Under the pieces are notes generated by a model. That model was not told the DNA's origin and did not search any database. It saw nothing but the letters and a program-made list of their open reading frames with translations. Positions 1 to 64,000 of a stretch of DNA of 64,000 nt are shown here, in pieces. This stretch comes from Sulfurovum sp. NBC37-1 (GTDB taxonomy: Bacteria > Campylobacterota > Campylobacteria > Campylobacterales > Sulfurovaceae): positions 1,922,001 through 1,986,000 of the forward strand of contig NC_009663.1 of the NCBI RefSeq assembly GCF_000010345.1, written 5' to 3'. The position numbers were made by a program, and so were the translations under genes. How positions within the stretch are numbered: position 1 is the stretch's first letter; each line of letters starts with the position of its first letter.

Positions 1-62
1 GCCGCTGTAGCTCCTGTAGCCAGTACAGCCGCCATACTCGTTATCCACGTTAATTTTTTCAT
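1..62 (-). CDS. Exported protein, N-terminus only (cut by window edge)
   Basis: Reading leftwards from an ATG at 62, the first 20 codons encode a Sec-type signal peptide: two lysines, then a hydrophobic stretch rich in Ala, Leu and Thr ending in an ATA-type cleavage region. An AAGGAA ribosome binding site lies a few bases upstream of the ATG. The rest of the gene is outside the window, so the function cannot be told. A Fur-like box lies just upstream (85-99), which would fit an iron- or peroxide-regulated exported protein, but that is inference. Confidence 0.7.
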   Translation of the reverse strand, partial: MKKLTWITSMAAVLATGATA

Positions 63-84
63 ATTTTTTCCTTATTTATAATTT

Positions 85-99
85 TGATATTTATTATCA
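85..99. promoter_or_regulatory. Fur-family box upstream of the exported protein
   Basis: The 15-mer TGATATTTATTATCA matches the 7-1-7 Fur-type consensus TGATAAT-N-ATTATCA at 13 of 14 defined positions. It sits 23 bp upstream of the start codon of the leftward gene at 62, where a repressor would cover the promoter. Fur and PerR boxes are similar, so which protein binds is open. Confidence 0.5.
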
Positions 100-141
100 T
101 ATTCGTAATGTACCCATTAATTTCTTAACTAATAATTAAAT

Positions 142-156
142 TGATAATTATTATTA
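142..156. promoter_or_regulatory. Second Fur-family box in the divergent spacer
   Basis: TGATAATTATTATTA matches the same 7-1-7 consensus at 13 of 14 positions. It lies between the leftward exported-protein gene and the rightward DUF1538 gene, about 110 bp before the latter's -10 box, so it more likely belongs to the leftward promoter. The surrounding sequence is very A+T rich, which raises the chance of a random match. Confidence 0.4.
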
Positions 157-253
157 ATTAATAGGTTGGCTCCAGGAAGATTGGGAAGTAACACTCCTTT
201 AGAGAAAGACAGGACTTCTCTCTTAACATAGCACAAGCGGAAGTTCTCTTGGT

Positions 254-259
254 TATAAT
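254..259 (+). promoter_or_regulatory. -10 box for a predicted leaderless DUF1538 mRNA
   Basis: A perfect TATAAT ends 6 nt before the ATG at 266, which puts the expected transcription start at or next to the A of the start codon. No Shine-Dalgarno sequence is present before this gene. The same arrangement recurs at three other genes in the window. Confidence 0.6.
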
Positions 260-265
260 TCTTCT

Positions 266-1795
266 ATGAAAGAAAGCCTGAAGATATTTGCCGGGGACCT
301 GAAAAACTCCTTTATGGATCTGCTTCCCATCATCATTGTCGTGGCACTGTTCCAGGGTGCGATCATCCGTGCGGTACCCGACAATCTGCTCTCCATCGTC
401 ATCGGCCTGACCATTGTCGCTGTGGGACTGGCGCTGTTCATTCGTGGCCTGGAACTGGGAATCTTCCCCATCGGTGAGGGACTGGCTGTGGACTTTGCCA
501 GAAAGGGTTCCGCTTTCTGGCTTTTGACCTTCGCCTTCACCATTGGCTTTTCAACGACTGTCGCGGAACCAGCACTTATTGCCATCGCCAACAAGGCCGC
601 CATGATCTCACACGGTCTCATAAACGCCTTCTGGCTGCGTATGACAGTAGCCCTCTCGGTAGGCTTTGCCATTGCGCTGGGCGTCCTGCGTATCCTGCTG
701 GGACATCCTATCTCCTACTACATCATCGGAGGGTACATATTGGTGGTTGCCATTACCTTCTTTGCACCGCCCGAGATCATAGGCCTGGCCTATGACAGCG
801 GAGGAGTAACCACTTCGACTGTAACCGTACCACTTGTTGCAGCCCTTGGTATCGGACTGGCTTCGAGTATCAAGGGTCGGAACCCTGCCATCGACGGTTT
901 CGGCCTTATCGCTTTTGCTTCGCTCACCCCGATGATCTTCGTGCAGCTCTACGGTATACTTGCCTATTCATCTGTAGATTCAGCTACTGCGGTACAGACA
1001 GTCGTCCAGGCCGCAGCGGAGCATACACCAAAAATAGACCATTTTGTCTGGAGCGATCTCTTTTTTGACCTTGTCGGAACCATTAAAGATGTGGCTCCCA
1101 TTATCGCGGTTATCTTCTTTTTTCAGTATATTATTATCAAAAAACCCGTAGCCCATCTGCACCGTATTATTACCGGTATCCTTATGGTGATACTCGGACT
1201 CTATGCGTTTATCGTAGGTCTGGAAATGGGACTTTTTCCCATTGGCGAAACGATCGCATACCAGCTGACCGACATGAACAACAACCTGCTTATCTACCTG
1301 TTCGCTTTCCTCATCGGCTTCTCAACGACCATGGCGGAGCCGGCACTTCTGGCCATCGCCATCAAAGCCGAGGAGATCAGTGAAGGGAACATTAAACAAA
1401 ATGTACTTAGAATGGTGGTAGCATTAGGTGTTGCCATAGGTATCGGTCTGGGTGCTTACCGTATCGTTGCTGGCGATCCAATACATTACTATATCATCGC
1501 AGGGTATATATTTGTGATCATATTTACCTATTTTGCACCAAACTATATCGTACCCATCGCCTACGACAGCGGCGGTGTGACCACTTCGACCGTTACCGTA
1601 CCTTTGGTCGCGGCATTGGGATTGGGGCTGGCAGAAAATATCGAGGGGCGTAATCCGCTCATCGACGGTTTCGGTCTCATCGCCTTTGCTTCCCTCTTCC
1701 CTATGCTGACGGTCATGGGGTACGGAATACATGCGGAGTACTATAAAAAACGTCTTTTGGCGCAAGAAAAATCAACAGAGCAGGAGGAGAAATGA
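266..1795 (+). CDS. DUF1538 family membrane protein, two-fold internal repeat
   Basis: A 509-residue polytopic inner-membrane protein made of two homologous halves, about residues 1-250 and 260-500. Each half carries the same motifs: GLE-x-G-x-FPIGE (near 61 and 319), GFSTT-x-[20 protein letters not shown] (near 175 and 433) and GRNP[13 protein letters not shown]. This duplicated layout is typical of the DUF1538 family and suggests an inverted- or tandem-repeat transporter or channel; no substrate is known to me. The gene overlaps the PII-like gene by 4 nt (ATGA) and a CBS protein follows, so the three form an operon. Its start has no ribosome binding site but a -10 box 6 nt upstream, so the mRNA is probably leaderless. 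Confidence 0.85.
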
Positions 1796-2142
1796 AATTC
1801 ACAGCACTCATAGCCATCATCCAGGACAAAGATGAAGAAGATGCGATCAGGGTAGCCAAAGAAGCCGGCGCGGGAACCGTTACCATCGTACACGGAAGGA
1901 ACATAGGGTTGCAGGAGAAGAAGGTTTTTTTCGGCCTCACCCTGGAAGAGAACGTCTCCGTACTATTTTTTATCCTTCCCAAACGGCTCTCCATGAGGGT
2001 CATGAAGGCGCTCCGCCTTGCTTTCGATCTTGACAACCCCGATAACAGTGGCCTTGCCTTTACCCTTCCATTAAGTCATGTGGCAGGACTGGACAATGAT
2101 GAACTTCACAAGTTCGAAGACGATATTAAAATTACCCTATAG
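1792..2142 (+). CDS. PII-like (nitrogen regulatory PII superfamily) protein
   Basis: 116 residues with the small alpha/beta ferredoxin-like pattern of PII-like proteins: [10 protein letters not shown] start, a V-x-IVHGRN segment and a second strand ending FILPKRL. It lacks the classic GlnB uridylylation loop signature, so it belongs with the divergent PII-like proteins that sit beside transporters rather than with GlnB/GlnK. It overlaps the DUF1538 gene by ATGA and has a strong GGAGG site. By analogy with PII-like partners of other transporters, it probably gates or senses for the DUF1538 protein; the ligand is unknown. Confidence 0.75.
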
Positions 2143-2152
2143 GAGATAAGAG

Positions 2153-2551
2153 ATGTTAGTAGAAGCAGTTATGACACCCAAAGAGAAACTGGTCATAGTC
2201 TCACCTATGGCCCCGGTAAGAGAAGCGCTCAACCTTATGAAAAAGCACTCCGTACGCTCAGTCATCGTGGACAAAACAAAACCGGACAGCGCCTATGGCC
2301 TGGTAACCTTCAAAAATATTCTGCAAAGTATTGTTGCGGAAGACGGTGATATCGACCTTCTCAATGTATACGATATCGCTTCAACACCTGCCTTCTCCGT
2401 TTCGGCAAAACTGAACGTAAAGTATGCCGCGCGAATGATGGTCAAAAGCAGTATCAAACGTCTTCTCGTACTTGACAACAATGAACTTCAGGGTATCCTG
2501 ACCATGACCGATATCATCGGTATACTAATGGAAACGGTCGAAGCGCAGTAA
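2153..2551 (+). CDS. CBS-domain pair protein
   Basis: 132 residues made up of two CBS motifs: one from about residue 5 (MTPKEKLVIVSPMAPVREAL...VRSVIVD...YGLVTFKNIL) and a second from about 75 (FSVSAKLNVKYAARMM...IKRLLVLDN...GILTMTDII). CBS pairs bind adenine nucleotides and act as energy sensors. It follows the PII-like gene by 10 nt with an AGGAGA site, making a DUF1538 / PII-like / CBS operon with two candidate nucleotide-sensing subunits for one membrane protein. It ends 2 nt from the convergent kinase gene with no visible terminator. Confidence 0.85.
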   Translation: MLVEAVMTPKEKLVIVSPMAPVREALNLMKKHSVRSVIVDKTKPDSAYGLVTFKNILQSIVAEDGDIDLLNVYDIASTPAFSVSAKLNVKYAARMMVKSSIKRLLVLDNNELQGILTMTDIIGILMETVEAQ

Positions 2552-2553
2552 GA

Positions 2554-3753
2554 CTATTTGTCGCGAAAGGTAAGGATAAACGTACTTCCTTCGCCTTTTT
2601 TGGAGTCAAGTTCCAGTTTGATCTTGTACTTTTCGCAAATGGAAAGCACGATATCGAGTCCTATGCCAAAGCCGCCCCTCTCTTCATTTGCCCGGTGGAA
2701 CCTTTTGAAAATATCTGACTGCTTTTTCTTGTCTATTCCTATACCCGTATCTTTGACCTTCAGGGTATTATCCTTGAGTGTGATGGTCACACTGTCCCCC
2801 ACATCCGAGTATTTGATGGCATTACTCAGAAGGTTGTCTATGAGCCTGTAGGCACTCTGCTGGTTCATATGGATCAAGGTAGGCTCAAGATCCAATTCCA
2901 TACGGAGACGCTTGGATGCGGCAAGGTCACGTACATATTCCACACGAGCTTCAATGATCTGATCGAGACGAAGCCATTCATCGGGTTCGACCTTCCCTTC
3001 AAGCCGATAGGTCAGAGAACTGTACATGACACTCAGGCGCTTTGCGCTCGCCTCAAGTCGTTTACGTTTTTTTTCATCAATACCCTTGAGACTCTGCACC
3101 GTCATAAGTATGGCGGAAACCGGTGTATTAAGTTCATGGGTCGTGTCCGCGATGAAACGGTTGAGAGACTCTATCTGCTCTCTGACCGGCTGCAGGAACA
3201 ATCTTCCCAGAAAATATCCGACAACACCCATGAGAATGAAAGAGAGGACCAGATAGCCGATGATCTTGATACGCAATGCCTGTATCTGGGCAGAGAGACC
3301 ACTCTCTTTCAGAACAATATACTTGATGCCCATATGCACACTTTTGTTACGTGTTACAGTATAGCATTGGTCATTTTCAATATAAAAATCTTTCTCGAAA
3401 TTTACAGGCTCTTTGATCTCCGTATAGATCGGATTTCCGTCTTCATCATAATAGCCCACTTTAAAACGGCAATGTTTCAGACCTTTCAAAAAGGATTTAC
3501 GTTCCGTCACTTTAATTCCGCCATTGACATTCAGCATCGCTTTGAGTACGATCTCGGAAAAGATCATACGCGACTGGTACATCATCTCGAATTTAGTTGC
3601 TGACTTCATGGCAGCTTTGTTGTTCTCAAAGAAGAGATAGCCGATAATGGCCAGCAACACAAAAACAGACCCAAGATATAGCGTCAGAAAACGGACCAGC
3701 GATCTGCGCTCATACGATGTTAAAACGATAACCCTCTCCTTTGATATTGTCAA
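2554..3753 (-). CDS. Sensor histidine kinase of a two-component pair
   Basis: 399 residues: a transmembrane helix near 20-42, a periplasmic region of roughly 120 residues, a second helix near 165-188, a HisKA domain with the H box TTHELNTP, and a HATPase_c domain with N box (NLLSNAIKY), G1 box (DTGIGI) and G2 box (GFGIGLD). It is the partner of the OmpR-type regulator just upstream. The only start in frame is a TTG at 3753, which lies 44 nt inside the end of the regulator gene. An AAGGAG sequence lies just after that TTG but has no standard start codon in this frame behind it, so the exact start is uncertain. Confidence 0.9.
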   Translation of the reverse strand: MTISKERVIVLTSYERRSLVRFLTLYLGSVFVLLAIIGYLFFENNKAAMKSATKFEMMYQSRMIFSEIVLKAMLNVNGGIKVTERKSFLKGLKHCRFKVGYYDEDGNPIYTEIKEPVNFEKDFYIENDQCYTVTRNKSVHMGIKYIVLKESGLSAQIQALRIKIIGYLVLSFILMGVVGYFLGRLFLQPVREQIESLNRFIADTTHELNTPVSAILMTVQSLKGIDEKKRKRLEASAKRLSVMYSSLTYRLEGKVEPDEWLRLDQIIEARVEYVRDLAASKRLRMELDLEPTLIHMNQQSAYRLIDNLLSNAIKYSDVGDSVTITLKDNTLKVKDTGIGIDKKKQSDIFKRFHRANEERGGFGIGLDIVLSICEKYKIKLELDSKKGEGSTFILTFRDK

Positions 3754-4363
3754 AATACTCTTTTTCGAACATTTTTCTCAGGTTTTTGATATAGGTTCTG
3801 ATGGTCGCATGGGTAGGAGTACTGTCATCGTTCCACACATTCTCAATGATCTCGTCGCAGGAGACGATCTTGCCCGTATTGCGTATAAAATACTCCAGGA
3901 CCTGTGCCTCCTTCTGCCGTATCTCTATCACTTCATCGTCGATGATGATCTGATGCGCTTTGGGGATGAATTTCATACCGTCGAACTCTATTTCTTCCTG
4001 AAGACGGTATAGCCGAATAATATGTTCTATGCGGGCGCGCAGTTCTTCAAGTTCGAACGGCTTTTTCAGGTAATCATCTGCACCAAGATCAAAACCTTTT
4101 TTCAAGTCATCTATACCTGCCAGTGATGTAATGTAAATGGCCGGGGTCGTATTGCCTATTTCACGAAGATAGGAGAGGATCTCAAAACCGTCTATATTGG
4201 GAACGTTAACATCGAGAAGCAGCATATCATACCGATTCTCACCTATGGAATCCAAAGCCTTTTCACCATCATAAAAACTCTCTACTTCATACCCGTTCTC
4301 GGTCAGGAACTCCTCTATGATCTCCTGTAAAATAATATCATCTTCAAGCAATAAGATCTTCAC
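3710..4363 (-). CDS. OmpR-family response regulator
   Basis: 217 residues: a receiver domain with the acidic pair EDD at 7-9, phospho-acceptor Asp51 (LLLDVNVP) and a conserved KP, then a winged-helix DNA-binding domain ending near GEGYRF. I chose the GTG at 4363 because it gives the canonical VKILLLEDD start and has an AAGGA site 6 nt upstream; the ATG farther upstream would add an unlikely 20-residue extension. It pairs with the overlapping downstream histidine kinase. The target genes are unknown; the neighbouring lipoprotein and outer-membrane protein are candidates on position alone. Confidence 0.92.
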   Translation of the reverse strand: MKILLLEDDIILQEIIEEFLTENGYEVESFYDGEKALDSIGENRYDMLLLDVNVPNIDGFEILSYLREIGNTTPAIYITSLAGIDDLKKGFDLGADDYLKKPFELEELRARIEHIIRLYRLQEEIEFDGMKFIPKAHQIIIDDEVIEIRQKEAQVLEYFIRNTGKIVSCDEIIENVWNDDSTPTHATIRTYIKNLRKMFEKEYFDNIKGEGYRFNIV

Positions 4364-4435
4364 TTCTATCCTTCTGTATGGTATGCAGATTTTGTACCAT
4401 ACTCTCTGTGTAGTACGATACACAAAAGGTTTGGC

Positions 4436-4441
4436 TATAAT
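4436..4441 (+). promoter_or_regulatory. -10 box for a predicted leaderless lipoprotein mRNA
   Basis: A perfect TATAAT ends 6 nt before the ATG at 4448, with no Shine-Dalgarno sequence in between. This is the same spacing as at 254-259, 28716-28721 and 34463-34468. Confidence 0.6.
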
Positions 4442-4447
4442 AGTTTT

Positions 4448-4636
4448 ATGAAAAAATATATACTATTATCTATACTGACTTTGATTTTTGTATCGGGGTG
4501 TACACAAGTTGTTGCGGCACCCATCTCCGTTGCCGGTTCAGTGGTAGGTGCCGCAATAGATGTTACCGGTTCTGCTGTGGGTGCAGCCGTGGATGTCGCC
4601 ACCTCCGGAAGCGACAAAGAAAAGGACGAAAAGTAA
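4448..4636 (+). CDS. Small Ala/Val-rich lipoprotein
   Basis: 62 residues: a lipoprotein signal with the lipobox VSGC (Cys at 18), then a repeat of the type V-x-GS-x-VGAA-x-DV present twice, and a charged tail ending KEKDEK. The repeat could form a short amphipathic or glycine-zipper-like segment. It has its own promoter and stands alone between the two-component genes and the convergent chorismate mutase. The function is unknown. Confidence 0.75.
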   Translation: MKKYILLSILTLIFVSGCTQVVAAPISVAGSVVGAAIDVTGSAVGAAVDVATSGSDKEKDEK

Positions 4637-4641
4637 AGAAG

Positions 4642-4941
4642 TTAAAAACTTTTTGCGTTGTTGAATTCAGCGATCTCGCTCTCTACCATCGCATCTATCA
4701 TGCGAACATAAAGGTCATTGATGAGATTGGGTGAGAGGCCAAGGTCTATGGCTTGCTGGCGGACACGTGAGATCACATCGGAGATCCTCTCCTCCGCTTT
4801 CACTTCATCCACACTCGTCTTGAAATGTGCGATCTGCTTGATATAGTCATTGCGTTTTGCGATCAATTTCACGATTTCCTCATCTACTTCATCTATCTTT
4901 TTTCTTGCTTCCTCAAGAGTAGTACATTTATCAATTTCCAT
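4642..4941 (-). CDS. Chorismate mutase, AroQ type
   Basis: 99 residues, all helical, with the AroQ pattern: ARKKIDEVDEEIVKLIAKRNDYIKQIAHFK, then EERISDVISRVRQQA and a final helix. This stand-alone domain would convert chorismate to prephenate for Phe/Tyr synthesis; isochorismate pyruvate-lyase is the alternative in this fold. I placed the start at the ATG at 4941, which has an AAGGAG site, rather than at the ATG 21 nt upstream. It is a monocistronic gene convergent with the lipoprotein, whose stop is 5 nt away. Confidence 0.8.
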   Translation of the reverse strand: MEIDKCTTLEEARKKIDEVDEEIVKLIAKRNDYIKQIAHFKTSVDEVKAEERISDVISRVRQQAIDLGLSPNLINDLYVRMIDAMVESEIAEFNNAKSF

Positions 4942-5007
4942 ATTTATGCTCCTTACTTCCATTATTTTTTAAATTATTATATCCTAAAAAATCTAATATA
5001 CTTTGGC

Positions 5008-5094
5008 TATAATACTTTCACGAACAAGGATACTACAAGCTTTTTTTCAAATAAAATGTAAAAGCGATATACCTGCATGGGCTTTTACCCCATG
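5008..5094 (+). promoter_or_regulatory. Promoter and switching hairpins in the leader of the outer-membrane protein gene
   Basis: A TATAAT at 5008-5013 starts a leader of about 100 nt. It holds two mutually exclusive hairpins: GTAAAAGC (5058-5065) with GCTTTTAC (5081-5088), and CATGGG (5076-5081) with CCCATG (5089-5094). The second uses the 3' arm of the first as its loop. The Shine-Dalgarno AAGGA lies at 5110-5114, outside both. This could be a regulatory switch or simply a processed leader. Confidence 0.4.
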
Positions 5095-5119
5095 TTCATT
5101 AAAAACGCAAAGGATACAG

Positions 5120-6040
5120 ATGATAAAATCGCATTATTTCAGTATGGCGGCCATTACAATACTGGGTCTAAGCTCGGCAGCATATGCGGGAGCAGAATCG
5201 AATCACTATAAACAACTCATAGGCACCAGTATTTTCAGTGCAAATAACCTTTACCTTCAAACCGGTTGGTATGATATGGATGGGAGCGATACTGGGAATG
5301 ATCCAGAAATGACCAACAGCAATTTTGTGGGAACTTACATCTTCGGTGAAAACAGTGATACTTGGCGTCCTTTTGTAACCGGCGGCTTTGGCTTTGCCGA
5401 TATTCAGCAAGATCAATCCACTGTAGCAGGCTCTACCGGGAATATTGATTTGGATTCCTACTACTACCAATTCGGTGGTGGTATCAACTATAATCCAACA
5501 TCTAATATTGGCTTGGCACTTGGGGCTACATGTCTATGGATGAACACTGATGGGGACTACAATGGTGCATCAGACGGTATGCGCTACTACTTCAACCAGA
5601 AGAGTGACACATCTACCTATGATCTCTTTGCTACTGTTGGTTACCATACAGAGATAAACGGATATAAACCCTATGTCGGATTAACGCTGCATTACTTATC
5701 TATTAATTACGATTTTGACCTGTCCGATACGAATGGCTGGAGTACTGACCTCGAGGCTGGCGTTTACACACCTACATTGACTACATGGCTTGATCTGCCT
5801 GTACGTGCCAGACTTTTTGCTACTGCTACCTTGCTTGATGATGATCTCTCTACTGATATACTCTTCGATAATGCTTATAGTGGTGGTGCAAGACTGCTCT
5901 GGAAAGTCGGTCCTATGATTCATATTTTCAACGATGCATTTAAAGAGACGGAACTTGGTCTCAATCTTCAAGGTACCGTGGGAGACAACGACCTGAGTGG
6001 CTGGAAAACCAGTCTCGCATTCTATATCGCAAAATTCTGA
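5120..6040 (+). CDS. Outer-membrane beta-barrel protein, unknown role
   Basis: 306 residues with a signal peptide ending SSAAYAGAES and alternating polar/aromatic strands through to a C-terminal FYIAKF, the terminal-Phe ending of barrel proteins recognised by BamA. Aromatic girdles and acidic turns (DMDGSD, DTDGDYNG-like) are typical of 10-12 strand barrels. I used the ATG at 5120, which has AAGGA 6 nt upstream; upstream in-frame codons lack a site. It is monocistronic, with a leader that can fold two ways and a strong terminator after it. No specific family was recognised. Confidence 0.75.
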   Translation: MIKSHYFSMAAITILGLSSAAYAGAESNHYKQLIGTSIFSANNLYLQTGWYDMDGSDTGNDPEMTNSNFVGTYIFGENSDTWRPFVTGGFGFADIQQDQSTVAGSTGNIDLDSYYYQFGGGINYNPTSNIGLALGATCLWMNTDGDYNGASDGMRYYFNQKSDTSTYDLFATVGYHTEINGYKPYVGLTLHYLSINYDFDLSDTNGWSTDLEAGVYTPTLTTWLDLPVRARLFATATLLDDDLSTDILFDNAYSGGARLLWKVGPMIHIFNDAFKETELGLNLQGTVGDNDLSGWKTSLAFYIAKF

Positions 6041-6124
6041 TTTAATCTTCTATTGTTGCATTCCATATTGAACCCTATGGAATGTGAACTTATGTACTAC
6101 TCAAAAACCACAAAAATCATGGCA

Positions 6125-6166
6125 TAAAAAAAGCCCGGCTTCCCGAAAGGGAGCCGGGCTTTTAGG
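6125..6166. terminator. Bidirectional rho-independent terminator
   Basis: An A tract, the arm AGCCCGGCT plus TCCC, a GAAA loop, GGG plus AGCCGGGCT and a T tract: a GC-rich 12-bp stem with one bulged T, flanked by A and T runs on both sides. It lies between the convergent outer-membrane gene and dnaK and would stop transcription from either direction. Confidence 0.9.
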
Positions 6167-6194
6167 TTTGAAAGTTTAAAACTTTGCAACGGTC

Positions 6195-8078
6195 TTATTC
6201 AACCTCTGCATCGATGACATCGTCATCGTCCGCTTTCTTTCCTGCGTCTGCAGCACCCTGCTGACCACCCTGCTCTTTGGCATACGCCGCTTCGGCAAGT
6301 TTGTGGCTCTTCTCAGTCAAGGCTTTGACCTTCTCATCGATCTGCTCTTTCGTAGCATTGTCATCTTTGAGAACTGTCTCAAGATCAGCGATCGCCGCTT
6401 CAATGCCCGCTTTTTCATTCGCATCGAAGTTTTCACCAAGGTCGTCAAGCGATTTTTTGGTCTGGTGGATCAATGCATCCGCCTGGTTCTTCGCCTCAAC
6501 AACCGCTTTACGTTTTTCATCTTCCGCTTTGTGCGCTTCGGCATCCTGAACCATTTTTTCGATCTCTTCATCAGAAAGTCCTGACGAACCGGTGATCTTG
6601 ATCTCCTGAGATTTACCTGTACCCTTGTCTACTGCCGATACGGTCAAGATACCGTTCGCATCAATATCGAAAGTTACTTCGATCTGTGGTACACCTCTTG
6701 GTGCTGCCGGGATGTCTCTCAGTTCAAACATACCAAGTGATTTGTTGTCTTTGGCGAATTCACGTTCTCCCTGGAGAACATGAATACTTACTGCCGGCTG
6801 GTTGTCTTCCGCTGTAGAGAATATCTGTGATTTCTTCGCAGGGATAGTTGTACCTTTTTCAATGACTTTTGTCATCACACCGCCCAATGTTTCGATACCA
6901 AGGCTCAACGGTGTCACATCAAGAAGCAATACATCTTTAACATCACCTGCAAGAACACCACCCTGGATCGCCGCACCAAGTGCAACAACTTCATCAGGAT
7001 TCACAGACTTGTTAAGCTCTTTGTTAAAGAATTTCTTCACTTCTTCCTGAACCAACGGTACTCTGGTGGAACCACCGACCATAACCACTTCTTTGACATC
7101 GTTCTTGCTCAGACCGGCATCTTTCAGTACTGCTTCGATCGTTTTGATCGTCTTTGCCACAAGGTCACCGATCAGTGATTCGAACTTCGCTCTTGTAATT
7201 TTTGTCACAAGGTGCTTTGGCCCGCTCGCATCTGCCGTAATGAACGGAAGGTTGATCTCAGTTTCTGTTGCAGAGGAGAGTTCTTTCTTCGCCGCTTCTG
7301 CAGCATCTTTTACCCTCTGAAGCGCCATAACATCCGCTTTGATATCGATACCACTTTCAGATTTGAATTCATCGGCTACATAGTCAATGATCCTGTTATC
7401 AAAGTCGTCACCACCAAGGAATGCATCACCACCGGTTGCCAATACTTCGACAACCCCGTCACCAGTTTCAAGTGCTGTAACGTCGAACGTACCACCACCA
7501 AGATCGTATACCACAATCTGCTCGGCTTCTTTTTTGTCAAGACCGTAAGCCAATGCTGCCGATGTAGGCTCGTTGATGATTCTCAATACATTCAATCCTG
7601 CAATCGTACCGGCCTCTTTTGTCGCTTTTCTCTGCGCATCATTGAAGTATGCAGGTACTGTAATAACCGCATCGGTTACCGTTTCACCAAGGTATGCTTC
7701 CGCATCCTCTTTCATCTTCATCAATACTTTTGCAGAGATCTCCTGAGGCGTATATGTTTTACCCGCTACCTCAATCGCACACGCACCGTTTCTGTCTATA
7801 ATATGGTAAGGAAGTCTCTCTTTTGCTTCGTTCGCTTTTTCCTCTTCACACATAAGACCCATAATCCTCTTGATAGAGTAGATCGTCTTTTCCGGATTCG
7901 TTACCGCCTGTCTTTTTGCAGATTCACCAACAAGGACTTCACCTTTGTCTGTAAATGCCACGATGGAAGGTGTTGTATTTTTACCTTCTTTGTTGGCAAT
8001 GATCGCCGCTTCGCCGTTTGTATACACTGCCATTGCAGAGTTTGTTGTTCCTAAGTCAATTCCTAATACTTTTCCCAT
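6195..8078 (-). CDS. dnaK: Chaperone DnaK (Hsp70)
   Basis: 627 residues, full length. The nucleotide-binding domain opens with [14 protein letters not shown] and carries DLGGGTFDV and the GGSTRVP motif; the linker [14 protein letters not shown] leads to the substrate-binding domain and an acidic tail ending [11 protein letters not shown]. It folds proteins in the cytosol with DnaJ and GrpE. It is the second gene after grpE, with an unusual 221-nt spacer that holds hairpins. A strong AAAAGGAA site precedes the ATG, and the shared terminator lies at 6125-6166. The upstream promoter has HspR-type sites. Confidence 0.99.
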
Positions 8079-8299
8079 TTTTGTTCCTTTTTATTTTGTT
8101 TATACGTTTTATTTTTATTATTATACTTGATCTTCCAGTGATCCCGATGCTACTTTAGTTGCATTGAGTTACTTTCTATCAAGTTTTATTTCGCGGTGCC
8201 CTCCAGCCTTTGCGGGTCGCTTCACTCCACTTTGCCTACAGTGGTCTTCCTAAGACATCACCTTCGGTTCCAAGCCTATAAACATGAAGCAGTTCACGT
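8079..8299 (-). other. Structured grpE-dnaK spacer
   Basis: 221 nt without a supportable gene between two genes that are usually almost adjacent. On the mRNA strand it can form a 60-nt hairpin closed by ACTTGAT/ATCAAGT (8125-8184), with an inner ATGC/GCAT pair, and a CCACT/AGTGG hairpin farther upstream inside a more GC-rich block. Possible roles are mRNA processing, stability control between grpE and dnaK, or a small RNA. There is no A/T tract to make it a terminator. Confidence 0.45.
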
Positions 8300-8854
8300 T
8301 TACTTAGCGGTGCTCACCATTGCCGGTCTTAAGACACGGTCTTTAATGGTGTAACCCTTTTGCATCACCTGGACGATATCATCCGTTTTATGCTCGTCGC
8401 TGTCCACCTGCATGATCGCCTGATGTACTTCAGGATTAAATGTACCCTTGGACTCTATCTCTTTAATACTGTTCTTCTCAAGCACCTTCTTGAGCTGCTC
8501 ATAGGTCAGTTTCACACCTTCCTGCATCTTTTCAAGAACTTCAGCAGCATTCTCTTTATTTGCACCTTCTATAGCACTGAGCGCATTCTCGAATGAATCC
8601 AGTACTGCCAGAATATCTTTGGCAAAACTTTCATTTGCATAGGCAACTGCATTCATCTTGTCTTTTTCCAGACGCTTCTTCGCATTCTCGAAATCGGCAT
8701 GGGCTCTGATATATTTGTCTTTATATTCCGCTGCTTCTGCCTGGGCAGCTTCCACCGGATCTACCTCTTGATCTTTCTTCTCATCACTCTGAGCTTCTTC
8801 TACCAACTCTTCGTTCTGAGTCTGTTCAAGATCTTTTTCTGTCTCTTGACTCAT
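8300..8854 (-). CDS. grpE: Nucleotide exchange factor GrpE
   Basis: 184 residues: an acidic, Glu-rich N-terminus (about 1-40), a long coiled coil (AAEYKDKYIRAHADFENAKKRL) and a C-terminal beta domain with FNPEVHQAIMQV and GYTIKDRVLRPAMV. It releases ADP from DnaK. It is the first gene of the grpE-dnaK operon. hrcA, which often precedes grpE in relatives, is absent here; control appears to be by HspR-type sites at 8920-8940 and 8970-8990. Confidence 0.97.
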   Translation of the reverse strand: MSQETEKDLEQTQNEELVEEAQSDEKKDQEVDPVEAAQAEAAEYKDKYIRAHADFENAKKRLEKDKMNAVAYANESFAKDILAVLDSFENALSAIEGANKENAAEVLEKMQEGVKLTYEQLKKVLEKNSIKEIESKGTFNPEVHQAIMQVDSDEHKTDDIVQVMQKGYTIKDRVLRPAMVSTAK

Positions 8855-8909
8855 TAAAGACCTCCTTTTTTTCTAAACTTTTGCACCTGTAATTTAAATG
8901 CTTAAAATT

Positions 8910-8940
8910 ATTATACAACATTGAGTGCTACTTTGTCAAG
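8910..8940 (-). promoter_or_regulatory. grpE-dnaK promoter with overlapping HAIR site 1
   Basis: On the minus strand, TTGACA (8939-8934), an 18-nt spacer and TATAAT (8915-8910) form a near-ideal housekeeping promoter about 50 nt before the grpE ATG. The segment 8920-8940 reads ATTGAGT-N7-TGTCAAG, 11 of 14 to the HspR operator CTTGAGT-N7-ACTCAAG, and covers the -35 box and part of the spacer. A repressor here would block polymerase directly. Confidence 0.75.
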
Positions 8941-8969
8941 TATTAACTTTATTATTTTACTATAACTTA

Positions 8970-8990
8970 ATTTAGTCATATTGACTCAAG
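8970..8990. promoter_or_regulatory. HAIR site 2 upstream of the grpE promoter
   Basis: ATTTAGT-N7-ACTCAAG matches the HspR operator CTTGAGT-N7-ACTCAAG at 12 of 14 positions. It lies exactly 50 bp from site 1, close to five helical turns, which would suit co-operative binding on one DNA face. HspR control of dnaK operons is established in Helicobacter and Campylobacter. Confidence 0.7.
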
Positions 8991-9007
8991 TATAAAACAA
9001 TATTTAT

Positions 9008-9056
9008 GATGGATGATGGATGATGGATGATGGATGATGGATGATGGATGATGGAT
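9008..9056. repeat. Heptanucleotide tandem repeat, GATGGAT x 7
   Basis: Seven exact copies of GATGGAT followed by GAT. No gene covers it. It lies just upstream of the two HAIR sites, so a change in copy number would shift whatever lies farther upstream of the grpE promoter. Exact copies suggest slippage or recent expansion. Confidence 0.95.
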
Positions 9057-9165
9057 GATTTTGTCATACCTGCCTGTATTTGTCAAGCATTTTTCTGAAT
9101 GGAAGAGTAAAAGATAAAATAATTTGTTAGAATAAATGTTTTATTAGGGTATAGAAGGATGTCTG

Positions 9166-9191
9166 AACGCTAAGCGCTTAACGCTTAACGC
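9166..9191. repeat. Short palindromic/heptamer repeat after rpsO
   Basis: AACGCTAAGCGCTTAACGCTTAACGC contains two GCTTAAC heptamers and a central AAGCGCTT palindrome. It lies 15 bp past the rpsO stop codon and could act as a weak 3' hairpin of that mRNA; there is no T tract. A related AGCGTT palindrome occurs after hpf at 55340. Confidence 0.5.
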
Positions 9192-9205
9192 TCTTTCGGA
9201 GAAAG

Positions 9206-9475
9206 TTAATTACGGATACCTAGGGCATCTTTAATTGTATGCCATCTCTCAAGATCCGTGTTCTTGAGATATCTCATAAGTCTTCTTCTCTGACCTACGA
9301 GCTTAAGAAGACCGAGTCTTGAAGAGTGGTCCTTCTTGTTTGTTTTAAGGTGATCTGTCAAGTATTTGATTCTCTCTGTTAAAAGTGCAACCTGTACTTC
9401 TGTCGAACCTGTATCGTTTTCGCCTCTTGCGTACTTAGCAATAATTTCTGCTTTCTTCGCCTGATCTAAAGCCAT
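9206..9475 (-). CDS. rpsO: 30S ribosomal protein S15
   Basis: 89 residues, the usual length for S15, with the signature segment [40 protein letters not shown]. It binds 16S rRNA in the platform of the small subunit. The start is the ATG at 9475, behind a near-perfect GGAGGT site; the upstream in-frame extension to 9520 is not supported. It appears to be monocistronic here, not joined to pnp, which lies elsewhere in the window. Confidence 0.98.
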
Positions 9476-9579
9476 AATGACCTCCTGATTGGTATTTAAA
9501 TTCTCAAAATGAGTGCGCAATCATATCATATTAAACTTACTTGAGACTTATGGGCACCCCCCAATAACCCTAAACCCTT

Positions 9580-9607
9580 TATAATGTTAATTGGAGTAAA
9601 ATACTCC
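9580..9607 (+). promoter_or_regulatory. Rrf2 gene promoter with overlapping operator
   Basis: TATAAT at 9580-9585 is followed by the inverted repeat GGAGTA-AAA-TACTCC (9593-9607), which falls on the expected transcription start. The repeat is placed for repression, and the nearest regulator is the Rrf2 protein encoded 35 bp downstream, so autoregulation is likely. Confidence 0.6.
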
Positions 9608-9641
9608 TAATTAATCCGGAATATAAAGAAGGTAACCTATT

Positions 9642-10040
9642 ATGCTATTGACCCGTGCGACTGAATATGCCCTGCTCTCACTCGACAGTATCAGCAAAGC
9701 TGATAAACCTGTCGGAGCTGAACAACTGGCAAATGAGCTGAATATCCCCAAAAGTTTTCTTGCCAAGATACTCCAGAATATGGCAAAACAGGGTATTTTG
9801 GAGTCACGCAAGGGTGCCCATGGCGGGTTTGTACTTGCCCAGACTATCAACGATATCACGATCAACAGCATCATCTTTGCCGCAGAGGGAAAACTACCGG
9901 CGGTATTTGACTGTTCAAGTTACTCAGAAACCTGTCCCAACGGTGCTATAGGTACTTGTGTTATCTCTCCTTTCATTGCGAACTTCCAGACAAAAATCAA
10001 CAATTTCCTCGAAGGGCTTACGCTCGGAGATATATTGTAA
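9642..10040 (+). CDS. Rrf2-family transcriptional regulator
   Basis: 132 residues: an N-terminal winged helix (TRATEYALLSLDSI...LAKILQNMAKQGILESRKGAHGGF) and a C-terminal part with three cysteines, C91, C98 and C106, spaced as in Fe-S-binding Rrf2 proteins such as IscR and NsrR. It probably senses Fe-S status, nitric oxide or redox through a bound cluster. An AAGAAGG site precedes the ATG. A palindromic operator overlaps its own promoter. No iscS-like gene is beside it, so its regulon cannot be read from context. Confidence 0.9.
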   Translation: MLLTRATEYALLSLDSISKADKPVGAEQLANELNIPKSFLAKILQNMAKQGILESRKGAHGGFVLAQTINDITINSIIFAAEGKLPAVFDCSSYSETCPNGAIGTCVISPFIANFQTKINNFLEGLTLGDIL

Positions 10041-10131
10041 ACCTACATTATATAGTATAATACTACCCAGACTGTATGGGACCACATTCCATGCAGTGTG
10101 CAAAACGATCATATTTAACAAGGCTCTTTTT

Positions 10132-11178
10132 ATGCAACAACATATTTACCATCTCTCCCATATCGACCTTGACGGCTATGGCTGTCAGTACCTGACAACA
10201 AAATGTTTTGACAGGATCGAATGTTACAACGCAAACTACGGACCGGAGGTGACCGCCCGTCTTGCAGAGATGGTCAAAAAGATCGAACAGGACAAATTCA
10301 TCCATGGCGACAAGATGGAACCTCTCATTCTCATTACCGACCTTAACCTCACGACCAAAGAGGGGAACTGGATAGAAAAAGAGTCCATACGTATCGGTGC
10401 AAAGCTGCAACTGCTTGACCATCATGCTACAGGGAAATCGGCGGCGGAACGCTTTGCATGGTATAAACTCGATACGACGAAATCCGCTACGCTCATCACG
10501 TACGGATGGTTGCAGCAGCATTACGGTTTTGACAAAAAGAATGAATACGCACAGATCGTCAAAGCGATCAATGCCATCGATATCTGGCTATCGGATGATC
10601 CGCTTTTCGAATACGGTAAAGTGATGCTGGGGATGATCTCAGGCGCCAGAGAGATCAACCGTATTCTTTTCCCTGCCGAAGACAGAGCCTTCAAACTTTC
10701 ACTGATCGAAGCTGCAAAAGCACGTATAGACCATGAAAATGCACCCATCGTACTCGATGATGATCTGCACCAGGTCAAAAAAGCTTTCTTCAAACAGAAG
10801 CAGAACAATACCAAGGACAACCTTGTCGCCTTCTTTGTTACGGACCTGCTCACCAAGGACAAACAGCGTCTTACCATACATTACAAAGGTTACAAGGGCA
10901 TTTTAGGCTACAATGTGGGCAACACTTCCATCATCGGTAATACCTGCATGGTCAACAACCCGGACTACGACTTCTACATGGATGTCAATTTCAGAGGACA
11001 CTTCTCATTGCGCAGCAATAACAAAATGGATGTCTCCGCCATGGCAGCACACATCGGCAACGGTGGTGGACACCCCAATGCCAGCGGCGGGAAGATAGAA
11101 GGATATAAAGACTCATTCGTCTATGCGGATGTACGCAAGTTCATACAGAATTATATAGACGAAAAGACCAACCAATAA
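10132..11178 (+). CDS. DHH/DHHA1-family phosphoesterase (possible nanoRNase)
   Basis: 348 residues with the DHH-family motifs SHIDLDGYGCQ (metal-binding Asp near the N-terminus), LITDLN, LLDHHATGKS and the C-terminal DHHA1 motif GNGGGHPNASGG. Proteins of this family hydrolyse short oligonucleotides, pAp or cyclic dinucleotides; degradation of nanoRNA or pGpG is the most likely role, but the substrate cannot be fixed from sequence. The start is the ATG at 10132 with AAGG 9 nt upstream; an open extension upstream overlaps the Rrf2 gene and is not credible. Confidence 0.85.
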   Translation: MQQHIYHLSHIDLDGYGCQYLTTKCFDRIECYNANYGPEVTARLAEMVKKIEQDKFIHGDKMEPLILITDLNLTTKEGNWIEKESIRIGAKLQLLDHHATGKSAAERFAWYKLDTTKSATLITYGWLQQHYGFDKKNEYAQIVKAINAIDIWLSDDPLFEYGKVMLGMISGAREINRILFPAEDRAFKLSLIEAAKARIDHENAPIVLDDDLHQVKKAFFKQKQNNTKDNLVAFFVTDLLTKDKQRLTIHYKGYKGILGYNVGNTSIIGNTCMVNNPDYDFYMDVNFRGHFSLRSNNKMDVSAMAAHIGNGGGHPNASGGKIEGYKDSFVYADVRKFIQNYIDEKTNQ

Positions 11179-11179
11179 T

Positions 11180-11192
11180 CACACGAAGTGTG
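11180..11192 (+). terminator. Short hairpin after the DHH gene
   Basis: CACAC-GAA-GTGTG follows directly on the stop codon. It is a stable 5-bp hairpin with no T tract, so it is at best a weak terminator or an mRNA end stabiliser. Confidence 0.35.
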
Positions 11193-11233
11193 CTCTGTTG
11201 TAGTGAACGACCTTGAAAGCGAAGCGATTGTCC

Positions 11234-11265
11234 TTGTTCCTGCGGGATTGCATCGATGACACAAA
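11234..11265. repeat. Dispersed intergenic repeat, copy 1
   Basis: TTGTTCCTGCG...TGACACAAA recurs as TTGTTCCTGCG...TGATACAAA at 29698-29726, both in gene-free spacers. The first 11 bp are identical and the middle differs in length by 3 bp. Confidence 0.5.
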
Positions 11266-11346
11266 CACCTCAGTATCAACAAAGGGGGAATTTAAAAACA
11301 TAGTGTAGATTATCATATTCTACGTACAAAAATTTCAACTAAAAAT

Positions 11347-11916
11347 TTATATTTTCACTCTCGCCTCAAGCGCACGCGAGAGTGACATAATGTCTATATT
11401 TTCCAACTCCACACCCGTAGGCACCCCCTGTGCGATCTTCGTGAAACTGATTGGCAGTCCCTGCAGTTTGTCTTCAATATAAAGGATCATCGTATCCGTA
11501 GCGATACTCGGCGGGAAAGCGAAGATGATCTCCTCCACTCCTTCTACCGCATAGAAAAGATGCGCTTCATCCAGGTCACGCACTTCGGAGATAACATAAT
11601 AAACCCCGTCGAACTGCCCGCTCTCTTCAATGGTAAGAATATCTTTTGCACTCTGAACGATACAGAGTTTGGCCGTATCACGATAAGGGTCTGAACAGAT
11701 GCTGCAGAGCTCGTCTTCGCTCATGTTATGGCACTTGCTGCACTTGTGTATACTGTTGACCGCTGTCTCGATGGCATGAGCCAGTTTCATTGCGGCAAAG
11801 CCATCTTCCATAACAGAGTGGTAGGCCAGACGGATAGCGGATTTCTTCCCTATGGACGGGAAAGAACCAAAGGCTTCCACCAGGTTCTCAAAGGCTTCTA
11901 TTTTATAGTTTTTCAT
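11347..11916 (-). CDS. recR: Recombination mediator RecR
   Basis: 189 residues: a helix-hairpin-helix start (FGSFPSIGKKSAIRLAYH), a four-Cys zinc motif (CSKCHNMSEDELCSIC) and a Toprim domain with CIVQSAKDILTIE and IFAFPPS. RecR works with RecO/RecF to load RecA at gaps. I used the ATG at 11916; a farther in-frame codon at 11946 would overlap the next gene's end region and has no better site. It lies 36 nt downstream of the Dabb gene on the same strand. Confidence 0.95.
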   Translation of the reverse strand: MKNYKIEAFENLVEAFGSFPSIGKKSAIRLAYHSVMEDGFAAMKLAHAIETAVNSIHKCSKCHNMSEDELCSICSDPYRDTAKLCIVQSAKDILTIEESGQFDGVYYVISEVRDLDEAHLFYAVEGVEEIIFAFPPSIATDTMILYIEDKLQGLPISFTKIAQGVPTGVELENIDIMSLSRALEARVKI

Positions 11917-11952
11917 TTTTATTCTTTTTGGTGCGCAAATACGCACCCTGCA

Positions 11953-12246
11953 TTATTCTCTATGATAATCCACAACTTTGGAGTATTCTACCACCTCTTT
12001 GATGAAATCAACCACTTTAAGATGTTCGGGGTGTATGGCATAGGCATCCAGTCCCTCTCTGCCCTCAAATGAGGTGATAATACTCAGATCCATCGCACGT
12101 TCCTCTTCGGAAAAGTTCACACCGACATCGATACTTCTCAGACTCGGTACGGCACCCATCAGGTTTTCAAGCATCTGTTTTGCCTGGATGATATTGGCTT
12201 TTTTATTCTCTTCCTTGAACTTGAACATTACAATATGTACTATCAT
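11953..12246 (-). CDS. Dabb-family (stress-responsive A/B barrel) protein
   Basis: 97 residues with the Dabb pattern: IVHIVMFKFKEENKK at the start, a central LRSIDVGVNFS, then a Tyr-x-x-His-P-E-H motif (YAIHPEHLKVVDFI) near the end. These small dimeric barrels are linked to stress or to small-molecule chemistry; the role is unknown here. It probably shares a transcript with recR. Confidence 0.85.
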   Translation of the reverse strand: MIVHIVMFKFKEENKKANIIQAKQMLENLMGAVPSLRSIDVGVNFSEEERAMDLSIITSFEGREGLDAYAIHPEHLKVVDFIKEVVEYSKVVDYHRE

Positions 12247-12329
12247 GCTATCTCACTTCTATTTATTCGGCATTATAACTAAATTATGGTAGAATTCGCC
12301 AAAATTATTCCTGAAAAGGAGCGTTACCC

Positions 12330-13463
12330 ATGAGTGAAATGGATTATTATGAAGTACTTGAGGTCAGCAGGGACTGTTCGGGTGCCGAGCTGAAAAAAGC
12401 CTATAGAAAACTGGCACTGAAGTACCATCCGGACCGCAATCCTGACGATCAGGAAGCCGAAGAGAAATTCAAAATTGTCAATGAAGCCTATCAGGTGCTC
12501 AGCGACGACGAGAAGCGTACCATCTATGACCGTTACGGTAAAGAAGGTCTTGAAGGACAGGGGATGGGCGGCGGCTTCGGCGGTGCCAACATGGACGATA
12601 TCATGGATATCTTCAACTCTATGTTCGGCGGAGGCGGTGGAGGCTTTGGCGGTTTCGGAAGAACACGCAGAGATCCAAGCCAGAAATATGCCCTGGATTT
12701 CGAGATAGAACTTCCTCTTGCTTTCAATGAAGCGGTATTCGGATGTGAAAAGAAAATTGACATCACCTACAAAACACCTTGCGAAGAATGTGGCGGGACC
12801 GGTGCCAAAGACGGAAAGATGGAAACCTGTGACTACTGCGGCGGACAGGGACAGGTCCTCATGAGACAGGGGCCGATGCAGTTTGCACAGACCTGTCCGA
12901 AGTGTCATGGCGAAGGCAGGAAGATCGCGCAGAAATGCCCAAGCTGCCAGGGTAAAGGGTATCATGAAGAAACAGAGACCGTTACCATCAAGGTCCCTGC
13001 CGGTGTCGACAGCGGTAACCGCCTGCGTGTCCCGGGACACGGGAATGAAGCAAAGAACGGCCAAAGAGGCGACCTCTACCTAACTTTTTATGTGGAAGAG
13101 GATGAGCATTTCATACGTAACGGAAATGACATCTACATTGAAGTACCCGTGTTCTTCACACAGGCGATCCTTGGTGAGACCATCTCCATCCCGACACTCG
13201 ACGGCGAACTCGAACTCGAACTCAAACAGAGCACCAAAGATAAAGAGCAGTTTATTTTTGAAGGCGAAGGAGTACCGGATGTCCACAACGGCAGAAAAGG
13301 CCGTCTCATCGCACAAGTGAGAATGATCCTGCCGAAAAAGATCAATGAAGAGCAGAAAGAACTGCTTGAGAAGCTTCAGGAAAGCTACGGTGTGGAAAGC
13401 CGTCCGCATAAAAGTACTTTTGAGTCAGCCTTTGATAAGGTTAAGAACTGGTTCAAAAACTGA
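12330..13463 (+). CDS. dnaJ: Chaperone DnaJ (Hsp40)
   Basis: 377 residues, full type I DnaJ: a J domain with HPD near residue 35, a Gly/Phe-rich linker (about 75-115), a zinc domain with four CxxCxGxG repeats ([32 protein letters not shown]) and the C-terminal substrate domains. It stimulates DnaK ATPase. An AAAAGGAG site precedes the ATG. Unlike grpE-dnaK and htpG, no HAIR site was found upstream. It is monocistronic. Confidence 0.98.
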
Positions 13464-13580
13464 TCCTCATATCATTTTCTTCCATATACTTCTATCGTAT
13501 GCCGGCATAAAGATGTCTGCATACTCTTTTCATTAACTATTCTTTCCTATACTTAAACATAGAGGTTTTATAATTTTAAA

Positions 13581-13595
13581 AGATAATTATTTTCT
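13581..13595. promoter_or_regulatory. Fur/PerR-like box 1 before rubrerythrin
   Basis: AGATAATTATTTTCT matches TGATAAT-N-ATTATCA at 11 of 14 positions. It lies upstream of the TATACT -10 box at 13613-13618, at the expected -35 region. Confidence 0.45.
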
Positions 13596-13625
13596 TTTAA
13601 GACTAAAAAAGCTATACTACTTTAT

Positions 13626-13640
13626 AGATAATTATTATCC
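13626..13640. promoter_or_regulatory. Fur/PerR-like box 2 before rubrerythrin
   Basis: AGATAATTATTATCC has a perfect 6-1-6 core and matches the 7-1-7 consensus at 12 of 14 positions. It lies just downstream of the -10 box, so the two boxes bracket the promoter. PerR regulation of the orthologous gene in Campylobacter is established, which makes PerR the likely binder. Confidence 0.6.
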
Positions 13641-13719
13641 TTTTAACCTAAAAGGAGCTATGATATTATCACAGATATCAGGAAAATCTTAACTATGAAA
13701 ATACAAGAAGGACAGTAGA

Positions 13720-14376
13720 ATGAGACAATACGAATCATACAAGTGCAACAAATGTGGAAACGTCGTAGAGGTATCGCATGTAGGCGGAGGTACGCTGGTA
13801 TGCTGCGGAGAAGATATGGAATGTATTACCGGCGATCTTACTCTAGTCAATCTGCTCAAAGCATTTGCCGGTGAGAGCCAGGCAAGAAACCGCTATGAGT
13901 ATTATGCCAAAGTAGCCCAAAAAGAGGGCTACCGTGACATCGCTGCCCATTTTCAGAGAGCCGCGAACAACGAAAAAGAGCATGCTAAACTCGAACTTGC
14001 TCTTCATAACCGTATGAAGAACAGCAGTGAGGAATCATGGGGTGACACTATTGCCAACCTGGAAGATGCCATAGCAGGCGAAAGCTATGAGAACCTGACC
14101 ATGTATCCTGATTTTGCGGCCATAGCCAAAGAAGAGGGACACAGCGAAGCAGCACGCCTCTTCAAGAATATCGGGCAGGTCGAAGTAGAACATGAAAAAA
14201 TGTACAGAGAACTTCTCAACCGTTTGAGTGAAGGGCATGAATTTGCCAGTGATGAGGAAGAGGTCTGGATATGCGAAGTATGCGGACATGTCCACTACGG
14301 CAAAAAAGCACCTAAAAAATGCCCTGTATGCGGCCACCCGGAACCTTACTTCTCACGTAAAGTAGAATCCAAGTAA
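13720..14376 (+). CDS. Desulforubrerythrin (desulforedoxin-rubrerythrin-rubredoxin)
   Basis: 218 residues in three parts: an N-terminal desulforedoxin-like centre (C9, C12, C28, C29), a four-helix di-iron domain with the carboxylate motifs [28 protein letters not shown] and EVEHEKMY, and a C-terminal rubredoxin (CEVCG...CPVCG). This arrangement matches the Campylobacter Rrc/desulforubrerythrin, an NAD(P)H-linked hydrogen peroxide reductase. The upstream Fur/PerR-type boxes fit peroxide control. A GAAGGA site precedes the ATG, and two tiny upstream ORFs lie in the leader. Confidence 0.95.
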
Positions 14377-14386
14377 CCCGTAGAGT

Positions 14387-15184
14387 TTACTGTACCTTCT
14401 GGTGCAGTATCGCCTTGCTTTTCCCCCTTGTAAGATCACCTTTTTCTTTACTTGCATCATACGCGATCACATAGACTTCATCTCCCTGTTGCAGATAATT
14501 CTTCTCCCCGAATTCCGCATAGGCAGTGGCCCCTATAGAGATCAGGGCCTGCTTGGGGTATCCGCAAGCCTTTAAATGTTCGGCAATATTCTCAAGAGGT
14601 CCGAAATCTTCCTGTGTGTTCATCTTCTCGATCAACCAGTTTTTCAGTTTTTCATAAAAGTAGGAGTATCCAGGCAGTGGGGCATCTACACCGTAAGGAT
14701 GCAACACACCGTCACGTCTCACAAAAGAACAGAGATGGTATCGGTCCATGATACCGCCCTTTTCGAACCTGTCAATATCTATCCATTTATCACCTATCCC
14801 TTTGGAGTTTGGGCCCCATGATTTCTTTTCGGATATCTTTTTGGCTCCCTCTTTACGAATGGTACAGTCATTGAAGGTAGTAAACTTTTCAGCTATGAGG
14901 TCCGTTACTTTATGCTCTGCATCATAGACAATGGTAAAAAGAACTGCTATCTCAGGTTCGACCTGGGCATTGGCATCATAATTGGGAAGGTCAAGCCTCT
15001 CTGTCCCTATGGAATAGACTCCCAGAAACGTATCGCTTCTGGGAAGATAAAAAGGAAATATCCCTTTGGGCGCATCCGGCTCGGCCGTAACAACATTTTT
15101 GAAATCTTCCAACTCACCAGCCTGTTCCAAATGGTGAGCAAAATTCCCTGCCACACCCAATCCAATTACTTTTGTCAGATCCAT
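14387..15184 (-). CDS. DUF5718-type protein of unknown function
   Basis: 265 residues, soluble, without signal or membrane segments. The sequence opens LTKVIGLGVAGNFAHHLEQAGE and contains EPEIAVLF, TFNDCTIRKEGAKKISEKKSWG and a C-terminal YAEFGE...GDEVYVIAYD. The acidic pattern and EPEIA motif recall fumarylacetoacetate-hydrolase-fold enzymes, but I do not recognise a catalytic set with certainty; the closest family I can name is DUF5718 of Campylobacterota. The start is the ATG at 15184; a GTG lies directly before it. It converges on the rubrerythrin gene with a 10-nt gap. Confidence 0.6.
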   Translation of the reverse strand: MDLTKVIGLGVAGNFAHHLEQAGELEDFKNVVTAEPDAPKGIFPFYLPRSDTFLGVYSIGTERLDLPNYDANAQVEPEIAVLFTIVYDAEHKVTDLIAEKFTTFNDCTIRKEGAKKISEKKSWGPNSKGIGDKWIDIDRFEKGGIMDRYHLCSFVRRDGVLHPYGVDAPLPGYSYFYEKLKNWLIEKMNTQEDFGPLENIAEHLKACGYPKQALISIGATAYAEFGEKNYLQQGDEVYVIAYDASKEKGDLTRGKSKAILHQKVQ

Positions 15185-15291
15185 CACTACTCTTTTTTTA
15201 TTGCATTATACCACGACTATACACACAGAGTACACACAAGCATTTTATACTTGGAAAAAATTATCAGGATGTCACCGAAAAAGAGTTCAGA

Positions 15292-15483
15292 ATGTCGGAT
15301 AAAAAGAAGGATAGCAGGAACATTATTTTTGTTTCGATCTTCATAGGTACGATGTTACTCTTTATGCTGGGTACAGTTATCTATGTTACTTCTCAGGTCG
15401 TGAACTGTTCAAGTGCAAAAAAGGCAAGAAAACTTTGTTGTGAAAATAAGAAAACTGTGAAAAATGAAAAAATGATTGTTTAA
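15292..15483 (+). CDS. Small single-pass membrane protein
   Basis: 63 residues: a basic N-terminus (MSDKKKDSRN), one transmembrane helix (IIFVSIFIGTMLLFMLGTVIY) and a Lys/Cys-rich tail with C44, C53 and C54. The ATG at 15292 follows AAAGAG. No homologue is recognised. The positive N-terminus suggests the tail faces the periplasm. Confidence 0.5.
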   Translation: MSDKKKDSRNIIFVSIFIGTMLLFMLGTVIYVTSQVVNCSSAKKARKLCCENKKTVKNEKMIV

Positions 15484-15525
15484 AGAGGAGAAACAGGCTG
15501 CAAAGCAACCTGTTGGTGTAGAAAC

Positions 15526-15807
15526 TTAGTTACCTGCAACTGCGTCTTTAAGTGTCTTACCGATTTTGAACTTAGGCGCTGTGTGAGCCGGTTTTGTATA
15601 AGTTTTGTTAGTTCCTGGAACTTTACCCGATTTTTCCGCTACATCTACTGTAGAGAATGTTCCGAAACCTACCAATGATACAGTGTCTTTGTTCACAAGT
15701 GCTTCAGTAACAGATGTGATGAATGCTTTAACTGCTCTCTCCGCTGCTGCCTTACTCTCGAATTCTCCGTTCTTCTGTACCAGTTCTACAAACTCTGCTT
15801 TTGTCAT
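15526..15807 (-). CDS. Nucleoid protein HU/IHF family
   Basis: 93 residues with the HU fold: MTKAEFVELVQKNGEF, dimer core, VGFGTFSTVD and the DNA-binding arm ending TAPKFKIGKTLKDAV. The arm has GTNKTYTKPAHT instead of the usual GRNPQTG, as is common in divergent HU proteins. It bends and compacts DNA. The start is the ATG at 15807 behind AAAGGAAG; the open frame upstream to 15930 is not supported. Confidence 0.95.
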   Translation of the reverse strand: MTKAEFVELVQKNGEFESKAAAERAVKAFITSVTEALVNKDTVSLVGFGTFSTVDVAEKSGKVPGTNKTYTKPAHTAPKFKIGKTLKDAVAGN

Positions 15808-15988
15808 TCTTCTTCCTTTTTTTAAGATGCACCTATTATAACACAATTTAATCTTAAAAAAAGATAAAATAACGTTAAAAAGCCCTATTTTAGGGGTGAT
15901 TTTGAGTATTTTGTTGAAATTCAATGCCATTTTTTAGAAAGAAATATTGTTAGATAAATTTTGTATGATGAAAATCATTAGAGAGGAA

Positions 15989-16073
15989 TGGTGCGTCAGA
16001 GAGGATTTGAACCTCCACACCACTAGGGCACTACCCCCTCAAGGTAGCGTGTCTACCGTTCCACCACTGACGC
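15989..16073 (-). tRNA. tRNA-Leu (anticodon GAG)
   Basis: 85 nt with the CCA encoded. The acceptor stem pairs GCGTCAG with CTGACGC, discriminator A. The anticodon stem-loop is CTACC-TTGAGGG-GGTAG, which gives anticodon GAG. A long variable arm typical of class II tRNA follows, and the T arm has GGTTCAAAT. The gene lies between HU and atpE on the minus strand. Confidence 0.97.
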
Positions 16074-16121
16074 ACATAGACTCGATAGTTTAAGACTATC
16101 AGACTTTAAACTGAGGGATAA

Positions 16122-16154
16122 CAAAAAGTTGTAGCGGAAGTATACCGCCACAAC
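16122..16154 (-). terminator. Rho-independent terminator of atpE
   Basis: On the minus strand, GTTGTGGCGG, a 7-nt loop and CCGCTACAAC are followed by a T run. The stem has 10 pairs including one G-U. It begins 18 nt after the atpE stop and would separate atpE from the tRNA gene. Confidence 0.85.
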
Positions 16155-16172
16155 CTTAATTCTCTCTTTAGC

Positions 16173-16478
16173 TTAACCGATAAAAGGGTTGGCGTAAAGA
16201 GCGATAAGCGCAATTACCAATGTATAGATAACCTGTGCTTCGATCATCGCAAGAGCAATGAACATTGTAGTCATCAGCTTACCGCCAAGACCTGGGTTTC
16301 TAGCAGTACCAGCGATAGTTGCAGCAGCAGTATGACCCATACCTACCGCACCACCAAGTGCAGCAAGGCCAAGACCGACACCAGCAGCAACTACTGAGTA
16401 TGCTTTGATCATAGATTCGCCTTCACCGGCGAAAGCAACAGCACCAAGTGCCAAGAAAAGTAAGAAAAACTTTTTCAT
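16173..16478 (-). CDS. atpE: F-type ATP synthase subunit c
   Basis: 101 residues: a signal-like N-terminus (MKKFFLLFLALGAVAFAGEG), then two transmembrane helices joined by the polar loop ARNPG (R60-P62), with the proton-carrying Glu80 in ALAMIEAQ. The extra N-terminal leader is usual in Campylobacterota. Glu rather than Asp and no extra sodium ligands visible point to proton use, though this is not conclusive. As in relatives it stands apart from the main atp operon, with its own terminator and a leader of about 140 nt. Confidence 0.95.
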   Translation of the reverse strand: MKKFFLLFLALGAVAFAGEGESMIKAYSVVAAGVGLGLAALGGAVGMGHTAAATIAGTARNPGLGGKLMTTMFIALAMIEAQVIYTLVIALIALYANPFIG

Positions 16479-16625
16479 ATTATATCCTTTGAATTAGTAG
16501 AGTTTAAGTCTCTTCGACTGTTTTTCAAAGTCCGTTCGGATAGCGTAACCATACTCACAGGGAATATAGCAACCCACACATAAATGCCTGGATTTCCCTA
16601 CTGATCACTTCGCATAAACGTCGCG

Positions 16626-16631
16626 ATTATA
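16626..16631 (-). promoter_or_regulatory. Possible atpE -10 box
   Basis: A TATAAT on the minus strand about 150 nt upstream of atpE; no good -35 hexamer is seen at 17 nt. It would give a leader of about 140 nt with no ORF, ending in an AAAGGA ribosome site. Confidence 0.35.
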
Positions 16632-16672
16632 ACTAAAATCATTTTAATTTATGCTAAATTCGCAGGGAGCTT

Positions 16673-16903
16673 CTATTTGTTACATTTGCTGCGTCCATGG
16701 AACCAGCCGTTCTGGTAATCCATATTGTTTCTGAACATTTCACTGTTTTTGACATAGTTGCCGCTTGCAGTCGTACAACCGTCATGTTGCCCCTGTTTGA
16801 ACTCCGGAGTATGGGATACAGGTACCATTGATGATCCTGTGCAGGCATTTAAAAATAAAATACCTGCTGTTCCTATAATTGTACCCGTAATAATGCGTTT
16901 CAT
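16673..16903 (-). CDS. Small lipoprotein
   Basis: 76 residues. The signal MKRIITGTIIGTAGILFLNAC ends in a lipobox LNAC (Cys21). The mature part contains two further cysteines near the middle and end (DGCTTASG and GRSKC) and a FKQGQHDGC...YQNGWFHGRSKC pattern, in which two similar Q/N-G-H-G segments could be a degenerate repeat joined by a disulfide. The ATG at 16903 follows AAAGGAAA. It diverges from the L,D-transpeptidase gene. The function is unknown. Confidence 0.7.
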   Translation of the reverse strand: MKRIITGTIIGTAGILFLNACTGSSMVPVSHTPEFKQGQHDGCTTASGNYVKNSEMFRNNMDYQNGWFHGRSKCNK

Positions 16904-17015
16904 TTTTTTCCTTTTTTTTAATATGTTGTAAAAAATTATATCAGAGAAAATGTTATTTAATGTTAAGTTGCATATAAAGTGAATATAATAATTCAAATTG
17001 AACATAGGAGAAATG

Positions 17016-17651
17016 ATGAAAAAATTCTTACTAATGAGTATCGGATGGATGCTCTTGACCCAACTTGCATTTGCCGGTGACCCCGCAAGTAAAGTATTTC
17101 CGCTCAGTAAAAGCAGGTTTGCCGTGGTCCATAACGGACAGGAGAAGATCGTCGATCTTTCCGGGCAGGACTATATTGTGGTCTCTCTCAGAGAGGAAGG
17201 TGCAGACGGAATCGCCTATGCCATAGATAGAGACGGTGTTGTCTGGTGGGCTGCATCCATATCTTCAGGAGCTAAAGGGCACGAGACACCATCGGGTATC
17301 TTCCCAATTTTCAGAAAAGAGCGTTTCTATATGTCCAAGGCTCATCCGGACCCAAAGGGGATCAACAATATGGACTTTTCACTCTGGTTCACATCTCAGG
17401 GGCACGCGATCCATATGGGGAACGACGACGGTATGTCTCACGGCTGTATTCATGTGGGGAAAAAAGGTGCGGCAACTATGTTCAAATGGGCAAAAAAAGG
17501 AACAAAGGTGGTTGTTACGAGAGAACATTATCTCCCTTTTGTCTATTATGATCTAAGAAAAAGCGGATACAAAGAGTCAAAGGTTAAGAAAGGATACATT
17601 AAACAGTACCTCAAAACAATGAAGCCCGTCAAACCACATATGCCTGAGTAG
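17016..17651 (+). CDS. L,D-transpeptidase family (YkuD-like) periplasmic protein
   Basis: 211 residues: signal peptide MKKFLLMSIGWMLLTQLAFAGD, then a YkuD fold with the catalytic segment HAIHMGNDDGMSHGCIHVG, nucleophile Cys in SHGC. The residue two after Cys is His where many family members have Arg. Such enzymes cross-link or trim peptidoglycan or attach proteins to it. The ATG at 17016 has AGGAG 5 nt upstream and is preferred over the ATG at 17013 and the TTG at 16998. The stop codon lies within a CATATGCC/GGCATATG hairpin (17637-17658). Confidence 0.85.
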   Translation: MKKFLLMSIGWMLLTQLAFAGDPASKVFPLSKSRFAVVHNGQEKIVDLSGQDYIVVSLREEGADGIAYAIDRDGVVWWAASISSGAKGHETPSGIFPIFRKERFYMSKAHPDPKGINNMDFSLWFTSQGHAIHMGNDDGMSHGCIHVGKKGAATMFKWAKKGTKVVVTREHYLPFVYYDLRKSGYKESKVKKGYIKQYLKTMKPVKPHMPE

Positions 17652-17662
17652 GCATATGATTT

Positions 17663-17687
17663 AGAAAAAAGCATACTGCTTTTTTCT
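17663..17687. terminator. Bidirectional terminator between L,D-transpeptidase and pnp
   Basis: AGAAAAAAGCA-TAC-TGCTTTTTTCT: an 11-bp stem whose A and T runs serve as the tracts in either direction. It lies between two convergent genes. Confidence 0.7.
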
Positions 17688-17688
17688 T

Positions 17689-19878
17689 CTAAGCCAGGTA
17701 CTCTGGTGTAGCCAACTCTACCTTTTTCCCCTTCTGTTCCATCACCACCACCGTAATATCATCACCTTCATGGTAACGCTCATTGAGGTTATTGACTCTC
17801 TCTTTGGCGACTTTAGATATGTGAAGCAGGGCATCGAAACCATCCGGCATTTCGACAAAGATGCCGAAATCTACGATCTTCTTGACTTTACCGACATAGG
17901 TCTTTCCTACTTCATATTGCATCTGCTTTCTCACAGGTGCGTTGGCGATCTTCTCGATATGCTCTTTGGCGGCAGCGACCTTCTCTTTGTCATGTCCTGA
18001 AAGTTTCACCCCACCTTTGTCACGGTCAAGGTCGATACTGACTTCGAATTTTTCGATGATATCACGGATCGTTGCACCCGCTTTGCCTATGATATCGGCG
18101 ATCTTCTGGGGGTTGATACTGAAATGCTCGGTACTCGGCAGTGCCTGGCTCGATTCCATTTTCTTCTCTGCCTCTTCCATCAGGTCAAGAATATGGTCTT
18201 TCCCCTGTGCCGCTTTTTCCAGAGCGACTTTGAGTGTGATAAGGTCAATACCGCCCAATTTGATATCCATCTGAAGTGCCGTAATACCGTTTCTTGTGCC
18301 GGCTATTTTGAAATCCATATCACCGTCATGATCTTCAAGTCCCATGATATCGGTCAGTACTGCCACCCTTTCTCCATCTGTCACCAAACCCATGGCGATA
18401 CCGGCAACCAGTTCGACCATATCAACCTCCGCGGCACGCAATGCCAAAGCTCCACCGCAGATGGTCGCCATGGAGGAAGAACCGTTACTCTCCAATACTT
18501 CTGAGACGAGACGGATCGTTCCGTCATAATTGATAGGGATCACCGGTTCAAGAGCTCTTTTGGCCAGATTTCCATGCCCCAGTTCCCTACGGCCAGGCGC
18601 ACCGATGAACTTCGCTTCCCCTACAGAGTACCCAGGAAAATTGTAATGAACCATGAAATTCTCCGACTGGGTATTTTTGTCGGTAATGAGTTCGAACATC
18701 TGTGCATCTTTTTTATCTCCCAGTGTGGCTGTCACCAATGCCTGTGTCTGTCCCCGTGTAAAGAGACATGAACCGTGTACCGAAGGAAGGATATTGGTCT
18801 CGATAGTGATCGGCCTGACCTCATCGAGCCCTCTTCCGTCCGCCCGGATCCCTTTGTCCAATATCATATCACGTACGACCGTAGTTTTGTATCGGTCGAG
18901 CACTTTGGAAACCAGCTCTTTATCTGCCTCTTTCCCTTCCGATTCCAGAGCTTCCATGATCTGTGCACGTACTTTTTTCAATTCAGTAGAACGCTCACTC
19001 TTTGCCATATGTGAGATCGCTTTGGCTACAGCTTCACTGTAGTTTTCTTTTATATATGCATACAGCTCTTCATCCACTTTTTCTTCAGCCAACGAAAGAC
19101 CAAGTGGTGTTCTCATGACAGGTGTGAACTCTTTTTCATAGATGGCACTTGCCTCTTCAATGGCCTTAGCCGCAAATGCAATGGCATCCACCAACGCTTC
19201 ATTGTCCACCTCATTACACTCCTGATGCTCCAGGATCAGCGGAACACCACCCATCATAGGATCGATCATATCCATTTCGATATCGTCGATCTTCTCCGAA
19301 GCGATTGCACGCATCTCGATCATTATGATATCTTGTTCAGAACCTACCACAAGCAAGTCCAGTACACTTTCATCCTGTTGGCTCAGCGTAGGATTGAGTA
19401 CCAGTTCATCTTCTATTTTTCCTACCCTGACCGCTGCGATGCTCCTCTGCACAGAAATATCGGAAACATACAGCGCAGCATTGGCTGCATGAAGTGCTGC
19501 CACCTGCATATCAACCTCACTGTCGCTGCTGACCACCATTACTGAGATTGTCACAGGATAATAAAACCCTTTGGGGAAAAGCGGGCGCAGTGAACGGTCC
19601 ACTATACGCGAGGTCAGTGTTTCGAAATCACCAGGCTTCGTCTCTCTTTTGATGAAACCACCTGGGATTTTCGCTGCCGCATAGGAACGCTCCATATACT
19701 GTACCGTCAGAGGAAGAAAATCTTCCTCTACTGCTTTTTCATCGACCGCGACCGCTGCAATGAGTACTGCTTTTCCCTGTCGGTACATCACTGCACCACT
19801 TGCCTGTTTGGCTATTTTATTAAATTCATATTTTTCGTCAAGATTGTTCAGGTTTATCTCAATTATCTGTTCATTCAT
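17689..19878 (-). CDS. pnp: Polyribonucleotide nucleotidyltransferase (PNPase)
   Basis: 729 residues: two RNase PH-like domains (the second with the SVLPSVHGSCLFTRGQTQAL and GDGERVAVLTDI-type motifs), a KH domain (INPQKIADIIGKAGATIRDI) and a C-terminal S1 domain (VGKTYVGKVKKIVDFGIFVEM). It degrades RNA 3' to 5' using phosphate. The ATG at 19878 has AAGGAAC upstream and is preferred to one at 19905 that overlaps the preceding stop by ATGA without a site. It is the last gene of the purD-lptD-pnp operon, with a terminator right after it. Confidence 0.98.
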   Translation of the reverse strand: MNEQIIEINLNNLDEKYEFNKIAKQASGAVMYRQGKAVLIAAVAVDEKAVEEDFLPLTVQYMERSYAAAKIPGGFIKRETKPGDFETLTSRIVDRSLRPLFPKGFYYPVTISVMVVSSDSEVDMQVAALHAANAALYVSDISVQRSIAAVRVGKIEDELVLNPTLSQQDESVLDLLVVGSEQDIIMIEMRAIASEKIDDIEMDMIDPMMGGVPLILEHQECNEVDNEALVDAIAFAAKAIEEASAIYEKEFTPVMRTPLGLSLAEEKVDEELYAYIKENYSEAVAKAISHMAKSERSTELKKVRAQIMEALESEGKEADKELVSKVLDRYKTTVVRDMILDKGIRADGRGLDEVRPITIETNILPSVHGSCLFTRGQTQALVTATLGDKKDAQMFELITDKNTQSENFMVHYNFPGYSVGEAKFIGAPGRRELGHGNLAKRALEPVIPINYDGTIRLVSEVLESNGSSSMATICGGALALRAAEVDMVELVAGIAMGLVTDGERVAVLTDIMGLEDHDGDMDFKIAGTRNGITALQMDIKLGGIDLITLKVALEKAAQGKDHILDLMEEAEKKMESSQALPSTEHFSINPQKIADIIGKAGATIRDIIEKFEVSIDLDRDKGGVKLSGHDKEKVAAAKEHIEKIANAPVRKQMQYEVGKTYVGKVKKIVDFGIFVEMPDGFDALLHISKVAKERVNNLNERYHEGDDITVVVMEQKGKKVELATPEYLA

Positions 19879-19901
19879 TTTCTCTGTTCCTTTTTCTTTG
19901 T

Positions 19902-20582
19902 TCATACTTTTGGTATATTTTCATCTTGCTCAACGATCTGCATTACATCCTCATATTCGAGTGGACCGAATTCTTTGTAGTAGTATTCTATCGAAATATA
20001 GTCTTGTATCTTATAAGGGCAGAAAACACCGTCACAGACAGAAAGCAGGTTCTGATAGACAGCTACATCCAGGATTGGCGTAGCTATGTAGATATTCTTC
20101 GCTTCTTCCCCGATAACGGATTTGAGTGCCACCATCATCGTAAGTCCCGTCTCTATACATTCATCGGCAAGTACGACATATTTTCCTTTTAACGAAGCAA
20201 GCTCTTTACCTTTTCTGTATTTGTAAATATAGGAGAGCACCTTTTCCTCATACTTTCTCTGCGCCTCGGCATAGACATAATCCTCATTGATGCCAAAAGA
20301 ATCTATCAGTGCTTTATGCATCACCAGGTCTTCTGTTTCCGAGATCATCGCGATAGCCAATTCATGATTGTTCGGTGCCATAATAGGTTCGGTCAGAAGG
20401 ATATCCATCTGGGCATCGACCGCTTTGGCAATCTGGTCGGCAAAATAAACTCCACCTTCACTCACACCGATCACAACGGTCTCATTGTTACGCAGCAGCT
20501 CAAGTGGAAGCGTTTCTATGAGCTTGTCTGCGGCATCTTTTCTATTCTCAAAATAGATCTCAGGGCTTGAACTGTTCTGCAT
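19902..20582 (-). CDS. Phosphoribosyltransferase-fold protein
   Basis: 226 residues with a type I PRTase layout: substrate-hood part, a conserved VIGVSEGGVYFADQIA segment and the PRPP loop in the form VVLADECIETGLTMM. The acidic pair is Asp-Glu and the TG-x-T loop is kept. The substrate is not identifiable; family members include purine salvage enzymes and regulators. The ATG at 20582 with GGAG upstream overlaps the J-domain gene by 23 nt. Its position between a J-domain protein and pnp is probably just operon packing. Confidence 0.75.
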   Translation of the reverse strand: MQNSSSPEIYFENRKDAADKLIETLPLELLRNNETVVIGVSEGGVYFADQIAKAVDAQMDILLTEPIMAPNNHELAIAMISETEDLVMHKALIDSFGINEDYVYAEAQRKYEEKVLSYIYKYRKGKELASLKGKYVVLADECIETGLTMMVALKSVIGEEAKNIYIATPILDVAVYQNLLSVCDGVFCPYKIQDYISIEYYYKEFGPLEYEDVMQIVEQDENIPKV

Positions 20583-20829
20583 GTTGTGCTCCGGGGAATT
20601 GTTTACTGATCTCATTCTCATCAAAAGTATAACGAAACTCTTCTATATACTTCATCAACAATCTGTACGCATAGTTGATCTCCTCCATTTTTCGGGGATC
20701 TCCACCAATGTCTGGATGATGTTTTTTGGCGATATACCGGTACTGCCGTTTGATATCTGCTTTGGTGACCAGTTTGGGAAGATCAAGTACTTCCAAAGCA
20801 TGTTCGATCTCTTCCGTTGGTGATTGCAT
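20560..20829 (-). CDS. Small J-domain protein
   Basis: 89 residues: a J domain (LVTKADIKRQYRYIAKKHHPDIGGD, with the HPD tripeptide) and a short tail, lacking the Gly/Phe, zinc and C-terminal parts of DnaJ. Such proteins recruit DnaK to particular clients. Its stop overlaps the PRTase start and its ATG overlaps the lptD stop, so it is translated within the lptD transcript; a role in outer-membrane protein folding is possible but unproven. Confidence 0.85.
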   Translation of the reverse strand: MQSPTEEIEHALEVLDLPKLVTKADIKRQYRYIAKKHHPDIGGDPRKMEEINYAYRLLMKYIEEFRYTFDENEISKQFPGAQHAEQFKP

Positions 20830-22919
20830 TATTGGAAACTCCCTGACCCGATACTGACGAAAGGTGTAAAATCAAACTGTATATAAAAACTGTTCTCTGT
20901 GGTTGCTTCGCCTTCCGGTCTTGGAGTGATATCCTGTCTCAGTGCGGCACTCACACCCCAACAGTCCTGTTTGTATTGTCCGCCAAAGAGCCATTGTTTA
21001 CTCTCGGAAGTATCTATATTGTAGGTCAATCCGCCATTCAAACGTAGGTGATCGCTCCATCGGTATCCGAAATTGAGATTAATATCGTTGGCCGATACGT
21101 CGATCAGCGTATCGGAAAGCTGCTGCTTGAAGGTATGGCTCAATGAAAAGTTGTAGCTGCTCTCGTTGAGTGAAACACGGGTGGATGATTCCCGTATCTC
21201 ATTGAACTCCCACGCATAGGTAATATCACTGTAGAACTGCCATTTTCCCCAGTTATACTGCATCTCATTGCTAAGATCGGCGTATTTGTATGGTCTGGCT
21301 GCATAATAACGTTGGGAGATCCTCTGGTAAAATTTCAACTTCATATCGTTATCATAAAAATACTGACTGAGCGCAAGGGCATAATATTCCTCTTTTGGCG
21401 TAACGACGAACAGCTCTTTCTGTCTAGGGTCCAAGGTTTCAAAGTCGACCGGCTTTTGGGATTCTGATCCGGGGAGAAGATATTCGATGGACGGCTGTAA
21501 AACATGAACAAAACTGTCATACTTCTTCGTCAGGTCAGAAAATATCTTGGCATTGTGGTAATTACTGTAAAACTGAAAATCATTATAGCTGTAGTTATCA
21601 TTGCCAAAAAACGATTTATTATAATAGAATGTCTCTCCCAGAGAGAGATTGACGAAATCATCCAGAAAAGCGGTTGTGAATTCAAAAGGGACTCTCATTT
21701 CAGCCTGTTTCATGGTCGAACCTTCAATCCGGTCAAAATTTTTCAGCTGAAAATCTACAGAATAGGTCAGGTTGTTCCAGATCAGACTGTCAAGATATTT
21801 GTGCAGCTGAATTGCCGGAAGCTGCTGAATGGTCTTGTCATTGTTCTCAAGTCTGGTATCGATGAAGTATTTTGCATTAAGCCCAAAATAGTAGTCATCG
21901 TTGGCCAGAAAATAATTGAGCCGTGATTCCTGGATTGGAACCTGTCCAAAATCACCAAAACCGCTCTGCTGAAGGTTCAGATATTCCACATCGTTCAGAT
22001 AGATCGCATTGAGATAGAGTTCATCTTTGAATCCGCCGGGCAGGAGACCACTGATCAGTCTGGTCGAATCATATTTGATTTCCGCACCGTAATGTTCACG
22101 CTCTTTGGTATTTTTTCTCTGCTGATAGGCTTCACTGTCCTGGAAATACCCTACCCTCATCTGGCCGGAGGAGTGATCCGTATCCACGAATCGGAACGTA
22201 CCATACATACCGAGACTCCTTTCGGTACGAACCTGGGGATTGAGTTCAAGGTCCATACTGTCCGAGATCGCCCAGTAGATCGGCTGTTCGTAAATGAACC
22301 CTTCACTTTCCCTGTAGCCCACAAAAGGAAAAAGTAGCCCCGATTTACGTTGTCTGTCGGTTGAAAAAGCCATATAGGGGGTATAGAGGATCGGTACATC
22401 TTTAAAATACATTTTGGCATCATAGGCTTTCATATATTTGTCTTCACTGTCATAGACTGCACGGGAAGCGACCATCTTCCACGTAGGGTCCGTCACTTCA
22501 CAACTGGAAAGCACTGTCTGTCCAAAGGTATAGTTTCCCTCTTTTTTGTTCGCTTTCTGGGTAAAGAGCCATACATCGTTCTTACTGATAAAAAAAAGTT
22601 CTTCGAATGTGACCTCTTTTGTATCGGTATGGATCTCAAGATGTGCCATATGCTCTTTAGTCCCCTGATATCCGATCATCTCTATATTGCCATCAAGTAC
22701 CAACAGGTACGTCTCTTTGTTGTAAAGTGCCCTGTCCGACCGTATAACAGACCCCTGATAGTAGACTACTGTGCCATCCGTAGCCATGACAGTTGTTTTG
22801 GTAGAGTTTAAATGCTTTGCGGTGATCTCGATCTTGTTATGAACAGGGTCATTCGATGTTCCTTCTGCCAGGAGTATTGACATCAATGCCAATAGAACAG
22901 AAAGGAGTCTTTTAAGCAT
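20829..22919 (-). CDS. lptD: LPS-assembly protein LptD
   Basis: 696 residues: signal peptide (MLKRLLSVLLALMSILLAEG), an OstA jelly-roll (IEITAKHLNSTKTTVMATDGTVVYYQGSVI) and a long beta-barrel with the signature YFKDVPILYTPYMAFSTDRQRKSGLLFP. It inserts lipopolysaccharide into the outer leaflet with LptE. Only two cysteines are evident, one in SSCEVTD before the barrel and one in KQDCWGV near the C-terminus, so a single interdomain disulfide would replace the two pairs of E. coli LptD. The start overlaps the RDD stop by 8 nt. kdsA for the LPS core lies at 62 kb. Confidence 0.95.
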   Translation of the reverse strand: MLKRLLSVLLALMSILLAEGTSNDPVHNKIEITAKHLNSTKTTVMATDGTVVYYQGSVIRSDRALYNKETYLLVLDGNIEMIGYQGTKEHMAHLEIHTDTKEVTFEELFFISKNDVWLFTQKANKKEGNYTFGQTVLSSCEVTDPTWKMVASRAVYDSEDKYMKAYDAKMYFKDVPILYTPYMAFSTDRQRKSGLLFPFVGYRESEGFIYEQPIYWAISDSMDLELNPQVRTERSLGMYGTFRFVDTDHSSGQMRVGYFQDSEAYQQRKNTKEREHYGAEIKYDSTRLISGLLPGGFKDELYLNAIYLNDVEYLNLQQSGFGDFGQVPIQESRLNYFLANDDYYFGLNAKYFIDTRLENNDKTIQQLPAIQLHKYLDSLIWNNLTYSVDFQLKNFDRIEGSTMKQAEMRVPFEFTTAFLDDFVNLSLGETFYYNKSFFGNDNYSYNDFQFYSNYHNAKIFSDLTKKYDSFVHVLQPSIEYLLPGSESQKPVDFETLDPRQKELFVVTPKEEYYALALSQYFYDNDMKLKFYQRISQRYYAARPYKYADLSNEMQYNWGKWQFYSDITYAWEFNEIRESSTRVSLNESSYNFSLSHTFKQQLSDTLIDVSANDINLNFGYRWSDHLRLNGGLTYNIDTSESKQWLFGGQYKQDCWGVSAALRQDITPRPEGEATTENSFYIQFDFTPFVSIGSGSFQ

Positions 22920-23364
22920 CGATCACCACGATGTTCGAAAGTTTATCGTGCAGGGTCTGGTGCAGCGGGGAAAAAAAAGCGAAAAGAAAGCCGATATAAA
23001 AGATCATTTCGGAGATCAGACGTACCGATGCACGCCAGAGCGCCTGTACCAATGTAGGGGTTTCGCCACTGACCATATCGACAGCTTTGATCTTCATGAC
23101 ATACTTACCCACTGTCATACCACTCTGCCATATCAATACACCATGATAAAGTACTTTGATCGCAAGTACAATGACAATGTTGTCCATAATGAATTGGTTG
23201 ACAAGTACAACAGATTCCTGATTCACCTCAGTGATACCTGACATCAGAGCTGTCAGCTGTGAAGAGAAAATGATCATCAGAAAAAGATTGATCACTATAT
23301 CATCTATCACAAAAGACCAGACACGTTTACTGTTAGCGGCAATAGGCAATGAGATACTGTCCAT
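22912..23364 (-). CDS. RDD-family membrane protein
   Basis: 150 residues with RDD features: a conserved Arg at the start of helix 1 (ANSKRVWSFVIDDIVIN), two or three transmembrane helices and a final helix before SPLHQTLHDKLSNIVVID. The mid segment GMTVGKYVMKIKAVD is diagnostic for the family. The function is poorly known; some members affect ion or envelope homeostasis. The ATG at 23364 lies inside the operon, 8 nt after the purD stop, and overlaps lptD downstream. Confidence 0.85.
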   Translation of the reverse strand: MDSISLPIAANSKRVWSFVIDDIVINLFLMIIFSSQLTALMSGITEVNQESVVLVNQFIMDNIVIVLAIKVLYHGVLIWQSGMTVGKYVMKIKAVDMVSGETPTLVQALWRASVRLISEMIFYIGFLFAFFSPLHQTLHDKLSNIVVIDA

Positions 23365-23372
23365 CTTTACTC

Positions 23373-24641
23373 TTAGAGCGCCTGGTACGCGATATCGGTA
23401 CGGCACTGCTTTCCGGCGAAATGGACCTGGCCTACCAGCATATAGGCACGCTTCTGCGCCTCGGCAATGCTGTCACCCACTCCCACACATACCAGGACCC
23501 GTCCGCCTGTCGCATAAAGCTTCCCATCTTCACCGCGACTCACACCTGCATAAGAGATGTGGGCATTGCCTTCAAGGTCGGGATGATGGATATCATCCAC
23601 GATGATCTCGGCAGGTTCTGAAGATTTGTAAGGGTAGTCCTTGCTTGCCATAACAACACCTACGGCATATTTGTCATAAAATTCGATCTTGGCTGATTTG
23701 AGGTCACCGACAGCCGCTTTGTAAAAGAGTTCACTGGCCGGTGACTTGAGCAATGGCATCAACTCTTCACATTCAGGATCACCGAAACGTACATTGTACT
23801 CAAGAATGATCGGCTCGCCTTTAACCACCATCACACCGATAAAAAGTACACCCGTGAACGGCATCCCCTCTTCTTCCATCCCTTTGAGCGTCGGCTTGAT
23901 GACCCGCTCATCCAGTTTGGCATAGATCTCGTCATTGACCAGCGGTGTCGGTGCATAGGCTCCCATACCGCCGGTATTGGGGCCTTCATCATTGTTCAGC
24001 AGTCTTTTATGGTCCTGTGCCGCAGGCAGTACCACATAATCCTTCCCATCACAGATTGCAAAGACAGAGAGTTCATACCCGTCAAGGAACTCTTCTACCA
24101 CGATGGAAGTTCCCGCTTCGCCGAAAGAGTTCCCCGAAAGCATTTCTCCTGCCGCTTTTTTCGCTTCATCACGGCTTTGTGCGATGATCACCCCTTTACC
24201 GCCACAAAGTCCATCCGCTTTAACTACGATAGGCGCTTCAAGCGTATTAATGAACTTGTATGCTTCTTCAAGCAGGTTCGTTTCAATATATCTTGCCGTA
24301 GGTACATTATGTCTTGCAAGGAAGTTCTTCATGAAGATCTTGGAACCTTCGAGCTGCGCCGCCTTTGCCGTAGGACCGAATATCGTCAGGCCTCTGGCTT
24401 GGAATACATCGACGATCCCCTCGACTAAAGGTGCTTCAGGCCCCACGATCGTCAGATTGACACCGTTGGCTTCCACAAAATCCGCCAGGGCATTGAAATC
24501 GCTGATATCAAGATTCTCACCCAGCTCATTCGTTGCACCGTTGCCAGGGGCAAAATAGATCTTCTCTACATTCTCATCTTTTTGAAGTGCCAGACCGATA
24601 GAGTATTCCCTACCTCCAGAACCTATGATCAATACATTCAT
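23373..24641 (-). CDS. purD: Phosphoribosylamine-glycine ligase (GAR synthetase)
   Basis: 422 residues with the PurD start MNVLIIGSGGREYSIG, an ATP-grasp domain (PIVVKADGLCGGKGVIIA) and the C-terminal signature EYNVRFGDPECEELMPLL. It makes GAR in purine synthesis. The ATG at 24641 has CGGAGAA upstream; the frame happens to stay open a further 100 codons into the structured spacer, but that extension has no homology to PurD. It is the first gene of the operon purD, RDD, lptD, J domain, PRTase, pnp. Confidence 0.97.
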   Translation of the reverse strand: MNVLIIGSGGREYSIGLALQKDENVEKIYFAPGNGATNELGENLDISDFNALADFVEANGVNLTIVGPEAPLVEGIVDVFQARGLTIFGPTAKAAQLEGSKIFMKNFLARHNVPTARYIETNLLEEAYKFINTLEAPIVVKADGLCGGKGVIIAQSRDEAKKAAGEMLSGNSFGEAGTSIVVEEFLDGYELSVFAICDGKDYVVLPAAQDHKRLLNNDEGPNTGGMGAYAPTPLVNDEIYAKLDERVIKPTLKGMEEEGMPFTGVLFIGVMVVKGEPIILEYNVRFGDPECEELMPLLKSPASELFYKAAVGDLKSAKIEFYDKYAVGVVMASKDYPYKSSEPAEIIVDDIHHPDLEGNAHISYAGVSRGEDGKLYATGGRVLVCVGVGDSIAEAQKRAYMLVGQVHFAGKQCRTDIAYQAL

Positions 24642-24690
24642 GATTTTCTCCGAAAATTTAAAAGTTACAGTATATTCAAGCAAGGGTTTT

Positions 24691-25006
24691 TTTAGTAGTG
24701 ATGATAATTGTGCGTAGAGGATTTTCAAAAAGGTTTGAAGGCGAACTCCCCGTTCGTCGATAACCTTTTTGGAAGTCCTATGCGTGCAAGAATCATCGCT
24801 AATAAAGGGCCCGAGTGGCCGTTCTGTTAAAGTCGGCCCTAAAAAAGCCAACGATGCAGGAGAGAGCGGGCCTTTAGGAGGCAATTTCTCACGGGTTACC
24901 CCGTTCGAACGAAAATGTCTACACACCGGCCCGACTACATGTCCCACTAAGAATAATGTTGGACCCCATATACAGTCATCGAACCACTCAGGTTAAATAG
25001 ATTATA
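24691..25006 (+). ncRNA. Candidate structured non-coding RNA, unknown class
   Basis: About 315 nt between purD and hemD with no supportable gene but strong structure. On the plus strand, 24691-24806 folds into a hairpin of roughly 40 pairs; six arm differences are all G-U on the plus strand and would all be A-C mismatches on the minus strand, which argues for plus-strand RNA. AGGGCC/GGCCCT (24806-24840), CGGG/CCCG and CGTTCGAACG hairpins follow. Against this, the minus strand has a TATAAT at 25006-25001. It is not recognisable as tmRNA, RNase P RNA, SRP RNA or 5S. The family is unknown. Confidence 0.55.
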
Positions 25007-25054
25007 CCCTATTTGCTGTTAGAAGTGAATGATTTTTTGTCAAAAACCCTTTTT

Positions 25055-25696
25055 TTAAAGTGATTTCGCTTTTTCAATACAGGAGGAGATCAGAGGTTCC
25101 TCCGCCACGACATAATTGGCATCCTCGGGCAGGTGTACTTTTGTCGCCCTCCCTATGACCACGGCAGTATAACTTTCATCCCAGTCAAAGTTTTTCATAA
25201 AACAGTGGATTGTAGAGGGAGAAGTAAAAATAATAATGGCATTTTGCACAGGTTTTTCTTTGGATGAGTAAGAGATACATCCCGTCTCATAAATGATCTG
25301 CTCCTGCAGATCGATCCCCGCTTTTTTCAGAAACGCTTTGGAATCAAAAGAAACTTCCCTGGGACGAAGGTAAAGGATCTTTCTTTGGGAAAAATGTCTG
25401 ATAATATCCTGGCTGAGTGTTTCTCCGTAATAGGAATCCGGATGATATATCACCTCTCCTCCAAGGGCTTCAATCTGTTTCTTTGTTGCCGCACCAATGG
25501 CGATACAGGGGTAATTTTTCCACTTTTTATCGACATTGTCAGCCGTAACAACCGCCTGTTTGGAAGTGAACATCAGTGTATCGCAACTGTCAAAATCTAT
25601 ACTGTCCGCTACCGTAGAAAACTGGATCATCGGCAGAGAAATGGTATCTGTTCTGGGTGTCGGGGACAGAAGATAGATTTCTTTTTGCGCAGACAT
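25055..25696 (-). CDS. hemD: Uroporphyrinogen-III synthase
   Basis: 213 residues with the weakly conserved HemD pattern: TLMFTSKQAVVTADN in the first domain, PCIAIGAATKKQIEALG, then ILYLRPREVS and IIIFTSPSTIHCFMKNF in the second, and AVVIGRATK. It closes hydroxymethylbilane to uroporphyrinogen III for haem. The ATG at 25696 overlaps the stop of the cation efflux gene by one base (TGATG), so the two are translationally coupled. Confidence 0.88.
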   Translation of the reverse strand: MSAQKEIYLLSPTPRTDTISLPMIQFSTVADSIDFDSCDTLMFTSKQAVVTADNVDKKWKNYPCIAIGAATKKQIEALGGEVIYHPDSYYGETLSQDIIRHFSQRKILYLRPREVSFDSKAFLKKAGIDLQEQIIYETGCISYSSKEKPVQNAIIIFTSPSTIHCFMKNFDWDESYTAVVIGRATKVHLPEDANYVVAEEPLISSCIEKAKSL

Positions 25697-26634
25697 CACT
25701 GACTGACTTTTTCCAGATCGACCAAAGGTTTTCCGTGCAGCATAGCTACATTGATATCTTCATCATCATAGGGATCAAAGTGTGGCGTGATCAGCCAGCG
25801 TCTTTTATCATCGAGCTTCATGATCTTCTCTTCAACCTCATCGGCAATACGATGTGCTTCAAGCAACAGCATATTAGGACGCAGGACCATATGGAACTCC
25901 ACAAAGTTTGTCGTTCCGTCCGTCCGCGTCTTGAGCCAGTGGTAACTCGTCACTTCGGGATGATTGGAAATGATCTCTCCGATCTTGGCGACCATATCTC
26001 CATCGAGCGATTTGTCAAGCAGTATTTCAATCCCTTCAACAATGATCTCATAAGCTGAATAGATGATATAGAGACCGATCCCGAGACCGAAGATTGCATC
26101 TATCTCATCCAGTCCCGTCAGAGCGACCAGCCCCAATGCTACAAGAACCGCAGCATTGCTCCAAAGGTCTGTTTTGTAATGCAGGGCATCTGCTTTGATG
26201 ACAAGATTGTTCGTCTTTTCGGCAATATTGATCAGATAGCGTACCAGAAGATAGGTGACCACAATAGAGAAGAGCATTGCCATAATGGAAGGGGTCAGCA
26301 ATTTTGTAGGATTTCCCTGGATCAGTTTTTCAATCGCCACATATATAATATATATTCCCGATATCGTAATGACCGTACCCTCAATAACCGAAGCGATCGC
26401 CTGTATCTTTCCTTTTCCATATTGGTAAAGATCATCCGGGTCCTCTTCTGATTTCTTGATGGCAAAAAAGTTGAACATGGAAACTGCCATATCCAAGAGC
26501 GAATCGATCGCAGAAGCGAGTACGGCAACCGAGCCGCTGGCGATCCCGATAGCGAGTTTTACAACAAGCAACAGTGTGGCAACAGATGTCGATACAACGG
26601 TTGCTCTTTTTTGTGGTGACATGAGTGTACTCAA
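25696..26634 (-). CDS. Cation diffusion facilitator (FieF-like) metal efflux protein
   Basis: 312 residues: six predicted transmembrane helices and a C-terminal metal-binding domain. The transport site residues are visible as DSLLD in helix 2 and HYKTD in helix 5, the D-x3-D plus H-x3-D pattern of the Fe/Zn-type CDF proteins. It exchanges Zn2+ or Fe2+ for protons across the inner membrane. The TTG at 26634 has AAAGGA 7-8 nt upstream; the alternative is an ATG 12 nt inside. It is coupled to hemD, which may hint at iron or haem balance. Confidence 0.9.
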   Translation of the reverse strand: MSTLMSPQKRATVVSTSVATLLLVVKLAIGIASGSVAVLASAIDSLLDMAVSMFNFFAIKKSEEDPDDLYQYGKGKIQAIASVIEGTVITISGIYIIYVAIEKLIQGNPTKLLTPSIMAMLFSIVVTYLLVRYLINIAEKTNNLVIKADALHYKTDLWSNAAVLVALGLVALTGLDEIDAIFGLGIGLYIIYSAYEIIVEGIEILLDKSLDGDMVAKIGEIISNHPEVTSYHWLKTRTDGTTNFVEFHMVLRPNMLLLEAHRIADEVEEKIMKLDDKRRWLITPHFDPYDDEDINVAMLHGKPLVDLEKVSQ

Positions 26635-26696
26635 ATCAGAATCCTTTAATGGTAATATTGTTTTGATTTTAACATAAAATGGATAAATGGAGAGAG

Positions 26697-26716
26697 AAAG
26701 AGCCCGATGGCTCTTT
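26697..26716 (-). terminator. Hairpin after htpG
   Basis: AAAGAGCC-CGAT-GGCTCTTT, an 8-bp stem with flanking A/T, starts 4 nt after the htpG stop on the minus strand. The T tract is short, so termination may be partial. Confidence 0.6.
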
Positions 26717-26720
26717 CAAA

Positions 26721-28583
26721 TTAGAGTGCTTTGGTAGCCAGACTTGCTACTCTATGCGCAAAGGCACCTTTGTCTTTTGGCTCCAGACCTTCAGAGAGTT
26801 TTGCAGAGTCTAGCAGAATCCATGAAAGGTCATTGAAAAGAGATTCATCTTCCACTTTATCGAGTTTTTTGATCATCTCATGCTCAGGATTGATCTCAAG
26901 GATTAGCGGTATCTCAGGCATCTCCTGTCCCATCTGTGCGAACATCGCTGCCATACCCGCCATCGGATCGGAAGCATCCTTGAGTACACAGGAAGGACTT
27001 TCCGTTAGACGTGTTGAGATTTTCACCTCTTTAACCTCGTCGCCCAGCACTTCTTTGATCTTATCGGTCAGAGGTTTGAATTCTTTACTGATCTCCTCTT
27101 TTTCCTCTTCGGTCTTGCTGTCAGGTGCATCGATGGTCGTAATATCTTTGAAGGTCCACTCTTTGTAAGAGCCGATCATCGGTGCAACAATACTGTCTAC
27201 CTCTTCATCATCCATGATGAGTACTTCAATATTCGCCTTTTTATAGGCTTCGAGCAGCGGAGAATTTCTCAATACCTTTTCATCAGCACCCACGATATAG
27301 TAGATCTCTTTCTTCTCGGAATCCCCGCGTGAGATGTAATCATCAAGAGAGACCATTCCCTCTTCGCTCGAACTCTTGTATCTGACGATCCCAAGCAGTG
27401 TCTCTTTGTTGGTATGGTCGGTGTAGATACCCTCTTTGATCACCCTGTTGTACTGCTCGGTAAAGATTTCCATCTTTTCACTGTCCAGTTTTTTGATCGC
27501 TCCAAGGATCTTCTTTACGGAATTCTGCTTGATATTGGCAAGGATCCTGTTCTCCTGAAGCAGCTCACGCGACACATTCAGAGGAAGGTCTTCGGAGTCA
27601 ATGATACCTCTGACAAATCTCAGATAAGGCGGCAGAAGCTCTTTATCATCATCGGTAATGAAAACACGCTTCACATAAAGCTTTACACCCGGCTGATAGT
27701 CTGCTCTGTAAAGATCCATCGGTGCCTTTTTTGGAATATAAAAGAGTGTCGTAAATTCATTGGCACCCTCTACTTTGTTATGCAGATAAGTCAGAGGTTC
27801 ATCATCGCCATGGGAAATGGTTTTGTAGAACTCGATGTAGTCTTCCTCTTTCAGTTCCGACTTCGGAAGTGTCCAAAGTGCCGTTGCCTCATTGATCTGT
27901 TCAGATTTTTGAACCGTTTTGGTCTCTTTTTCATCCCCTTCGCCTGTCGTTTCCTCTTCCGTATAGTTCAGTATGATCGGATAAGCAATATGATTGGAGT
28001 ACTTCTTGACAACTTCCTGTACTCTCCACTTGTCAAGGAACTCTTTTTCATCTTCTTTGAGTTTGATGTAAATGACCGTTCCGTGTTCATCTTTCGTGAC
28101 CGGCTTGACCTCATATTCACCTGTACCGTCTGTAGAGAACATATAGGCCTGTTCCTCTCCGGCTTTCTTGGAGATGACATCCACTTTTTCAGCTACCATG
28201 AATACCGAGTAGAATCCTACTCCAAACTGTCCGATAAGATTGGAATCTTTTTTCGCATCACCCGTCAAATTTTCCATAAATGCTTTCGTACCTGATTTGG
28301 CGATGGTACCGAGGTTGTCCATCAGATCTTCTTCATTCATTCCAATACCATTGTCACCGATCGTCAGTGAATTGTCGTCTTTGTCAAGTTTGATGGAGAT
28401 TTTGCCGCTCCAGTTCTCCTCTTTGAACTTTTCATCCGTCAGAGAAAGATAATTGAATTTGTCCAACGCATCGCTTGCGTTTGAAATCAATTCTCTTATA
28501 AAAATCTCTTTGTTCGAATAGAGCGAGTGGGTCATTAGCTTTAAAAGCTGTCCTATTTCTGTTTGAAACTGATGTTTTGCCAT
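26721..28583 (-). CDS. htpG: Chaperone HtpG (Hsp90)
   Basis: 620 residues: an N-terminal ATPase of the GHKL fold (ELISNASDALDK, DNGIGM, GQFGVGFYSVF), the middle domain with RGIIDSEDLPLNVSRE, and the dimerisation domain. It is an ATP-dependent chaperone in the cytosol. An AGGAGA site precedes the ATG. Its promoter (TTGAAA, 17 nt, TATAAT) has a perfect 7-bp inverted repeat of the HAIR type just upstream, placing it in the same regulon as grpE-dnaK. Confidence 0.98.
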   Translation of the reverse strand: MAKHQFQTEIGQLLKLMTHSLYSNKEIFIRELISNASDALDKFNYLSLTDEKFKEENWSGKISIKLDKDDNSLTIGDNGIGMNEEDLMDNLGTIAKSGTKAFMENLTGDAKKDSNLIGQFGVGFYSVFMVAEKVDVISKKAGEEQAYMFSTDGTGEYEVKPVTKDEHGTVIYIKLKEDEKEFLDKWRVQEVVKKYSNHIAYPIILNYTEEETTGEGDEKETKTVQKSEQINEATALWTLPKSELKEEDYIEFYKTISHGDDEPLTYLHNKVEGANEFTTLFYIPKKAPMDLYRADYQPGVKLYVKRVFITDDDKELLPPYLRFVRGIIDSEDLPLNVSRELLQENRILANIKQNSVKKILGAIKKLDSEKMEIFTEQYNRVIKEGIYTDHTNKETLLGIVRYKSSSEEGMVSLDDYISRGDSEKKEIYYIVGADEKVLRNSPLLEAYKKANIEVLIMDDEEVDSIVAPMIGSYKEWTFKDITTIDAPDSKTEEEKEEISKEFKPLTDKIKEVLGDEVKEVKISTRLTESPSCVLKDASDPMAGMAAMFAQMGQEMPEIPLILEINPEHEMIKKLDKVEDESLFNDLSWILLDSAKLSEGLEPKDKGAFAHRVASLATKAL

Positions 28584-28615
28584 GTGTTTCTCCTAAATTG
28601 TCTTAATTTGTTGGA

Positions 28616-28644
28616 ATTATAGTATATTTTTAAATAAATTTCAA
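28616..28644 (-). promoter_or_regulatory. htpG promoter
   Basis: On the minus strand TTGAAA (28644-28639), a 17-nt spacer and TATAAT (28621-28616), 33 nt upstream of the ATG. Confidence 0.7.
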
Positions 28645-28660
28645 GTTTTTTTGAAAGATA

Positions 28661-28681
28661 CTTTAGTGAAAGTGACTAAAG
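28661..28681. promoter_or_regulatory. HAIR-type operator between htpG and sixA
   Basis: CTTTAGT-N7-ACTAAAG is a perfect 7-bp inverted repeat with the 7-nt spacer of HspR sites and matches CTTGAGT-N7-ACTCAAG at 12 of 14 positions; the two differences are mirror images of each other. It lies 17 bp upstream of the htpG -35 and just upstream of the divergent sixA promoter. Confidence 0.7.
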
Positions 28682-28715
28682 TATGATCATTTATTGTGAT
28701 TTATTGTACTTTTGC

Positions 28716-28721
28716 TATACT
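28716..28721 (+). promoter_or_regulatory. -10 box for a predicted leaderless sixA mRNA
   Basis: TATACT ends 6 nt before the ATG at 28728, and no Shine-Dalgarno sequence is present. Confidence 0.55.
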
Positions 28722-28727
28722 GTAGAA

Positions 28728-29222
28728 ATGAAAAAACTATATTTGATAAGACATGCAAAATCGGACTGGAGCGACCTGAGCAAAAATGACTTTGACCGCG
28801 GGCTCAACAAAAGAGGCAAACGCTCCATTCCTATAATGGCCAAAGCACTGCGGGAAAAAGGAATCATACCTGACCTCATACTCTCGTCATCGGCAAAACG
28901 GGCAAAGAAAACGGCAAAAGGATTGTCAAAAGCACTGCACTATGAAGGAAAGATTTTTTTCAATGAAGGACTCTATTTCACTGAACCCGAAGAGATGATC
29001 GAAATGGTCCGAAATGTGGATGACCGTTACCAGAGTCTTTTTTTGATAGGCCACAATCCGGAGATGACGGAACTGGCCAACATATTGACAGAAGTCTATA
29101 TAGACAATACCCCTACACTGGGAATCGTTGCTATCTCTTTTGATATTCAAAAATGGAATGATATTGGGAGAGGAAAAGGGAAGATGGAAGCATTCATCTT
29201 CCCCAAGATGTTCTCATGGTGA
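28728..29222 (+). CDS. SixA-like histidine phosphatase
   Basis: 164 residues with the RHG catalytic start MKKLYLIRHAKSDW, then PDLILSSSAKRAKKTA and FLIGHNPEMTELAN with the second catalytic His. This is the SixA branch of the histidine phosphatase superfamily, proposed to dephosphorylate phosphohistidine proteins. The ATG at 28728 gives the family's usual start; the frame extends upstream without support. It could in principle drain phosphate from Hpt proteins such as the one at 37296, but nothing in the sequence links them. Confidence 0.88.
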   Translation: MKKLYLIRHAKSDWSDLSKNDFDRGLNKRGKRSIPIMAKALREKGIIPDLILSSSAKRAKKTAKGLSKALHYEGKIFFNEGLYFTEPEEMIEMVRNVDDRYQSLFLIGHNPEMTELANILTEVYIDNTPTLGIVAISFDIQKWNDIGRGKGKMEAFIFPKMFSW

Positions 29223-29223
29223 A

Positions 29224-29559
29224 CTATTTTTTAGCTTGAACCTCACATCCTAACTGCTGCTGTTTTGCCTTGAGCTTATCTTTCCGTGCATTGGCATCTC
29301 TCAGTACCGGACGTTTTTCCGAACTGTTGGTGATATCCGGCGCAGGCAGTGCGGCAATATACTCTTCAACCTGTGATGCAGGCATTGCATTGATCTTACT
29401 TATGAATTCATCGACTTTGGCTAGATCTTTCTCTGTTTTGGCACACTCACTGACTTTATCCGTAGCGGTAAAAGGCACATCAATATATTCATTCGCACAG
29501 CCTGAGAAAATACCTGCCAATACTACAGCGGACAATGCTATCGTCAATCTTCTTTTCAT
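29224..29559 (-). CDS. Lipoprotein of unknown function
   Basis: 111 residues: a lipoprotein signal (MKRRLTIALSAVVLAGIFSGC, Cys21) and a helical, charged mature part with two more cysteines (SECAKTEKD and LGCEVQAKK) that may form a disulfide closing a helical hairpin. An AAAGGAAG site precedes the ATG. It ends 2 nt from the convergent sixA gene. No family is recognised. Confidence 0.7.
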   Translation of the reverse strand: MKRRLTIALSAVVLAGIFSGCANEYIDVPFTATDKVSECAKTEKDLAKVDEFISKINAMPASQVEEYIAALPAPDITNSSEKRPVLRDANARKDKLKAKQQQLGCEVQAKK

Positions 29560-29597
29560 CTCTTCTTCCTTTTTTTGAAAACAGTATAGCAGAAATA

Positions 29598-29653
29598 GAG
29601 TTAAGAGTTAAGAGTTAAGAGTTAAGAGTTAAGAGTTAAGAGTTAAGAGTTAA
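29598..29653. repeat. Heptanucleotide tandem repeat, GAGTTAA x 8
   Basis: Eight exact copies of GAGTTAA in the spacer upstream of the minus-strand lipoprotein, starting 39 bp before its ATG. It lies in the promoter area, so copy number could change expression. Confidence 0.95.
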
Positions 29654-29697
29654 GAACTTTTTCATATTGTAGATTATACGTACCTTAACGGACAAAA

Positions 29698-29726
29698 TTG
29701 TTCCTGCGTTGACTCAGTGATACAAA
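29698..29726. repeat. Dispersed intergenic repeat, copy 2
   Basis: TTGTTCCTGCG...TGATACAAA, the partner of 11234-11265. It directly abuts the long hairpin at 29729. Confidence 0.5.
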
Positions 29727-29728
29727 GT

Positions 29729-29841
29729 AGTTAATTTTTTCTAGTTGGTGTTAGGTTTGAGGGTTGTTGCGAAGGAGCTTACTCAAAAGTAAGTGACTAA
29801 GCCGACTCCCTCAAAGATGACGCCAAATAGGAAAAATTACT
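29729..29841 (+). ncRNA. Long imperfect hairpin overlapping the guaA 3' end
   Basis: A 113-nt inverted repeat whose arms pair over about 32 positions from AGTTAATTTTTTC to GAAAAATTACT. Three pairs are G-U on the plus strand and would be A-C on the minus strand, so a plus-strand transcript is favoured; CTTAC/GTAAG forms the inner hairpin. The 3' arm contains the guaA stop codon. It may be a small RNA antisense to guaA, a mobile hairpin relic or an mRNA-end structure. Confidence 0.45.
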
Positions 29842-31378
29842 CCCATTCTATTGTGGCTGGGGGCTTGGAAGATATATCATACACCACCCTGTTGATCCCG
29901 TCGATCTCATTGATGATCCGTCTGCTGATCCCTTCAAGCACATCATGAGGGATATGCGCAAAGGTCGCGGTCATACCGTCGACCGATTCCACCATACGTA
30001 CACAGACCGTGTTGTCATACGTTCTGTTGTCTCCCATAACACCTACGGACTGTACATTGAGCAGTACGGTAAATGCCTGCCAGACCTTATCGTAATAACC
30101 GGTCGATCTGAGCTCTTCCTGCATGATGGCATCCGATTCACGCAGTAGTCTGAGCGCCTCTTCATTCACCTCTCCCATGACGCGTATTGCCAGTCCGGGT
30201 CCTGGGAAAGGGTGACGGCCGATCATATGTTTGGGGAGACCGAGTTCAAGCCCAAGCTTACGTACTTCATCCTTAAATATCTCACGAAGCGGTTCGACCA
30301 GTTCAAAGGTCATCCAGTCAGGTAATCCTCCTACGTTGTGGTGGGACTTGATTGTTTTGGAAGGCCCTTTGACGGAGACCGATTCAATTACATCCGTGTA
30401 AAGCGTACCTTGTGCAAGGAAGGAGACATCGGTATGTTTACCCGCTTCCTTGTCAAAGACTTCAATGAACTTCTCGCCGATCGCTTTACGTTTCTGTTCC
30501 GGGTCGGTTACACCGGCAAGTGCTTCCATGAACTCTTTTTTTGCATCGATGGTAATAAGGGGGATGTCAAGAAGCTTGAACATATCCTGAACCTGTTCTG
30601 CTTCATCTTTACGCAACAGCCCCTGGTCGACAAATACGCAGATCAGCTGTTCTTTGGGCAGTGCCTCATGCAGCATGGCAGCCACTACGGATGAATCTAC
30701 ACCGCCGGAAACGCCACAGAGTACTTTCTTCTCACCGACCTGTGCTCTGATCTGTGCGATCTTTTCTTTGGCAAAAGAGCCCATGTTCCAGGTGCTTTCG
30801 CATCCGCAAATATATTTGGCAAAGTTCTTCAACATATGCGTACCCTCTACGGAGTGGTGTACCTCAGGGTGGAACTGGAAGGCATAGATATGTTTTGATT
30901 CATTGGCAATAGCTGCATAGGGAGAGTTCTCACTCGTACCCACAACTTCAAAACCTTCAGGCAGTCTCTCCGCCCTGTCACCATGACTCATCCATACGAT
31001 AGAATCCTGTGCCACATCTTTAAAGATGGGGGAATTCTCATTCTCGATATGTAGTTTTGCTTTGCCGTATTCATGATGATCCGCAGCGATTACCGAACCG
31101 CCGAAGTGCTGAGTGATTAACTGCATACCGTAGCAGATACCTAGAATAGGTAAGCCAAGATCCCAGATGCCCTCATCTGGTTTGTAAGCATCTTCCGCAT
31201 AGACCGAAGCCGGCCCTCCCGAGAGGATGATTCCCTGCGGCTTTCTTGCTTTGATATCCTCAATGCTTTCACGATACGGCACCACTTCCGTGTAGACACC
31301 CGATTCCCTGAGTTTTCTGGCAATGAGCTGTGTATACTGGGAACCGAAATCCAAAACTAAGATAGGTACTTGCTTCAT
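29837..31378 (-). CDS. guaA: GMP synthase (glutamine-hydrolysing)
   Basis: 513 residues: an N-terminal class I glutamine amidotransferase (GICYGMQL with the catalytic Cys, and FHPEVHHS), the ATP pyrophosphatase domain ([15 protein letters not shown]) and the C-terminal dimerisation domain ending KPPATIEWE. It converts XMP to GMP. AAGGA lies 8 nt before the ATG. The gene is monocistronic, with a long hairpin at its 3' end. Confidence 0.98.
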
Positions 31379-31447
31379 AAATAATATCCTTCTATTTATA
31401 TGAATAAATCTTCTGTTAAAAACTTATTCATAGAAAAAGTGTTCGGA

Positions 31448-31494
31448 GGTGAAGGCTTTAGCCTCACCTTTGAATGTGGGACTAAAGTCTCCAC
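31448..31494. repeat. Double palindrome, GGCTTTAGCC / GACTAAAGTC type
   Basis: Two neighbouring hairpins: GGTGAAGGCTTTAGCCTCACC (31448-31468) and GTGGGACTAAAGTCTCCAC (31476-31494). The 15-mer GGGACTAAAGTCTCC recurs as its exact reverse complement at 61802-61816, and GGCTTTAGCC recurs as GGCTAAAGCC at 61862. Confidence 0.65.
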
Positions 31495-31511
31495 TTCCAT
31501 TTTTACTGTAT

Positions 31512-32855
31512 TTATCCGATATGCAGCACAATGAACTGCATATACCATACGGCTACGGAAACAATATAGCCGACCAGTACCGTCCAGGCATATTTCATAT
31601 GGGCAGAGAACGTATAGATACCGTGCAGTTTTCCCATGACACCGACGCCGGCAGCAGAACCGAAGGAAATCAGTGACCCTCCTACTCCTGCCGTCAGCGT
31701 AACCAGCATCCACTGTTCCTGTACGAATTTACCCATATTCGGATCAGACTTGAGTACTGCGGACATGACCGGTACGTTATCGACAACGGCGGAGAGGAAA
31801 CCGACACCTATATTGACTGCTGTCGGACCGAATTTGTCGTAAAGTGCAGTAAAGTACTCAAGGTATCCCAGGAAATGCAGTCCGCCAACCGCGGCAAGGA
31901 TACCGAAGAAGAAAAGCAGCGTATCATTCTCGATCTTTGCGATCCATGAGAAGGCATTCAGCTGGGTCGGCCCGGCATTCTGGTTAATATAGTAAACATA
32001 CATCTTTAAAAGAGCAAGACCAAACATCATACCCCACATCGCAGGCAAATGCAACAGCTGATGAGAGAGCACTGCAAGAACGATTGTCAGAGCAAACAGT
32101 CCGATGATCTGCTTACCGCCTTCCAGGATGACAGCTTTTTCTTCACTCGCATTGAAAGGAGGCTGTCCGTCCGGAACGAAACGGCTCAGGAGGAAAGCGG
32201 TCACATACCAGCCCAGGATTGACGCGGGGAAAAGGAAAAGGAACTCGGAGAAGGCACCTTTCCCGTCTACCCATACCATCAGTGTCGTAATATCTCCAAA
32301 CGGCGACCAGGCTCCTCCGGCATTGGCTGCAACAACGATATTAATAGCACCCGGCACAAGGAAAGATCTGTTCTCCTTATCGATCGTGATCAGTACTGTA
32401 GATAGGATCAGTGCAGTCGTAAGGTTGTCCGCCACAGGGGAAATGAAAAAAGCAAGCAAACCGGTCACCCAAAAAAGCCTTTTATAGGTGTATCCTTTTG
32501 AGACCAGGTTGTATCGAAGCGCGGAGAAGACACCACGGTCGATCATCGCTTCAATATAGGTCATTGCCACCATCAGGAAGAAGAAGATACCTGCAATCTC
32601 ATAGATCAGTGCCTCCACTTCTTTCTCAAGATGGTGCCCATCCAGTCCGTTCATCGCAAAATAGACACCGATCAACATAAAAATACCGGTACCCGCAAAC
32701 AAGGCAGGTTTCGCTTTGTTAATATGGTATTTGTCTTCCGCTGCGATGAAATAATATCCCACTACAAAGATAATAAGTGAAAGTATCCCCACCCATGTTG
32801 TTGTCAGGTCCAAATGTTGTGCTGCTGTTCCCGCCGCCGCTGCCGCTTCTGTCAT
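31512..32855 (-). CDS. nhaD: Sodium/proton antiporter, NhaD family
   Basis: 447 residues with about 12 transmembrane helices. The ion-transporter-superfamily motifs are present: FISPVADNLTTALIL, INIVVAANAGGAWSPFGDITTL and, in the second half, GVGFLSAVVDNVPVMSAV with GSLISFGSAAGVGVMG. NhaD proteins export Na+ or Li+ for H+. The ATG at 32855 with AGGAGAA gives the normal length; the open frame upstream to 33008 overlaps nadB and is discarded. It probably follows nadB on one transcript, with a 43-nt gap. Confidence 0.93.
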   Translation of the reverse strand: MTEAAAAAGTAAQHLDLTTTWVGILSLIIFVVGYYFIAAEDKYHINKAKPALFAGTGIFMLIGVYFAMNGLDGHHLEKEVEALIYEIAGIFFFLMVAMTYIEAMIDRGVFSALRYNLVSKGYTYKRLFWVTGLLAFFISPVADNLTTALILSTVLITIDKENRSFLVPGAINIVVAANAGGAWSPFGDITTLMVWVDGKGAFSEFLFLFPASILGWYVTAFLLSRFVPDGQPPFNASEEKAVILEGGKQIIGLFALTIVLAVLSHQLLHLPAMWGMMFGLALLKMYVYYINQNAGPTQLNAFSWIAKIENDTLLFFFGILAAVGGLHFLGYLEYFTALYDKFGPTAVNIGVGFLSAVVDNVPVMSAVLKSDPNMGKFVQEQWMLVTLTAGVGGSLISFGSAAGVGVMGKLHGIYTFSAHMKYAWTVLVGYIVSVAVWYMQFIVLHIG

Positions 32856-32898
32856 TTCTTCTCCTAAATGTAATATATTACTATACATACCTTGAAAG

Positions 32899-34350
32899 CT
32901 AATCTGCTTCCATATAGTGTGATCCCAGGGATTCTGTGCGTGCCAATGCCGCCTCAACGATCGCCGAAGCCGTATTGAGACGCAGCTGAAGCAGCCGCCC
33001 GATCTCATGGTTTTTCATATCATAGATCAGGTTTTTCGCTTCATGAAGCCCTTTGGTCGTCCTGATAATCCCTATATCCTCCCACATCACCTGACGCAGT
33101 CTCTGTTTATAGGACTTATCGTTTTCTTTGTGCAGAATATTACCGTAATCTTTCTCAAATTCAGGTGTTTTGATCTGCTGATGTCCCCTGTCTAGAAGAT
33201 GATCAACAGCACGCTTGGCAAAGACCACTCCTTCAAGCAGAGAATTCGAGGCAAGACGGTTCGCACCATGCACACCGGTACATGCTGCTTCCCCGATGAC
33301 ATAGAGGCCTTCCATACCGGGAATACAGCCGTTCACATCACACTTTATCCCTCCGTTGGCATAGTGGAATGCGGGAGATATTGGTACTCTGTCCTTGGGG
33401 AAATGGTACCCCAGCGCCGCAAAGGTACGGGTAATGTTCGGAAAGCGTTGTTCGAACCACTTCTCCTCAAACATTGAGAAGTCAAGATAGGCCTGCTTAC
33501 CCGTATTGCGTTTGTGTTTGAAAATGCCACGCGCTACGATATCCCGGCTGGCCAGTTCACCGCGTTCGTCATACTCAAAGAGGAAACGTTCGCCATCCTC
33601 ATCGACCACATGAGCCCCTTCGCCTCTAAGCGCTTCGGTCAACAAAAGCTTTCTTGCATAAGGGGTATCGACAAAAACCGTCGGGTGGAACTGCATGAAT
33701 TCCATATCGCTCAGTTCGATCCCTTTTTCAACGCAGATACCGTGAATATCGGCTGAGACGGTCCTTGAGTTGGTATTGTAGGCATAGAGTGACCCGACAC
33801 CGCCTGAGGCGATGATCACATCATCCGCGTAAATGGTCGTGGGTTCATAATTGACCGTCGCTTTGACACCGTAACATCTGCCGTTCTCAATGAGCAGATC
33901 GTACACCAGTGTATTTTTCTGTAACTGGTGTCTGTTCTGCACCATCATAAAGTAATGCATATAGCGTCCCGTGGCATCCCCTCCGGCATGAATGATACGC
34001 GGAACCGAATGGGCTGCCTCTTTGGTGTAGAGGATATGCCCATCCTCCGCACGGTCGAATTCCATACCTTTTGCAATGATGTCAGGTGTGGTCTCCAGAG
34101 AAGTTCTGGAAAGGATTTCAACGGCTTCTTTCACATTGTGGTAGGCACCGGCAGCCATGGTGTCTGAAACATGCAGCGGTACATCTTCCTCATTCAGGGC
34201 CGTAGCCATCCCTCCCTGGGCATAAAAGGTATTACACTCCCAGGGAATATCCTTACAGACTACCAGTACTTTTTTACTTTTAGGCAGCTGCATGGCTGCA
34301 TACAGGCCCGCAATTCCCGCACCGATGATCAATACATCATACTTTTGCAC
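32899..34350 (-). CDS. nadB: L-aspartate oxidase
   Basis: 483 residues: an FAD Rossmann start (YDVLIIGAGIAGLYAAMQL), the flavoprotein signature with STLASNSLLEG-type sequence (GANRLASNSLLEGVVFAKRA) and FMQFHPTVF. It oxidises aspartate to iminoaspartate, the first step of NAD synthesis. The start is a GTG at 34350 with AAGGA 5-6 nt upstream. The C-terminal helical part is shorter than in E. coli but complete. A small lipoprotein gene lies 19 nt upstream. Confidence 0.95.
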   Translation of the reverse strand: MQKYDVLIIGAGIAGLYAAMQLPKSKKVLVVCKDIPWECNTFYAQGGMATALNEEDVPLHVSDTMAAGAYHNVKEAVEILSRTSLETTPDIIAKGMEFDRAEDGHILYTKEAAHSVPRIIHAGGDATGRYMHYFMMVQNRHQLQKNTLVYDLLIENGRCYGVKATVNYEPTTIYADDVIIASGGVGSLYAYNTNSRTVSADIHGICVEKGIELSDMEFMQFHPTVFVDTPYARKLLLTEALRGEGAHVVDEDGERFLFEYDERGELASRDIVARGIFKHKRNTGKQAYLDFSMFEEKWFEQRFPNITRTFAALGYHFPKDRVPISPAFHYANGGIKCDVNGCIPGMEGLYVIGEAACTGVHGANRLASNSLLEGVVFAKRAVDHLLDRGHQQIKTPEFEKDYGNILHKENDKSYKQRLRQVMWEDIGIIRTTKGLHEAKNLIYDMKNHEIGRLLQLRLNTASAIVEAALARTESLGSHYMEAD

Positions 34351-34369
34351 ATCATTCCTTCATTATGAA

Positions 34370-34504
34370 TTATTTGCCCGAATGCGATGCATTCGTATCG
34401 GCTACATAGACCGGATTGGTCTTGTACCCACATCCTGACAATACGATACAGCAAAGTGATGCTATAATAATTGCATGAAAAAAGTCTCTGCGATTCTCTC
34501 TCAT
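34370..34504 (-). CDS. Very small lipoprotein (possibly LptM-like)
   Basis: 44 residues: a basic start (MRENRRD), hydrophobic stretch and lipobox LSGC, then GYKTNPVYVADTN. The CGYK-x-x-PVY pattern after the lipid Cys recalls LptM/YifL (CGxKGPLYxP), a tiny lipoprotein that helps LptD oxidise; lptD is in this window but not adjacent. The start codon region overlaps, on the opposite strand, the first 30 nt of the DUF721 gene and its promoter. The stop is 19 nt before nadB. Confidence 0.55.
   Translation of the reverse strand: MRENRRDFFHAIIIASLCCIVLSGCGYKTNPVYVADTNASHSGK
34463..34468 (+). promoter_or_regulatory. -10 box for a predicted leaderless DUF721 mRNA
   Basis: A perfect TATAAT ends 6 nt before the ATG at 34475, without a Shine-Dalgarno sequence. 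It lies inside the signal-peptide codons of the opposing lipoprotein gene. Confidence 0.6.
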
Positions 34505-34939
34505 CTTACCAACCAACCTCAGTTCAGATCTTTGAAGCAGCATGCCTGTTACAAAAAGTTCATCTCTCTGCTTGGTGCAAAATGGCAGAAGGCCATCGCC
34601 TTTGTCTATATACAGAACGATACACTTTTTGTCGCCGTGACACATCCCGGCTTCAAAATGGAACTCAATTATAATAAAGATATATTAAAGGGCGTATTAA
34701 CCCAGCTCGCAAGTCATGACAAAAGCTGTGAAATGCTCCAGCAGGCAGGAAAGATCGTCATTTTTCACAGCAAGTACCGTTCTGCCATGACCGAGGAGAC
34801 GGACAATGCAACCGTTCCCTACTATAATGAACTCGCCTCAGCCGATTTCATTATTGAAAGTCAGGATGAAGAACTCAAAGAAAAATTCGAAACGATCAAG
34901 AAACGGATCAAAACACAGAGGGAAGCAGAGCAGTCATGA
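34475..34939 (+). CDS. DUF721 / DciA-like protein
   Basis: 154 residues: a DUF721 domain over about 15-80 (QHACYKKFISLLGAKWQKAIAFVYIQNDTLFVAVTHPGF) and a charged, helical C-terminus. DciA proteins of this family load the replicative helicase DnaB in bacteria that lack DnaC, which would suit this group. The similarity is limited to the N-terminal fold, so the helicase-loading role is inference. Its stop overlaps the uvrC start by 4 nt (ATGA). Confidence 0.7.
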   Translation: MKKVSAILSHLTNQPQFRSLKQHACYKKFISLLGAKWQKAIAFVYIQNDTLFVAVTHPGFKMELNYNKDILKGVLTQLASHDKSCEMLQQAGKIVIFHSKYRSAMTEETDNATVPYYNELASADFIIESQDEELKEKFETIKKRIKTQREAEQS

Positions 34940-36732
34940 TATCCACGGTTAGATCACTGCCGAATTCCCCCGGTGTCTATCAGTATTTTGACGACAAGGA
35001 TAAGCTGCTCTATGTCGGAAAAGCCAAAAGCCTCAAGAACCGCATTAAGAGCTACTGGCGTTTTACACCGACATTCATTCCAAACCCCGGCCAGAGTCCC
35101 CGCATCATCAAAATGCTGCATGAAGCCGTACGCCTTGATTATATCATCGTAGAAAGTGAAGAGGATGCCCTGATCCTGGAGAATTCTCTGATCAAACAGC
35201 TCAAACCCAAATACAACATCCTGCTTCGCGACGACAAAACCTATCCCTACATCTATATTGACGAATCAGAGGCCTATCCCCGTTTTGAAATCACCCGAAA
35301 AGTGGTCAAAGGCAAAGACATCACCTACTACGGTCCCTTCCCAAGCGGTGGCAGAGCCCTGCTCGACGCCCTCTACGAAGTCTTTCCGCTTGTACAGAAA
35401 AAATCCTGCCTTCGGGAGGGGAAAGCCTGCCTCTTCTACCAGATCAAAAAGTGCCTGGCTCCCTGTGAAGGCAAAGTCTCGAAGGATGCCTATGCCGAGA
35501 TCGTTAAAGAAGCAAAACAGGCGATCACCAAACGCAGTATACTTACTAAAACACTGCAGGAGAAGATGCAAAAACTTGCCGTACAGGAGCGCTTTGAAGA
35601 AGCTGCCGCCCTGCGCGACAGTATAGAAGCAATCTCTTCCCTGCACATCTCCTCGAATATCGATCTTGCCAATCAGATGGATCTGGATATCTTTGCCATC
35701 CTCAACGGTGACGAACGTGGGGTCATTGTCAAGCTCTTCATGCGCAACGGAAAGATCATCTCGAGTGCCTACAGCTACTTCAGGCATACGCATATTTTTG
35801 ACTGCAACGAGGCATACAGACAGGCACTGCTGGAATTTTACACCATCGACACTCCCTATGTCAGCAAAGAGATACTTACCGCACACCACTTTGAAGATGC
35901 CCTCCAGGTCGCCCGGACGCTCAGCAGCCGTTTTGAAAAAAAGATCAGTATTGAAACACCGCAGAGAGGTCCCAAGGCAAAACTGGCAAAACTGGCCCTC
36001 CAGAACTGTAAGGAACTCTTGAAGAAAAAAGACAATGACACGATCATGGAACAAAAGATAGCCGATCTGCTGGAACTCTCAACCATCCCATACCGCGTTG
36101 AGAGCTTTGACAATTCCCATATGATGGGTGCCGCTACGGTAGGAGGAATGGTTGTATGGGATGAAGGAAAATGGGACAAACACTCCTACAGGCGCTACGA
36201 ACTGCATGCACGGGATGAATATGGCCAGATGAAAGAGATGCTCACTCGGCGCATAGCCGACTTCAAGACACAGCCTGCTCCGGATCTATGGATACTCGAC
36301 GGGGGACAGGCCAACCTCAATCTTGCACTCTCCCTCCTCAAAGACGCACAGATAAACCTGGATGTCATCGCCATCGCCAAAGAAAAACTCGATGCCAAGG
36401 CCCATCGTGCCAAAGGGGCAGCCAAAGACATTCTTTACACGGCAGCCAGAATTATCGAACTCAAACCCAACGACAAACGCCTGCACTGGATCCAGCGACA
36501 GCGTGACGAGGCACACCGCTATGCCATTGCCTACCACCAGAACAAAAAGCGCAAAGAAGATACACAGGTCTCACTTCTAAACAAAAAAGGGATCGGCAAG
36601 GCAACCGTGAAGAAACTCATAGATTATTTCGGTACATTCGACGCGATTGAAAGTGCCACTGCGGAAGAGATAGAGAAAGTTACAAATAAGAAAATTTCCC
36701 ATATTATCAAAAATAATAATAGTGAAATGTGA
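34936..36732 (+). CDS. uvrC: Excinuclease ABC subunit C
   Basis: 598 residues: a GIY-YIG nuclease (PNSPGVYQYFDDKDKLLYVGKAKSL), a UVR motif (QKLAVQERFEEAAALRDSIEA), the RNase H-like domain (VESFDNSHMMGAATVGGMVVW...DLWILDGGQANL) and a C-terminal helix-hairpin-helix (NKKGIGKATVKKLIDYFGTF). It makes both incisions in nucleotide excision repair with UvrAB. It is translationally coupled to the DciA-like gene. Confidence 0.97.
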   Translation: MISTVRSLPNSPGVYQYFDDKDKLLYVGKAKSLKNRIKSYWRFTPTFIPNPGQSPRIIKMLHEAVRLDYIIVESEEDALILENSLIKQLKPKYNILLRDDKTYPYIYIDESEAYPRFEITRKVVKGKDITYYGPFPSGGRALLDALYEVFPLVQKKSCLREGKACLFYQIKKCLAPCEGKVSKDAYAEIVKEAKQAITKRSILTKTLQEKMQKLAVQERFEEAAALRDSIEAISSLHISSNIDLANQMDLDIFAILNGDERGVIVKLFMRNGKIISSAYSYFRHTHIFDCNEAYRQALLEFYTIDTPYVSKEILTAHHFEDALQVARTLSSRFEKKISIETPQRGPKAKLAKLALQNCKELLKKKDNDTIMEQKIADLLELSTIPYRVESFDNSHMMGAATVGGMVVWDEGKWDKHSYRRYELHARDEYGQMKEMLTRRIADFKTQPAPDLWILDGGQANLNLALSLLKDAQINLDVIAIAKEKLDAKAHRAKGAAKDILYTAARIIELKPNDKRLHWIQRQRDEAHRYAIAYHQNKKRKEDTQVSLLNKKGIGKATVKKLIDYFGTFDAIESATAEEIEKVTNKKISHIIKNNNSEM

Positions 36733-36859
36733 CCCATTTAATATTTTTTACTAAAAAAACCTTCTTTTCATGACATTTTCAGATTAAATGTTATAAAGTC
36801 TTGTTATGGATTTTAGTAATCTCTGTGCAGATGCTGCTTGAGTGAAGGGAGGAAGATTT

Positions 36860-37276
36860 ATGACAAGACCTGATCCTGTAGATCAAGAATATGAATTTGA
36901 AAAAGGTTTGATTGTAAGCTCCACGGACCTCAAAGGTATCATCACTTATGCCAACCGTACATTCTGCAACATTGCCGGCTACACCAAACAGGAACTGACT
37001 GGAAAAAACCATAATATCGTCCGGCACCCGGACATGCCCAAAGCTGCTTTCAAAGAGTTATGGGAGACGATAAAAGTGGGAAAAGAGTGGACAGGTATCG
37101 TTAAAAATATCAGGAAAGACGGTAAATACTACTGGGTCTATTCACATATTACACCTATCATGGACAAGGAAGGTAAGATCATAGGATATACAGCTGCAAG
37201 AAAACCTGCAACCACTGCTGAAATTGATGAGGTCGTTCCAGTCTATAAAGCACTAATCGAAGAAGAAAACAAGTAA
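36860..37276 (+). CDS. PAS-domain protein, Aer/CetB-like sensor
   Basis: 138 residues, almost entirely one PAS domain with the redox-sensing Aer-type sequence: IVSSTDLKGIITYANRTFCNIAGYTKQELTGKNHNIVRHPDMPKAAF then GKEWTGIVKNIRKDGKYYWV. Aer-type PAS domains bind FAD and sense redox; in Campylobacter the similar CetB works with a separate receptor. Here no receptor is adjacent; instead Hpt, hybrid kinase and receiver genes follow. The ATG at 36860 has GGGAGGAAG upstream. It is the first gene of the signalling operon. Confidence 0.85.
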   Translation: MTRPDPVDQEYEFEKGLIVSSTDLKGIITYANRTFCNIAGYTKQELTGKNHNIVRHPDMPKAAFKELWETIKVGKEWTGIVKNIRKDGKYYWVYSHITPIMDKEGKIIGYTAARKPATTAEIDEVVPVYKALIEEENK

Positions 37277-37295
37277 ATAAGGAGTTGTTCATAAC

Positions 37296-38621
37296 ATGTA
37301 CTACATAACAAACCAAAACGGTCAAATCATCGCTGCAAGTAATGATCTGTTAATTTCACTGGAAGTTAAAAGTATCGATATACTTTACAAACAGATTGCA
37401 CTCGATGCCATTGAACTTATACCTGACTCTGACAGTATCACTATCAAAACCCCTCTTAATGAAATACACTATAAGATGGAAAAAGAAACTCTTTCGAGTA
37501 TCCTTGGTACAATGACCTTGATTCATATTACAACTGAGTCATCTACCAAAAACACATTAGAAGAAGAGATCCTTTCAGTTGACAAAGAGATACCAAAGGA
37601 TGATTCTTTACTACTTGATGATGAAGTACTTTTCGATGTTAAAGAAGAACCGGAAGAAGAAAAAAGCGAAATTACCTCTAAAGCTGAAACAACTGTAGAA
37701 GATCTTGAAAATGAAGTACTTTTCGGTGTTAAAGAAGAATCTGAAGAAGAAAAAAGCGAAATTACCTCTAAAGCTGAAACAGTAGAGGATCATGATGAGC
37801 TCTTCGATCTCATTCTACCAAGTAAAACAGAAGAGACAATCAACAAAATAGATAATCCAGAGGTTTCAGAAAAAACTTCTGAACCTATTTATATAGATGT
37901 AGACAAGATCTCTCAAAGTATAGGTATATCTTCAGATGATTATAATACCTTCCTTACAGAATATATCGATACGGCTCTCTCTTTGGAAAAAGATCTTAGA
38001 AGTGATGAGAAGAATAAACGTACAGCAGCATCACATACTCTTTTTCATCTCTCCAATGTATTACGTCTCCCTATAGTGACAGATATCATCGAACAACTTA
38101 AGTATACTGAGGCTGAAGATAGTGAAAGTATTATCCAGGATTATTACAATACACTAAGTAGACTGACTATAGTCATACCTGAAACAGAGACTGCAGAGAC
38201 AAAAGTATCTGTAGCCAGGGAAGAGAGCAAACCTGAACACCTTAAGAGCTTTGGAACCATCGATCTCTCAGATGTTAAGCCGGTCCATTTTGACTTCCAG
38301 GTAGGAGAGGCGGCCAATGAGCTTAGTCTTCCCGCAGAACTTATCGAAGAATTCATTCATGATTTCATTAAGCAGGCACACGAAGAGACAGACAAAATGC
38401 TTAAAGCATATGAAAAAGGTGACCTGGAGACTATTCAGAAAATCGGACACCTGCTCAAAGGTACAGCAAGTAACCTGCGTATCAATCCACTTGCAGATAC
38501 CCTCTATGAAATACAGTTCTGTAACGACAGCAGCCAACTTGAACAACTGATCAAAGAGTATTGGGCACACTTTCTTGCTTTTGAAACCCAATTCAAGCTT
38601 ACTTCAAATAAAGGAAATTAA
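37296..38621 (+). CDS. Histidine phosphotransfer protein with two Hpt-like domains
   Basis: 441 residues. An N-terminal domain of about 80 residues of unknown type leads to an acidic, low-complexity linker with two 30-residue repeats (110-139 and 140-169). Two Hpt-like helical bundles follow. The second has the canonical HLLKG (His385). The first has SHTLFHLSN, with His247 aligned to His385 but the Lys-Gly lost. The protein would carry phosphate between the hybrid kinase downstream and a receiver. AAGGAG precedes the ATG, and the kinase begins 3 nt after its stop. Confidence 0.75.
   Translation: MYYITNQNGQIIAASNDLLISLEVKSIDILYKQIALDAIELIPDSDSITIKTPLNEIHYKMEKETLSSILGTMTLIHITTESSTKNTLEEEILSVDKEIPKDDSLLLDDEVLFDVKEEPEEEKSEITSKAETTVEDLENEVLFGVKEESEEEKSEITSKAETVEDHDELFDLILPSKTEETINKIDNPEVSEKTSEPIYIDVDKISQSIGISSDDYNTFLTEYIDTALSLEKDLRSDEKNKRTAASHTLFHLSNVLRLPIVTDIIEQLKYTEAEDSESIIQDYYNTLSRLTIVIPETETAETKVSVAREESKPEHLKSFGTIDLSDVKPVHFDFQVGEAANELSLPAELIEEFIHDFIKQAHEETDKMLKAYEKGDLETIQKIGHLLKGTASNLRINPLADTLYEIQFCNDSSQLEQLIKEYWAHFLAFETQFKLTSNKGN
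37623..37802 (+). repeat. Tandem 90-bp repeat inside the Hpt gene
   Basis: Two direct 90-bp copies (37623-37712 and 37713-37802), nearly identical at DNA level including silent positions over the central EEEKSEITSKAET codons. This points to recent duplication. It lengthens the acidic linker without breaking the frame. Confidence 0.9.
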
Positions 38622-38624
38622 ACA

Positions 38625-41600
38625 ATGACTATACGTAACAGACTAAAACTCGTGGCGATGGTACCTATTATACTGCTCCTCCTGCTTTCTAGTTATTTCT
38701 TTATAACTTCATATATAAACTTTGAGAAGGCAAATACTCTCAAAACTGTGCTGACAAACAATGCCATACTTGGAAAATCACTGACTGCCGTCGGTAAAGA
38801 ACGTGGCCTCTCCGCTCTCTATATGGGAAGCGAAAGACAGGAATTCGGTGAGCCGCTTACCAAACAGCAAAAAAGTACGGATGCCATTTTTGCCGAACTC
38901 AAGCGTTCTCTTAAAACTTCCGATACGACATACCTTCCTTTTATCCTTGATCTGGCAGGCGAAGGAAAGTTGCTTGATTCTCAAAAATATCAAAAACTGC
39001 TTAACAACCTTCCTGCCATCTCCAAGATCAGGAAAGAAGCAGATACCCAGGGAAGTGATTTCAAAAAAGTATTTTTCGACGGCTATACCAAAACACTGAC
39101 AAGCCCGATCTATTCAAACCTTATCCAGATCAAGAACTTTTCCCTTGACAATGAGATCTCATCACTGATCTCTACATTGACACAGATCTATACGGTGAAG
39201 GAAAATGCCGGTCTGGAAAGAGGATTCGTTTCCTACTACATGACCAAAAAAGCCTCTATGTCCTTTGAAGAGATCGCTCTTTGGGATAACTTCAAGACAA
39301 AAGCGAATATCTTTGATATCAATGAAATCACCGATCCTCAGCTGAAAAAAGAGGTCTCCTCCATCCTCAATGCACCTAAAGCGAAAGAGGTCCTGACCGA
39401 ACTGGCCCAGACATCTTCCGCCATCCAGACCGATGTCGATAATGGTGACTATGCAGAAGAGCCTATTGACTGGTTCAGACTGCAAACACAGAAAATCTCA
39501 CTATTCACAAAAGTAGAACTTATCGTTTCAAGTGCCCTGTGGAAAAAAAGTGAGGCTTATCTGAAAGAACAGTTGACACTCCTCGCCATTGCTACTACGA
39601 TCCTGTTATTGAGTTTGATCCTCGCTTATCTCGGCTTCTCAACTACCCGCGATATTACCAGAAATATTGAAGAGCTTGAAGACGTATTGAATAAAGCGGT
39701 CGATGAGATGAAGAGCAGTGAACACTATCTTGCATCCGATACTGCTTACATCGAGAACATCAACCTCGATACCCACGAAGGAACAAAAGAAGCCTACCGT
39801 TTCCTTGAAACACTGGTCGAAACAGCCAAGGAAGATAAACTTATAGCCCTCCAGGCCAATGAAGCCAAGTCACTCTTCCTGGCCAACATGTCTCACGAGA
39901 TCCGTACGCCGCTCAATGGTATCGTCGGATTTACCGAGATCCTCAGAAGTACCGACCTCAATGACGAGCAAAGAGAATTCCTGTCCATTATTGACAAAAG
40001 TTCAGAAAATCTTCTGAGTATTATCAACAATATTCTTGACCTCTCCAAGATTGAAAGCAACAATATCGAGATCGAGAATGTCGTATTCGATGCAGCTGAA
40101 GAGTTTGAAAGTGCTGTTGAGACATATGCGGTCGGTGCTGCAGAGAAAAACATCGACCTTAACTTCTATATGGATCCAACCATCAATCCGAAACTCAAAG
40201 GGGATCCAACTAAGATTAAGGAGATCCTGATCAACCTTCTGAGTAACGCGATCAAATTTACCAGTTATGGCGGAGAGGTCAATCTCGAGATCCATCAGGT
40301 ACAGGATGAAGACGACAGAATGCCACGCATCAAGTTCTCCGTGCAGGACAATGGTATCGGTATGACACAGGATCAGCAGGAGCGTATCTTCGATGCCTTC
40401 TCTCAGGCAGATGTTTCGGTTACACGTAAATACGGTGGTACAGGTCTGGGGCTGACCATTTCAAGCCAGTTCGTCGAACTCATGGGTGGTAAACTTGAAC
40501 TTGAGAGTGCCAAAGACCAGGGAACGACTTTCTTCTTCACTATCCCGTTCGAAGAAGTCATCTCAACTGAAACGAACTATGCACATGCCTTTACGGACAT
40601 GATCATCGGCAAATACCAGCAGGAGATCCCAACCAAACTCGATACTTATCTTGCATCATACTTCAAATATTTCGGTCCGGAAGTCAAACCCTTTGAGACG
40701 ATCGATGAGCTTAGAGACCTCAGTCAGCTCAATGAATGCAAGACCTACTGGATTGATATTGACAAAGCGAAACAGAATATTATTGATGCTGCAGCTAACA
40801 TAGAGAAATCAAAACTGATCGTTATTGCCAATGTGACAAGCCGTAATAAAATCGAGGCAATGAATGTCGACCAGGGTAATGTTGTCTTTAAACCGGTAAC
40901 ACTTACAAAGCTCAAAGAGCTTCTGATCAAAAGTGCAGAGACGGTACCACAGCTTACAGAGGAAGAACTGCCGTCATATGCAACAATGTTCGATGCCAAG
41001 GTCCTGGTAACCGAAGACAATATCATTAACCAGAAGCTGATCAAACGTATTCTTGAAGAACATGGCATCACTGTTGATCTTGCCAACAATGGTCTGGAGT
41101 CCTTTGAAAAGAGAAGAAATAACGACTATGACCTTATCTTCATGGATATTCAGATGCCGGTCATGGATGGTATAGAAGCGACCCATGAGATCCTTGACTA
41201 TGAAGAGGATGAGGAGGTACCTCACGTACCAATCGTAGCCTTGACGGCCAATGCACTTAAAGGAGACAGAGAGAGATTCCTCGGGGAAGGGATGGATGAA
41301 TATATCACCAAACCGATCGAGACGAGTGAATTGCTTTACGTTCTGAACAAGTTCCTCGCCGGCAAAGCAAAAACAGTCACGACGGAAGAGAAAAAAGAGC
41401 ATCTAGAGGAAACAAAAGCAATGGAAGAGACAGTAGAAAAAGAAGCATCCCTAGAAGCAGTCACCGAAGCAAAGGCGGAAGAGGAAACGATCACTATAGA
41501 TGACGTGATCGCACTTGACAACATGGAAGATGAAGAATCAGAGGCAAAAGCTGAAGGTAAAAGTATTCTGGTGGCCAAAAAATTCATTCTTGAGAAGAGG

Positions 41601-41822
41601 GTCCTCTCTAAAGTATTGGACAACCTCGGATATGACTATAAGATACTCGACGACATGGATGCATTGCAATCGGAGATCGCTTCGGGCAAATATGATATCG
41701 TATTTACCGATGAGGAGCTTGTCGATGGGAACATCAGTGAAAAAAATGGAAATCTGGCTATAATCACATCCGTGAATTCCAAAGAAGAGATAAAATCTCT
41801 GATCAAAAAACATAGAGGATAA
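38625..41822 (+). CDS. Hybrid sensor histidine kinase with periplasmic NIT domain
   Basis: 1065 residues: a transmembrane helix at 8-30, a periplasmic helical region with two KERG/LERG motifs (around 58-61 and near 195) typical of the NIT nitrate/nitrite-sensing domain, a second helix near 318-340, then HisKA (MSHEIRTPLN, His424), HATPase_c (NLLSNAIKF, DNGIGM, GGTGLGL), a non-phosphorylatable receiver-like segment, a true receiver (phospho-Asp841 in FMDIQMPVMDG), an acidic linker and a C-terminal degenerate receiver. It would sense a periplasmic ligand, possibly nitrate or nitrite, and feed the Hpt protein upstream. Confidence 0.85.
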   Translation: MTIRNRLKLVAMVPIILLLLLSSYFFITSYINFEKANTLKTVLTNNAILGKSLTAVGKERGLSALYMGSERQEFGEPLTKQQKSTDAIFAELKRSLKTSDTTYLPFILDLAGEGKLLDSQKYQKLLNNLPAISKIRKEADTQGSDFKKVFFDGYTKTLTSPIYSNLIQIKNFSLDNEISSLISTLTQIYTVKENAGLERGFVSYYMTKKASMSFEEIALWDNFKTKANIFDINEITDPQLKKEVSSILNAPKAKEVLTELAQTSSAIQTDVDNGDYAEEPIDWFRLQTQKISLFTKVELIVSSALWKKSEAYLKEQLTLLAIATTILLLSLILAYLGFSTTRDITRNIEELEDVLNKAVDEMKSSEHYLASDTAYIENINLDTHEGTKEAYRFLETLVETAKEDKLIALQANEAKSLFLANMSHEIRTPLNGIVGFTEILRSTDLNDEQREFLSIIDKSSENLLSIINNILDLSKIESNNIEIENVVFDAAEEFESAVETYAVGAAEKNIDLNFYMDPTINPKLKGDPTKIKEILINLLSNAIKFTSYGGEVNLEIHQVQDEDDRMPRIKFSVQDNGIGMTQDQQERIFDAFSQADVSVTRKYGGTGLGLTISSQFVELMGGKLELESAKDQGTTFFFTIPFEEVISTETNYAHAFTDMIIGKYQQEIPTKLDTYLASYFKYFGPEVKPFETIDELRDLSQLNECKTYWIDIDKAKQNIIDAAANIEKSKLIVIANVTSRNKIEAMNVDQGNVVFKPVTLTKLKELLIKSAETVPQLTEEELPSYATMFDAKVLVTEDNIINQKLIKRILEEHGITVDLANNGLESFEKRRNNDYDLIFMDIQMPVMDGIEATHEILDYEEDEEVPHVPIVALTANALKGDRERFLGEGMDEYITKPIETSELLYVLNKFLAGKAKTVTTEEKKEHLEETKAMEETVEKEASLEAVTEAKAEEETITIDDVIALDNMEDEESEAKAEGKSILVAKKFILEKRVLSKVLDNLGYDYKILDDMDALQSEIASGKYDIVFTDEELVDGNISEKNGNLAIITSVNSKEEIKSLIKKHRG

Positions 41823-41827
41823 AGAAG

Positions 41828-42196
41828 ATGGGATTAAAAGTATTAGTTGTTGATGATGATTTCATCAACAGAAAGTTATTGCAGACTCTTTTAAAAAAGA
41901 ATCCTAAAGTTTCAGATATCATCGAAGCGGAAAACGGTTCTGATGCTCTGGAAAAAATGAAAAGAGATCCTGGCATAGACCTTATTCTTCTTGACATAAT
42001 GATGCCGATCGTTGACGGTATCGAGTTCCTAAAGATCTTCAGACTCGACATGGCAAACGCTCATATCCCTGTCATCGTACTTTCTACAGATGATACAAGG
42101 AAAACAGAAGTTTTTGAGAACGGTGCCAATGACTTCCTTAGAAAACCTATTAAAGAAGATATACTTACGACCAAACTAGATCAATGGTCGAACTAA
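41828..42196 (+). CDS. CheY-like single-domain response regulator
   Basis: 122 residues: a receiver only, with the acidic pocket DDD (9-11), phospho-acceptor Asp56 (LILLDIMMP), the conserved Thr/Ser in VIVLSTDD and Lys in LRKPIKE. With no output domain it must act by protein binding, for example on motors or enzymes, or serve as a phosphate sink. It starts 5 nt after the kinase stop with AAAGAAG, as the last gene of the phosphorelay operon. Confidence 0.93.
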   Translation: MGLKVLVVDDDFINRKLLQTLLKKNPKVSDIIEAENGSDALEKMKRDPGIDLILLDIMMPIVDGIEFLKIFRLDMANAHIPVIVLSTDDTRKTEVFENGANDFLRKPIKEDILTTKLDQWSN

Positions 42197-42299
42197 AATC
42201 ATAGGGTGGGGTTACTCACTCCTGTCCAAAAGTGGATATATTCCAAGGAATTTTCGTTGGACAATCCATTTTACATGATCTTTTTTTGTCCATTAAGCC

Positions 42300-44720
42300 T
42301 TATTTCACGAACACTTCCGACAAGACATCATCTACATTTGAAACAGCTATTATTTTGATATTATTCTTCACTTCATTGGGAATATCATCCAAATCACGTT
42401 CATAATTTTTTTGAGGAATAAGCGCTTTGGTCACCCCCGCTTTATATGCAGCAATGAGTTTTTCTTTCAGTCCGCCAATAGGAAGGACCTTGCCTGTCAG
42501 TGTCACTTCACCTGTCATTGCTACCCTATTGTCTACTTTTCTATTGCTCAGGATGGAGGCGATCGCTGTTACCATGGTAATACCCGCACTCGGACCATCC
42601 TTAGGGGTTGCACCTTCAGGTACATGTATGTGCAGGTCATAGCGTTTATACACTTCACTCGGATCGACAGGGATGCGTTCCTCTCTCTCTTTAGCCGTAT
42701 GCGGAATACATGACGACGGAATCGACAATTTCTTCTCATCGATGAGTATCTTCACGACAGAATGGGCGATACGCACTGATTCTTTCATGACATCACCCAG
42801 GCTTCCCGTGAGCTGAAGCATCCCCTTCCCTTTGATCTTGATGGCTTCGATTGTCAATACATCTCCGCCCACCGCTGTCCAGGCAAGACCGCTGACGACA
42901 CCTACCTGCGGCTTTTTGTCTACCAGCGAAATCTCAAATACCTTCTTGTCTGTAAAGTGTTCCAAATTCTTCTTTGTCACGGCAATATGGTCTTTATTTG
43001 CATCTTCAAGCAACATACGTGCACTTTTTCTCATCAGTCCAGCAATACGGCGGCGTAGGTTTCTTACCCCCGCCTCTCTGGTGTACTCATCTATGAGTAT
43101 TTTTAGAGCCTTGTCCGAAATCGAGAATTCCCTACGTTTGAGCGCATGCTTCTTCAGCTCCTGCGGTATCAGGTAGCGTTTGGCGATTTCGAATTTCTCT
43201 TTTGGCGTATACGAGTTCAACCCAATGAACTCCATTCTATCACGAAGAGGCGCAGGAATGCGTCCCACATCATTGGCAGTAGCAATAAAAATGGCTTTGC
43301 TCAGGTCAATGTTGAAATTCAGGTAGTAATCCCTATATTTACTGTTCTGTTCGGGATCGAGTATCTCAAGTAGTGCCGCCGTCGGGTCTCCCCTCATACT
43401 GCGTCCTACCTTGTCTATCTCATCGAGCACGATCACCGGGTCCATGCTCTTGGCCTCAATGAGACCCTGGACCAGACGTCCCGGCATTGCGCCCACATAG
43501 GTCCTTCTGTGCCCTCGGAGTTCATTGACATCTTCAAGGCCACCCAATGCAATACGCACAAGCGGCCTGCTTAGTGCCGTGGCAATGGAATTCGCAAGAG
43601 AGGTCTTCCCTACACCCGGAGGTCCTGCAAAACAAAGTATGACACCCCCAGCTTCTTTCTGCTTGATCCCTCTAAGTTCCGCGAGTTCCCTCACAGAGAA
43701 GAATTCAACGATGCGCTCTTTGGGTTTTTCCAGAGAATAGTGGTCTTTGTCAAGTTCTTCAGCAACCTCTTTAACACTCAGGTTCTTTTTGGTCTCTTTC
43801 CCGAACGGCACTTCCAGTACCCATTCCAGATAGGACTGAAGTACATTGGCATCAGCAGAATCGGGATGCATCCTGGCAAGGCGGTCAAGCTGTTTGCTTA
43901 TCTCCTTGTAGGCATCCTCGTTGAGATGGGGTTTGAGTGACTCTACTTTTTCCCTGAAAGCGGCTATCTCCTCTTCGCGCTGCGTATCCATACCCAGCTC
44001 CTGCTGTATCTCTTTGAGCTGTTCTTTGAGGAAATATTCTTTATTCGTCTGTTCGATCTTGGTATGGACTTTCGTACGGATCTCCCTCTGCACCTTGGCA
44101 GACTCGATCTCGGAGGTCACAACATCGATGAGGCCGAGCAGCCGCTTCTCTATATCCGGCTCTATATATAGCACATAGGCGACCTCTTTGTCCAGTTTAA
44201 GCATGGAAGAGACAAGATCCGCGATGCGGTTTGGCTCATCATTCTCCTCGATGGTACGCACCAAGTCGGCAGGAAAGTGGCTGCTGAGAGAAGAGAGTAT
44301 CTTTATCTTGTCACGCAGCACACCCATAAGCGCATCGACTTTGAGCTGATCGTAGCCATCCTGTTTGACGATATCGATGACCGCTCTGTTGAACTCACCC
44401 TCTGCCGGTTCAATGATCTGGCCGCGTGCCAGGCCCTGAAAGAGTATTTTTACCCTGCCGTCTGGAATGTGTACTTTACGCATAATGGAACCGACCACCC
44501 CTACCCTGTACATCGCATCGAAATCACGACTTCCCTCTTTCCCCGGGATGGATGATGTTACAAAAAGAAGTGAATTGTTTTCCATCGCTTCGGTAGCGGC
44601 GTCGATATCTTTCTGGTCTGTCAAAAAAATAGGGCTGATCATAAACGGGTAAAGAAAGAGTTCATCCTCTACCACTATCGGCAATATGGCCGGGAAATCA
44701 TCATAATCGCTTAATTGCAT
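42300..44720 (-). CDS. lon: ATP-dependent protease Lon
   Basis: 806 residues: N-terminal substrate domain, AAA+ module (Walker A GPPGVGKTSLA, Walker B VIVLDEIDK) and a Ser-Lys protease domain (PKDGPSAGITM for the Ser; GKVLPIGGLKEKLIAAYKAG for the Lys). It degrades damaged and regulatory proteins. The ATG follows AAAAGGA. It lies 133 nt downstream of bamD. No HAIR site is seen upstream, unlike grpE-dnaK and htpG. Confidence 0.98.
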   Translation of the reverse strand: MQLSDYDDFPAILPIVVEDELFLYPFMISPIFLTDQKDIDAATEAMENNSLLFVTSSIPGKEGSRDFDAMYRVGVVGSIMRKVHIPDGRVKILFQGLARGQIIEPAEGEFNRAVIDIVKQDGYDQLKVDALMGVLRDKIKILSSLSSHFPADLVRTIEENDEPNRIADLVSSMLKLDKEVAYVLYIEPDIEKRLLGLIDVVTSEIESAKVQREIRTKVHTKIEQTNKEYFLKEQLKEIQQELGMDTQREEEIAAFREKVESLKPHLNEDAYKEISKQLDRLARMHPDSADANVLQSYLEWVLEVPFGKETKKNLSVKEVAEELDKDHYSLEKPKERIVEFFSVRELAELRGIKQKEAGGVILCFAGPPGVGKTSLANSIATALSRPLVRIALGGLEDVNELRGHRRTYVGAMPGRLVQGLIEAKSMDPVIVLDEIDKVGRSMRGDPTAALLEILDPEQNSKYRDYYLNFNIDLSKAIFIATANDVGRIPAPLRDRMEFIGLNSYTPKEKFEIAKRYLIPQELKKHALKRREFSISDKALKILIDEYTREAGVRNLRRRIAGLMRKSARMLLEDANKDHIAVTKKNLEHFTDKKVFEISLVDKKPQVGVVSGLAWTAVGGDVLTIEAIKIKGKGMLQLTGSLGDVMKESVRIAHSVVKILIDEKKLSIPSSCIPHTAKEREERIPVDPSEVYKRYDLHIHVPEGATPKDGPSAGITMVTAIASILSNRKVDNRVAMTGEVTLTGKVLPIGGLKEKLIAAYKAGVTKALIPQKNYERDLDDIPNEVKNNIKIIAVSNVDDVLSEVFVK

Positions 44721-44853
44721 AATTGGTTTTTCCTTTTGAAAATTGGTTAAATTATTTCTTTGTAAAAGTTTATCAACAGTAGATTAACATCCGATAATTG
44801 ACCGATGTCGAATTGTTTCCATCCAGGTAAAGATACCTGGACCATCTTTTTTC

Positions 44854-45504
44854 TTAGTCGAAGATCTTTCCGATAAAACCTTTTTCGGGCGGGGTAATAT
44901 CTGCCATCTCTACAACAGACCCTTTGTTCTTTTCTCTGTATATCTTTGCCGCTTCTGGCTTACCTGTCCTTTCATACAGCGCTGCAATATTCTCGTTCAA
45001 CAGATACTGAGCCATGTGCAGTCTGACCAAAATGGTCTTGACCAGCGGCGTATAGGTAGATCCGGGATAGCGCAATAGGTAGGTACCTGCACCATTGATA
45101 CTGTCCATGATGAGTTTCTGGTCCTTATAAACATCTTTGATACCGAGGAAAGCCGCTTTGAGCTTCATGTATTCGATGTATTCACGGTTCTTCTCACCAC
45201 CGAAACGCTTGTTGTATTCATCAAGGTAATAGCCTGCAAGCAGGTACTCTTCATTATCCATGTGTGCGACGGCAAGCATCATCATCGCTGTTTGCATCAG
45301 TGGAGAACGCATATGCTCACTTTTAAGTGAAATATAGTAAGCATCCGCTTTATCCATATTTCCTGCAGCGATACTGTTTCCTATCTGTTGATACCAGTAG
45401 AGTGCCGGTTTGTTGAACTCAGCCACATCGTCATCATCTTTGGAACATCCCACGAACAGAAACGCTACAGCAATTCCTAGCAACAGACTTTTTTTAAAAT
45501 TCAT
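44854..45504 (-). CDS. bamD: Outer-membrane assembly lipoprotein BamD
   Basis: 216 residues: a lipoprotein signal with lipobox FVGC (Cys about 20), then five TPR-like helical pairs (ALYWYQQIGNSIAAGNMDKADAYY, HMDNEEYLLAGYYLDEYNKRFGG, LRYPGSTYTPLVKTIL). It is part of the BAM complex with BamA. The ATG at 45504 is chosen for its lipoprotein signal; the frame upstream to 45588 lacks support. It is likely transcribed with lon. Confidence 0.9.
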   Translation of the reverse strand: MNFKKSLLLGIAVAFLFVGCSKDDDDVAEFNKPALYWYQQIGNSIAAGNMDKADAYYISLKSEHMRSPLMQTAMMMLAVAHMDNEEYLLAGYYLDEYNKRFGGEKNREYIEYMKLKAAFLGIKDVYKDQKLIMDSINGAGTYLLRYPGSTYTPLVKTILVRLHMAQYLLNENIAALYERTGKPEAAKIYREKNKGSVVEMADITPPEKGFIGKIFD

Positions 45505-45661
45505 ACTTACCCCATCATAGTTGTTATATTTAATATCATATCCCAAAATATGTAAAAAACGTATTAGGTGAGGCAATAATGTCATCAAATTTTATATTTT
45601 AATAAATCGATCCACAGGATCGGGGAATTATTCCCGACATAGATTAAAAAGGATAGATGGA

Positions 45662-45766
45662 ATGCAAAAAGAACATATTTTAGCCTACTTTGCTGATCTA
45701 AAAAGTGAATTGACGGAAAGCAGGATCGAAAAAATAGGTCTTTTTAGAAGCGACACTAAAGATTGA
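45662..45766 (+). pseudogene. Remnant of an MNT nucleotidyltransferase antitoxin
   Basis: 34 codons from an ATG after AAAGGA: an opening helix (MQKEHILAYFADLKSEL) and then RIEKIGLFRSDTKD before a stop. MNT antitoxins have the motif G-L-F-G-S-Y-A-R here; the Gly-Ser is altered and the rest of the fold, including the catalytic Asp residues, is gone. Only the N-terminal fifth remains. It abuts the HEPN remnant, as in intact mntA-hepT pairs. Confidence 0.65.
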
Positions 45767-46128
45767 AGACCATATTAAAAAAGATCGATTTTATTGAAGC
45801 TGTCTGCAAAGAAGATGGGTCCGTTACCAATGCTCTATCCGACAAAAAATGCTCAAGAGTATCCATTTTGATGCATCTCACCTCTATAGCTGAAGAATTC
45901 AATAAACTTTCAGAAGATGCAGAGTAAGAAATTTTGAGTAAATTCGATAAAAATGATTTAAAGGGAAGTTATATTACCCACGATTATATAGATGAAAACC
46001 TGAGTATCATTGAACATATCATCCGAGACAAACTTCCAAAATCAAAAGTATTATCAAGAAACTACTTTTTCCACTTGACAAAGTTGCTAAAGCCCAAAAA
46101 GAAGATCCGATCGGTGACGGAAGTGTAG
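45763..46128 (+). pseudogene. Remnant of a HEPN/HepT (DUF86) toxin
   Basis: From a TTG at 45763 the frame reads like a DUF86 protein (ILKKIDFIEAVCKEDGSVTNAL, RVSILMHLTSIAEEFNKL) but meets an in-frame TAA at 45925. After it the same frame continues (EILSKFDKNDLKGSYITHDYI...LSIIEHIIRDKLPK). The catalytic R-N-x-x-A-H motif is damaged: the Arg-Asn before HDY is missing. The toxin is therefore dead, and a TTG in the second half could at most give a fragment. Confidence 0.7.
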
Positions 46129-46267
46129 ACAATAATCTTTAATACTATCTTCAAGGAGCAGACAGTTTATACCCAACACTTTGACACCGAATATCAAATA
46201 CTATAAAAATTGCTTATTTTATATTTATTTTATCTTAGACATGTTATCCTTAAATATTAAAGTATGA

Positions 46268-46358
46268 TACGATGAAAAGCCAAACCTGCTGTGAAAGCAG
46301 GAGCGGAAAGTTGTGGGTCTTCATTTTGAAGACAGCCAGACTGCCAAGCGTAAGCCAT
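46268..46358 (+). ncRNA. Cyclic-di-GMP-I (GEMM) type riboswitch
   Basis: The leader of the giant-protein operon has the GEMM order of elements: CCAAACC, a hairpin CCTGC/GCAGG with a GUGAAA loop, the linker AGCGGAAAG, then a second hairpin opening GGGTCTTC and closing GAAGAC followed by AGCCAGACTGCC. This matches the GGGUC...GACAGCC...UGCC part of the consensus. The outer P1 pairing is weaker than usual. A CTCAG/CTGAG hairpin (46397-46414) follows before the ribosome site and could be the expression platform. The downstream genes are surface and pilin genes, as expected for c-di-GMP control. Confidence 0.75.
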
Positions 46359-46429
46359 AACATTTATGTCATCTTTTGATATACATACGAATTTCACTCA
46401 GTGACGACTGAGTATAGAAGGTGTTACTT

Positions 46430-49400
46430 ATGAAAAATTTGAATTTTATTTTTAAGATATTGTTATTTCTATTTATATTTATTTCTTTTGGAAATGCTGG
46501 GTGGATAAAATCAGGTACTACTGAATGGAGAACAGATCCAAGTCCTTACAACAATAATGATGACTCAACCATGGATGCTGGAATCAGCGGTGCTACACAA
46601 ATTGAAGTAACGATAACTGGTAGTATTGAATATCAGGCATCTTGCGGTTATGATTATGTGCAAATTACCGAAAGCACTGGAGCACACACTGTTCTTAAAA
46701 CATACTGTGGGTCAGGTATTAACGATACATTCACAGTAAATGCCCCTACTATTCGACTAGTATTTCATTCAGATGTAAGCGTAGTAGATACTGGTGTTAT
46801 TGTCACCATTAGAGACACTTCCCCAAATAGAGCCCCCACAGCGAATGACATTACTGCAATAACACATAAAAACGCACCTATTACTATTACACTTATTGGA
46901 TCTGACCCAGATAATAACCCTATAACATATGGTATCGTAACAGGGCCTACAAATGGTTCATTAAATGGTACGGATCCAAGTCTACTCTATACGCCAGATG
47001 CTAATTACACTGGACCTGATTCTTTCACTTACCAAGTATGTGATAATCAGGCTCCTATTTTGTGCGATACTGCAGATGTAAATATTACAGTGACAGAGAA
47101 TCATCCACCTATTGCCAATGATAAAAACTATACAGTGGTAGAAGGTGGAACAATTTTGGGCAATGCAATGTTAGATGATCCTGCAGACTATGATCCTGAT
47201 CCTGTTGATTTTCTTGCAGTTAGTTGGCATTCAGGATTAAGTGATCCCTCAGCAGCAAGTACTTTTACTGGTCCAGATACGACTGGTATATTTATATTTA
47301 CAGCCAGTGTAGGATACGCATCCAACCCAAACAATCCTGTAACTTTTGATTATAATGTTACTGATGGATATGGTGGTGTAGATACAGCAACTGTCACCAT
47401 TAATATTGTAGCGCCAGAAGCTGATCTGGGTATACTAAAATCCGCTCCTGGTGAAGTCGATACAAATAGTCCAATGAGCTATACACTTACTGTGGAAAAT
47501 GATAGCAGCAGCATTTCAGATGCCCAAAATGTCATTGTCGAAGATGTACTGCCTGCAGGTATGCTTTACAATGGGTCTACTGCTCCGTCAGGATGGACAT
47601 GTTCCCTCTCCGCCGGTACCATTACCTGCAGCACAGCTATTTTGCACCCTGGAGAGAATGCGACTATTACCATCAATGGTTTGGCCCCCGCTGTGGGTGG
47701 GGATATCAACAATACAGCCGTAATCTCTTCGGATACACCTGATCCAGATACATCAAATAACACATCCAATATAGTAACAACCACTGTCAAAAAAGTATTA
47801 GCAGATGTTGCAATTACCAAAAGTGCATCACCCAATCCTGTTATTACAGCCAGTCCTCTCGATTATACGCTCACTGTACAGAACATCGGCTCAGGCGATG
47901 CAGGAAATGTTCAGGTTCTCGACAGCCTGCCTTCCGAGTTGCACTTTGTCTCGATCGATGGCGGATCGGACTGGAGTTGTAGCCAGGGGCAACTGATTGT
48001 CTGTGACTACATTGCCAACAGTGGGAAATTGGCATCAGGCAACACTGCTGCGAACATCAATATTCGAGTCACAACCCCTGCAGATGTAGACGACTATAAC
48101 ATTACCAACACTGCTGCGGTCTCTACTTCTACACAAGATACCAATACTACCAACAATACCGATGAAGCAACCGTGACCGTCAATAGTGGTACCAACACAG
48201 GAGCAGACTTTCCATTGACAAAATATCTCCAGTACAACCTCTTTGGTGATATGAAGCTCATCGGTAATGCCAACGTCAACAAACCTTCCAGTGATGCAGA
48301 TCAGAACTATAATGATAATATAGACATGAAGTATGTTGACGATGATGGTGACTCCAGTACCTTCAACTCCTCTTTTTCAACCTTGAACCTTTCCCCTTCA
48401 TACAAAATAGTTTGGGCGGGTCTCTTCTGGGAAGGGCATATTTGTAGTAATAACTCAAATGGCACCGGCAATGGAAACGGTACAGGATGCGACTGGCACC
48501 ACTCAAACTACAACAGCTTCAATGAAGCCAAAGACCATCTTGACGTAATTAAACTGAAAACACCCAATAGGAGCGACTATATCGATATTACCGCCAATAA
48601 CCTGAATATCATTGAAAGGAACAGTGTAGATTGGAACTATGCCGCTTTTGCAGACATTACACACCTGCTTGATGAGAATGAGTTCGGCGCCTATGGTGTT
48701 GCCAATATTATATTGACAGAAGGAGTAAAAAGTAACGGTGGTAACTATGGTGGATGGAGTATACTTGCGATCTATGAAGATCCCTCCAAAACACTGCATT
48801 TTAAAAATATTTCGGTATTTAAGGGATTCCAATATATTACAAGCAATGATAATCCTATTGATATTAACGGTTTCGTTACTCCGTTAAGTGGTCCTGTCAC
48901 CGCATCAATTGCGCTCTTTGCCGGTGACGGTGACCCTGTTGTAGGTGGTGTTGCCCGTATGCGTGTCAAAAAAACTTCAACATATAGTCCTATAGGAGAC
49001 TCAGTTATCAATCCGACAGACAACCTGCTCAACAGTACCATCGCTGAATTTGGAACGCCTATCAACAGCGGTGTCACCAAAACTTATGGTGTCGATGCCG
49101 ACCGTGTCGATGTCAGCAGCTTTATGGACAACGATCAGCATGATACACGCTTCTATTTTGACGTTTCGACACCAAGCGGCGGTGTGGACTGGTACTCCCT
49201 TACCATGTTTGCATTTGCTACTGATCTGACCACACCAGTAATCGACGATATCAACAAAAGTGCACAAATCAGAGATAATAATGGTACACTTAGACCTGCC
49301 GGTCCAGGTGAAGAAATATATCCCAACTCGGAACTTATCTACACCCTTAAATTTGAAAATAGCGGAGAAGAAATTGCCGAACAGCTTGAAATTTTTGATG

Positions 49401-52012
49401 ATTTCGATTTTGATTCTTTAACCCCGGCTCTGGACTTAAGCAATTTTGACCTCTCTCAGATCAAACTCTCCGAGCCAAACAGTGCAACTTGGCAGACAAA
49501 TCCAAACTGTGGGTTCAATGCAGGACAGAGACGTGTATGGTGTAAAATTCCACAGGTATTTATTGGCGACAAGTATACAATGCAGTTTGCAGTAAGAATC
49601 AGAAATGATCTAAGGAATATAGAAGATGAAAATGCAACCAATACTGCCTACGCAACCTACAAAAATGCTACAACCGATGAGTATGTTATACTGGTCAGTA
49701 ATGCACACGGAAACTTTGGAGGGAAAAGTAATACCTACAATGCCGGTGTACTTACTATTCCTACTGGATGGGTGTATGGTGCCGTCGGTATGGATGCCAT
49801 AAACGATGACTACCCCTATGCGGCAGATAACAATATTACAACTAAAATAGTCAATAAGTCATTCAAACTTAAACTCGTTCACCTTGATATCTCTGGGTAT
49901 CAATCTGCCTTTACCGGGCCTACGTTCAATATGCCTGTTTTCTTAACTCTCTGGAATGATGACAGTGTCCGGCTAACACCTGAGGGTAATCCTGTACCTG
50001 AATTCTCAAATGGCGAGTCTGAGATTACTGCTTCCGGATTGAACCTGGAAAGAGCACATCAAAGTGACTGGATCAAAATGCACTTTATCGACTGGAATTC
50101 ACTTGACTGGGGCAATTACAATGGTAACTGTATACAGCATAGTACAACTTCAGGGAATTACAAAGGCATACCTCAGTGTCTAAACTCTGATGGAAAACTA
50201 GCAGATCTTTTCCCGGCTGACAAATACCCCCGTGTACATAATATCTGCCTTGGCAATGCACTTAGCCTTAGTGGAAATCAAGTGCCAGCTTGTAGTCCAC
50301 AAGCATATGCAGGCTGGAGTGTAAACTCTGCCAAACATATTCAACCTGAAAAATATAATCATGTTTATGGATGTCTTCATTGTTTGACAGATTCCAACAC
50401 TACCTTTATCAGCAGATCATCCGATGATTTTGCTGCACGTCCAGAAGAGTTCAGCATTAGTTCAACTAATACTTCCTACCCGGATTTGCTACGCTCCGGA
50501 CAAGAGTACAATTTGACCATTCATGCAGAAGATGGACTAGATAACGATACTGCTAACTACGATCGCATAAGCAGTGATATTAATCTGAGTGCCTCCCTTT
50601 ATCTTTCTGATGGCACACAGGACAGCACAGGATCGATGCATGGAACTGCACAAAAAACTTCTCCAAGCGACTGGAACATTACAAATGGTGTTTCTCAAGT
50701 TCAAGACACAACAAGTACAGATGTTGTAGGATTTTCATTTGATGACGTGGGTGACGTTACTATAAATATCCGTGATCTTACCTGGTCTGCAACAGATGAG
50801 GATGATACGCCATACGACTGCAATATAACAACAACAACCATTGCAAATGGAGAGACTAAGGCTATTGAAGGAGGAGCGTATATCTGTGGCGAAACCCCAA
50901 AACTTACATTTATACCCCACCACTTTACCCTTAGCGGTGTGCACCTCAACAATCATGCACAAAAAGGATTTACCTACCTCTCCAATGATCTCAATATGTC
51001 TGCTCATGTAGAAGTTACTATCTCCGCGATGAATGCGCTAGAAGGAGTAACTACAAATTTCCGTAAAGACAATGGATATTATGAACATGCTGTCAACGTT
51101 AGCATGAGGGTCACTGACTGGAACCCATTATTACCTGTGACGACACGACATCCTCTCAATAACTCTGTACGTATTCATGATATTAATCAGACATTGGCCG
51201 GAGCTCAGATTCCGGCAAAGCTCCTTGGTTTTGGAGGAACCGATGCAAACGGTACACATATCATTGACGTAAATGAGAGCGATGAAACACAAAAACTGAT
51301 GTTCAATTATTCACGCAACAACAACGAACCAATTAATCCGTTTGAAGTACCGGGTACCGACATAAATCTTACGGTTATCTCTAACTATAGCGGTACTGCT
51401 CCTGAAGGAAGTGCAACAATCACTGGCACTAATTTAGCCGATGCCAATGCAACTTTTCTCTTTGGTAGGACAAAATCATCCAAGTTCTTCTATGACGATG
51501 TAACTGGCAGCAGCCAGAAAACACCTATTTCCATTGTCGTATATTGCGACAAATGGCCAACAAGTGCTGCAAACTGCCCGGGAGTTGACCTTGTATACGG
51601 GTCAACAAATGAAAATAAATGGTGGCTCTCCACCGGCCATGACATGACAGATAATGATGGAAACATTACATTAACTGTCAGTTCAAGTGCTGGTAGTCTA
51701 AATACACCTAATGTCAATATCATTTCAGCAACTAATGATGGTACAGACAACAACATCATTGTAAATTATCCTCTAAACAGTACTCGCCCTTATATTGTAG
51801 ATATAGACCTTGTTACCACAAACCCGACAGATACAAGTTCCTGGCTTATATACAATCCAGACTCTACTATATCAGCTTCTTCTCCATTCTACAGAGTACG
51901 GTTTATCGGTACGGGTGGTGGTAATTGGAGTACTACAGGAAATTTACCTGGTGTGGGAAGTGTTGTAGACGACAATGTAAGCAGGAATAAATCCAACAGG
52001 GTGGAGTGGTAA
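46430..52012 (+). CDS. Giant secreted MshQ-like adhesin with CUB-like, Ig-like and DUF11 domains
   Basis: 1860 residues. A signal peptide ends near GNA (residue 23). Then come a CUB-like domain with two Cys (about 24-130), two cadherin/Ig-like repeats (ANDITAITHKNAPITITLIG; ANDKNYTVVEGG), two DUF11 repeats (starting ADLGILKSAPGEVDTNSP and ADVAITKSASPNPVITASP), a large middle domain, a third DUF11-like segment near 950 and, from about 1330, an MshQ/DUF6701-like C-terminal region (FAARPEEFSISS...CGETPKLTFIPHHFTL). It ends NRVEW. It is probably exported and displayed with the pilins encoded just downstream; a tip adhesin role is inferred. Thr/Asn-rich composition differs from neighbouring genes. 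Confidence 0.8.
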   Translation: MKNLNFIFKILLFLFIFISFGNAGWIKSGTTEWRTDPSPYNNNDDSTMDAGISGATQIEVTITGSIEYQASCGYDYVQITESTGAHTVLKTYCGSGINDTFTVNAPTIRLVFHSDVSVVDTGVIVTIRDTSPNRAPTANDITAITHKNAPITITLIGSDPDNNPITYGIVTGPTNGSLNGTDPSLLYTPDANYTGPDSFTYQVCDNQAPILCDTADVNITVTENHPPIANDKNYTVVEGGTILGNAMLDDPADYDPDPVDFLAVSWHSGLSDPSAASTFTGPDTTGIFIFTASVGYASNPNNPVTFDYNVTDGYGGVDTATVTINIVAPEADLGILKSAPGEVDTNSPMSYTLTVENDSSSISDAQNVIVEDVLPAGMLYNGSTAPSGWTCSLSAGTITCSTAILHPGENATITINGLAPAVGGDINNTAVISSDTPDPDTSNNTSNIVTTTVKKVLADVAITKSASPNPVITASPLDYTLTVQNIGSGDAGNVQVLDSLPSELHFVSIDGGSDWSCSQGQLIVCDYIANSGKLASGNTAANINIRVTTPADVDDYNITNTAAVSTSTQDTNTTNNTDEATVTVNSGTNTGADFPLTKYLQYNLFGDMKLIGNANVNKPSSDADQNYNDNIDMKYVDDDGDSSTFNSSFSTLNLSPSYKIVWAGLFWEGHICSNNSNGTGNGNGTGCDWHHSNYNSFNEAKDHLDVIKLKTPNRSDYIDITANNLNIIERNSVDWNYAAFADITHLLDENEFGAYGVANIILTEGVKSNGGNYGGWSILAIYEDPSKTLHFKNISVFKGFQYITSNDNPIDINGFVTPLSGPVTASIALFAGDGDPVVGGVARMRVKKTSTYSPIGDSVINPTDNLLNSTIAEFGTPINSGVTKTYGVDADRVDVSSFMDNDQHDTRFYFDVSTPSGGVDWYSLTMFAFATDLTTPVIDDINKSAQIRDNNGTLRPAGPGEEIYPNSELIYTLKFENSGEEIAEQLEIFDDFDFDSLTPALDLSNFDLSQIKLSEPNSATWQTNPNCGFNAGQRRVWCKIPQVFIGDKYTMQFAVRIRNDLRNIEDENATNTAYATYKNATTDEYVILVSNAHGNFGGKSNTYNAGVLTIPTGWVYGAVGMDAINDDYPYAADNNITTKIVNKSFKLKLVHLDISGYQSAFTGPTFNMPVFLTLWNDDSVRLTPEGNPVPEFSNGESEITASGLNLERAHQSDWIKMHFIDWNSLDWGNYNGNCIQHSTTSGNYKGIPQCLNSDGKLADLFPADKYPRVHNICLGNALSLSGNQVPACSPQAYAGWSVNSAKHIQPEKYNHVYGCLHCLTDSNTTFISRSSDDFAARPEEFSISSTNTSYPDLLRSGQEYNLTIHAEDGLDNDTANYDRISSDINLSASLYLSDGTQDSTGSMHGTAQKTSPSDWNITNGVSQVQDTTSTDVVGFSFDDVGDVTINIRDLTWSATDEDDTPYDCNITTTTIANGETKAIEGGAYICGETPKLTFIPHHFTLSGVHLNNHAQKGFTYLSNDLNMSAHVEVTISAMNALEGVTTNFRKDNGYYEHAVNVSMRVTDWNPLLPVTTRHPLNNSVRIHDINQTLAGAQIPAKLLGFGGTDANGTHIIDVNESDETQKLMFNYSRNNNEPINPFEVPGTDINLTVISNYSGTAPEGSATITGTNLADANATFLFGRTKSSKFFYDDVTGSSQKTPISIVVYCDKWPTSAANCPGVDLVYGSTNENKWWLSTGHDMTDNDGNITLTVSSSAGSLNTPNVNIISATNDGTDNNIIVNYPLNSTRPYIVDIDLVTTNPTDTSSWLIYNPDSTISASSPFYRVRFIGTGGGNWSTTGNLPGVGSVVDDNVSRNKSNRVEW

Positions 52013-52714
52013 ATGAAAATAACATATTTTACACCTGCCATTGCTATGATAGAGCTTATCTTTGCCATTGTCATTATGGGGATCGTATTGATGTCGGCCC
52101 CTATGCTCATTAGCACTGCCCAAAAAAGTACCACTGTAGTACTGCAACAAGAGGGTGTTAACCAGGCAGTATCGAGAATTACGATGATACTTACCTATGC
52201 CTGGGATGAAAATGACACAAATAGTTCGTGCATACCTCCTGTTTTACACGTAACAAATGGAGATAGTGAACTGGATCCCATGGCAACAGATCCAAGTAGG
52301 CGAATCGGTGTTCCGTTGACTTCCACAACACGCAAATTTAACACCTGCTTGAATGATCTCAACGCTTCGGTGATAGGAATGGACCTTGGTGACACTATAA
52401 AAGATGATATAGATGACTTTGGGAATACCGCTCTTTCAACCATACAAAATGCCGGAGGTAGATACATTGGGAAAGACCATGTTGATATAAATACTACTAT
52501 TACTTATGGTTCAGATACTGTCACCTACAGTAATGGTGGAGCTACACCTATCAGCTTCATACCATCTCCCGGTGCTGCAACCAGCAATGTTAAAAATATA
52601 GATGTCAATGTAACAACTTTTCCAAGTGATGCGGAACTTAAAAGCTCCATCGTGATGCATGCATTTAGCTGTAATATAGGCGGTATAGGCTATGAAATGA
52701 GGATACTTCCATGA
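52013..52714 (+). CDS. Prepilin-like protein 1
   Basis: 233 residues. A short leader (MKITYFTPA) precedes IAMIELIFAIVIMGIVL, so cleavage after Ala puts Glu at +5 of the mature hydrophobic helix. The rest is a globular domain with two or three cysteines. It starts immediately after the giant gene's stop. Its family cannot be narrowed beyond type IV pilin/pseudopilin; by order and size it resembles the minor pilins found next to MshQ-like proteins. Confidence 0.85.
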   Translation: MKITYFTPAIAMIELIFAIVIMGIVLMSAPMLISTAQKSTTVVLQQEGVNQAVSRITMILTYAWDENDTNSSCIPPVLHVTNGDSELDPMATDPSRRIGVPLTSTTRKFNTCLNDLNASVIGMDLGDTIKDDIDDFGNTALSTIQNAGGRYIGKDHVDINTTITYGSDTVTYSNGGATPISFIPSPGAATSNVKNIDVNVTTFPSDAELKSSIVMHAFSCNIGGIGYEMRILP

Positions 52715-53568
52715 AAAATCTACAACACTTAAAAAGTGCCTTTAGCATGTTAGAGCTTATTTTTGTCATTGTTATTCTTGGAATTGTCTCGTCCATAGGT
52801 GCAGAAGTCATAGCACAAGTCTATGAAAGCTACATTGTGCAGCGTGCACAATACCGGGCAAATACAAAGACAGAACAGGCACTCAACCAGATTGCCAACC
52901 GCTTGCGCTATGCTATACCCGGAACAGTAGGCGCCAGAGTCTCCAAGACAAGTGCATTCATATCCATTACCGAAATCACCAGCACTGCCCAAAGAGATGT
53001 ATTGCAATGGGTGGGTGAGGACGGTGACAGCTTCGAAGCAATGACTAGTACTTCCAGAAGACCGGGATGGAGCGGGTTTATTGATCTTAATCAGAGTACT
53101 ACGACAACACTTGTCAGTCCCAGTTCAAATCTTGGTCTTACTGATGAGATTATTCAAAAACTGAGTGGCGGATCTAAAACTATCTCAAACGCCAAACTCT
53201 ATTTTCCTAATGGACTTCCAAGTATAAATGTTACCGCCGGATCCACCGGCGAAAACATTAATGTTTCAGGTCTCTCCTCCGGCAGTACAATCAGTGAACG
53301 CTATAAGCTTGCATGGAGTTCTTACGCTATTGTGTTTGAGGGAAGTGACCTGTGGCTTTATTATAATTTTGCACCTAATTTTGGTGCATCATTGGGAACG
53401 ATAAAAAGCAAACTACTTTCCAATGTCACTACATTTAGTTTTCAGGGAAGTGAAGGCTCTTTGCGTATCAAAGTATGTCAATATGAATCTATAGATAGCA
53501 ATGTTTCAGTTGCTGTTGACACAACAAAATCTGCACATTCTTGTAAAGAAAAAATTGTATTGTATTAG
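52711..53568 (+). CDS. Prepilin-like protein 2 (PilW/GspJ-like)
   Basis: 285 residues. Leader MKNLQHLKSA, then FSMLELIFVIVILGIVSSIG with Glu at +5; cleavage would be after Ala. The globular part follows with a QNRLRY-like segment (TEQALNQIANRLRYAIPGTVG) typical of PilW/GspJ-type minor pilins. Cysteines appear near the C-terminus. It overlaps pilin 1 by ATGA. Confidence 0.85.
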   Translation: MKNLQHLKSAFSMLELIFVIVILGIVSSIGAEVIAQVYESYIVQRAQYRANTKTEQALNQIANRLRYAIPGTVGARVSKTSAFISITEITSTAQRDVLQWVGEDGDSFEAMTSTSRRPGWSGFIDLNQSTTTTLVSPSSNLGLTDEIIQKLSGGSKTISNAKLYFPNGLPSINVTAGSTGENINVSGLSSGSTISERYKLAWSSYAIVFEGSDLWLYYNFAPNFGASLGTIKSKLLSNVTTFSFQGSEGSLRIKVCQYESIDSNVSVAVDTTKSAHSCKEKIVLY

Positions 53569-53578
53569 AAGGGAACAC

Positions 53579-54031
53579 ATGAGAAAAGCATTTTCAATGA
53601 TTACAGCCATCTTTATCATCATCATAATGGCTACCATCGCTATGTTTGTTATGAGCCTTAGTGGGAAGGGTGTAAAAGCAACCACTGCCCAATATCAGAG
53701 AGCGCAAGCTATGCTTTATGCAAAAAGCTATACGGAATTTGCCATTATGGCAGTGACCGGACATAATAGAATTGCTAATTGTGTCGAGGATATCAATGGC
53801 AATATTGGCAATATCAATCAGGGAGGCTATGAAATACGAACACATATCGCCTATATTGGTCCTATATCTGAGATAGGGAACTGCAGACCAGACCAGCAAC
53901 TCAGCACGAATGTAACGACTCCTGAAACACCGCTTACTATTATCGTGGATGCCTATGTGGATTACGAAGATCCTGACAATACCGGTGCTCCAAAAGTCAC
54001 GGTTCATAGACGTACGGTACAAAAGATATGA
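53579..54031 (+). CDS. Prepilin-like protein 3, lacking Glu5 (PilX/GspK-like)
   Basis: 150 residues. The very short leader MRKA precedes FSMITAIFIIIIMATIAMFVM: the hydrophobic helix is kept but +5 is Thr, not Glu. Loss of Glu5 is the hallmark of the tip pseudopilin GspK and relatives. A RAQAMLYAKSYTEFAIM helix, like the R-A-x-x-x-A-x-S-x-x-E pattern of PilX, follows. AGAAGGGA precedes the ATG. It overlaps pilin 4 by ATGA. Confidence 0.8.
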   Translation: MRKAFSMITAIFIIIIMATIAMFVMSLSGKGVKATTAQYQRAQAMLYAKSYTEFAIMAVTGHNRIANCVEDINGNIGNINQGGYEIRTHIAYIGPISEIGNCRPDQQLSTNVTTPETPLTIIVDAYVDYEDPDNTGAPKVTVHRRTVQKI

Positions 54032-54042
54032 AAGGTTTACAC

Positions 54043-54696
54043 ATGAAACGAGATGCCTTTACCATGCTTGAGCTTGTCTTTGTCATTGTCATACTGGGCA
54101 TCATTGCCGCACTTGCAATACCAAGACTGGACCGGGACCTCAAACAGGGAGCTGCTGATAATATACTCTCTGCAATTCGATATACACAACACTTGGCTCT
54201 TCTTGACGATAAACAAAAATTTAATGATGCAAAATGGCAGCGGCGTTTCTGGCATATTGTCTTTGGAACATGTACGGGAAACGACAAATATTATATGGTT
54301 GGCAGTGATAACAATATGACTGGCTCAACCAACGCATATTTTACACAAAATGAAGCCGCATTGGATCCGGCAAACGGCAAAGCAATGTTTTGGACAAACG
54401 GAGTAGACTGTAGCACTGGTGGTGACAATAATGTGAGCGAAAATATTTTTATTAGTAAAAAATATGGTATTAAAACTATTGCACCTAGTGGAGGGTGCAG
54501 TAATCTTTATGTAGGCTTTGACCATCTCGGTCGTCCTTACAGCAGCGGATTTCCGAATTCCACCAAACCAAATAATGCAGGTCACTTGTCATCAATGTGT
54601 ACATTTACCTTTACTATGTCTGACGATAGCACTTTTGCAATTAAAATTGAACCAGAAACAGGCTATGCATATATTTCTGGACAAAATAACTCATAA
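54043..54696 (+). CDS. Prepilin-like protein 4 (GspH/FimT-like)
   Basis: 217 residues from the ATG at 54043, which has AAAGG upstream; an ATG at 54028 overlapping the previous stop would add five residues. The leader MKRDA precedes FTMLELVFVIVILGIIAALAIPRL with Glu at +5. The Pro after the helix and the SAIRYTQHLALLDDKQ segment resemble GspH/FimT. Four cysteines in the second half could form disulfides. It is the last gene of the operon. Confidence 0.85.
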   Translation: MKRDAFTMLELVFVIVILGIIAALAIPRLDRDLKQGAADNILSAIRYTQHLALLDDKQKFNDAKWQRRFWHIVFGTCTGNDKYYMVGSDNNMTGSTNAYFTQNEAALDPANGKAMFWTNGVDCSTGGDNNVSENIFISKKYGIKTIAPSGGCSNLYVGFDHLGRPYSSGFPNSTKPNNAGHLSSMCTFTFTMSDDSTFAIKIEPETGYAYISGQNNS

Positions 54697-54800
54697 CTAT
54701 TTCTCCATTTACCCTTCATTAAGTTACTTAAGTTACAATTAAGTATGGAGAATGAAGGGCCTCTCCGGCCTTCTCCGTATCTAACATTAAAGGATTTATC
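54697..54800. other. Spacer between pilin 4 and hpf, with hairpin
   Basis: 104 nt holding a GAAGGGCC/GGCCTTC hairpin with one bulge and no T tract, then AAAGGA for hpf. It may be the operon's 3' end or an hpf leader element. Confidence 0.35.
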
Positions 54801-55334
54801 ATGAATAAAAGTATTACAGGAAGACATTTCGAACTGACCGATGCCATTAAAGCCTATGCTGATGCACTGTTGGAAGGCCTCAAGAAATACCACTTGGATA
54901 TCACCTCAGCCAATATCGTTATTTCAGCAGATGAGAAGAACGGAAAAAAAGGTTTTCATGTAGAATTCATCGTAAATCTAAAAGACAAGAATACTGTCGT
55001 CATCACACAGGTGGATAAAGATGTCTATGCCGCTATGGATCTTGCCAGCGAAAGAGTGAAAAAGAGCCTCAGAAGACACAAAGAGAAGATCAAAGACCAC
55101 AAGGTCATGAGCTTTAAAGACATGGGTGAAGAGGCAGAAGCTGTTTCAGAAATTGCCACTGAAGATATCGAGATCGTACCAATGGATCTTGAACTTCATA
55201 AACCGCTTGACTTTGAGGAAGCCATCGATGCACTCAGGGAAGAGAAAAAAAGACAGTTCATCGTCTTTAACGACTATGATGGCCATATGAGAGTCATGTA
55301 CAAAAGAGCTGACGGGAAGTTCGGACTTTATTAA
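54801..55334 (+). CDS. hpf: Ribosome hibernation promoting factor, long form
   Basis: 177 residues: an S30AE/YfiA domain (MNKSITGRHFELTDAIKAYADALLEGLKKY) and a C-terminal dimerisation domain (EAIDALREEKKRQFIVFNDYDGHMRVMYKRADGKFGLY). The long form makes 100S ribosome dimers by itself in stationary phase. AAAGGA precedes the ATG. It is followed by the palindrome at 55340. Confidence 0.95.
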   Translation: MNKSITGRHFELTDAIKAYADALLEGLKKYHLDITSANIVISADEKNGKKGFHVEFIVNLKDKNTVVITQVDKDVYAAMDLASERVKKSLRRHKEKIKDHKVMSFKDMGEEAEAVSEIATEDIEIVPMDLELHKPLDFEEAIDALREEKKRQFIVFNDYDGHMRVMYKRADGKFGLY

Positions 55335-55339
55335 TAAAA

Positions 55340-55366
55340 AGCGTTCAGTGCTGAGCACTGAGCGTT
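55340..55366. repeat. Near-perfect palindrome after hpf
   Basis: AGCGTTCAGTGCT-G-AGCACTGAGCGTT: 13-bp arms with two wobble pairs, starting 5 nt after the hpf stop. There is no T run, so it is more like a repeat or mRNA-end hairpin than a classical terminator. Confidence 0.6.
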
Positions 55367-55484
55367 AAATTCTACTCTTTACTTTATTTTCTACGAATTA
55401 TCGGTTTTCACCCCCTTCTCTTCCTAACTGAAAGTTTTAACACTGTTGTTTTTTGCTATCATTCCATAACGAGAGGAGATAATC

Positions 55485-56234
55485 ATGTTCAAAAAACTAC
55501 TTCTGCTTTTATTGTTTACTTCCGCTTCCTACAGTTTTATTTCTCTTGACCCGCCGGTCATTGGAGGAAAAGAGGGAGTTGACGGGGAAACGGGGATCTC
55601 CGGAAGCTACACTTCGGGCAACTCTAACACTAGTGCACTGGGGTTTAGTGCAAAAATAGAGTACCATCAGCCCCTCTGGATGATCTACTCCATCGCAGCC
55701 TACCACTACGGTGAATCCAACAGTGAGAAAAATACCAATGATGGTCTTGCCCATCTACGTTACATTCACCGTATCGAAGAGACGCCTTATGACTATGAAT
55801 TCTTTTTGCAGACAGAGTTCAACGAGTTTCAGGATGTAGAGATGCGCAACCTTGCAGGGGCAAACATCCGTAGGAGGTTCGAAGGTTTTTTTGACAAATG
55901 TTATGTAGGGCTGGGCCTTTTCTATTCCTATATGGAACCTAATGAGATCACAGATGTTGATCCGATCTATAAACGTACCAAACTGAACAGCTATCTTTCA
56001 CTTGTCAAAAATATTAATGAGCACTTTTCCATAACCTACCTCGGCTTCTACCAGCCTAACATCGAAGATTTCTCTGACTACAGAACATTTCAGATCTTGC
56101 AGTTAAATACATCTGTTACGAAGAATACATCATTGTCATTGGACCTTCAGCACAAACACAATTCTACACCTTATCATCATATTGAGGAAAATGATTTCAG
56201 ATCCAGTATCAACCTGAACTACAAATTCAAATAG
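55485..56234 (+). CDS. DUF481 outer-membrane protein
   Basis: 249 residues: signal peptide (MFKKLLLLLLFTSASYSF), then a beta-barrel with the DUF481 pattern GETGISGSYTSGNSNTSALGFSAKIEY at the start, IRRRFEGFFDKCYVGLGLFYSY in the middle and a last strand ending NLNYKFK. DUF481 proteins resemble YdiY, an acid-inducible barrel of unknown role. GAGGAGA precedes the ATG. It is monocistronic and convergent with recG. Confidence 0.88.
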   Translation: MFKKLLLLLLFTSASYSFISLDPPVIGGKEGVDGETGISGSYTSGNSNTSALGFSAKIEYHQPLWMIYSIAAYHYGESNSEKNTNDGLAHLRYIHRIEETPYDYEFFLQTEFNEFQDVEMRNLAGANIRRRFEGFFDKCYVGLGLFYSYMEPNEITDVDPIYKRTKLNSYLSLVKNINEHFSITYLGFYQPNIEDFSDYRTFQILQLNTSVTKNTSLSLDLQHKHNSTPYHHIEENDFRSSINLNYKFK

Positions 56235-56321
56235 AAACCTTCATGGAAGTGAATGCTTCAACTTCACCTTGAATATAGCTGCAAAACAACTTGGGGATGG
56301 AGATCGATCCTCCGGTTCCAC

Positions 56322-58130
56322 TTAAGTTTTCAGACTTTTCATCCTAACTTTTGCCTGTTCCACTATTTTATCGTCCTCTGCCATATCCAGCCATTTGAAT
56401 CTTTGGCCACTTTGAATCGTTCCATCGAGTATATCCCCGCTGTCACGAAATTTCAGGTCGAGTTTGGCTATGTCGAAACCGTTGGTGGTCTGTGCAAACT
56501 GTTGGAGCCTGAAGTTCTCTTTGCTGTTCGAGAAGAGGTAGCACCAGCTCTTCAGACCGTTACGCCCTACCCGTCCCCTTAGTTGGTGCAGTGTAGCCAG
56601 ACCGAGACGCTCCGCCCCCACGATGACAATGAGCGTAAGTTTCGGCAGCGAGATACCAACTTCCACAACCGTGGTTGCCAGAAGGATATTGCCTTTCTCC
56701 CTGAATTCTAGCAGTACATCTTCTTTCTGTTTATCCTTGCCATGCGTCACATAGACATTGTCAAACCTGCTTTCCCAGAATCCTCTGCTCTCGTCCAGGG
56801 ATTGGTAAGGGACTTCGGAACTCTCTTCCACCAGCGGATAGATGATGAGAACCTGGTGCTGCTGTGCAATCTCCTCTTTGATATGGGTCATCAGGTCAGG
56901 AAAATCCTCTCTGCCGATGGTTTGTGTCAGTACCTCTCTTTCAAAAGGCGTTGTGGTGATGAGGGAGACATCGAGCAGTTCGGACTCCATCATCGCCTGC
57001 GTTCTGGGGATGGGGGTAGCCGAGAATTGAAGATAATGCGGTTTCCGTTCACCCGAACTCACTAGCGCCTCAAGGCTCTGGCGCTGTTTGGTCCCGAAGC
57101 GATGCTGCTCGTCCACCATGACCAGTGAGGCTTCGGGAAGGTCCTCTTTGAACAGAAGCGCATGCGTGCCTATGATGAAATCCGCTTCCCGGTAGTTCCC
57201 CTCGTCTTTCCCCTGCATGACCAGAGCGATCCTGACAGACTTCGGCAAATGTTTACAGGCCTCTTCATAAAGCTGAAGAGCAAGAAGTGATGTCGGCGCC
57301 ATTAAAATGCTTTTATGTGGCAGGGCCATCATTACCGAAGCGAGGATCACCATGGTTTTTCCGGAACCTACATCTCCGACGATCATCCGTTTTGCTGCTT
57401 TGTCCTCTCTTGCAAGGTCTTTTCGTATCTGCACTATGACATTCTGCTGCTCCTCTGTAAGCGTAAAAGGAAGATTTGAAACAAAGGGTTCCATCTCCCC
57501 GTTAAGTGCACGCAAAGCAGGAAAGTCCACTCTCTTCCCACGCAGTTTTCGCAGGTGGTTGTAGGCTTCAACGAATTTCAGTACTTCTATGATCTCGGAC
57601 TTGTAGCCACCGTTCTCATATACTTCATCTAAACTTTTGGGGAAATGTACACGCATCAGTGTCGCCACTTCTTTGGAATCCAAACCTTCATTGAAGAGAT
57701 TCTGCTCTGTAATGTACACTTCCATCAAAGAAGCTATCTCGCTCTCCTTGAGTACGCTTTTGTATTTTGGAGTGATCTTCCCTACCTGTTTGATGGACTT
57801 TGGCTGAGGCATCTGAAGGTAGCCTTTGTACTCCTCAAGTCTGCCCTGAATATAATGGGTTGAACCCACTCCAAAAAGCTTGTGGTGGTAAGGGGTAACA
57901 CGGAAAAAAGTGGATGAAAGCCTTCGCCCTGACTGTGTCAACAGGAAGCCCACTCTCAGTTTCCCTCCATAAATACTGCTCTCCGTCACCTTGGCTTCAA
58001 GTGTATGGATCTTTCCTATTTCCAGCGTCGTTGAAAGTGTAGTGTCGTTGTAGGAGGTCGGTACGATGAGCGCAAGATCGAGTAGAGAATAGATCTTGAG
58101 TTTTTTAAAAAGTTGTTTGGCTTCTTCCAC
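56322..58130 (-). CDS. recG: ATP-dependent DNA helicase RecG
   Basis: 602 residues: an OB wedge domain, then helicase motor with Walker A GDVGSGKTMV, DEQHRFG, SATPIPRT and the C-terminal QLRGRVGRNGLKSWCYL motif. It is shorter than the usual 690 residues, as in Campylobacterota generally, missing part of the N-terminal helical region. It remodels stalled forks. The start is a GTG at 58130 with GGAG 6 nt upstream. The M16 gene lies upstream beyond a GTAGGGTG element. Confidence 0.95.
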   Translation of the reverse strand: MEEAKQLFKKLKIYSLLDLALIVPTSYNDTTLSTTLEIGKIHTLEAKVTESSIYGGKLRVGFLLTQSGRRLSSTFFRVTPYHHKLFGVGSTHYIQGRLEEYKGYLQMPQPKSIKQVGKITPKYKSVLKESEIASLMEVYITEQNLFNEGLDSKEVATLMRVHFPKSLDEVYENGGYKSEIIEVLKFVEAYNHLRKLRGKRVDFPALRALNGEMEPFVSNLPFTLTEEQQNVIVQIRKDLAREDKAAKRMIVGDVGSGKTMVILASVMMALPHKSILMAPTSLLALQLYEEACKHLPKSVRIALVMQGKDEGNYREADFIIGTHALLFKEDLPEASLVMVDEQHRFGTKQRQSLEALVSSGERKPHYLQFSATPIPRTQAMMESELLDVSLITTTPFEREVLTQTIGREDFPDLMTHIKEEIAQQHQVLIIYPLVEESSEVPYQSLDESRGFWESRFDNVYVTHGKDKQKEDVLLEFREKGNILLATTVVEVGISLPKLTLIVIVGAERLGLATLHQLRGRVGRNGLKSWCYLFSNSKENFRLQQFAQTTNGFDIAKLDLKFRDSGDILDGTIQSGQRFKWLDMAEDDKIVEQAKVRMKSLKT

Positions 58131-58252
58131 GCTGAACTCCGTTCAGAATTAATAATTCGGGATTGCATTACGCTGCAATGCTTTTGTAGAACGATTATAA
58201 CGAAGGTTAGGAATAAAAAGAAGAAAATATGTCAGATTGTCATGTTTATCGT

Positions 58253-58276
58253 GTAGGGTGGATCCATCCACCCTAC
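58253..58276. repeat. GTAGGGTG palindrome element A (single)
   Basis: GTAGGGTGGATCCATCCACCCTAC: an 11-bp-arm palindrome in the spacer between the M16 gene and recG, 12 nt after the M16 stop. It shares its GTAGGGTG/CACCCTAC ends with elements B, C and D. Confidence 0.9.
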
Positions 58277-58288
58277 GTGAAATAGATA

Positions 58289-59572
58289 TTATTTTTTCGT
58301 CACGATAGAGAATGAAAGATCTGACAACTCCTTATGTGATGTAATGAAAGCGTTCATCTCATCAAGTGTCACGGTCTCGATTTTTTCAAGCTGCTCTTTG
58401 GAGAAACCGAGCGGCCTGCCATAGTAGAATTCGTTGTAGGCACGGTTAAGTCTCTGACTGAGTGTTTCCATTCTGAGCGGCTCACTTCCTACAAGGAATT
58501 TTTTGGCAGACTCAAGCTCATCGGCTGTGATCCCTTTGCTGACAAAATCATCCACAACCTTCTGTACCAGCGCCTTGGCTTCATCCTGTGTACTGAGTTT
58601 CGTCTGGAGATAACCGCTGAGATAGGAAGCGTATTTGGTACGTCGCAGCATTGAGTATGCACCATAGGTCAGCCCTCTCTTGACGCGTATCTCTTCCATC
58701 AGTCTTGAACCAAACCCTGCCCCGCCGAGAATATACTCTGCGATCTTTGCTTTGTACTGGTCTTTCTCTTTGTAGGTGTAGTCGAATGGCGCTCCAAAAT
58801 AGATATATGCCTGCTGCGTATCTTCAGGGATGAGTACTACTTCTTTTTTATCGGAGGCAATAAACCAGGGAGTCTTCTCTTTTTTTACCTTGGGCAACAG
58901 TGGTAAAAGTTCATTCACATATTTTTCTGCCTCATCAAAGGAGATATCTCCTCCTATGACAGCTATAGCATTGTTGTAGCCCAAGTGTGTAGAGACGAAG
59001 TTCTCGATATCGTCAAGCGAAATGGACTTGACACTTTCGATCGTTCCATCATACGGTCTGGCCAGCGGCGTACCTTTGAACAGTATCTCTCTTAGTTTCG
59101 TTGCCGCGATGTAGTCAAAATCACTCTTCTTCTGTGTCAGCCAGCCGATCTTCTGGCGTTTCACCTGCTCAAGTGCCTCCGGGGTATAGTTCGGGTCTTT
59201 CAGTAGCTCTTTGAGCCTTTCTATCGCATAGGGAAATTCGCTTTTGAGCGCAGAGACTTCAAAGACAAAACTTTCCCGTCCCACATGTGCCGTTACATCC
59301 ACGGCATGGTCATCGAGTTTCTGTGCAAAACCAACAGAACCGTCTTTTTTTGTACCCTCGTTCAAAAGCTTTGCCGACATATCTGCCAGACCGTCTTTGG
59401 TATTGCTCAGGTGACCCGCATTGGTGAAGACCAGCTGCAAAGAGACAATGGGAATGAAATTCCCCTCTTCAAATACCACAGGAACCTGCGTATCTTTAAT
59501 CTTAACCTCTTTTACCGTCTCTGCCATCAGCACTCCTTGCAATAATACAAATAATAAAACAATTTTTTTCAT
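58289..59572 (-). CDS. M16-family peptidase homologue, probably inactive
   Basis: 427 residues: signal peptide (MKKIVLLFVLLQGVLMAE) and two M16 domains (VVFEEGNFIPIVSLQLVF...; GGAGFGSRLMEEIRVKRGLTYGAYS in the second). The zinc motif HxxEH expected after GxxH is replaced by DGLADMSAKLLNEGT, so no metal site is visible. Such proteins are usually the non-catalytic partner of an active M16 subunit; none is adjacent. It acts in the periplasm. It is flanked by palindrome elements A and B. Confidence 0.88.
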   Translation of the reverse strand: MKKIVLLFVLLQGVLMAETVKEVKIKDTQVPVVFEEGNFIPIVSLQLVFTNAGHLSNTKDGLADMSAKLLNEGTKKDGSVGFAQKLDDHAVDVTAHVGRESFVFEVSALKSEFPYAIERLKELLKDPNYTPEALEQVKRQKIGWLTQKKSDFDYIAATKLREILFKGTPLARPYDGTIESVKSISLDDIENFVSTHLGYNNAIAVIGGDISFDEAEKYVNELLPLLPKVKKEKTPWFIASDKKEVVLIPEDTQQAYIYFGAPFDYTYKEKDQYKAKIAEYILGGAGFGSRLMEEIRVKRGLTYGAYSMLRRTKYASYLSGYLQTKLSTQDEAKALVQKVVDDFVSKGITADELESAKKFLVGSEPLRMETLSQRLNRAYNEFYYGRPLGFSKEQLEKIETVTLDEMNAFITSHKELSDLSFSIVTKK

Positions 59573-59581
59573 AAGAACCTC

Positions 59582-59651
59582 GTAGGGTGCTGTGTCCCCA
59601 CAGCACCATGTATATAAACTGCAAAGGTGCCGTCAGGGGACAGCACCCTAC
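59582..59651. repeat. GTAGGGTG double-palindrome element B
   Basis: Two hairpins, GGTGCTGTG-TCC-CACAGCACC type and GGTGCCGTC-AGG-GGACAGCACC type, joined by 16 nt and enclosed by GTAG/CTAC. The whole can also fold as one long stem. It lies between mqnC and the M16 gene, 9 nt upstream of the latter's ATG. Confidence 0.85.
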
Positions 59652-59698
59652 GCATTAAACCCGAAATATGATAAAATAAATATCATCAATATTTCGAA

Positions 59699-60760
59699 TT
59701 AAAATCTTTCCAAAATTTCATACGCCGTATTACGTTTTGCAGGATTCTCCCCTACATCACGGATCAATCGCACCATCTCTTCCTGGTTCATTTCATTTTT
59801 CGCACCCGCAGCGGAGACAACGTTCTCTTCCATCATGGTAGAGCCGAGATCGTTCGCACCAAAAAGCAGTGCCATCTGGCCGATATAGGAACCCTGTGTT
59901 ACCCATGAACTCTGAATGTTGGGGATATTGTCCAAAAAAAGCCTTGCCACGGCCAGGTAACGCAAGTACTGATTGGAAGTCGTTTTGGTGATGGTCGGCA
60001 ATTCTCTTTTGAGCTGTGTATGGTCACTCTGGTAGGACCACATAATGAAAGCCCTGAAACCGCCTGTCTCGTCCTGAAGCTGACGCACGTAATCCCAGTG
60101 CTCCACGATCTCTCTGGTCGTCTCTACGGTCCCGTACATCATGGTCGCTGTCGATTTGATGCCCAGCTTGTGAGCTTCTCTGTGTACTTCAAGCCAGGTA
60201 TCCTTGTCGAGTTTCTTGGGTGCGATGATGTCGCGTACTCTGTCGGAAAGTATCTCCGCTCCGGCACCCGGGATGGAACTGAGCCCTTTGGCCTTGAGTC
60301 GTGCAAGCACTTCGGAGATACTCAGGTTAGATCGACGTGCGATATAGTCTATCTCAATGGCAGAGAAACCGTGAATGGTGACCTGCGGATATTTCTGATG
60401 GATGTGCTCGACCAGGTCTTCATACCATTCGATCTCAAGTTTGGGGTGTACCCCGCCCTGAAAAAGTATCTGCGTTCCGCCTATGGCGACAAGTTCGTCG
60501 ATTTTCTGGTCGATTTCCTCGAAAGAGAGGATATAGGCATCTTCCTTCTTCTCATGCGTGTAAAAGGCACAGAATTTACAGTCGACCCAGCAGATATTGG
60601 TATAGTTGATGTTCCTGTCCACGACAAAAGTGGTCACCCCCTTGGGATGCATCTCTTTTTTACGTGCCAGGGCCATTTTGCCCAGTGTTTTGAGATCGGC
60701 GTTCTCTATGAGATCGACGGCTTTGTCAATGGTCATGCGTTCTGTTTTTGGCATTGTCAT
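59699..60760 (-). CDS. mqnC: Cyclic dehypoxanthinyl futalosine synthase MqnC
   Basis: 353 residues: a radical SAM protein with the cluster motif CWVDCKFCAFY, then GGTQILFQGGVHPKLEIEWYEDL and AEILSDRVRDIIAPKKL, all typical of MqnC rather than MqnE. It forms the cyclic product in the futalosine route to menaquinone used by Campylobacterota. The ATG at 60760 has GGAG upstream. It lies between palindrome elements B and C. Confidence 0.95.
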   Translation of the reverse strand: MTMPKTERMTIDKAVDLIENADLKTLGKMALARKKEMHPKGVTTFVVDRNINYTNICWVDCKFCAFYTHEKKEDAYILSFEEIDQKIDELVAIGGTQILFQGGVHPKLEIEWYEDLVEHIHQKYPQVTIHGFSAIEIDYIARRSNLSISEVLARLKAKGLSSIPGAGAEILSDRVRDIIAPKKLDKDTWLEVHREAHKLGIKSTATMMYGTVETTREIVEHWDYVRQLQDETGGFRAFIMWSYQSDHTQLKRELPTITKTTSNQYLRYLAVARLFLDNIPNIQSSWVTQGSYIGQMALLFGANDLGSTMMEENVVSAAGAKNEMNQEEMVRLIRDVGENPAKRNTAYEILERF

Positions 60761-60770
60761 ATCATTCTCC

Positions 60771-60823
60771 GTAGGGTGTGCAACAGCACACCTTTATTAA
60801 TGGTGTGCTGTTGCACACCCTAC
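60771..60823. repeat. GTAGGGTG double-palindrome element C
   Basis: GTAG then GGTGTGCAACAGCACACC, a 9-nt spacer, GGTGTGCTGTTGCACACC and CTAC. The arms pair locally or end to end. It fills the nusB-mqnC spacer, starting 10 nt from the mqnC ATG and ending 3 nt before the nusB stop. Confidence 0.9.
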
Positions 60824-60825
60824 CA

Positions 60826-61218
60826 TTATTTCCCTATCGCATCCAGCACGCCGTTGATGAACTGCGGCGATTTTTCGTCTGCAAGCGATTTCGCAAGCTC
60901 CACCGCTTCGTTGATGATGATAGCCCTGTCTGTTTTGGCTACGAGGATCTCGTAGGCACCCAGACGCAAAATGGCTTTTTCCACTCTACCGATAGCATCG
61001 TAATCCCAGTCGGTCAAATGTTTCTCTATCTCAGCATCGAGCATTTCAAGATTTTCTATGGTCCCGTCAAAAAGGTCATGCGAAAAATCTCTCTGCTTGT
61101 TGCGTATCTTGTCCTCTTCGAGTATCTCATCGGAGAATTTGGCAATGTTCTCATTGCCCAGGTCATAAGCGTAAAGTAGCCCTACAACCGCTGTTCTTGC
61201 CTGATGTCTTGTTGCCAT
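60826..61218 (-). CDS. nusB: Transcription antitermination factor NusB
   Basis: 130 residues with the NusB start MATRHQARTAVVGLLYAYDL and the C-terminal LRLGAYEILVAKTDRAIIINEAVELAKSLADEKSPQFINGVLD. It acts in rRNA antitermination with NusE. The ATG at 61218 has AGGAAACAG upstream; the open frame to 61248 runs into palindrome D and is not supported. It follows ribH, as in many bacteria. Confidence 0.96.
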   Translation of the reverse strand: MATRHQARTAVVGLLYAYDLGNENIAKFSDEILEEDKIRNKQRDFSHDLFDGTIENLEMLDAEIEKHLTDWDYDAIGRVEKAILRLGAYEILVAKTDRAIIINEAVELAKSLADEKSPQFINGVLDAIGK

Positions 61219-61229
61219 CTGTTTCCTTT

Positions 61230-61287
61230 GTAGGGTGTGCAATTGCACACCACAATATTTACAACGGTGTGCAATTGCACACCCTAC
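61230..61287. repeat. GTAGGGTG double-palindrome element D
   Basis: GTAG, then GGTGTGCAATTGCACACC, a 14-nt spacer, a second identical GGTGTGCAATTGCACACC and CTAC. Both inner units are perfect 18-bp palindromes and also complement each other. It lies in the ribH-nusB spacer, 12 nt from the nusB ATG. Confidence 0.92.
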
Positions 61288-61299
61288 GTCATTGACATA

Positions 61300-61770
61300 T
61301 TATTTTTCTAATGATCCGTAAAGATTGATAAGCTCGATCAGTCCTGCCATCGCTTCAGCACCCTTGTTGCCAGCTTTGGTTCCAGCTCTTTCGATCGCCT
61401 GTTCAATACTGTCAACGGTCAGTACACCAAAGGTCGCCGGCTTCCCATACTTGAGCGTGACGTTGGCCACGCCTTTTGTCGCTTCTGCTGAAACATAGTC
61501 GAAATGCGGTGTTGCACCTCTGATCACGGCACCAAGACAGCATACGGCATCGTATTTCCCTGATGCCAGAGCTTTGTCCAGAGCGAACGGGATTTCGAAA
61601 GCACCCGGTACGAGGATCAGGTCAAGCTCTTCAGGGTTCCCGCCGTGTCTTGCATAGGCATCTTTTGCCCCCTCCACCAGTCTGTCTGTAATGAAGTGGT
61701 TGAACCTTGCATTGATAATCGCTACTTTTTTACTTTTGTCTACGGAAAGATTTCCTTCTACTATTTTCAT
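61300..61770 (-). CDS. ribH: 6,7-dimethyl-8-ribityllumazine synthase
   Basis: 156 residues with [48 protein letters not shown] and [15 protein letters not shown], the four loops of the RibH active site including the catalytic His in TPHFD. It makes lumazine for riboflavin. AAAGAAGGACAA precedes the ATG. Confidence 0.97.
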
Positions 61771-61793
61771 TTTTGTCCTTCTTTAAATTTATT

Positions 61794-61871
61794 TTGGAAT
61801 CGGAGACTTTAGTCCCGAACTTCCGAGGCTGAAGCCGTTGGTTCCAATTTTTTCAATGGTCGGCTAAAGCC
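61794..61871. repeat. Palindrome cluster, GGAGACTTTAGTCCC / GGCTAAAGCC type
   Basis: Between kdsA and ribH: an outer TTGGAA/TTCCAA pair (61794-61847) encloses GGAGACTTTAGTCCC and GGCTGAAGCC, and GGCTAAAGCC follows at 61862. The 15-mer is the exact reverse complement of 31478-31492. Confidence 0.65.
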
Positions 61872-61881
61872 AACGCTACAG

Positions 61882-62682
61882 TTATTCTACGATACTTCGT
61901 ATGGCATCAATCTGCTCGATCAACCCGTCAAGTTTTTGCAATTCTATCATATTCGGGCCGTCACTCAAAGCGATGCTTGGATCAAAGTGGGTCTCAAAGA
62001 AAAAACCGTCCACACCGACTGCTGCGGCCGCACGTGAAAGATATGGCACAAAAGAACTGTCTCCTCCACTGCTTGCTCCGCCTGATGCAGGCATCTGTAC
62101 CGAGTGTGTCGCATCGAAGATCACTGGTGCAAACTGACGCATAGTGACCAATCCGCGCATATCGACCACCAGGTTCCCGTACCCGAAGCTCGAGCCGCGT
62201 TCTGTCAGCCAGACATTGTATTTCTCGGCATTTTCGTAATTCACCTTACCGTCAAACCCTCTGGTTTTAAGTACTTTGGCTACAGAGTGTTCCATAGCCG
62301 CCGGTGCAAGGAACTGCCCCTTTTTGATGTTCACTACAGCAGAGGTCTTTGCCGCGGCTACCAGCAGGTCTGTCTGGCGGGAAAGGAATGCCGGTATCTG
62401 CAAAACATCCGCCACTTCAGCCACCGCTGCGGGCTGTGTATAGTCATGCACATCGGTCAGTATCTTGTAACCGAACTGCTCTTTGACCTCCTGCAGCATT
62501 TTGAGGCCTTCTTCCAGGCCGGGGCCTCTGAAACTGTCCAGACTGGTACGGTTAGCCTTGTCAAAACTCGCTTTGAAGTAGAAATCCTTGGTACAGTCAT
62601 CATCATATTTCCCCAGTGACTCGGCTATACGCATTACATTCTCACGGCTTTCAAGGACACAGGGTCCGGCGATCAGTATCAT
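61882..62682 (-). CDS. kdsA: 3-deoxy-8-phosphooctulonate synthase
   Basis: 266 residues: [59 protein letters not shown] and [10 protein letters not shown] are all KdsA signatures. It condenses PEP with arabinose 5-phosphate for the KDO of LPS. It stands at the head of the kdsA, ribH, nusB, mqnC run. lptD at 22 kb belongs to the same pathway. Confidence 0.97.
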
Positions 62683-62700
62683 ATCAACTCCATTCTTTGC

Positions 62701-63603
62701 TTACGGTTTCTCTTTGACCAACGCGACCATCAGCCCTGAGACAATAACCAGGATTATACCCAAAATTGTCCAAAAATCAGGAATGGGGTCCCCAAGCAGT
62801 GTCCCTATGATCAGAGCGAAGACGATATTGCTGTAGGAGATGGTCCCTACGATCCCCGCTTTGGTCAGTTCATAGGCTTTGGTCATCAGAAGTTGAGACA
62901 TCGTGGCGAAAATACCCACGGCGGTCACATAAAGCCATGCTATTCCTTCGGGCATCACGAACTTTGCGAACATCCAGTCGAATCCCTCCGGGACGCTTAC
63001 ATATGGTGTGATGAGCATCAAAAAGAGCGGTGCTATGGTTCCTACGCCCATAAAGGACATGACTATGGCCCGGGTATCGTAATATCTTCGAAGTTCCCTG
63101 ATAGACGTGTATGCCAGGGCCGCACCGATACCCGAAAAGATACCCAGGATATCGTATTTGTCAAAACTGCCTCCCTGTGGCTGTGCGATCAGCACAATAC
63201 CGACGAAGCCGATCACGATCGCGATCATCGCCGGGGGAGGCAGTTTCTCTTTCAGAAAGATATAGGCAAAGATCGCCACGAAGATCGGAGAAGTTTTGTT
63301 GTAGGTCACCGCTTCCCCGAGAGGAATATGCGCCATGATGTAGAAGTATGCCAGCAGTGCGGCAAAGCCCATGGAGCCCCGAAAGATCAGAAGCAGGAAC
63401 TTACCGCCTGTCTGTTTTAACGGCACTTTGTAAATGGAAATCCCGACAAGCACCACACCGAAGATATTTCTGAAAAAAGTCACCTCAACAGGAGGCAGGA
63501 TCTGAGAGACCACTTTGGCGAAGCCACCCATGAAAGCAAACGAGAGTGATGCCAGCAGCATAAAAAGGATACCTCTGTCCATGTTCCTGATGATCTGAGT
63601 CAT
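62701..63603 (-). CDS. EamA/DMT-family transporter
   Basis: 300 residues with ten predicted transmembrane helices in two EamA halves (MLLASLSFAFMGGFAKVVSQILPPVEVTFFRN; ALAYTSIRELRRYYDTRAIVMSFM). Conserved segments are PLGEAVTYNKTSPIFVAIFAYIFLKEKL and its second-half counterpart. DMT proteins export or import small metabolites; no substrate can be assigned. It is 18 nt upstream of kdsA and probably co-transcribed. Confidence 0.9.
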   Translation of the reverse strand: MTQIIRNMDRGILFMLLASLSFAFMGGFAKVVSQILPPVEVTFFRNIFGVVLVGISIYKVPLKQTGGKFLLLIFRGSMGFAALLAYFYIMAHIPLGEAVTYNKTSPIFVAIFAYIFLKEKLPPPAMIAIVIGFVGIVLIAQPQGGSFDKYDILGIFSGIGAALAYTSIRELRRYYDTRAIVMSFMGVGTIAPLFLMLITPYVSVPEGFDWMFAKFVMPEGIAWLYVTAVGIFATMSQLLMTKAYELTKAGIVGTISYSNIVFALIIGTLLGDPIPDFWTILGIILVIVSGLMVALVKEKP

Positions 63604-63694
63604 TTGCGGTCTGCCTTGATTAATTTTTTCGGAAGTTTAGCATAAAAAGGAGCATTCAGTGACATTTCAATCGATTTTGTTTTGAAAGTAGAAG

Positions 63695-64000
63695 TTATTT
63701 GATCCTTTTTGCCACCAAGTCACCATACAATATCAAGTCTTTCAGAACAGCTTTTTGGGCGATCCCGTCTTTGCCGATGGCGATCATTAATTCACCTTTG
63801 TTGCTCTCGAATATCTTCTGGTAAACGATGGCCGTCAAATACCAAAAGTCTCCCTTCCCCAGTGTTTTTTCATAATCAACCTGTCTGTTATCATCAGGAA
63901 TCACTATTTTCACCTTTCCGTTCTGCTTCTCTGCGCCGACCGCACTCAGCTCATAGGTCCCGGCTTTTGCCAGATCCATCTTCTTTGATAAATTGAAATA
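63695..64000 (-). CDS. Unknown protein, C-terminal part (cut by window edge)
   Basis: The frame is open from the window edge to a stop at 63695, giving 101 residues. An internal ATG at 63979 is possible, but the frame has no stop before the edge, so the gene probably begins outside. The sequence has beta-strand character (GTYELSAVGAEKQNGKVKIVIPDD) and then a helical end (LKDLILYGDLVAKRIK). No family is recognised. Confidence 0.6.
   Translation of the reverse strand, partial: YFNLSKKMDLAKAGTYELSAVGAEKQNGKVKIVIPDDNRQVDYEKTLGKGDFWYLTAIVYQKIFESNKGELMIAIGKDGIAQKAVLKDLILYGDLVAKRIK

Follow-up and report, generated by a model that had tools for sequence, protein, structure and literature searches.

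In this work, the spacer between purD and hemD of Sulfurovum sp. NBC37-1 was found to hold two structured features, which lie on opposite strands and meet at about position 24804. This Sulfurovum-type genome has its 6S RNA on the minus strand, in a feature that Rfam has long carried as the purD motif. The plus-strand feature is a long hairpin, related to a dispersed palindromic element, and comparison of relatives shows that selection has preserved the folding of its plus strand across most of the genus. We consider this overall reading, in which 6S RNA is adjoined by a repeat-derived hairpin selected on the plus strand, to be probable. The 6S half was already known. The hairpin is new, and no published description of it was found in titles and the beginnings of abstracts on 6S RNA, MITE/IS1380, the tmRNA leader and Sulfurovum small RNAs.

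Organization of the purD-hemD region

The window is the whole stretch of DNA that was analysed, 64,000 nucleotides of a genome that forms a single contig of 2,562,277 bases. Positions are those of the window, and the features are as follows.

15989-16073, minus: tRNA-Leu (GAG), the only tRNA in the window
23373-24641, minus: purD (identity confirmed by GARS domains)
24692-24805, plus: conserved long hairpin of 114 nt, a relative of a dispersed palindromic element lacking the terminal inverted repeats (from fold, covariation and conservation)
24695 with 24802, plus: G.A mismatch (G24695 with A24802; 40/50 genomes)
24708-24716, plus: left arm UUGUGCGUA of the near-invariant helix, paired to 24781-24789
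24717 with 24780, plus: conserved G.A mismatch (G24717 with A24780; 44/50 genomes)
24736-24761, plus: UGAA/GAU internal loop and apical part (from the fold)
24740-24746 with 24752-24758, plus: apical stem (from the fold)
24747-24751, plus: apical loop (from the fold)
24781-24789, plus: near-invariant right arm UGCGUGCAA, pairing with 24708-24716
24938-24809, minus: Rfam RF01069, the purD motif (93.5 bits, cut-off 41)
24994-24804, minus: 6S RNA (ssrS), about 190 nt; the -10 box predicts its start, and the 3' end is approximate
25029-25001, minus: 6S promoter TTCACT, 17 nt, TATAAT, predicted from sequence
25055-25699, minus: hemD (identity confirmed by the HEM4 domain)

The observation of a structured block in this spacer is confirmed, and its first interpretation is supported in part. 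The flanking genes had been named correctly, the block is GC-rich as described, and the minus-strand TATAAT that had been pointed out is present at 25006-25001. No supportable gene had been seen in the block, and this holds, as the 75 aa ORF of the plus strand runs across the 6S gene and the one on the minus strand prolongs purD upstream. What had been described as one structured block of about 315 nt is indeed structured, although it is not a single unit. The label "unassigned" has to be given up for 24804-24994 (RF01069 in Rfam and 6S RNA in the literature), but it stands for the hairpin half, which has no Rfam name. Likewise, a structured RNA on the plus strand is retained for the hairpin half only, by covariation and strand-specific pairing. 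A clear Rfam match was to count against the original prediction, and the search names just the 6S half. Elsewhere in the window, a c-di-GMP-I riboswitch aptamer was detected at 46269-46348 on the plus strand (53.6 bits, above the Rfam cut-off).

6S RNA on the minus strand

The RF01069 match corresponds to the inner part of the 6S RNA, exceeds its cut-off and lies upstream of purD on the strand of purD; the motif was found in 70 of 78 genomes of the genus and in 273 of 298 genomes of the order. In C. jejuni, a 185-nt RNA upstream of purD, the top-transcribed non-coding RNA after rRNA and tRNA, folds as 6S RNA and includes a proposed purine riboswitch. The H. pylori 6S RNA comes from the same region, and the purD motif was reassigned to 6S from the transcript data of both species (PMC3847290). 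For this C. jejuni and H. pylori counterpart of 6S, a 13 nt antisense RNA is reported there as pRNA. Against the 6S family RF00013 itself, the window RNA aligns over the full model length (24997-24804, minus strand) with 20.7 bits, which is below the cut-off of 46.4 bits. This low score fits the strong sequence divergence described for 6S RNAs of this class (PMC3847290).

The consensus of the 6S RNA in 40 relatives (alignment A2, 40 of 70 genus sequences) is a rod of 51 pairs, 25 of which show double changes, and its shape, with a closing stem, a wide internal region and a long terminal stem, is kept by covariation. At the promoter site, the -10 box reads TATAAT in 66 of the 70 genus loci and TACAAT in 2, and 2 have none; this count argues for a sigma-70 promoter of its own for the 6S gene. 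At two loci (L013 of G021 and L011 of G062), a short inverted repeat, AGAGGCAATCGCCTCT, occupies the expected -10 site, and the 6S promoter may be displaced there. The window RNA thus agrees with the 6S RNA of Campylobacterota (ssrS; RF01069) in its place upstream of purD, strand, length of about 190 nt, rod shape, closing stem and sigma-70 promoter. Half of the block is thereby settled as a known global regulator, and the "riboswitch-like" label of Rfam is misleading in this clade.

Structure and strand of the hairpin

The long plus-strand hairpin that had been claimed is real. The plus strand of 24690-24806 folds with -61.0 kcal/mol (z -11.8; 0 of 200 shuffles as stable), and the minus strand of the hairpin with -34.8 kcal/mol (z -5.7). 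Its bias towards G-U is stronger than the six pairs originally counted, with 10 G-U among 51 pairs on the plus strand and 0 on the minus strand in a script fold of a slightly longer stretch. The plus strand was the more stable one in 49 of 50 genomes, with a mean of -50.8 kcal/mol versus -29.4 kcal/mol for the minus strand.

At the base of the hairpin, a 10-bp stem stands above a G.A mismatch and is followed by a 2x2 loop. The middle is formed by a 9-bp near-invariant helix of the left and right arms, another G.A mismatch and an 18-bp variable stem, and at the top the UGAA/GAU loop leads to a 7-bp apical stem. G-U wobbles are kept at three positions of the near-invariant helix (in 45, 40 and 41 of 50 genomes). 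The sequence of the terminal loop, UCCCC in the window, is not kept across the genus.

On the strand of the hairpin, the sole Rfam match was mir-5014, with 27.9 bits at a cut-off of 101, so the hairpin falls outside that family. No terminator-like site for a plus-strand hairpin RNA was found at the window locus, and no -10 box at a fixed position was found on the plus strand across the genus relatives. Matches in phage records were limited to short Bacillus phage segments of 83% identity (E 0.3) and were rejected.

Conservation and selection at the 6S locus

The hairpin could be aligned at 50 of the 70 genus 6S loci (alignment A1), the other 20 having no clear anchor or a cut contig; many genomes of the genus are incomplete draft assemblies. 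A covariance model, R1, was built from these 50 copies adjacent to 6S and matched directly 3' of 6S in 55 of the 70 loci, the 50 training copies included. By BLAST, the hairpin was found in 53 of 175 family genomes, where the weakest matches are short and possibly due to chance. R1 matched at none of the 27 6S loci searched in other genera; a match abutting 6S was seen in G106, which belongs to another genus of the family. In 15 of the 70 genus loci, some of them in nearly complete genomes, the hairpin is missing or unrecognisable, and thus it is not essential. A few of the hairpin-less loci fold better on the minus strand, e.g. that of G006 (-27.5 versus -10.9 on the plus strand). At L031 (G014), L063 (G064), L060 (G065) and L037 (G019), an AT-rich repeat of AAAATT units takes the place of the hairpin downstream of 6S.

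Mean pairwise identity in the 50 genomes was 0.70 for the hairpin, close to the 0.76 of 6S and the 0.75 of the purD start, and fell to 0.33 in the stretch that separates the hairpin from purD (47 of the 50 genomes). On a tree from 6S and purD, 35 helix positions together gave 109 double changes in which one Watson-Crick pair replaced another; event counts from parsimony on a single tree are approximate, and the number of double changes would be inflated by discordant histories. Single steps on the same tree led from Watson-Crick pairs to G-U 43 times versus 19 times to A-C, and the reverse steps started from G-U 44 times versus 3 times from A-C. The strand-symmetric pair count in the 50 6S-locus copies was likewise 360 G-U versus 115 A-C. 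Since the compensatory changes proceed through G-U and not through A-C, and the pairing is specific to one strand, the plus strand is selected as a folded single strand, which is most likely RNA.

Dispersed relatives and IS1380-type ends

A plain BLAST search of the window's own genome gave no further copy of the hairpin above chance. With R1, on the other hand, 79 of the 175 family genomes gave matches at E 0.01 (those adjacent to 6S included), with up to 18 in a single genome, where the two strands of a copy were sometimes counted apart; at 1e-4, 26 of the 298 order genomes had matches. The matches elsewhere score 55-75 bits. The copies examined at other places are hairpins of about 165 bp in intergenic regions, which share the loops and the preferred strand of the 6S-adjacent ones, and the 45 dispersed copies among the matches listed hold 396 G-U versus 31 A-C pairs, a count that includes three tmRNA-leader copies and L187, all without IS1380-type ends. 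The genome of the window carries ten full copies in both orientations, all of which fold better on the forward strand as defined by sequence (partly judged by eye). Among 57 listed copies, the left neighbour within 400 nt is a minus-strand gene in 37 of 50 cases and the right neighbour a plus-strand gene in 27 of 44; the elements thus favour the 5' sides of genes.

Most of the dispersed copies in this genome have terminal repeats such as ACCCGGATTATGCA, a repeat that occurs in many phyla among the matches listed. At L349, an IS1380-family transposase gene (249.9 bits, cut-off 180) has a repeat of the AACCCGGATTATGCA type at one end and a near match at the other. The dispersed copies have these features of IS1380-type MITEs: they are short, without ORF, with inverted repeats, in several copies and with an autonomous relative that has the same ends. 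A very short version of the terminal-repeat element, about 80 bp, was noticed at L243:1441-1520 (G074). The core of the window copy is homologous to the dispersed members, as R1 matches these elsewhere and matched none of 28 control loci with unrelated hairpins bearing the same ends. No IS1380-type terminal repeats were found beside 24692-24805, whose right flank is 6S, and the tmRNA copies are without such ends as well. Many of the dispersed copies carry these repeats and the window copy has none, so the window hairpin is most readily explained as an old copy preserved where it stands.

A Y1 (RAYT) transposase was considered as the mover and rejected: Y1 was found in 127 of 175 family genomes, but the element-rich G011 has 10 R1 matches and no Y1 at 1e-5, which also sets the element apart from REP/RAYT repeats, defined by their link to the Y1 tyrosine transposase. 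In other phyla (Bacteroidota and others), elements with AACCCGGATTATGCA ends favour one strand with 183 versus 89 pairs in 25 relatives oriented by homology to one copy. This bias is weaker than that in Campylobacterales and concerns elements that are not homologues of R1; the lean is seen, e.g., in L304, L327, L329, L277 and L293. In one further set of terminal-repeat elements the better fold determined the orientation, and the G-U counts of this set therefore say nothing about asymmetry.

Copies in the tmRNA leader

At 4 of the 33 tmRNA loci searched (G048, G066, G034 and G045), R1 matched in the leader of tmRNA, and the other 29 had no hairpin. The elements (L166, L170, L182 with the element at 1001-1123, and L471 at 1904-2026) are preceded by a TTGACA/TATTAT-like promoter and followed by the mature 5' end, and they lie on the strand of tmRNA. 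Three of the four may represent a single insertion. The structured strand is thus the transcribed one in the tmRNA leader, and at the 6S locus it is opposite to the 6S strand.

Alternative explanations

The hairpin could be an independent trans-acting sRNA, with transcription that converges on 6S and possibly starts inside purD, and with maturation by RNase III in the manner of CJnc190. This would agree with the strand-specific conservation of the structure and with the UCCCC loop of the window, as CJnc190 of C. jejuni, an extended stem-loop too, has a C/U-rich loop and is cleaved by RNase III (PMC8687705), and a TANNAT-like hexamer is present antisense in the start of purD in many genomes. 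However, the hexamer is explicable by the codons of purD, the loop varies through the genus and no terminator was found, so we regard such an sRNA as unlikely. The minus strand might also be the one that matters, as a processing site for the 3' end of 6S or as a purD leader. On that strand the hairpin is directly 3' of 6S and 5' of purD, its fold is beyond chance (z -5.7), and a promoter-like pair lies within it at 24728-24701. Still, conserved C.A mismatches break the minus-strand pairing and the -10 sequence of that pair is not kept in the relatives (by eye), which makes a minus-strand role highly improbable.

G.T is the best tolerated mismatch in DNA too, and the selected strand could act as single-stranded DNA or a cruciform, e.g. 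at a recombination or replication site, with no need for RNA; the relation of the family to mobile elements and the lack of a conserved promoter would suit such a role. DDE-type transposases act on double-stranded DNA, and those of IS1380 are of this type, whereas the presence of Y1/RAYT transposases, which use single strands, does not follow that of the element (G011). As the structured strand in the tmRNA leader is moreover the transcribed one, a role as DNA seems improbable. Finally, template-switch correction of imperfect palindromes is a known process, and in an old neutral repeat it could generate false compensatory changes, while strand-biased mutation could generate the G-U excess; that the relatives are dispersed repeats is in line with this. 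But 40-45 of 50 genomes retain the G.A mismatches and the three G-U pairs that correction should erase, and the hairpin, next to a spacer with an identity of 0.33, is conserved almost as well as 6S and purD. The ten full copies, in both orientations, also fold better on the forward strand, so that neutrality is quite improbable.

Proposed role of the hairpin

We infer that the selected plus strand acts as RNA, given the tandem U-G/G-U wobbles, G.A mismatches and UGA/GAU loop that are kept and the relatives that are transcribed in that direction in the tmRNA leader. As one joint and tentative proposal, which we hold possible, the hairpin would be a processing site of the RNase III type for double-stranded RNA, at which transcripts running into the 6S gene from the direction of purD would be cut or shielded, and the hairpin in the tmRNA leader would be removed during maturation. 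More speculatively, a domesticated mobile-element hairpin beside 6S may make a double-stranded-like RNA from the plus strand that acts on the expression of 6S or purD, and, more widely, IS1380-type miniature elements of several phyla may have strand-specific RNA structure under selection; we consider this doubtful at present.

Comparison with known repeats and significance

The dispersed relatives resemble IS1380-type MITEs, being about 165 bp long, without ORF, and bounded by the terminal repeats found at the end of an IS1380 transposase gene. The window copy differs in having no terminal repeats and one fixed place in the genus, and strand-specific pairing such as that of the hairpin family is not a defining feature of MITEs. 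ERIC, NEMIS and YPAL are described as MITE-like repeats, which are folded in transcripts and affect the genes next to them (PMC3733652), and the hairpin resembles these palindromic repeats by description and not by sequence comparison. The same source reports both GTAG and CGTC repeats in Sulfurovum NBC37-1, and the stems of REP/RAYT GTAG repeats are given there as 5-13 bp, in contrast to about 50 bp and no dependence on RAYT for the hairpin here. CJnc190 comes from the same bacterial class and is likewise an extended stem-loop (PMC8687705), a likeness in shape, CJnc190 being an RNA and the hairpin a predicted one.

A repeat-derived hairpin beside 6S thus displays compensatory evolution and a choice of strand, and some relatives have it in the tmRNA leader, which is transcribed. 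Were the hairpin beside 6S transcribed as well, it would clearly exemplify how a miniature element of bacteria can be taken into use as RNA. If the domestication described above is true, a repeat regarded as "DNA" would have an RNA stage or an RNA function.

Follow-up and report, generated by a model that had tools for sequence, protein, structure and literature searches.

A class I c-di-GMP riboswitch heads a conserved operon for a putative MSHA-type pilus tip in Sulfurovum

In the MSHA gene cluster of Vibrio, mshO and mshP are followed by mshQ, which lies at the end of the operon. MshQ has been called a putative adhesin of the MSHA pilus; in V. cholerae, less MSHA is found on the surface when MshQ is lost, and c-di-GMP promotes both MSHA production and attachment (PMC7096442). 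Binding of c-di-GMP by MshE-type ATPases has been assigned to the MshEN motif, a tandem RLGxx..G....LxxxLxxQ (PMC5013675), and minor pilins are known to prime pilus extension (PMC9815625). Riboswitches responding to c-di-GMP have also been described ahead of surface structures, including the class II, transcriptional pilA1 riboswitch of Clostridium difficile, which precedes a major pilin, and the class I, transcriptional ON switch Bc2 of Bacillus thuringiensis, which precedes a collagen adhesion gene (PMC6366702).

The locus described here lies in a 64,000-nucleotide stretch of the Sulfurovum sp. NBC37-1 genome (the window). It resembles mshO-mshP-mshQ in combining an MshQ-type DUF6701 C-terminus with minor prepilins in one operon, and the genome likewise possesses an MSHA-like machine with MshE, a secretin and PilT. 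It differs from the Vibrio arrangement in that the adhesin gene stands first rather than last, four prepilins are encoded, the operon is apart from the machine genes, a riboswitch occupies the leader and the MshE homologue is without the RLG...Q c-di-GMP motif. A c-di-GMP riboswitch before type IV pilus genes is shared with pilA1, whereas the Sulfurovum element is of class I, precedes a tip adhesin and minor pilins and has no terminator seen. With Bc2 it shares the class, a surface adhesin as target and the ON direction, the last being inferred for Sulfurovum; Bc2 differs in serving a Gram-positive adhesin through transcriptional control, with no pilins. The riboswitch-led MSHA-type tip operon is real and conserved, and consists of known parts in a new arrangement. 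Its position at a fixed site, with a probably exchangeable tip locus, is also new. No paper combining c-di-GMP, riboswitch and Sulfurovum was found among the open-access papers searched.

Table 1. Features of the riboswitch-led operon and its right border (window coordinates)
Feature	Position	Strand	Basis or remark
Extended -10 promoter element (TGTTATCCT)	46243..46251	+	Shared element in other leaders
c-di-GMP-I (GEMM-I) riboswitch aptamer	46269..46348	+	RF01051
Leader from aptamer to start codon: hairpin A (~46349-46368), hairpin ACTCAG..CTGAGT, Shine-Dalgarno AGAAGGTG	46349..46429	+	
Putative MshQ-like giant tip adhesin, 1860 aa, ATG start: signal peptide, CUB, 2 Big_9, 2 DUF11, C-terminal DUF6701 region	46430..52012	+	
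Minor prepilin 1, 233 aa, Glu+5 present	52013..52714	+	Weak N_methyl match; conserved position in synteny
Minor prepilin 2, 285 aa	52711..53568	+	TIGR02532 above cut-off
Minor prepilin 3, 150 aa, GspK/PilX-like, without Glu+5	53579..54031	+	NF037980 GspK 20.7 bits, far below cut-off of 130; inspection
Minor prepilin 4, 222 aa, GspH/FimT-like	54028..54696	+	N_methyl and TIGR02532 above cut-off
HPF-like gene, right border of fixed site, outside operon	54801..55334	+	Same neighbour in 42/60 neighbourhoods, median 79% identity

The initial annotation had placed a GEMM-type aptamer directly before the operon and had proposed a covariance search with RF01051 as a check. The search returned a full-length match of 53.6 bits, well above the gathering score of 35, where a low score would have spoken against the assignment. 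The aptamer ends 81 nt ahead of the giant gene's start codon. The specificity base G (46279; model position 11) and the AAA following the core were invariant across an alignment of 34 aptamers (A1), with no A of the cGAMP variants at the specificity position; their equivalence to G20 and the conserved A47 follows a mapping onto model positions made within the present analysis. Nearly all family aptamers of A1 (n=34), that of the window included, carry C-G (GCC...CGG) in place of the core G-C pair next to the ligand-binding position, which from the aligned sequences is a lineage-specific compensatory change. A purD RNA motif (RF01069) was also detected in the window at 24809-24938 on the minus strand, scoring 93.5 bits against 41.

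Transcription would be expected to start near 46258. Most of the other leaders that carry the riboswitch contain the TG-n-TATNNT element with an upstream TTTTATCTTAG, at much the same spacing from the aptamer. A second leader type, in which a TATAAT-like sequence separates the aptamer from the gene, was seen in L074, L075 and L077. The leader forms an island of nucleotide conservation, with 60-76% identity, beside coding sequence that is not conserved. Consensus folding of 15 leaders with RNAalifold supported the aptamer and the hairpin that follows it (hairpin A), with 15 of 25 pairs changed on both sides. Hairpin A was 94% paired over the 15 leaders, with compensatory changes, and the inner P1 helix 73% paired; when the two were scored jointly, covariation exceeded that of all 500 shuffles. 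Nucleotides on the loop side of hairpin A could base-pair to the Shine-Dalgarno region in 80% of cells; sliding the pairing gave no more than 56%, and 34 of 500 shuffles scored as high, so that this pairing beats the slides and only moderately beats the shuffles. Since the pairing segment overlaps hairpin A itself, the two structures would seem to be mutually exclusive. Constrained folding gave a mean Shine-Dalgarno accessibility of 0.49 in the ligand-free and 0.52 in the ligand-bound state, rising in 12 of 17 leaders with no clear separation. Because imposing the aptamer left mean accessibility not clearly changed, the direction of the switch is argued from biology. No U-tract terminator was seen on inspection of the leader.

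The five genes span 46430-54696 on the plus strand, and the junctions between them range from -4 to +10 nt. As the initial annotation had described, four prepilin-like proteins share one operon with the giant, and the earlier description of a 1860-residue secreted multidomain protein also held. Neighbouring genes abut or share 4 nt, apart from a single 10-nt gap. Pfam matches on the full-length giant comprised CUB, two Big_9 and two DUF11 domains, and a Sec-type signal peptide (MKNLNFIFKILLFLFIFISFGNA) was recognised by inspection. The proposed likeness to MshQ was confirmed at the level of domains by DUF6701, the MshQ-type domain: the C-terminal 610 aa scored 49.6 bits against a cut-off of 27, and a whole-genome scan gave the giant 47.7 bits. 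The domain was not listed in the full-length Pfam scan of the protein; it was also matched by 17 of 46 homologues of the giant. The C-terminal 560 aa were modelled as Ig-like sandwiches with a mean pLDDT of 74.6, the best structural match being the adhesin FdeC (Z 9.3, 288 residues, rmsd 5.8). Such an array would fit an adhesin stalk without in itself demonstrating a function. When a profile of the C-terminus was searched against PDB sequences, nothing convincing emerged. The suggested resemblance to PilY1/minor pilin complexes stands in so far as a large adhesin accompanies minor pilins, as at the type IVa pilus tip, but does not extend to the modelled C-terminal region, which is Ig-like rather than a PilY1-type beta-propeller.

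A class III signal peptide and hydrophobic helix were evident by inspection in all four prepilins, two of which had model matches over the cut-off; N_methyl, TIGR02532 or GspK-type matches across the four vary in strength. For prepilin 2, single-sequence structure prediction gave a poor model (pLDDT 37.7).

Reading of ORFs and domains bore out the claim that the operon is without a major pilin, ATPase, platform protein or secretin, and the assembly machine predicted to lie elsewhere was located in the same single contig of 2,562,277 bases. An MSHA-like cluster at approximately 1.729-1.738 Mb, some 240 kb from the operon, encodes the MshEN-type ATPase MshE, MshG/GspF, a secretin with Secretin_N_2 and accessory genes, and includes T2SSF. 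No prepilin genes were found in this cluster. Two PilT-like ATPases and short major-pilin-like genes lie outside it, and a prepilin peptidase is also encoded, so that an MshE-type ATPase, platform protein, secretin and PilT occur together in one genome, as in MSHA-type type IVa pili. A separate T2SS cluster carries its own pseudopilin genes. In S. indicum grown on solid sulfur, biofilm forms without flagella and MshL is raised (PMC10045233).

The genome has 18 GGDEF matches and five RF01051 matches, including that of the window, with one below the cut-off. Downstream of the other four lie genes for PilJ-N sensor-like proteins, two large surface-protein-like products and a 188-aa product without a Pfam match. 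An MshE homologue was present in all 30 genomes tested. The published c-di-GMP motif is replaced in the strain's own MshE (KLIEIMLNEGLITKEAISTLVKSR) and in 27 relatives. Because the RLGxx..Q residues are replaced, direct binding of c-di-GMP by the MshE-type ATPase of the genomes checked is unlikely, as judged from sequence. That the riboswitch compensates for a lost c-di-GMP input at MshE is speculation. A link between riboswitch presence and motif loss was rejected, the motif being degenerate both with and without a riboswitch among the 27 relatives.

RF01051 was detected in 106 of 175 Sulfurovaceae genomes, at up to 21 per genome (G097 and G137), and parts of the giant protein, mostly its C-terminus, in 93 of the 175. 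By inspection or Pfam, genes following the riboswitches of the family include TolC-like, adhesin-like, PilJ-N, PAS, response-regulator and HD-type genes, a c-di-GMP-I riboregulon that is apparently unreported so far. Close same-strand pairs at G063:C1:356375-356583, G139:C1:96505-96724 and G069:C2:9006-9220 are possibly tandem switches. In L038, two copies of a 225-aa protein (6541-7218 and 10641-11318, minus strand), identical over the stretch compared, each lie downstream of a riboswitch-led large surface-protein-like gene; one copy was scanned with Pfam and gave no match.

Sixty Sulfurovaceae neighbourhoods of giant homologues were compared using a covariance model built from the aptamers of the family. 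The giant and prepilins occurred in the same order in approximately 50, and the aptamer model matched approximately 25, in most cases no more than about 120 nt away from the giant gene. As the same RNA is paired with the same gene in so many homologous neighbourhoods, its placement is not due to chance. The synteny check proposed earlier thus recovered the riboswitch-led operon in other Sulfurovum and in Nitratifractor. Among named contigs, the operon also occurs in Sulfuricurvum, Sulfurimonas, Sulfurospirillum and Hydrogenimonas records, while the riboswitch-led form is confined to Sulfurovum, Nitratifractor and one Epsilonproteobacteria MAG, itself a genome of the family Sulfurovaceae; no riboswitch was found before the operon on named contigs of more distant Campylobacterota. 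Across 397 Campylobacteria, RF01051 was present in 43 and DUF6701 in 31, and no riboswitch was found before a DUF6701 gene outside Sulfurovaceae; in G443, G460 and G513, which were listed with both, the two lie more than 600 kb apart. On this distribution the riboswitch is a lineage-specific addition to the operon. The initial suggestion of a riboswitch-gated tip adhesin for Campylobacterota at large fails, because the riboswitch is absent upstream of many homologues. Homologues without a leader aptamer, named beforehand as counting against the proposal, therefore do exist; the accompanying loss of export was not found, as by inspection they keep their export signals. Low-scoring, decayed-looking aptamers precede the operon at L091:8375-8452 (-), L102:3642-3698 (+) and L090:8640-8722 (-). 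Origin of the riboswitch as a single clade on a tree of MshQ C-termini was rejected, the label being barely clustered (18 changes against a shuffled mean of 20.3) on a quick tree with many weak branches.

The operon occupies one fixed chromosomal site, in the order lon-bamD-operon-hpf-recG, the name HPF being assigned by inspection. Median identity to the window was 87% for Lon, 72% for BamD, 79% for HPF and 82% for RecG, whereas the MshQ C-terminus reached 31% and the prepilins 42-52%. The disparity is evident in G065, with Lon at 96% (partial stretch), BamD at 92% and HPF at 94%, against 29% for the MshQ C-terminus and 36% for prepilin 1. Over 20-27 genomes, identity of MshE tracked that of Lon (rho 0.74) and HPF (rho 0.72) but not that of the MshQ C-terminus (rho 0.11), prepilin 1 (-0.27) or prepilin 2 (-0.16). 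Tip divergence that does not follow genome divergence suggests exchange of alleles at the fixed site, which would be the simplest reading of these identities; fast divergence of the tip proteins may instead be responsible, since identities this low saturate. We offer tentatively the idea of a serotype-like locus, in which the bamD-hpf site would exchange whole adhesin and minor-pilin alleles between lineages while the conserved riboswitch leader would subject any resident allele to control by c-di-GMP, replacing the input lost at MshE.

We consider it fairly probable that the leader is a c-di-GMP ON switch that raises translation of an MSHA-type pilus-tip set, the four minor prepilins and the giant adhesin; control at the level of translation, the ON direction, assembly into a tip and a role in adhesion are what we infer. 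The four prepilins would form an initiation complex carrying the MshQ-like giant at the tip of an MSHA-type type IVa pilus, and the class I riboswitch in the 5' leader would control translation of the whole five-gene set. At high c-di-GMP the aptamer would fold, the leader would rearrange around hairpin A and the ribosome-binding site would be freed. The minor pilins would then initiate pili through the MSHA-like machine of the separate cluster, thus placing the adhesin on each new pilus. The ON direction cannot be assumed, because the two class I riboswitches of V. cholerae act in opposite directions (PMC6366702). In C. difficile, every functional riboswitch of this class is an OFF switch (PMC6366702). 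The same operon and pilus tip could accordingly be governed by an OFF switch, high c-di-GMP lowering the tip set so that, for example, no new pili are made once cells are embedded. The folding means given above do not clearly favour either direction. Surface-protein genes are usually raised by c-di-GMP, and such genes are among the other riboswitch targets of the family. This, together with the promotion of MSHA production and attachment by c-di-GMP in V. cholerae (PMC7096442), makes OFF control unlikely.

It is improbable that the four prepilins serve a type II secretion system, with the giant as a surface protein exported by it and no pilus tip: a T2SS is present in the genome, and prepilins 3 and 4 weakly resemble GspK and GspG/GspH-type models respectively, but the T2SS cluster has pseudopilins of its own where the MSHA-like cluster has none, and the DUF6701 found in the giant is the MshQ-type domain. 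Many homologous operons lack an aptamer and the copies in the L090, L091 and L102 leaders are apparently decaying, as might be expected of a relic with no ligand response ahead of a constitutively expressed operon. We regard this as very doubtful for the window, whose core positions fit and whose core swap is compensatory, and where conservation of the promoter, the aptamer and hairpin A persists next to a rapidly changing coding sequence.

Though they lack flagella, Sulfurovum species build biofilm on particles of sulfur (PMC10045233). An RNA switch sensing c-di-GMP and placed on a pilus-tip set, in a family with up to 21 such riboswitches per genome, would offer a concrete path by which c-di-GMP could act on attachment in this dominant vent group. 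Differences between lineages in what they adhere to may in turn arise at the tip locus, which appears to be exchangeable.
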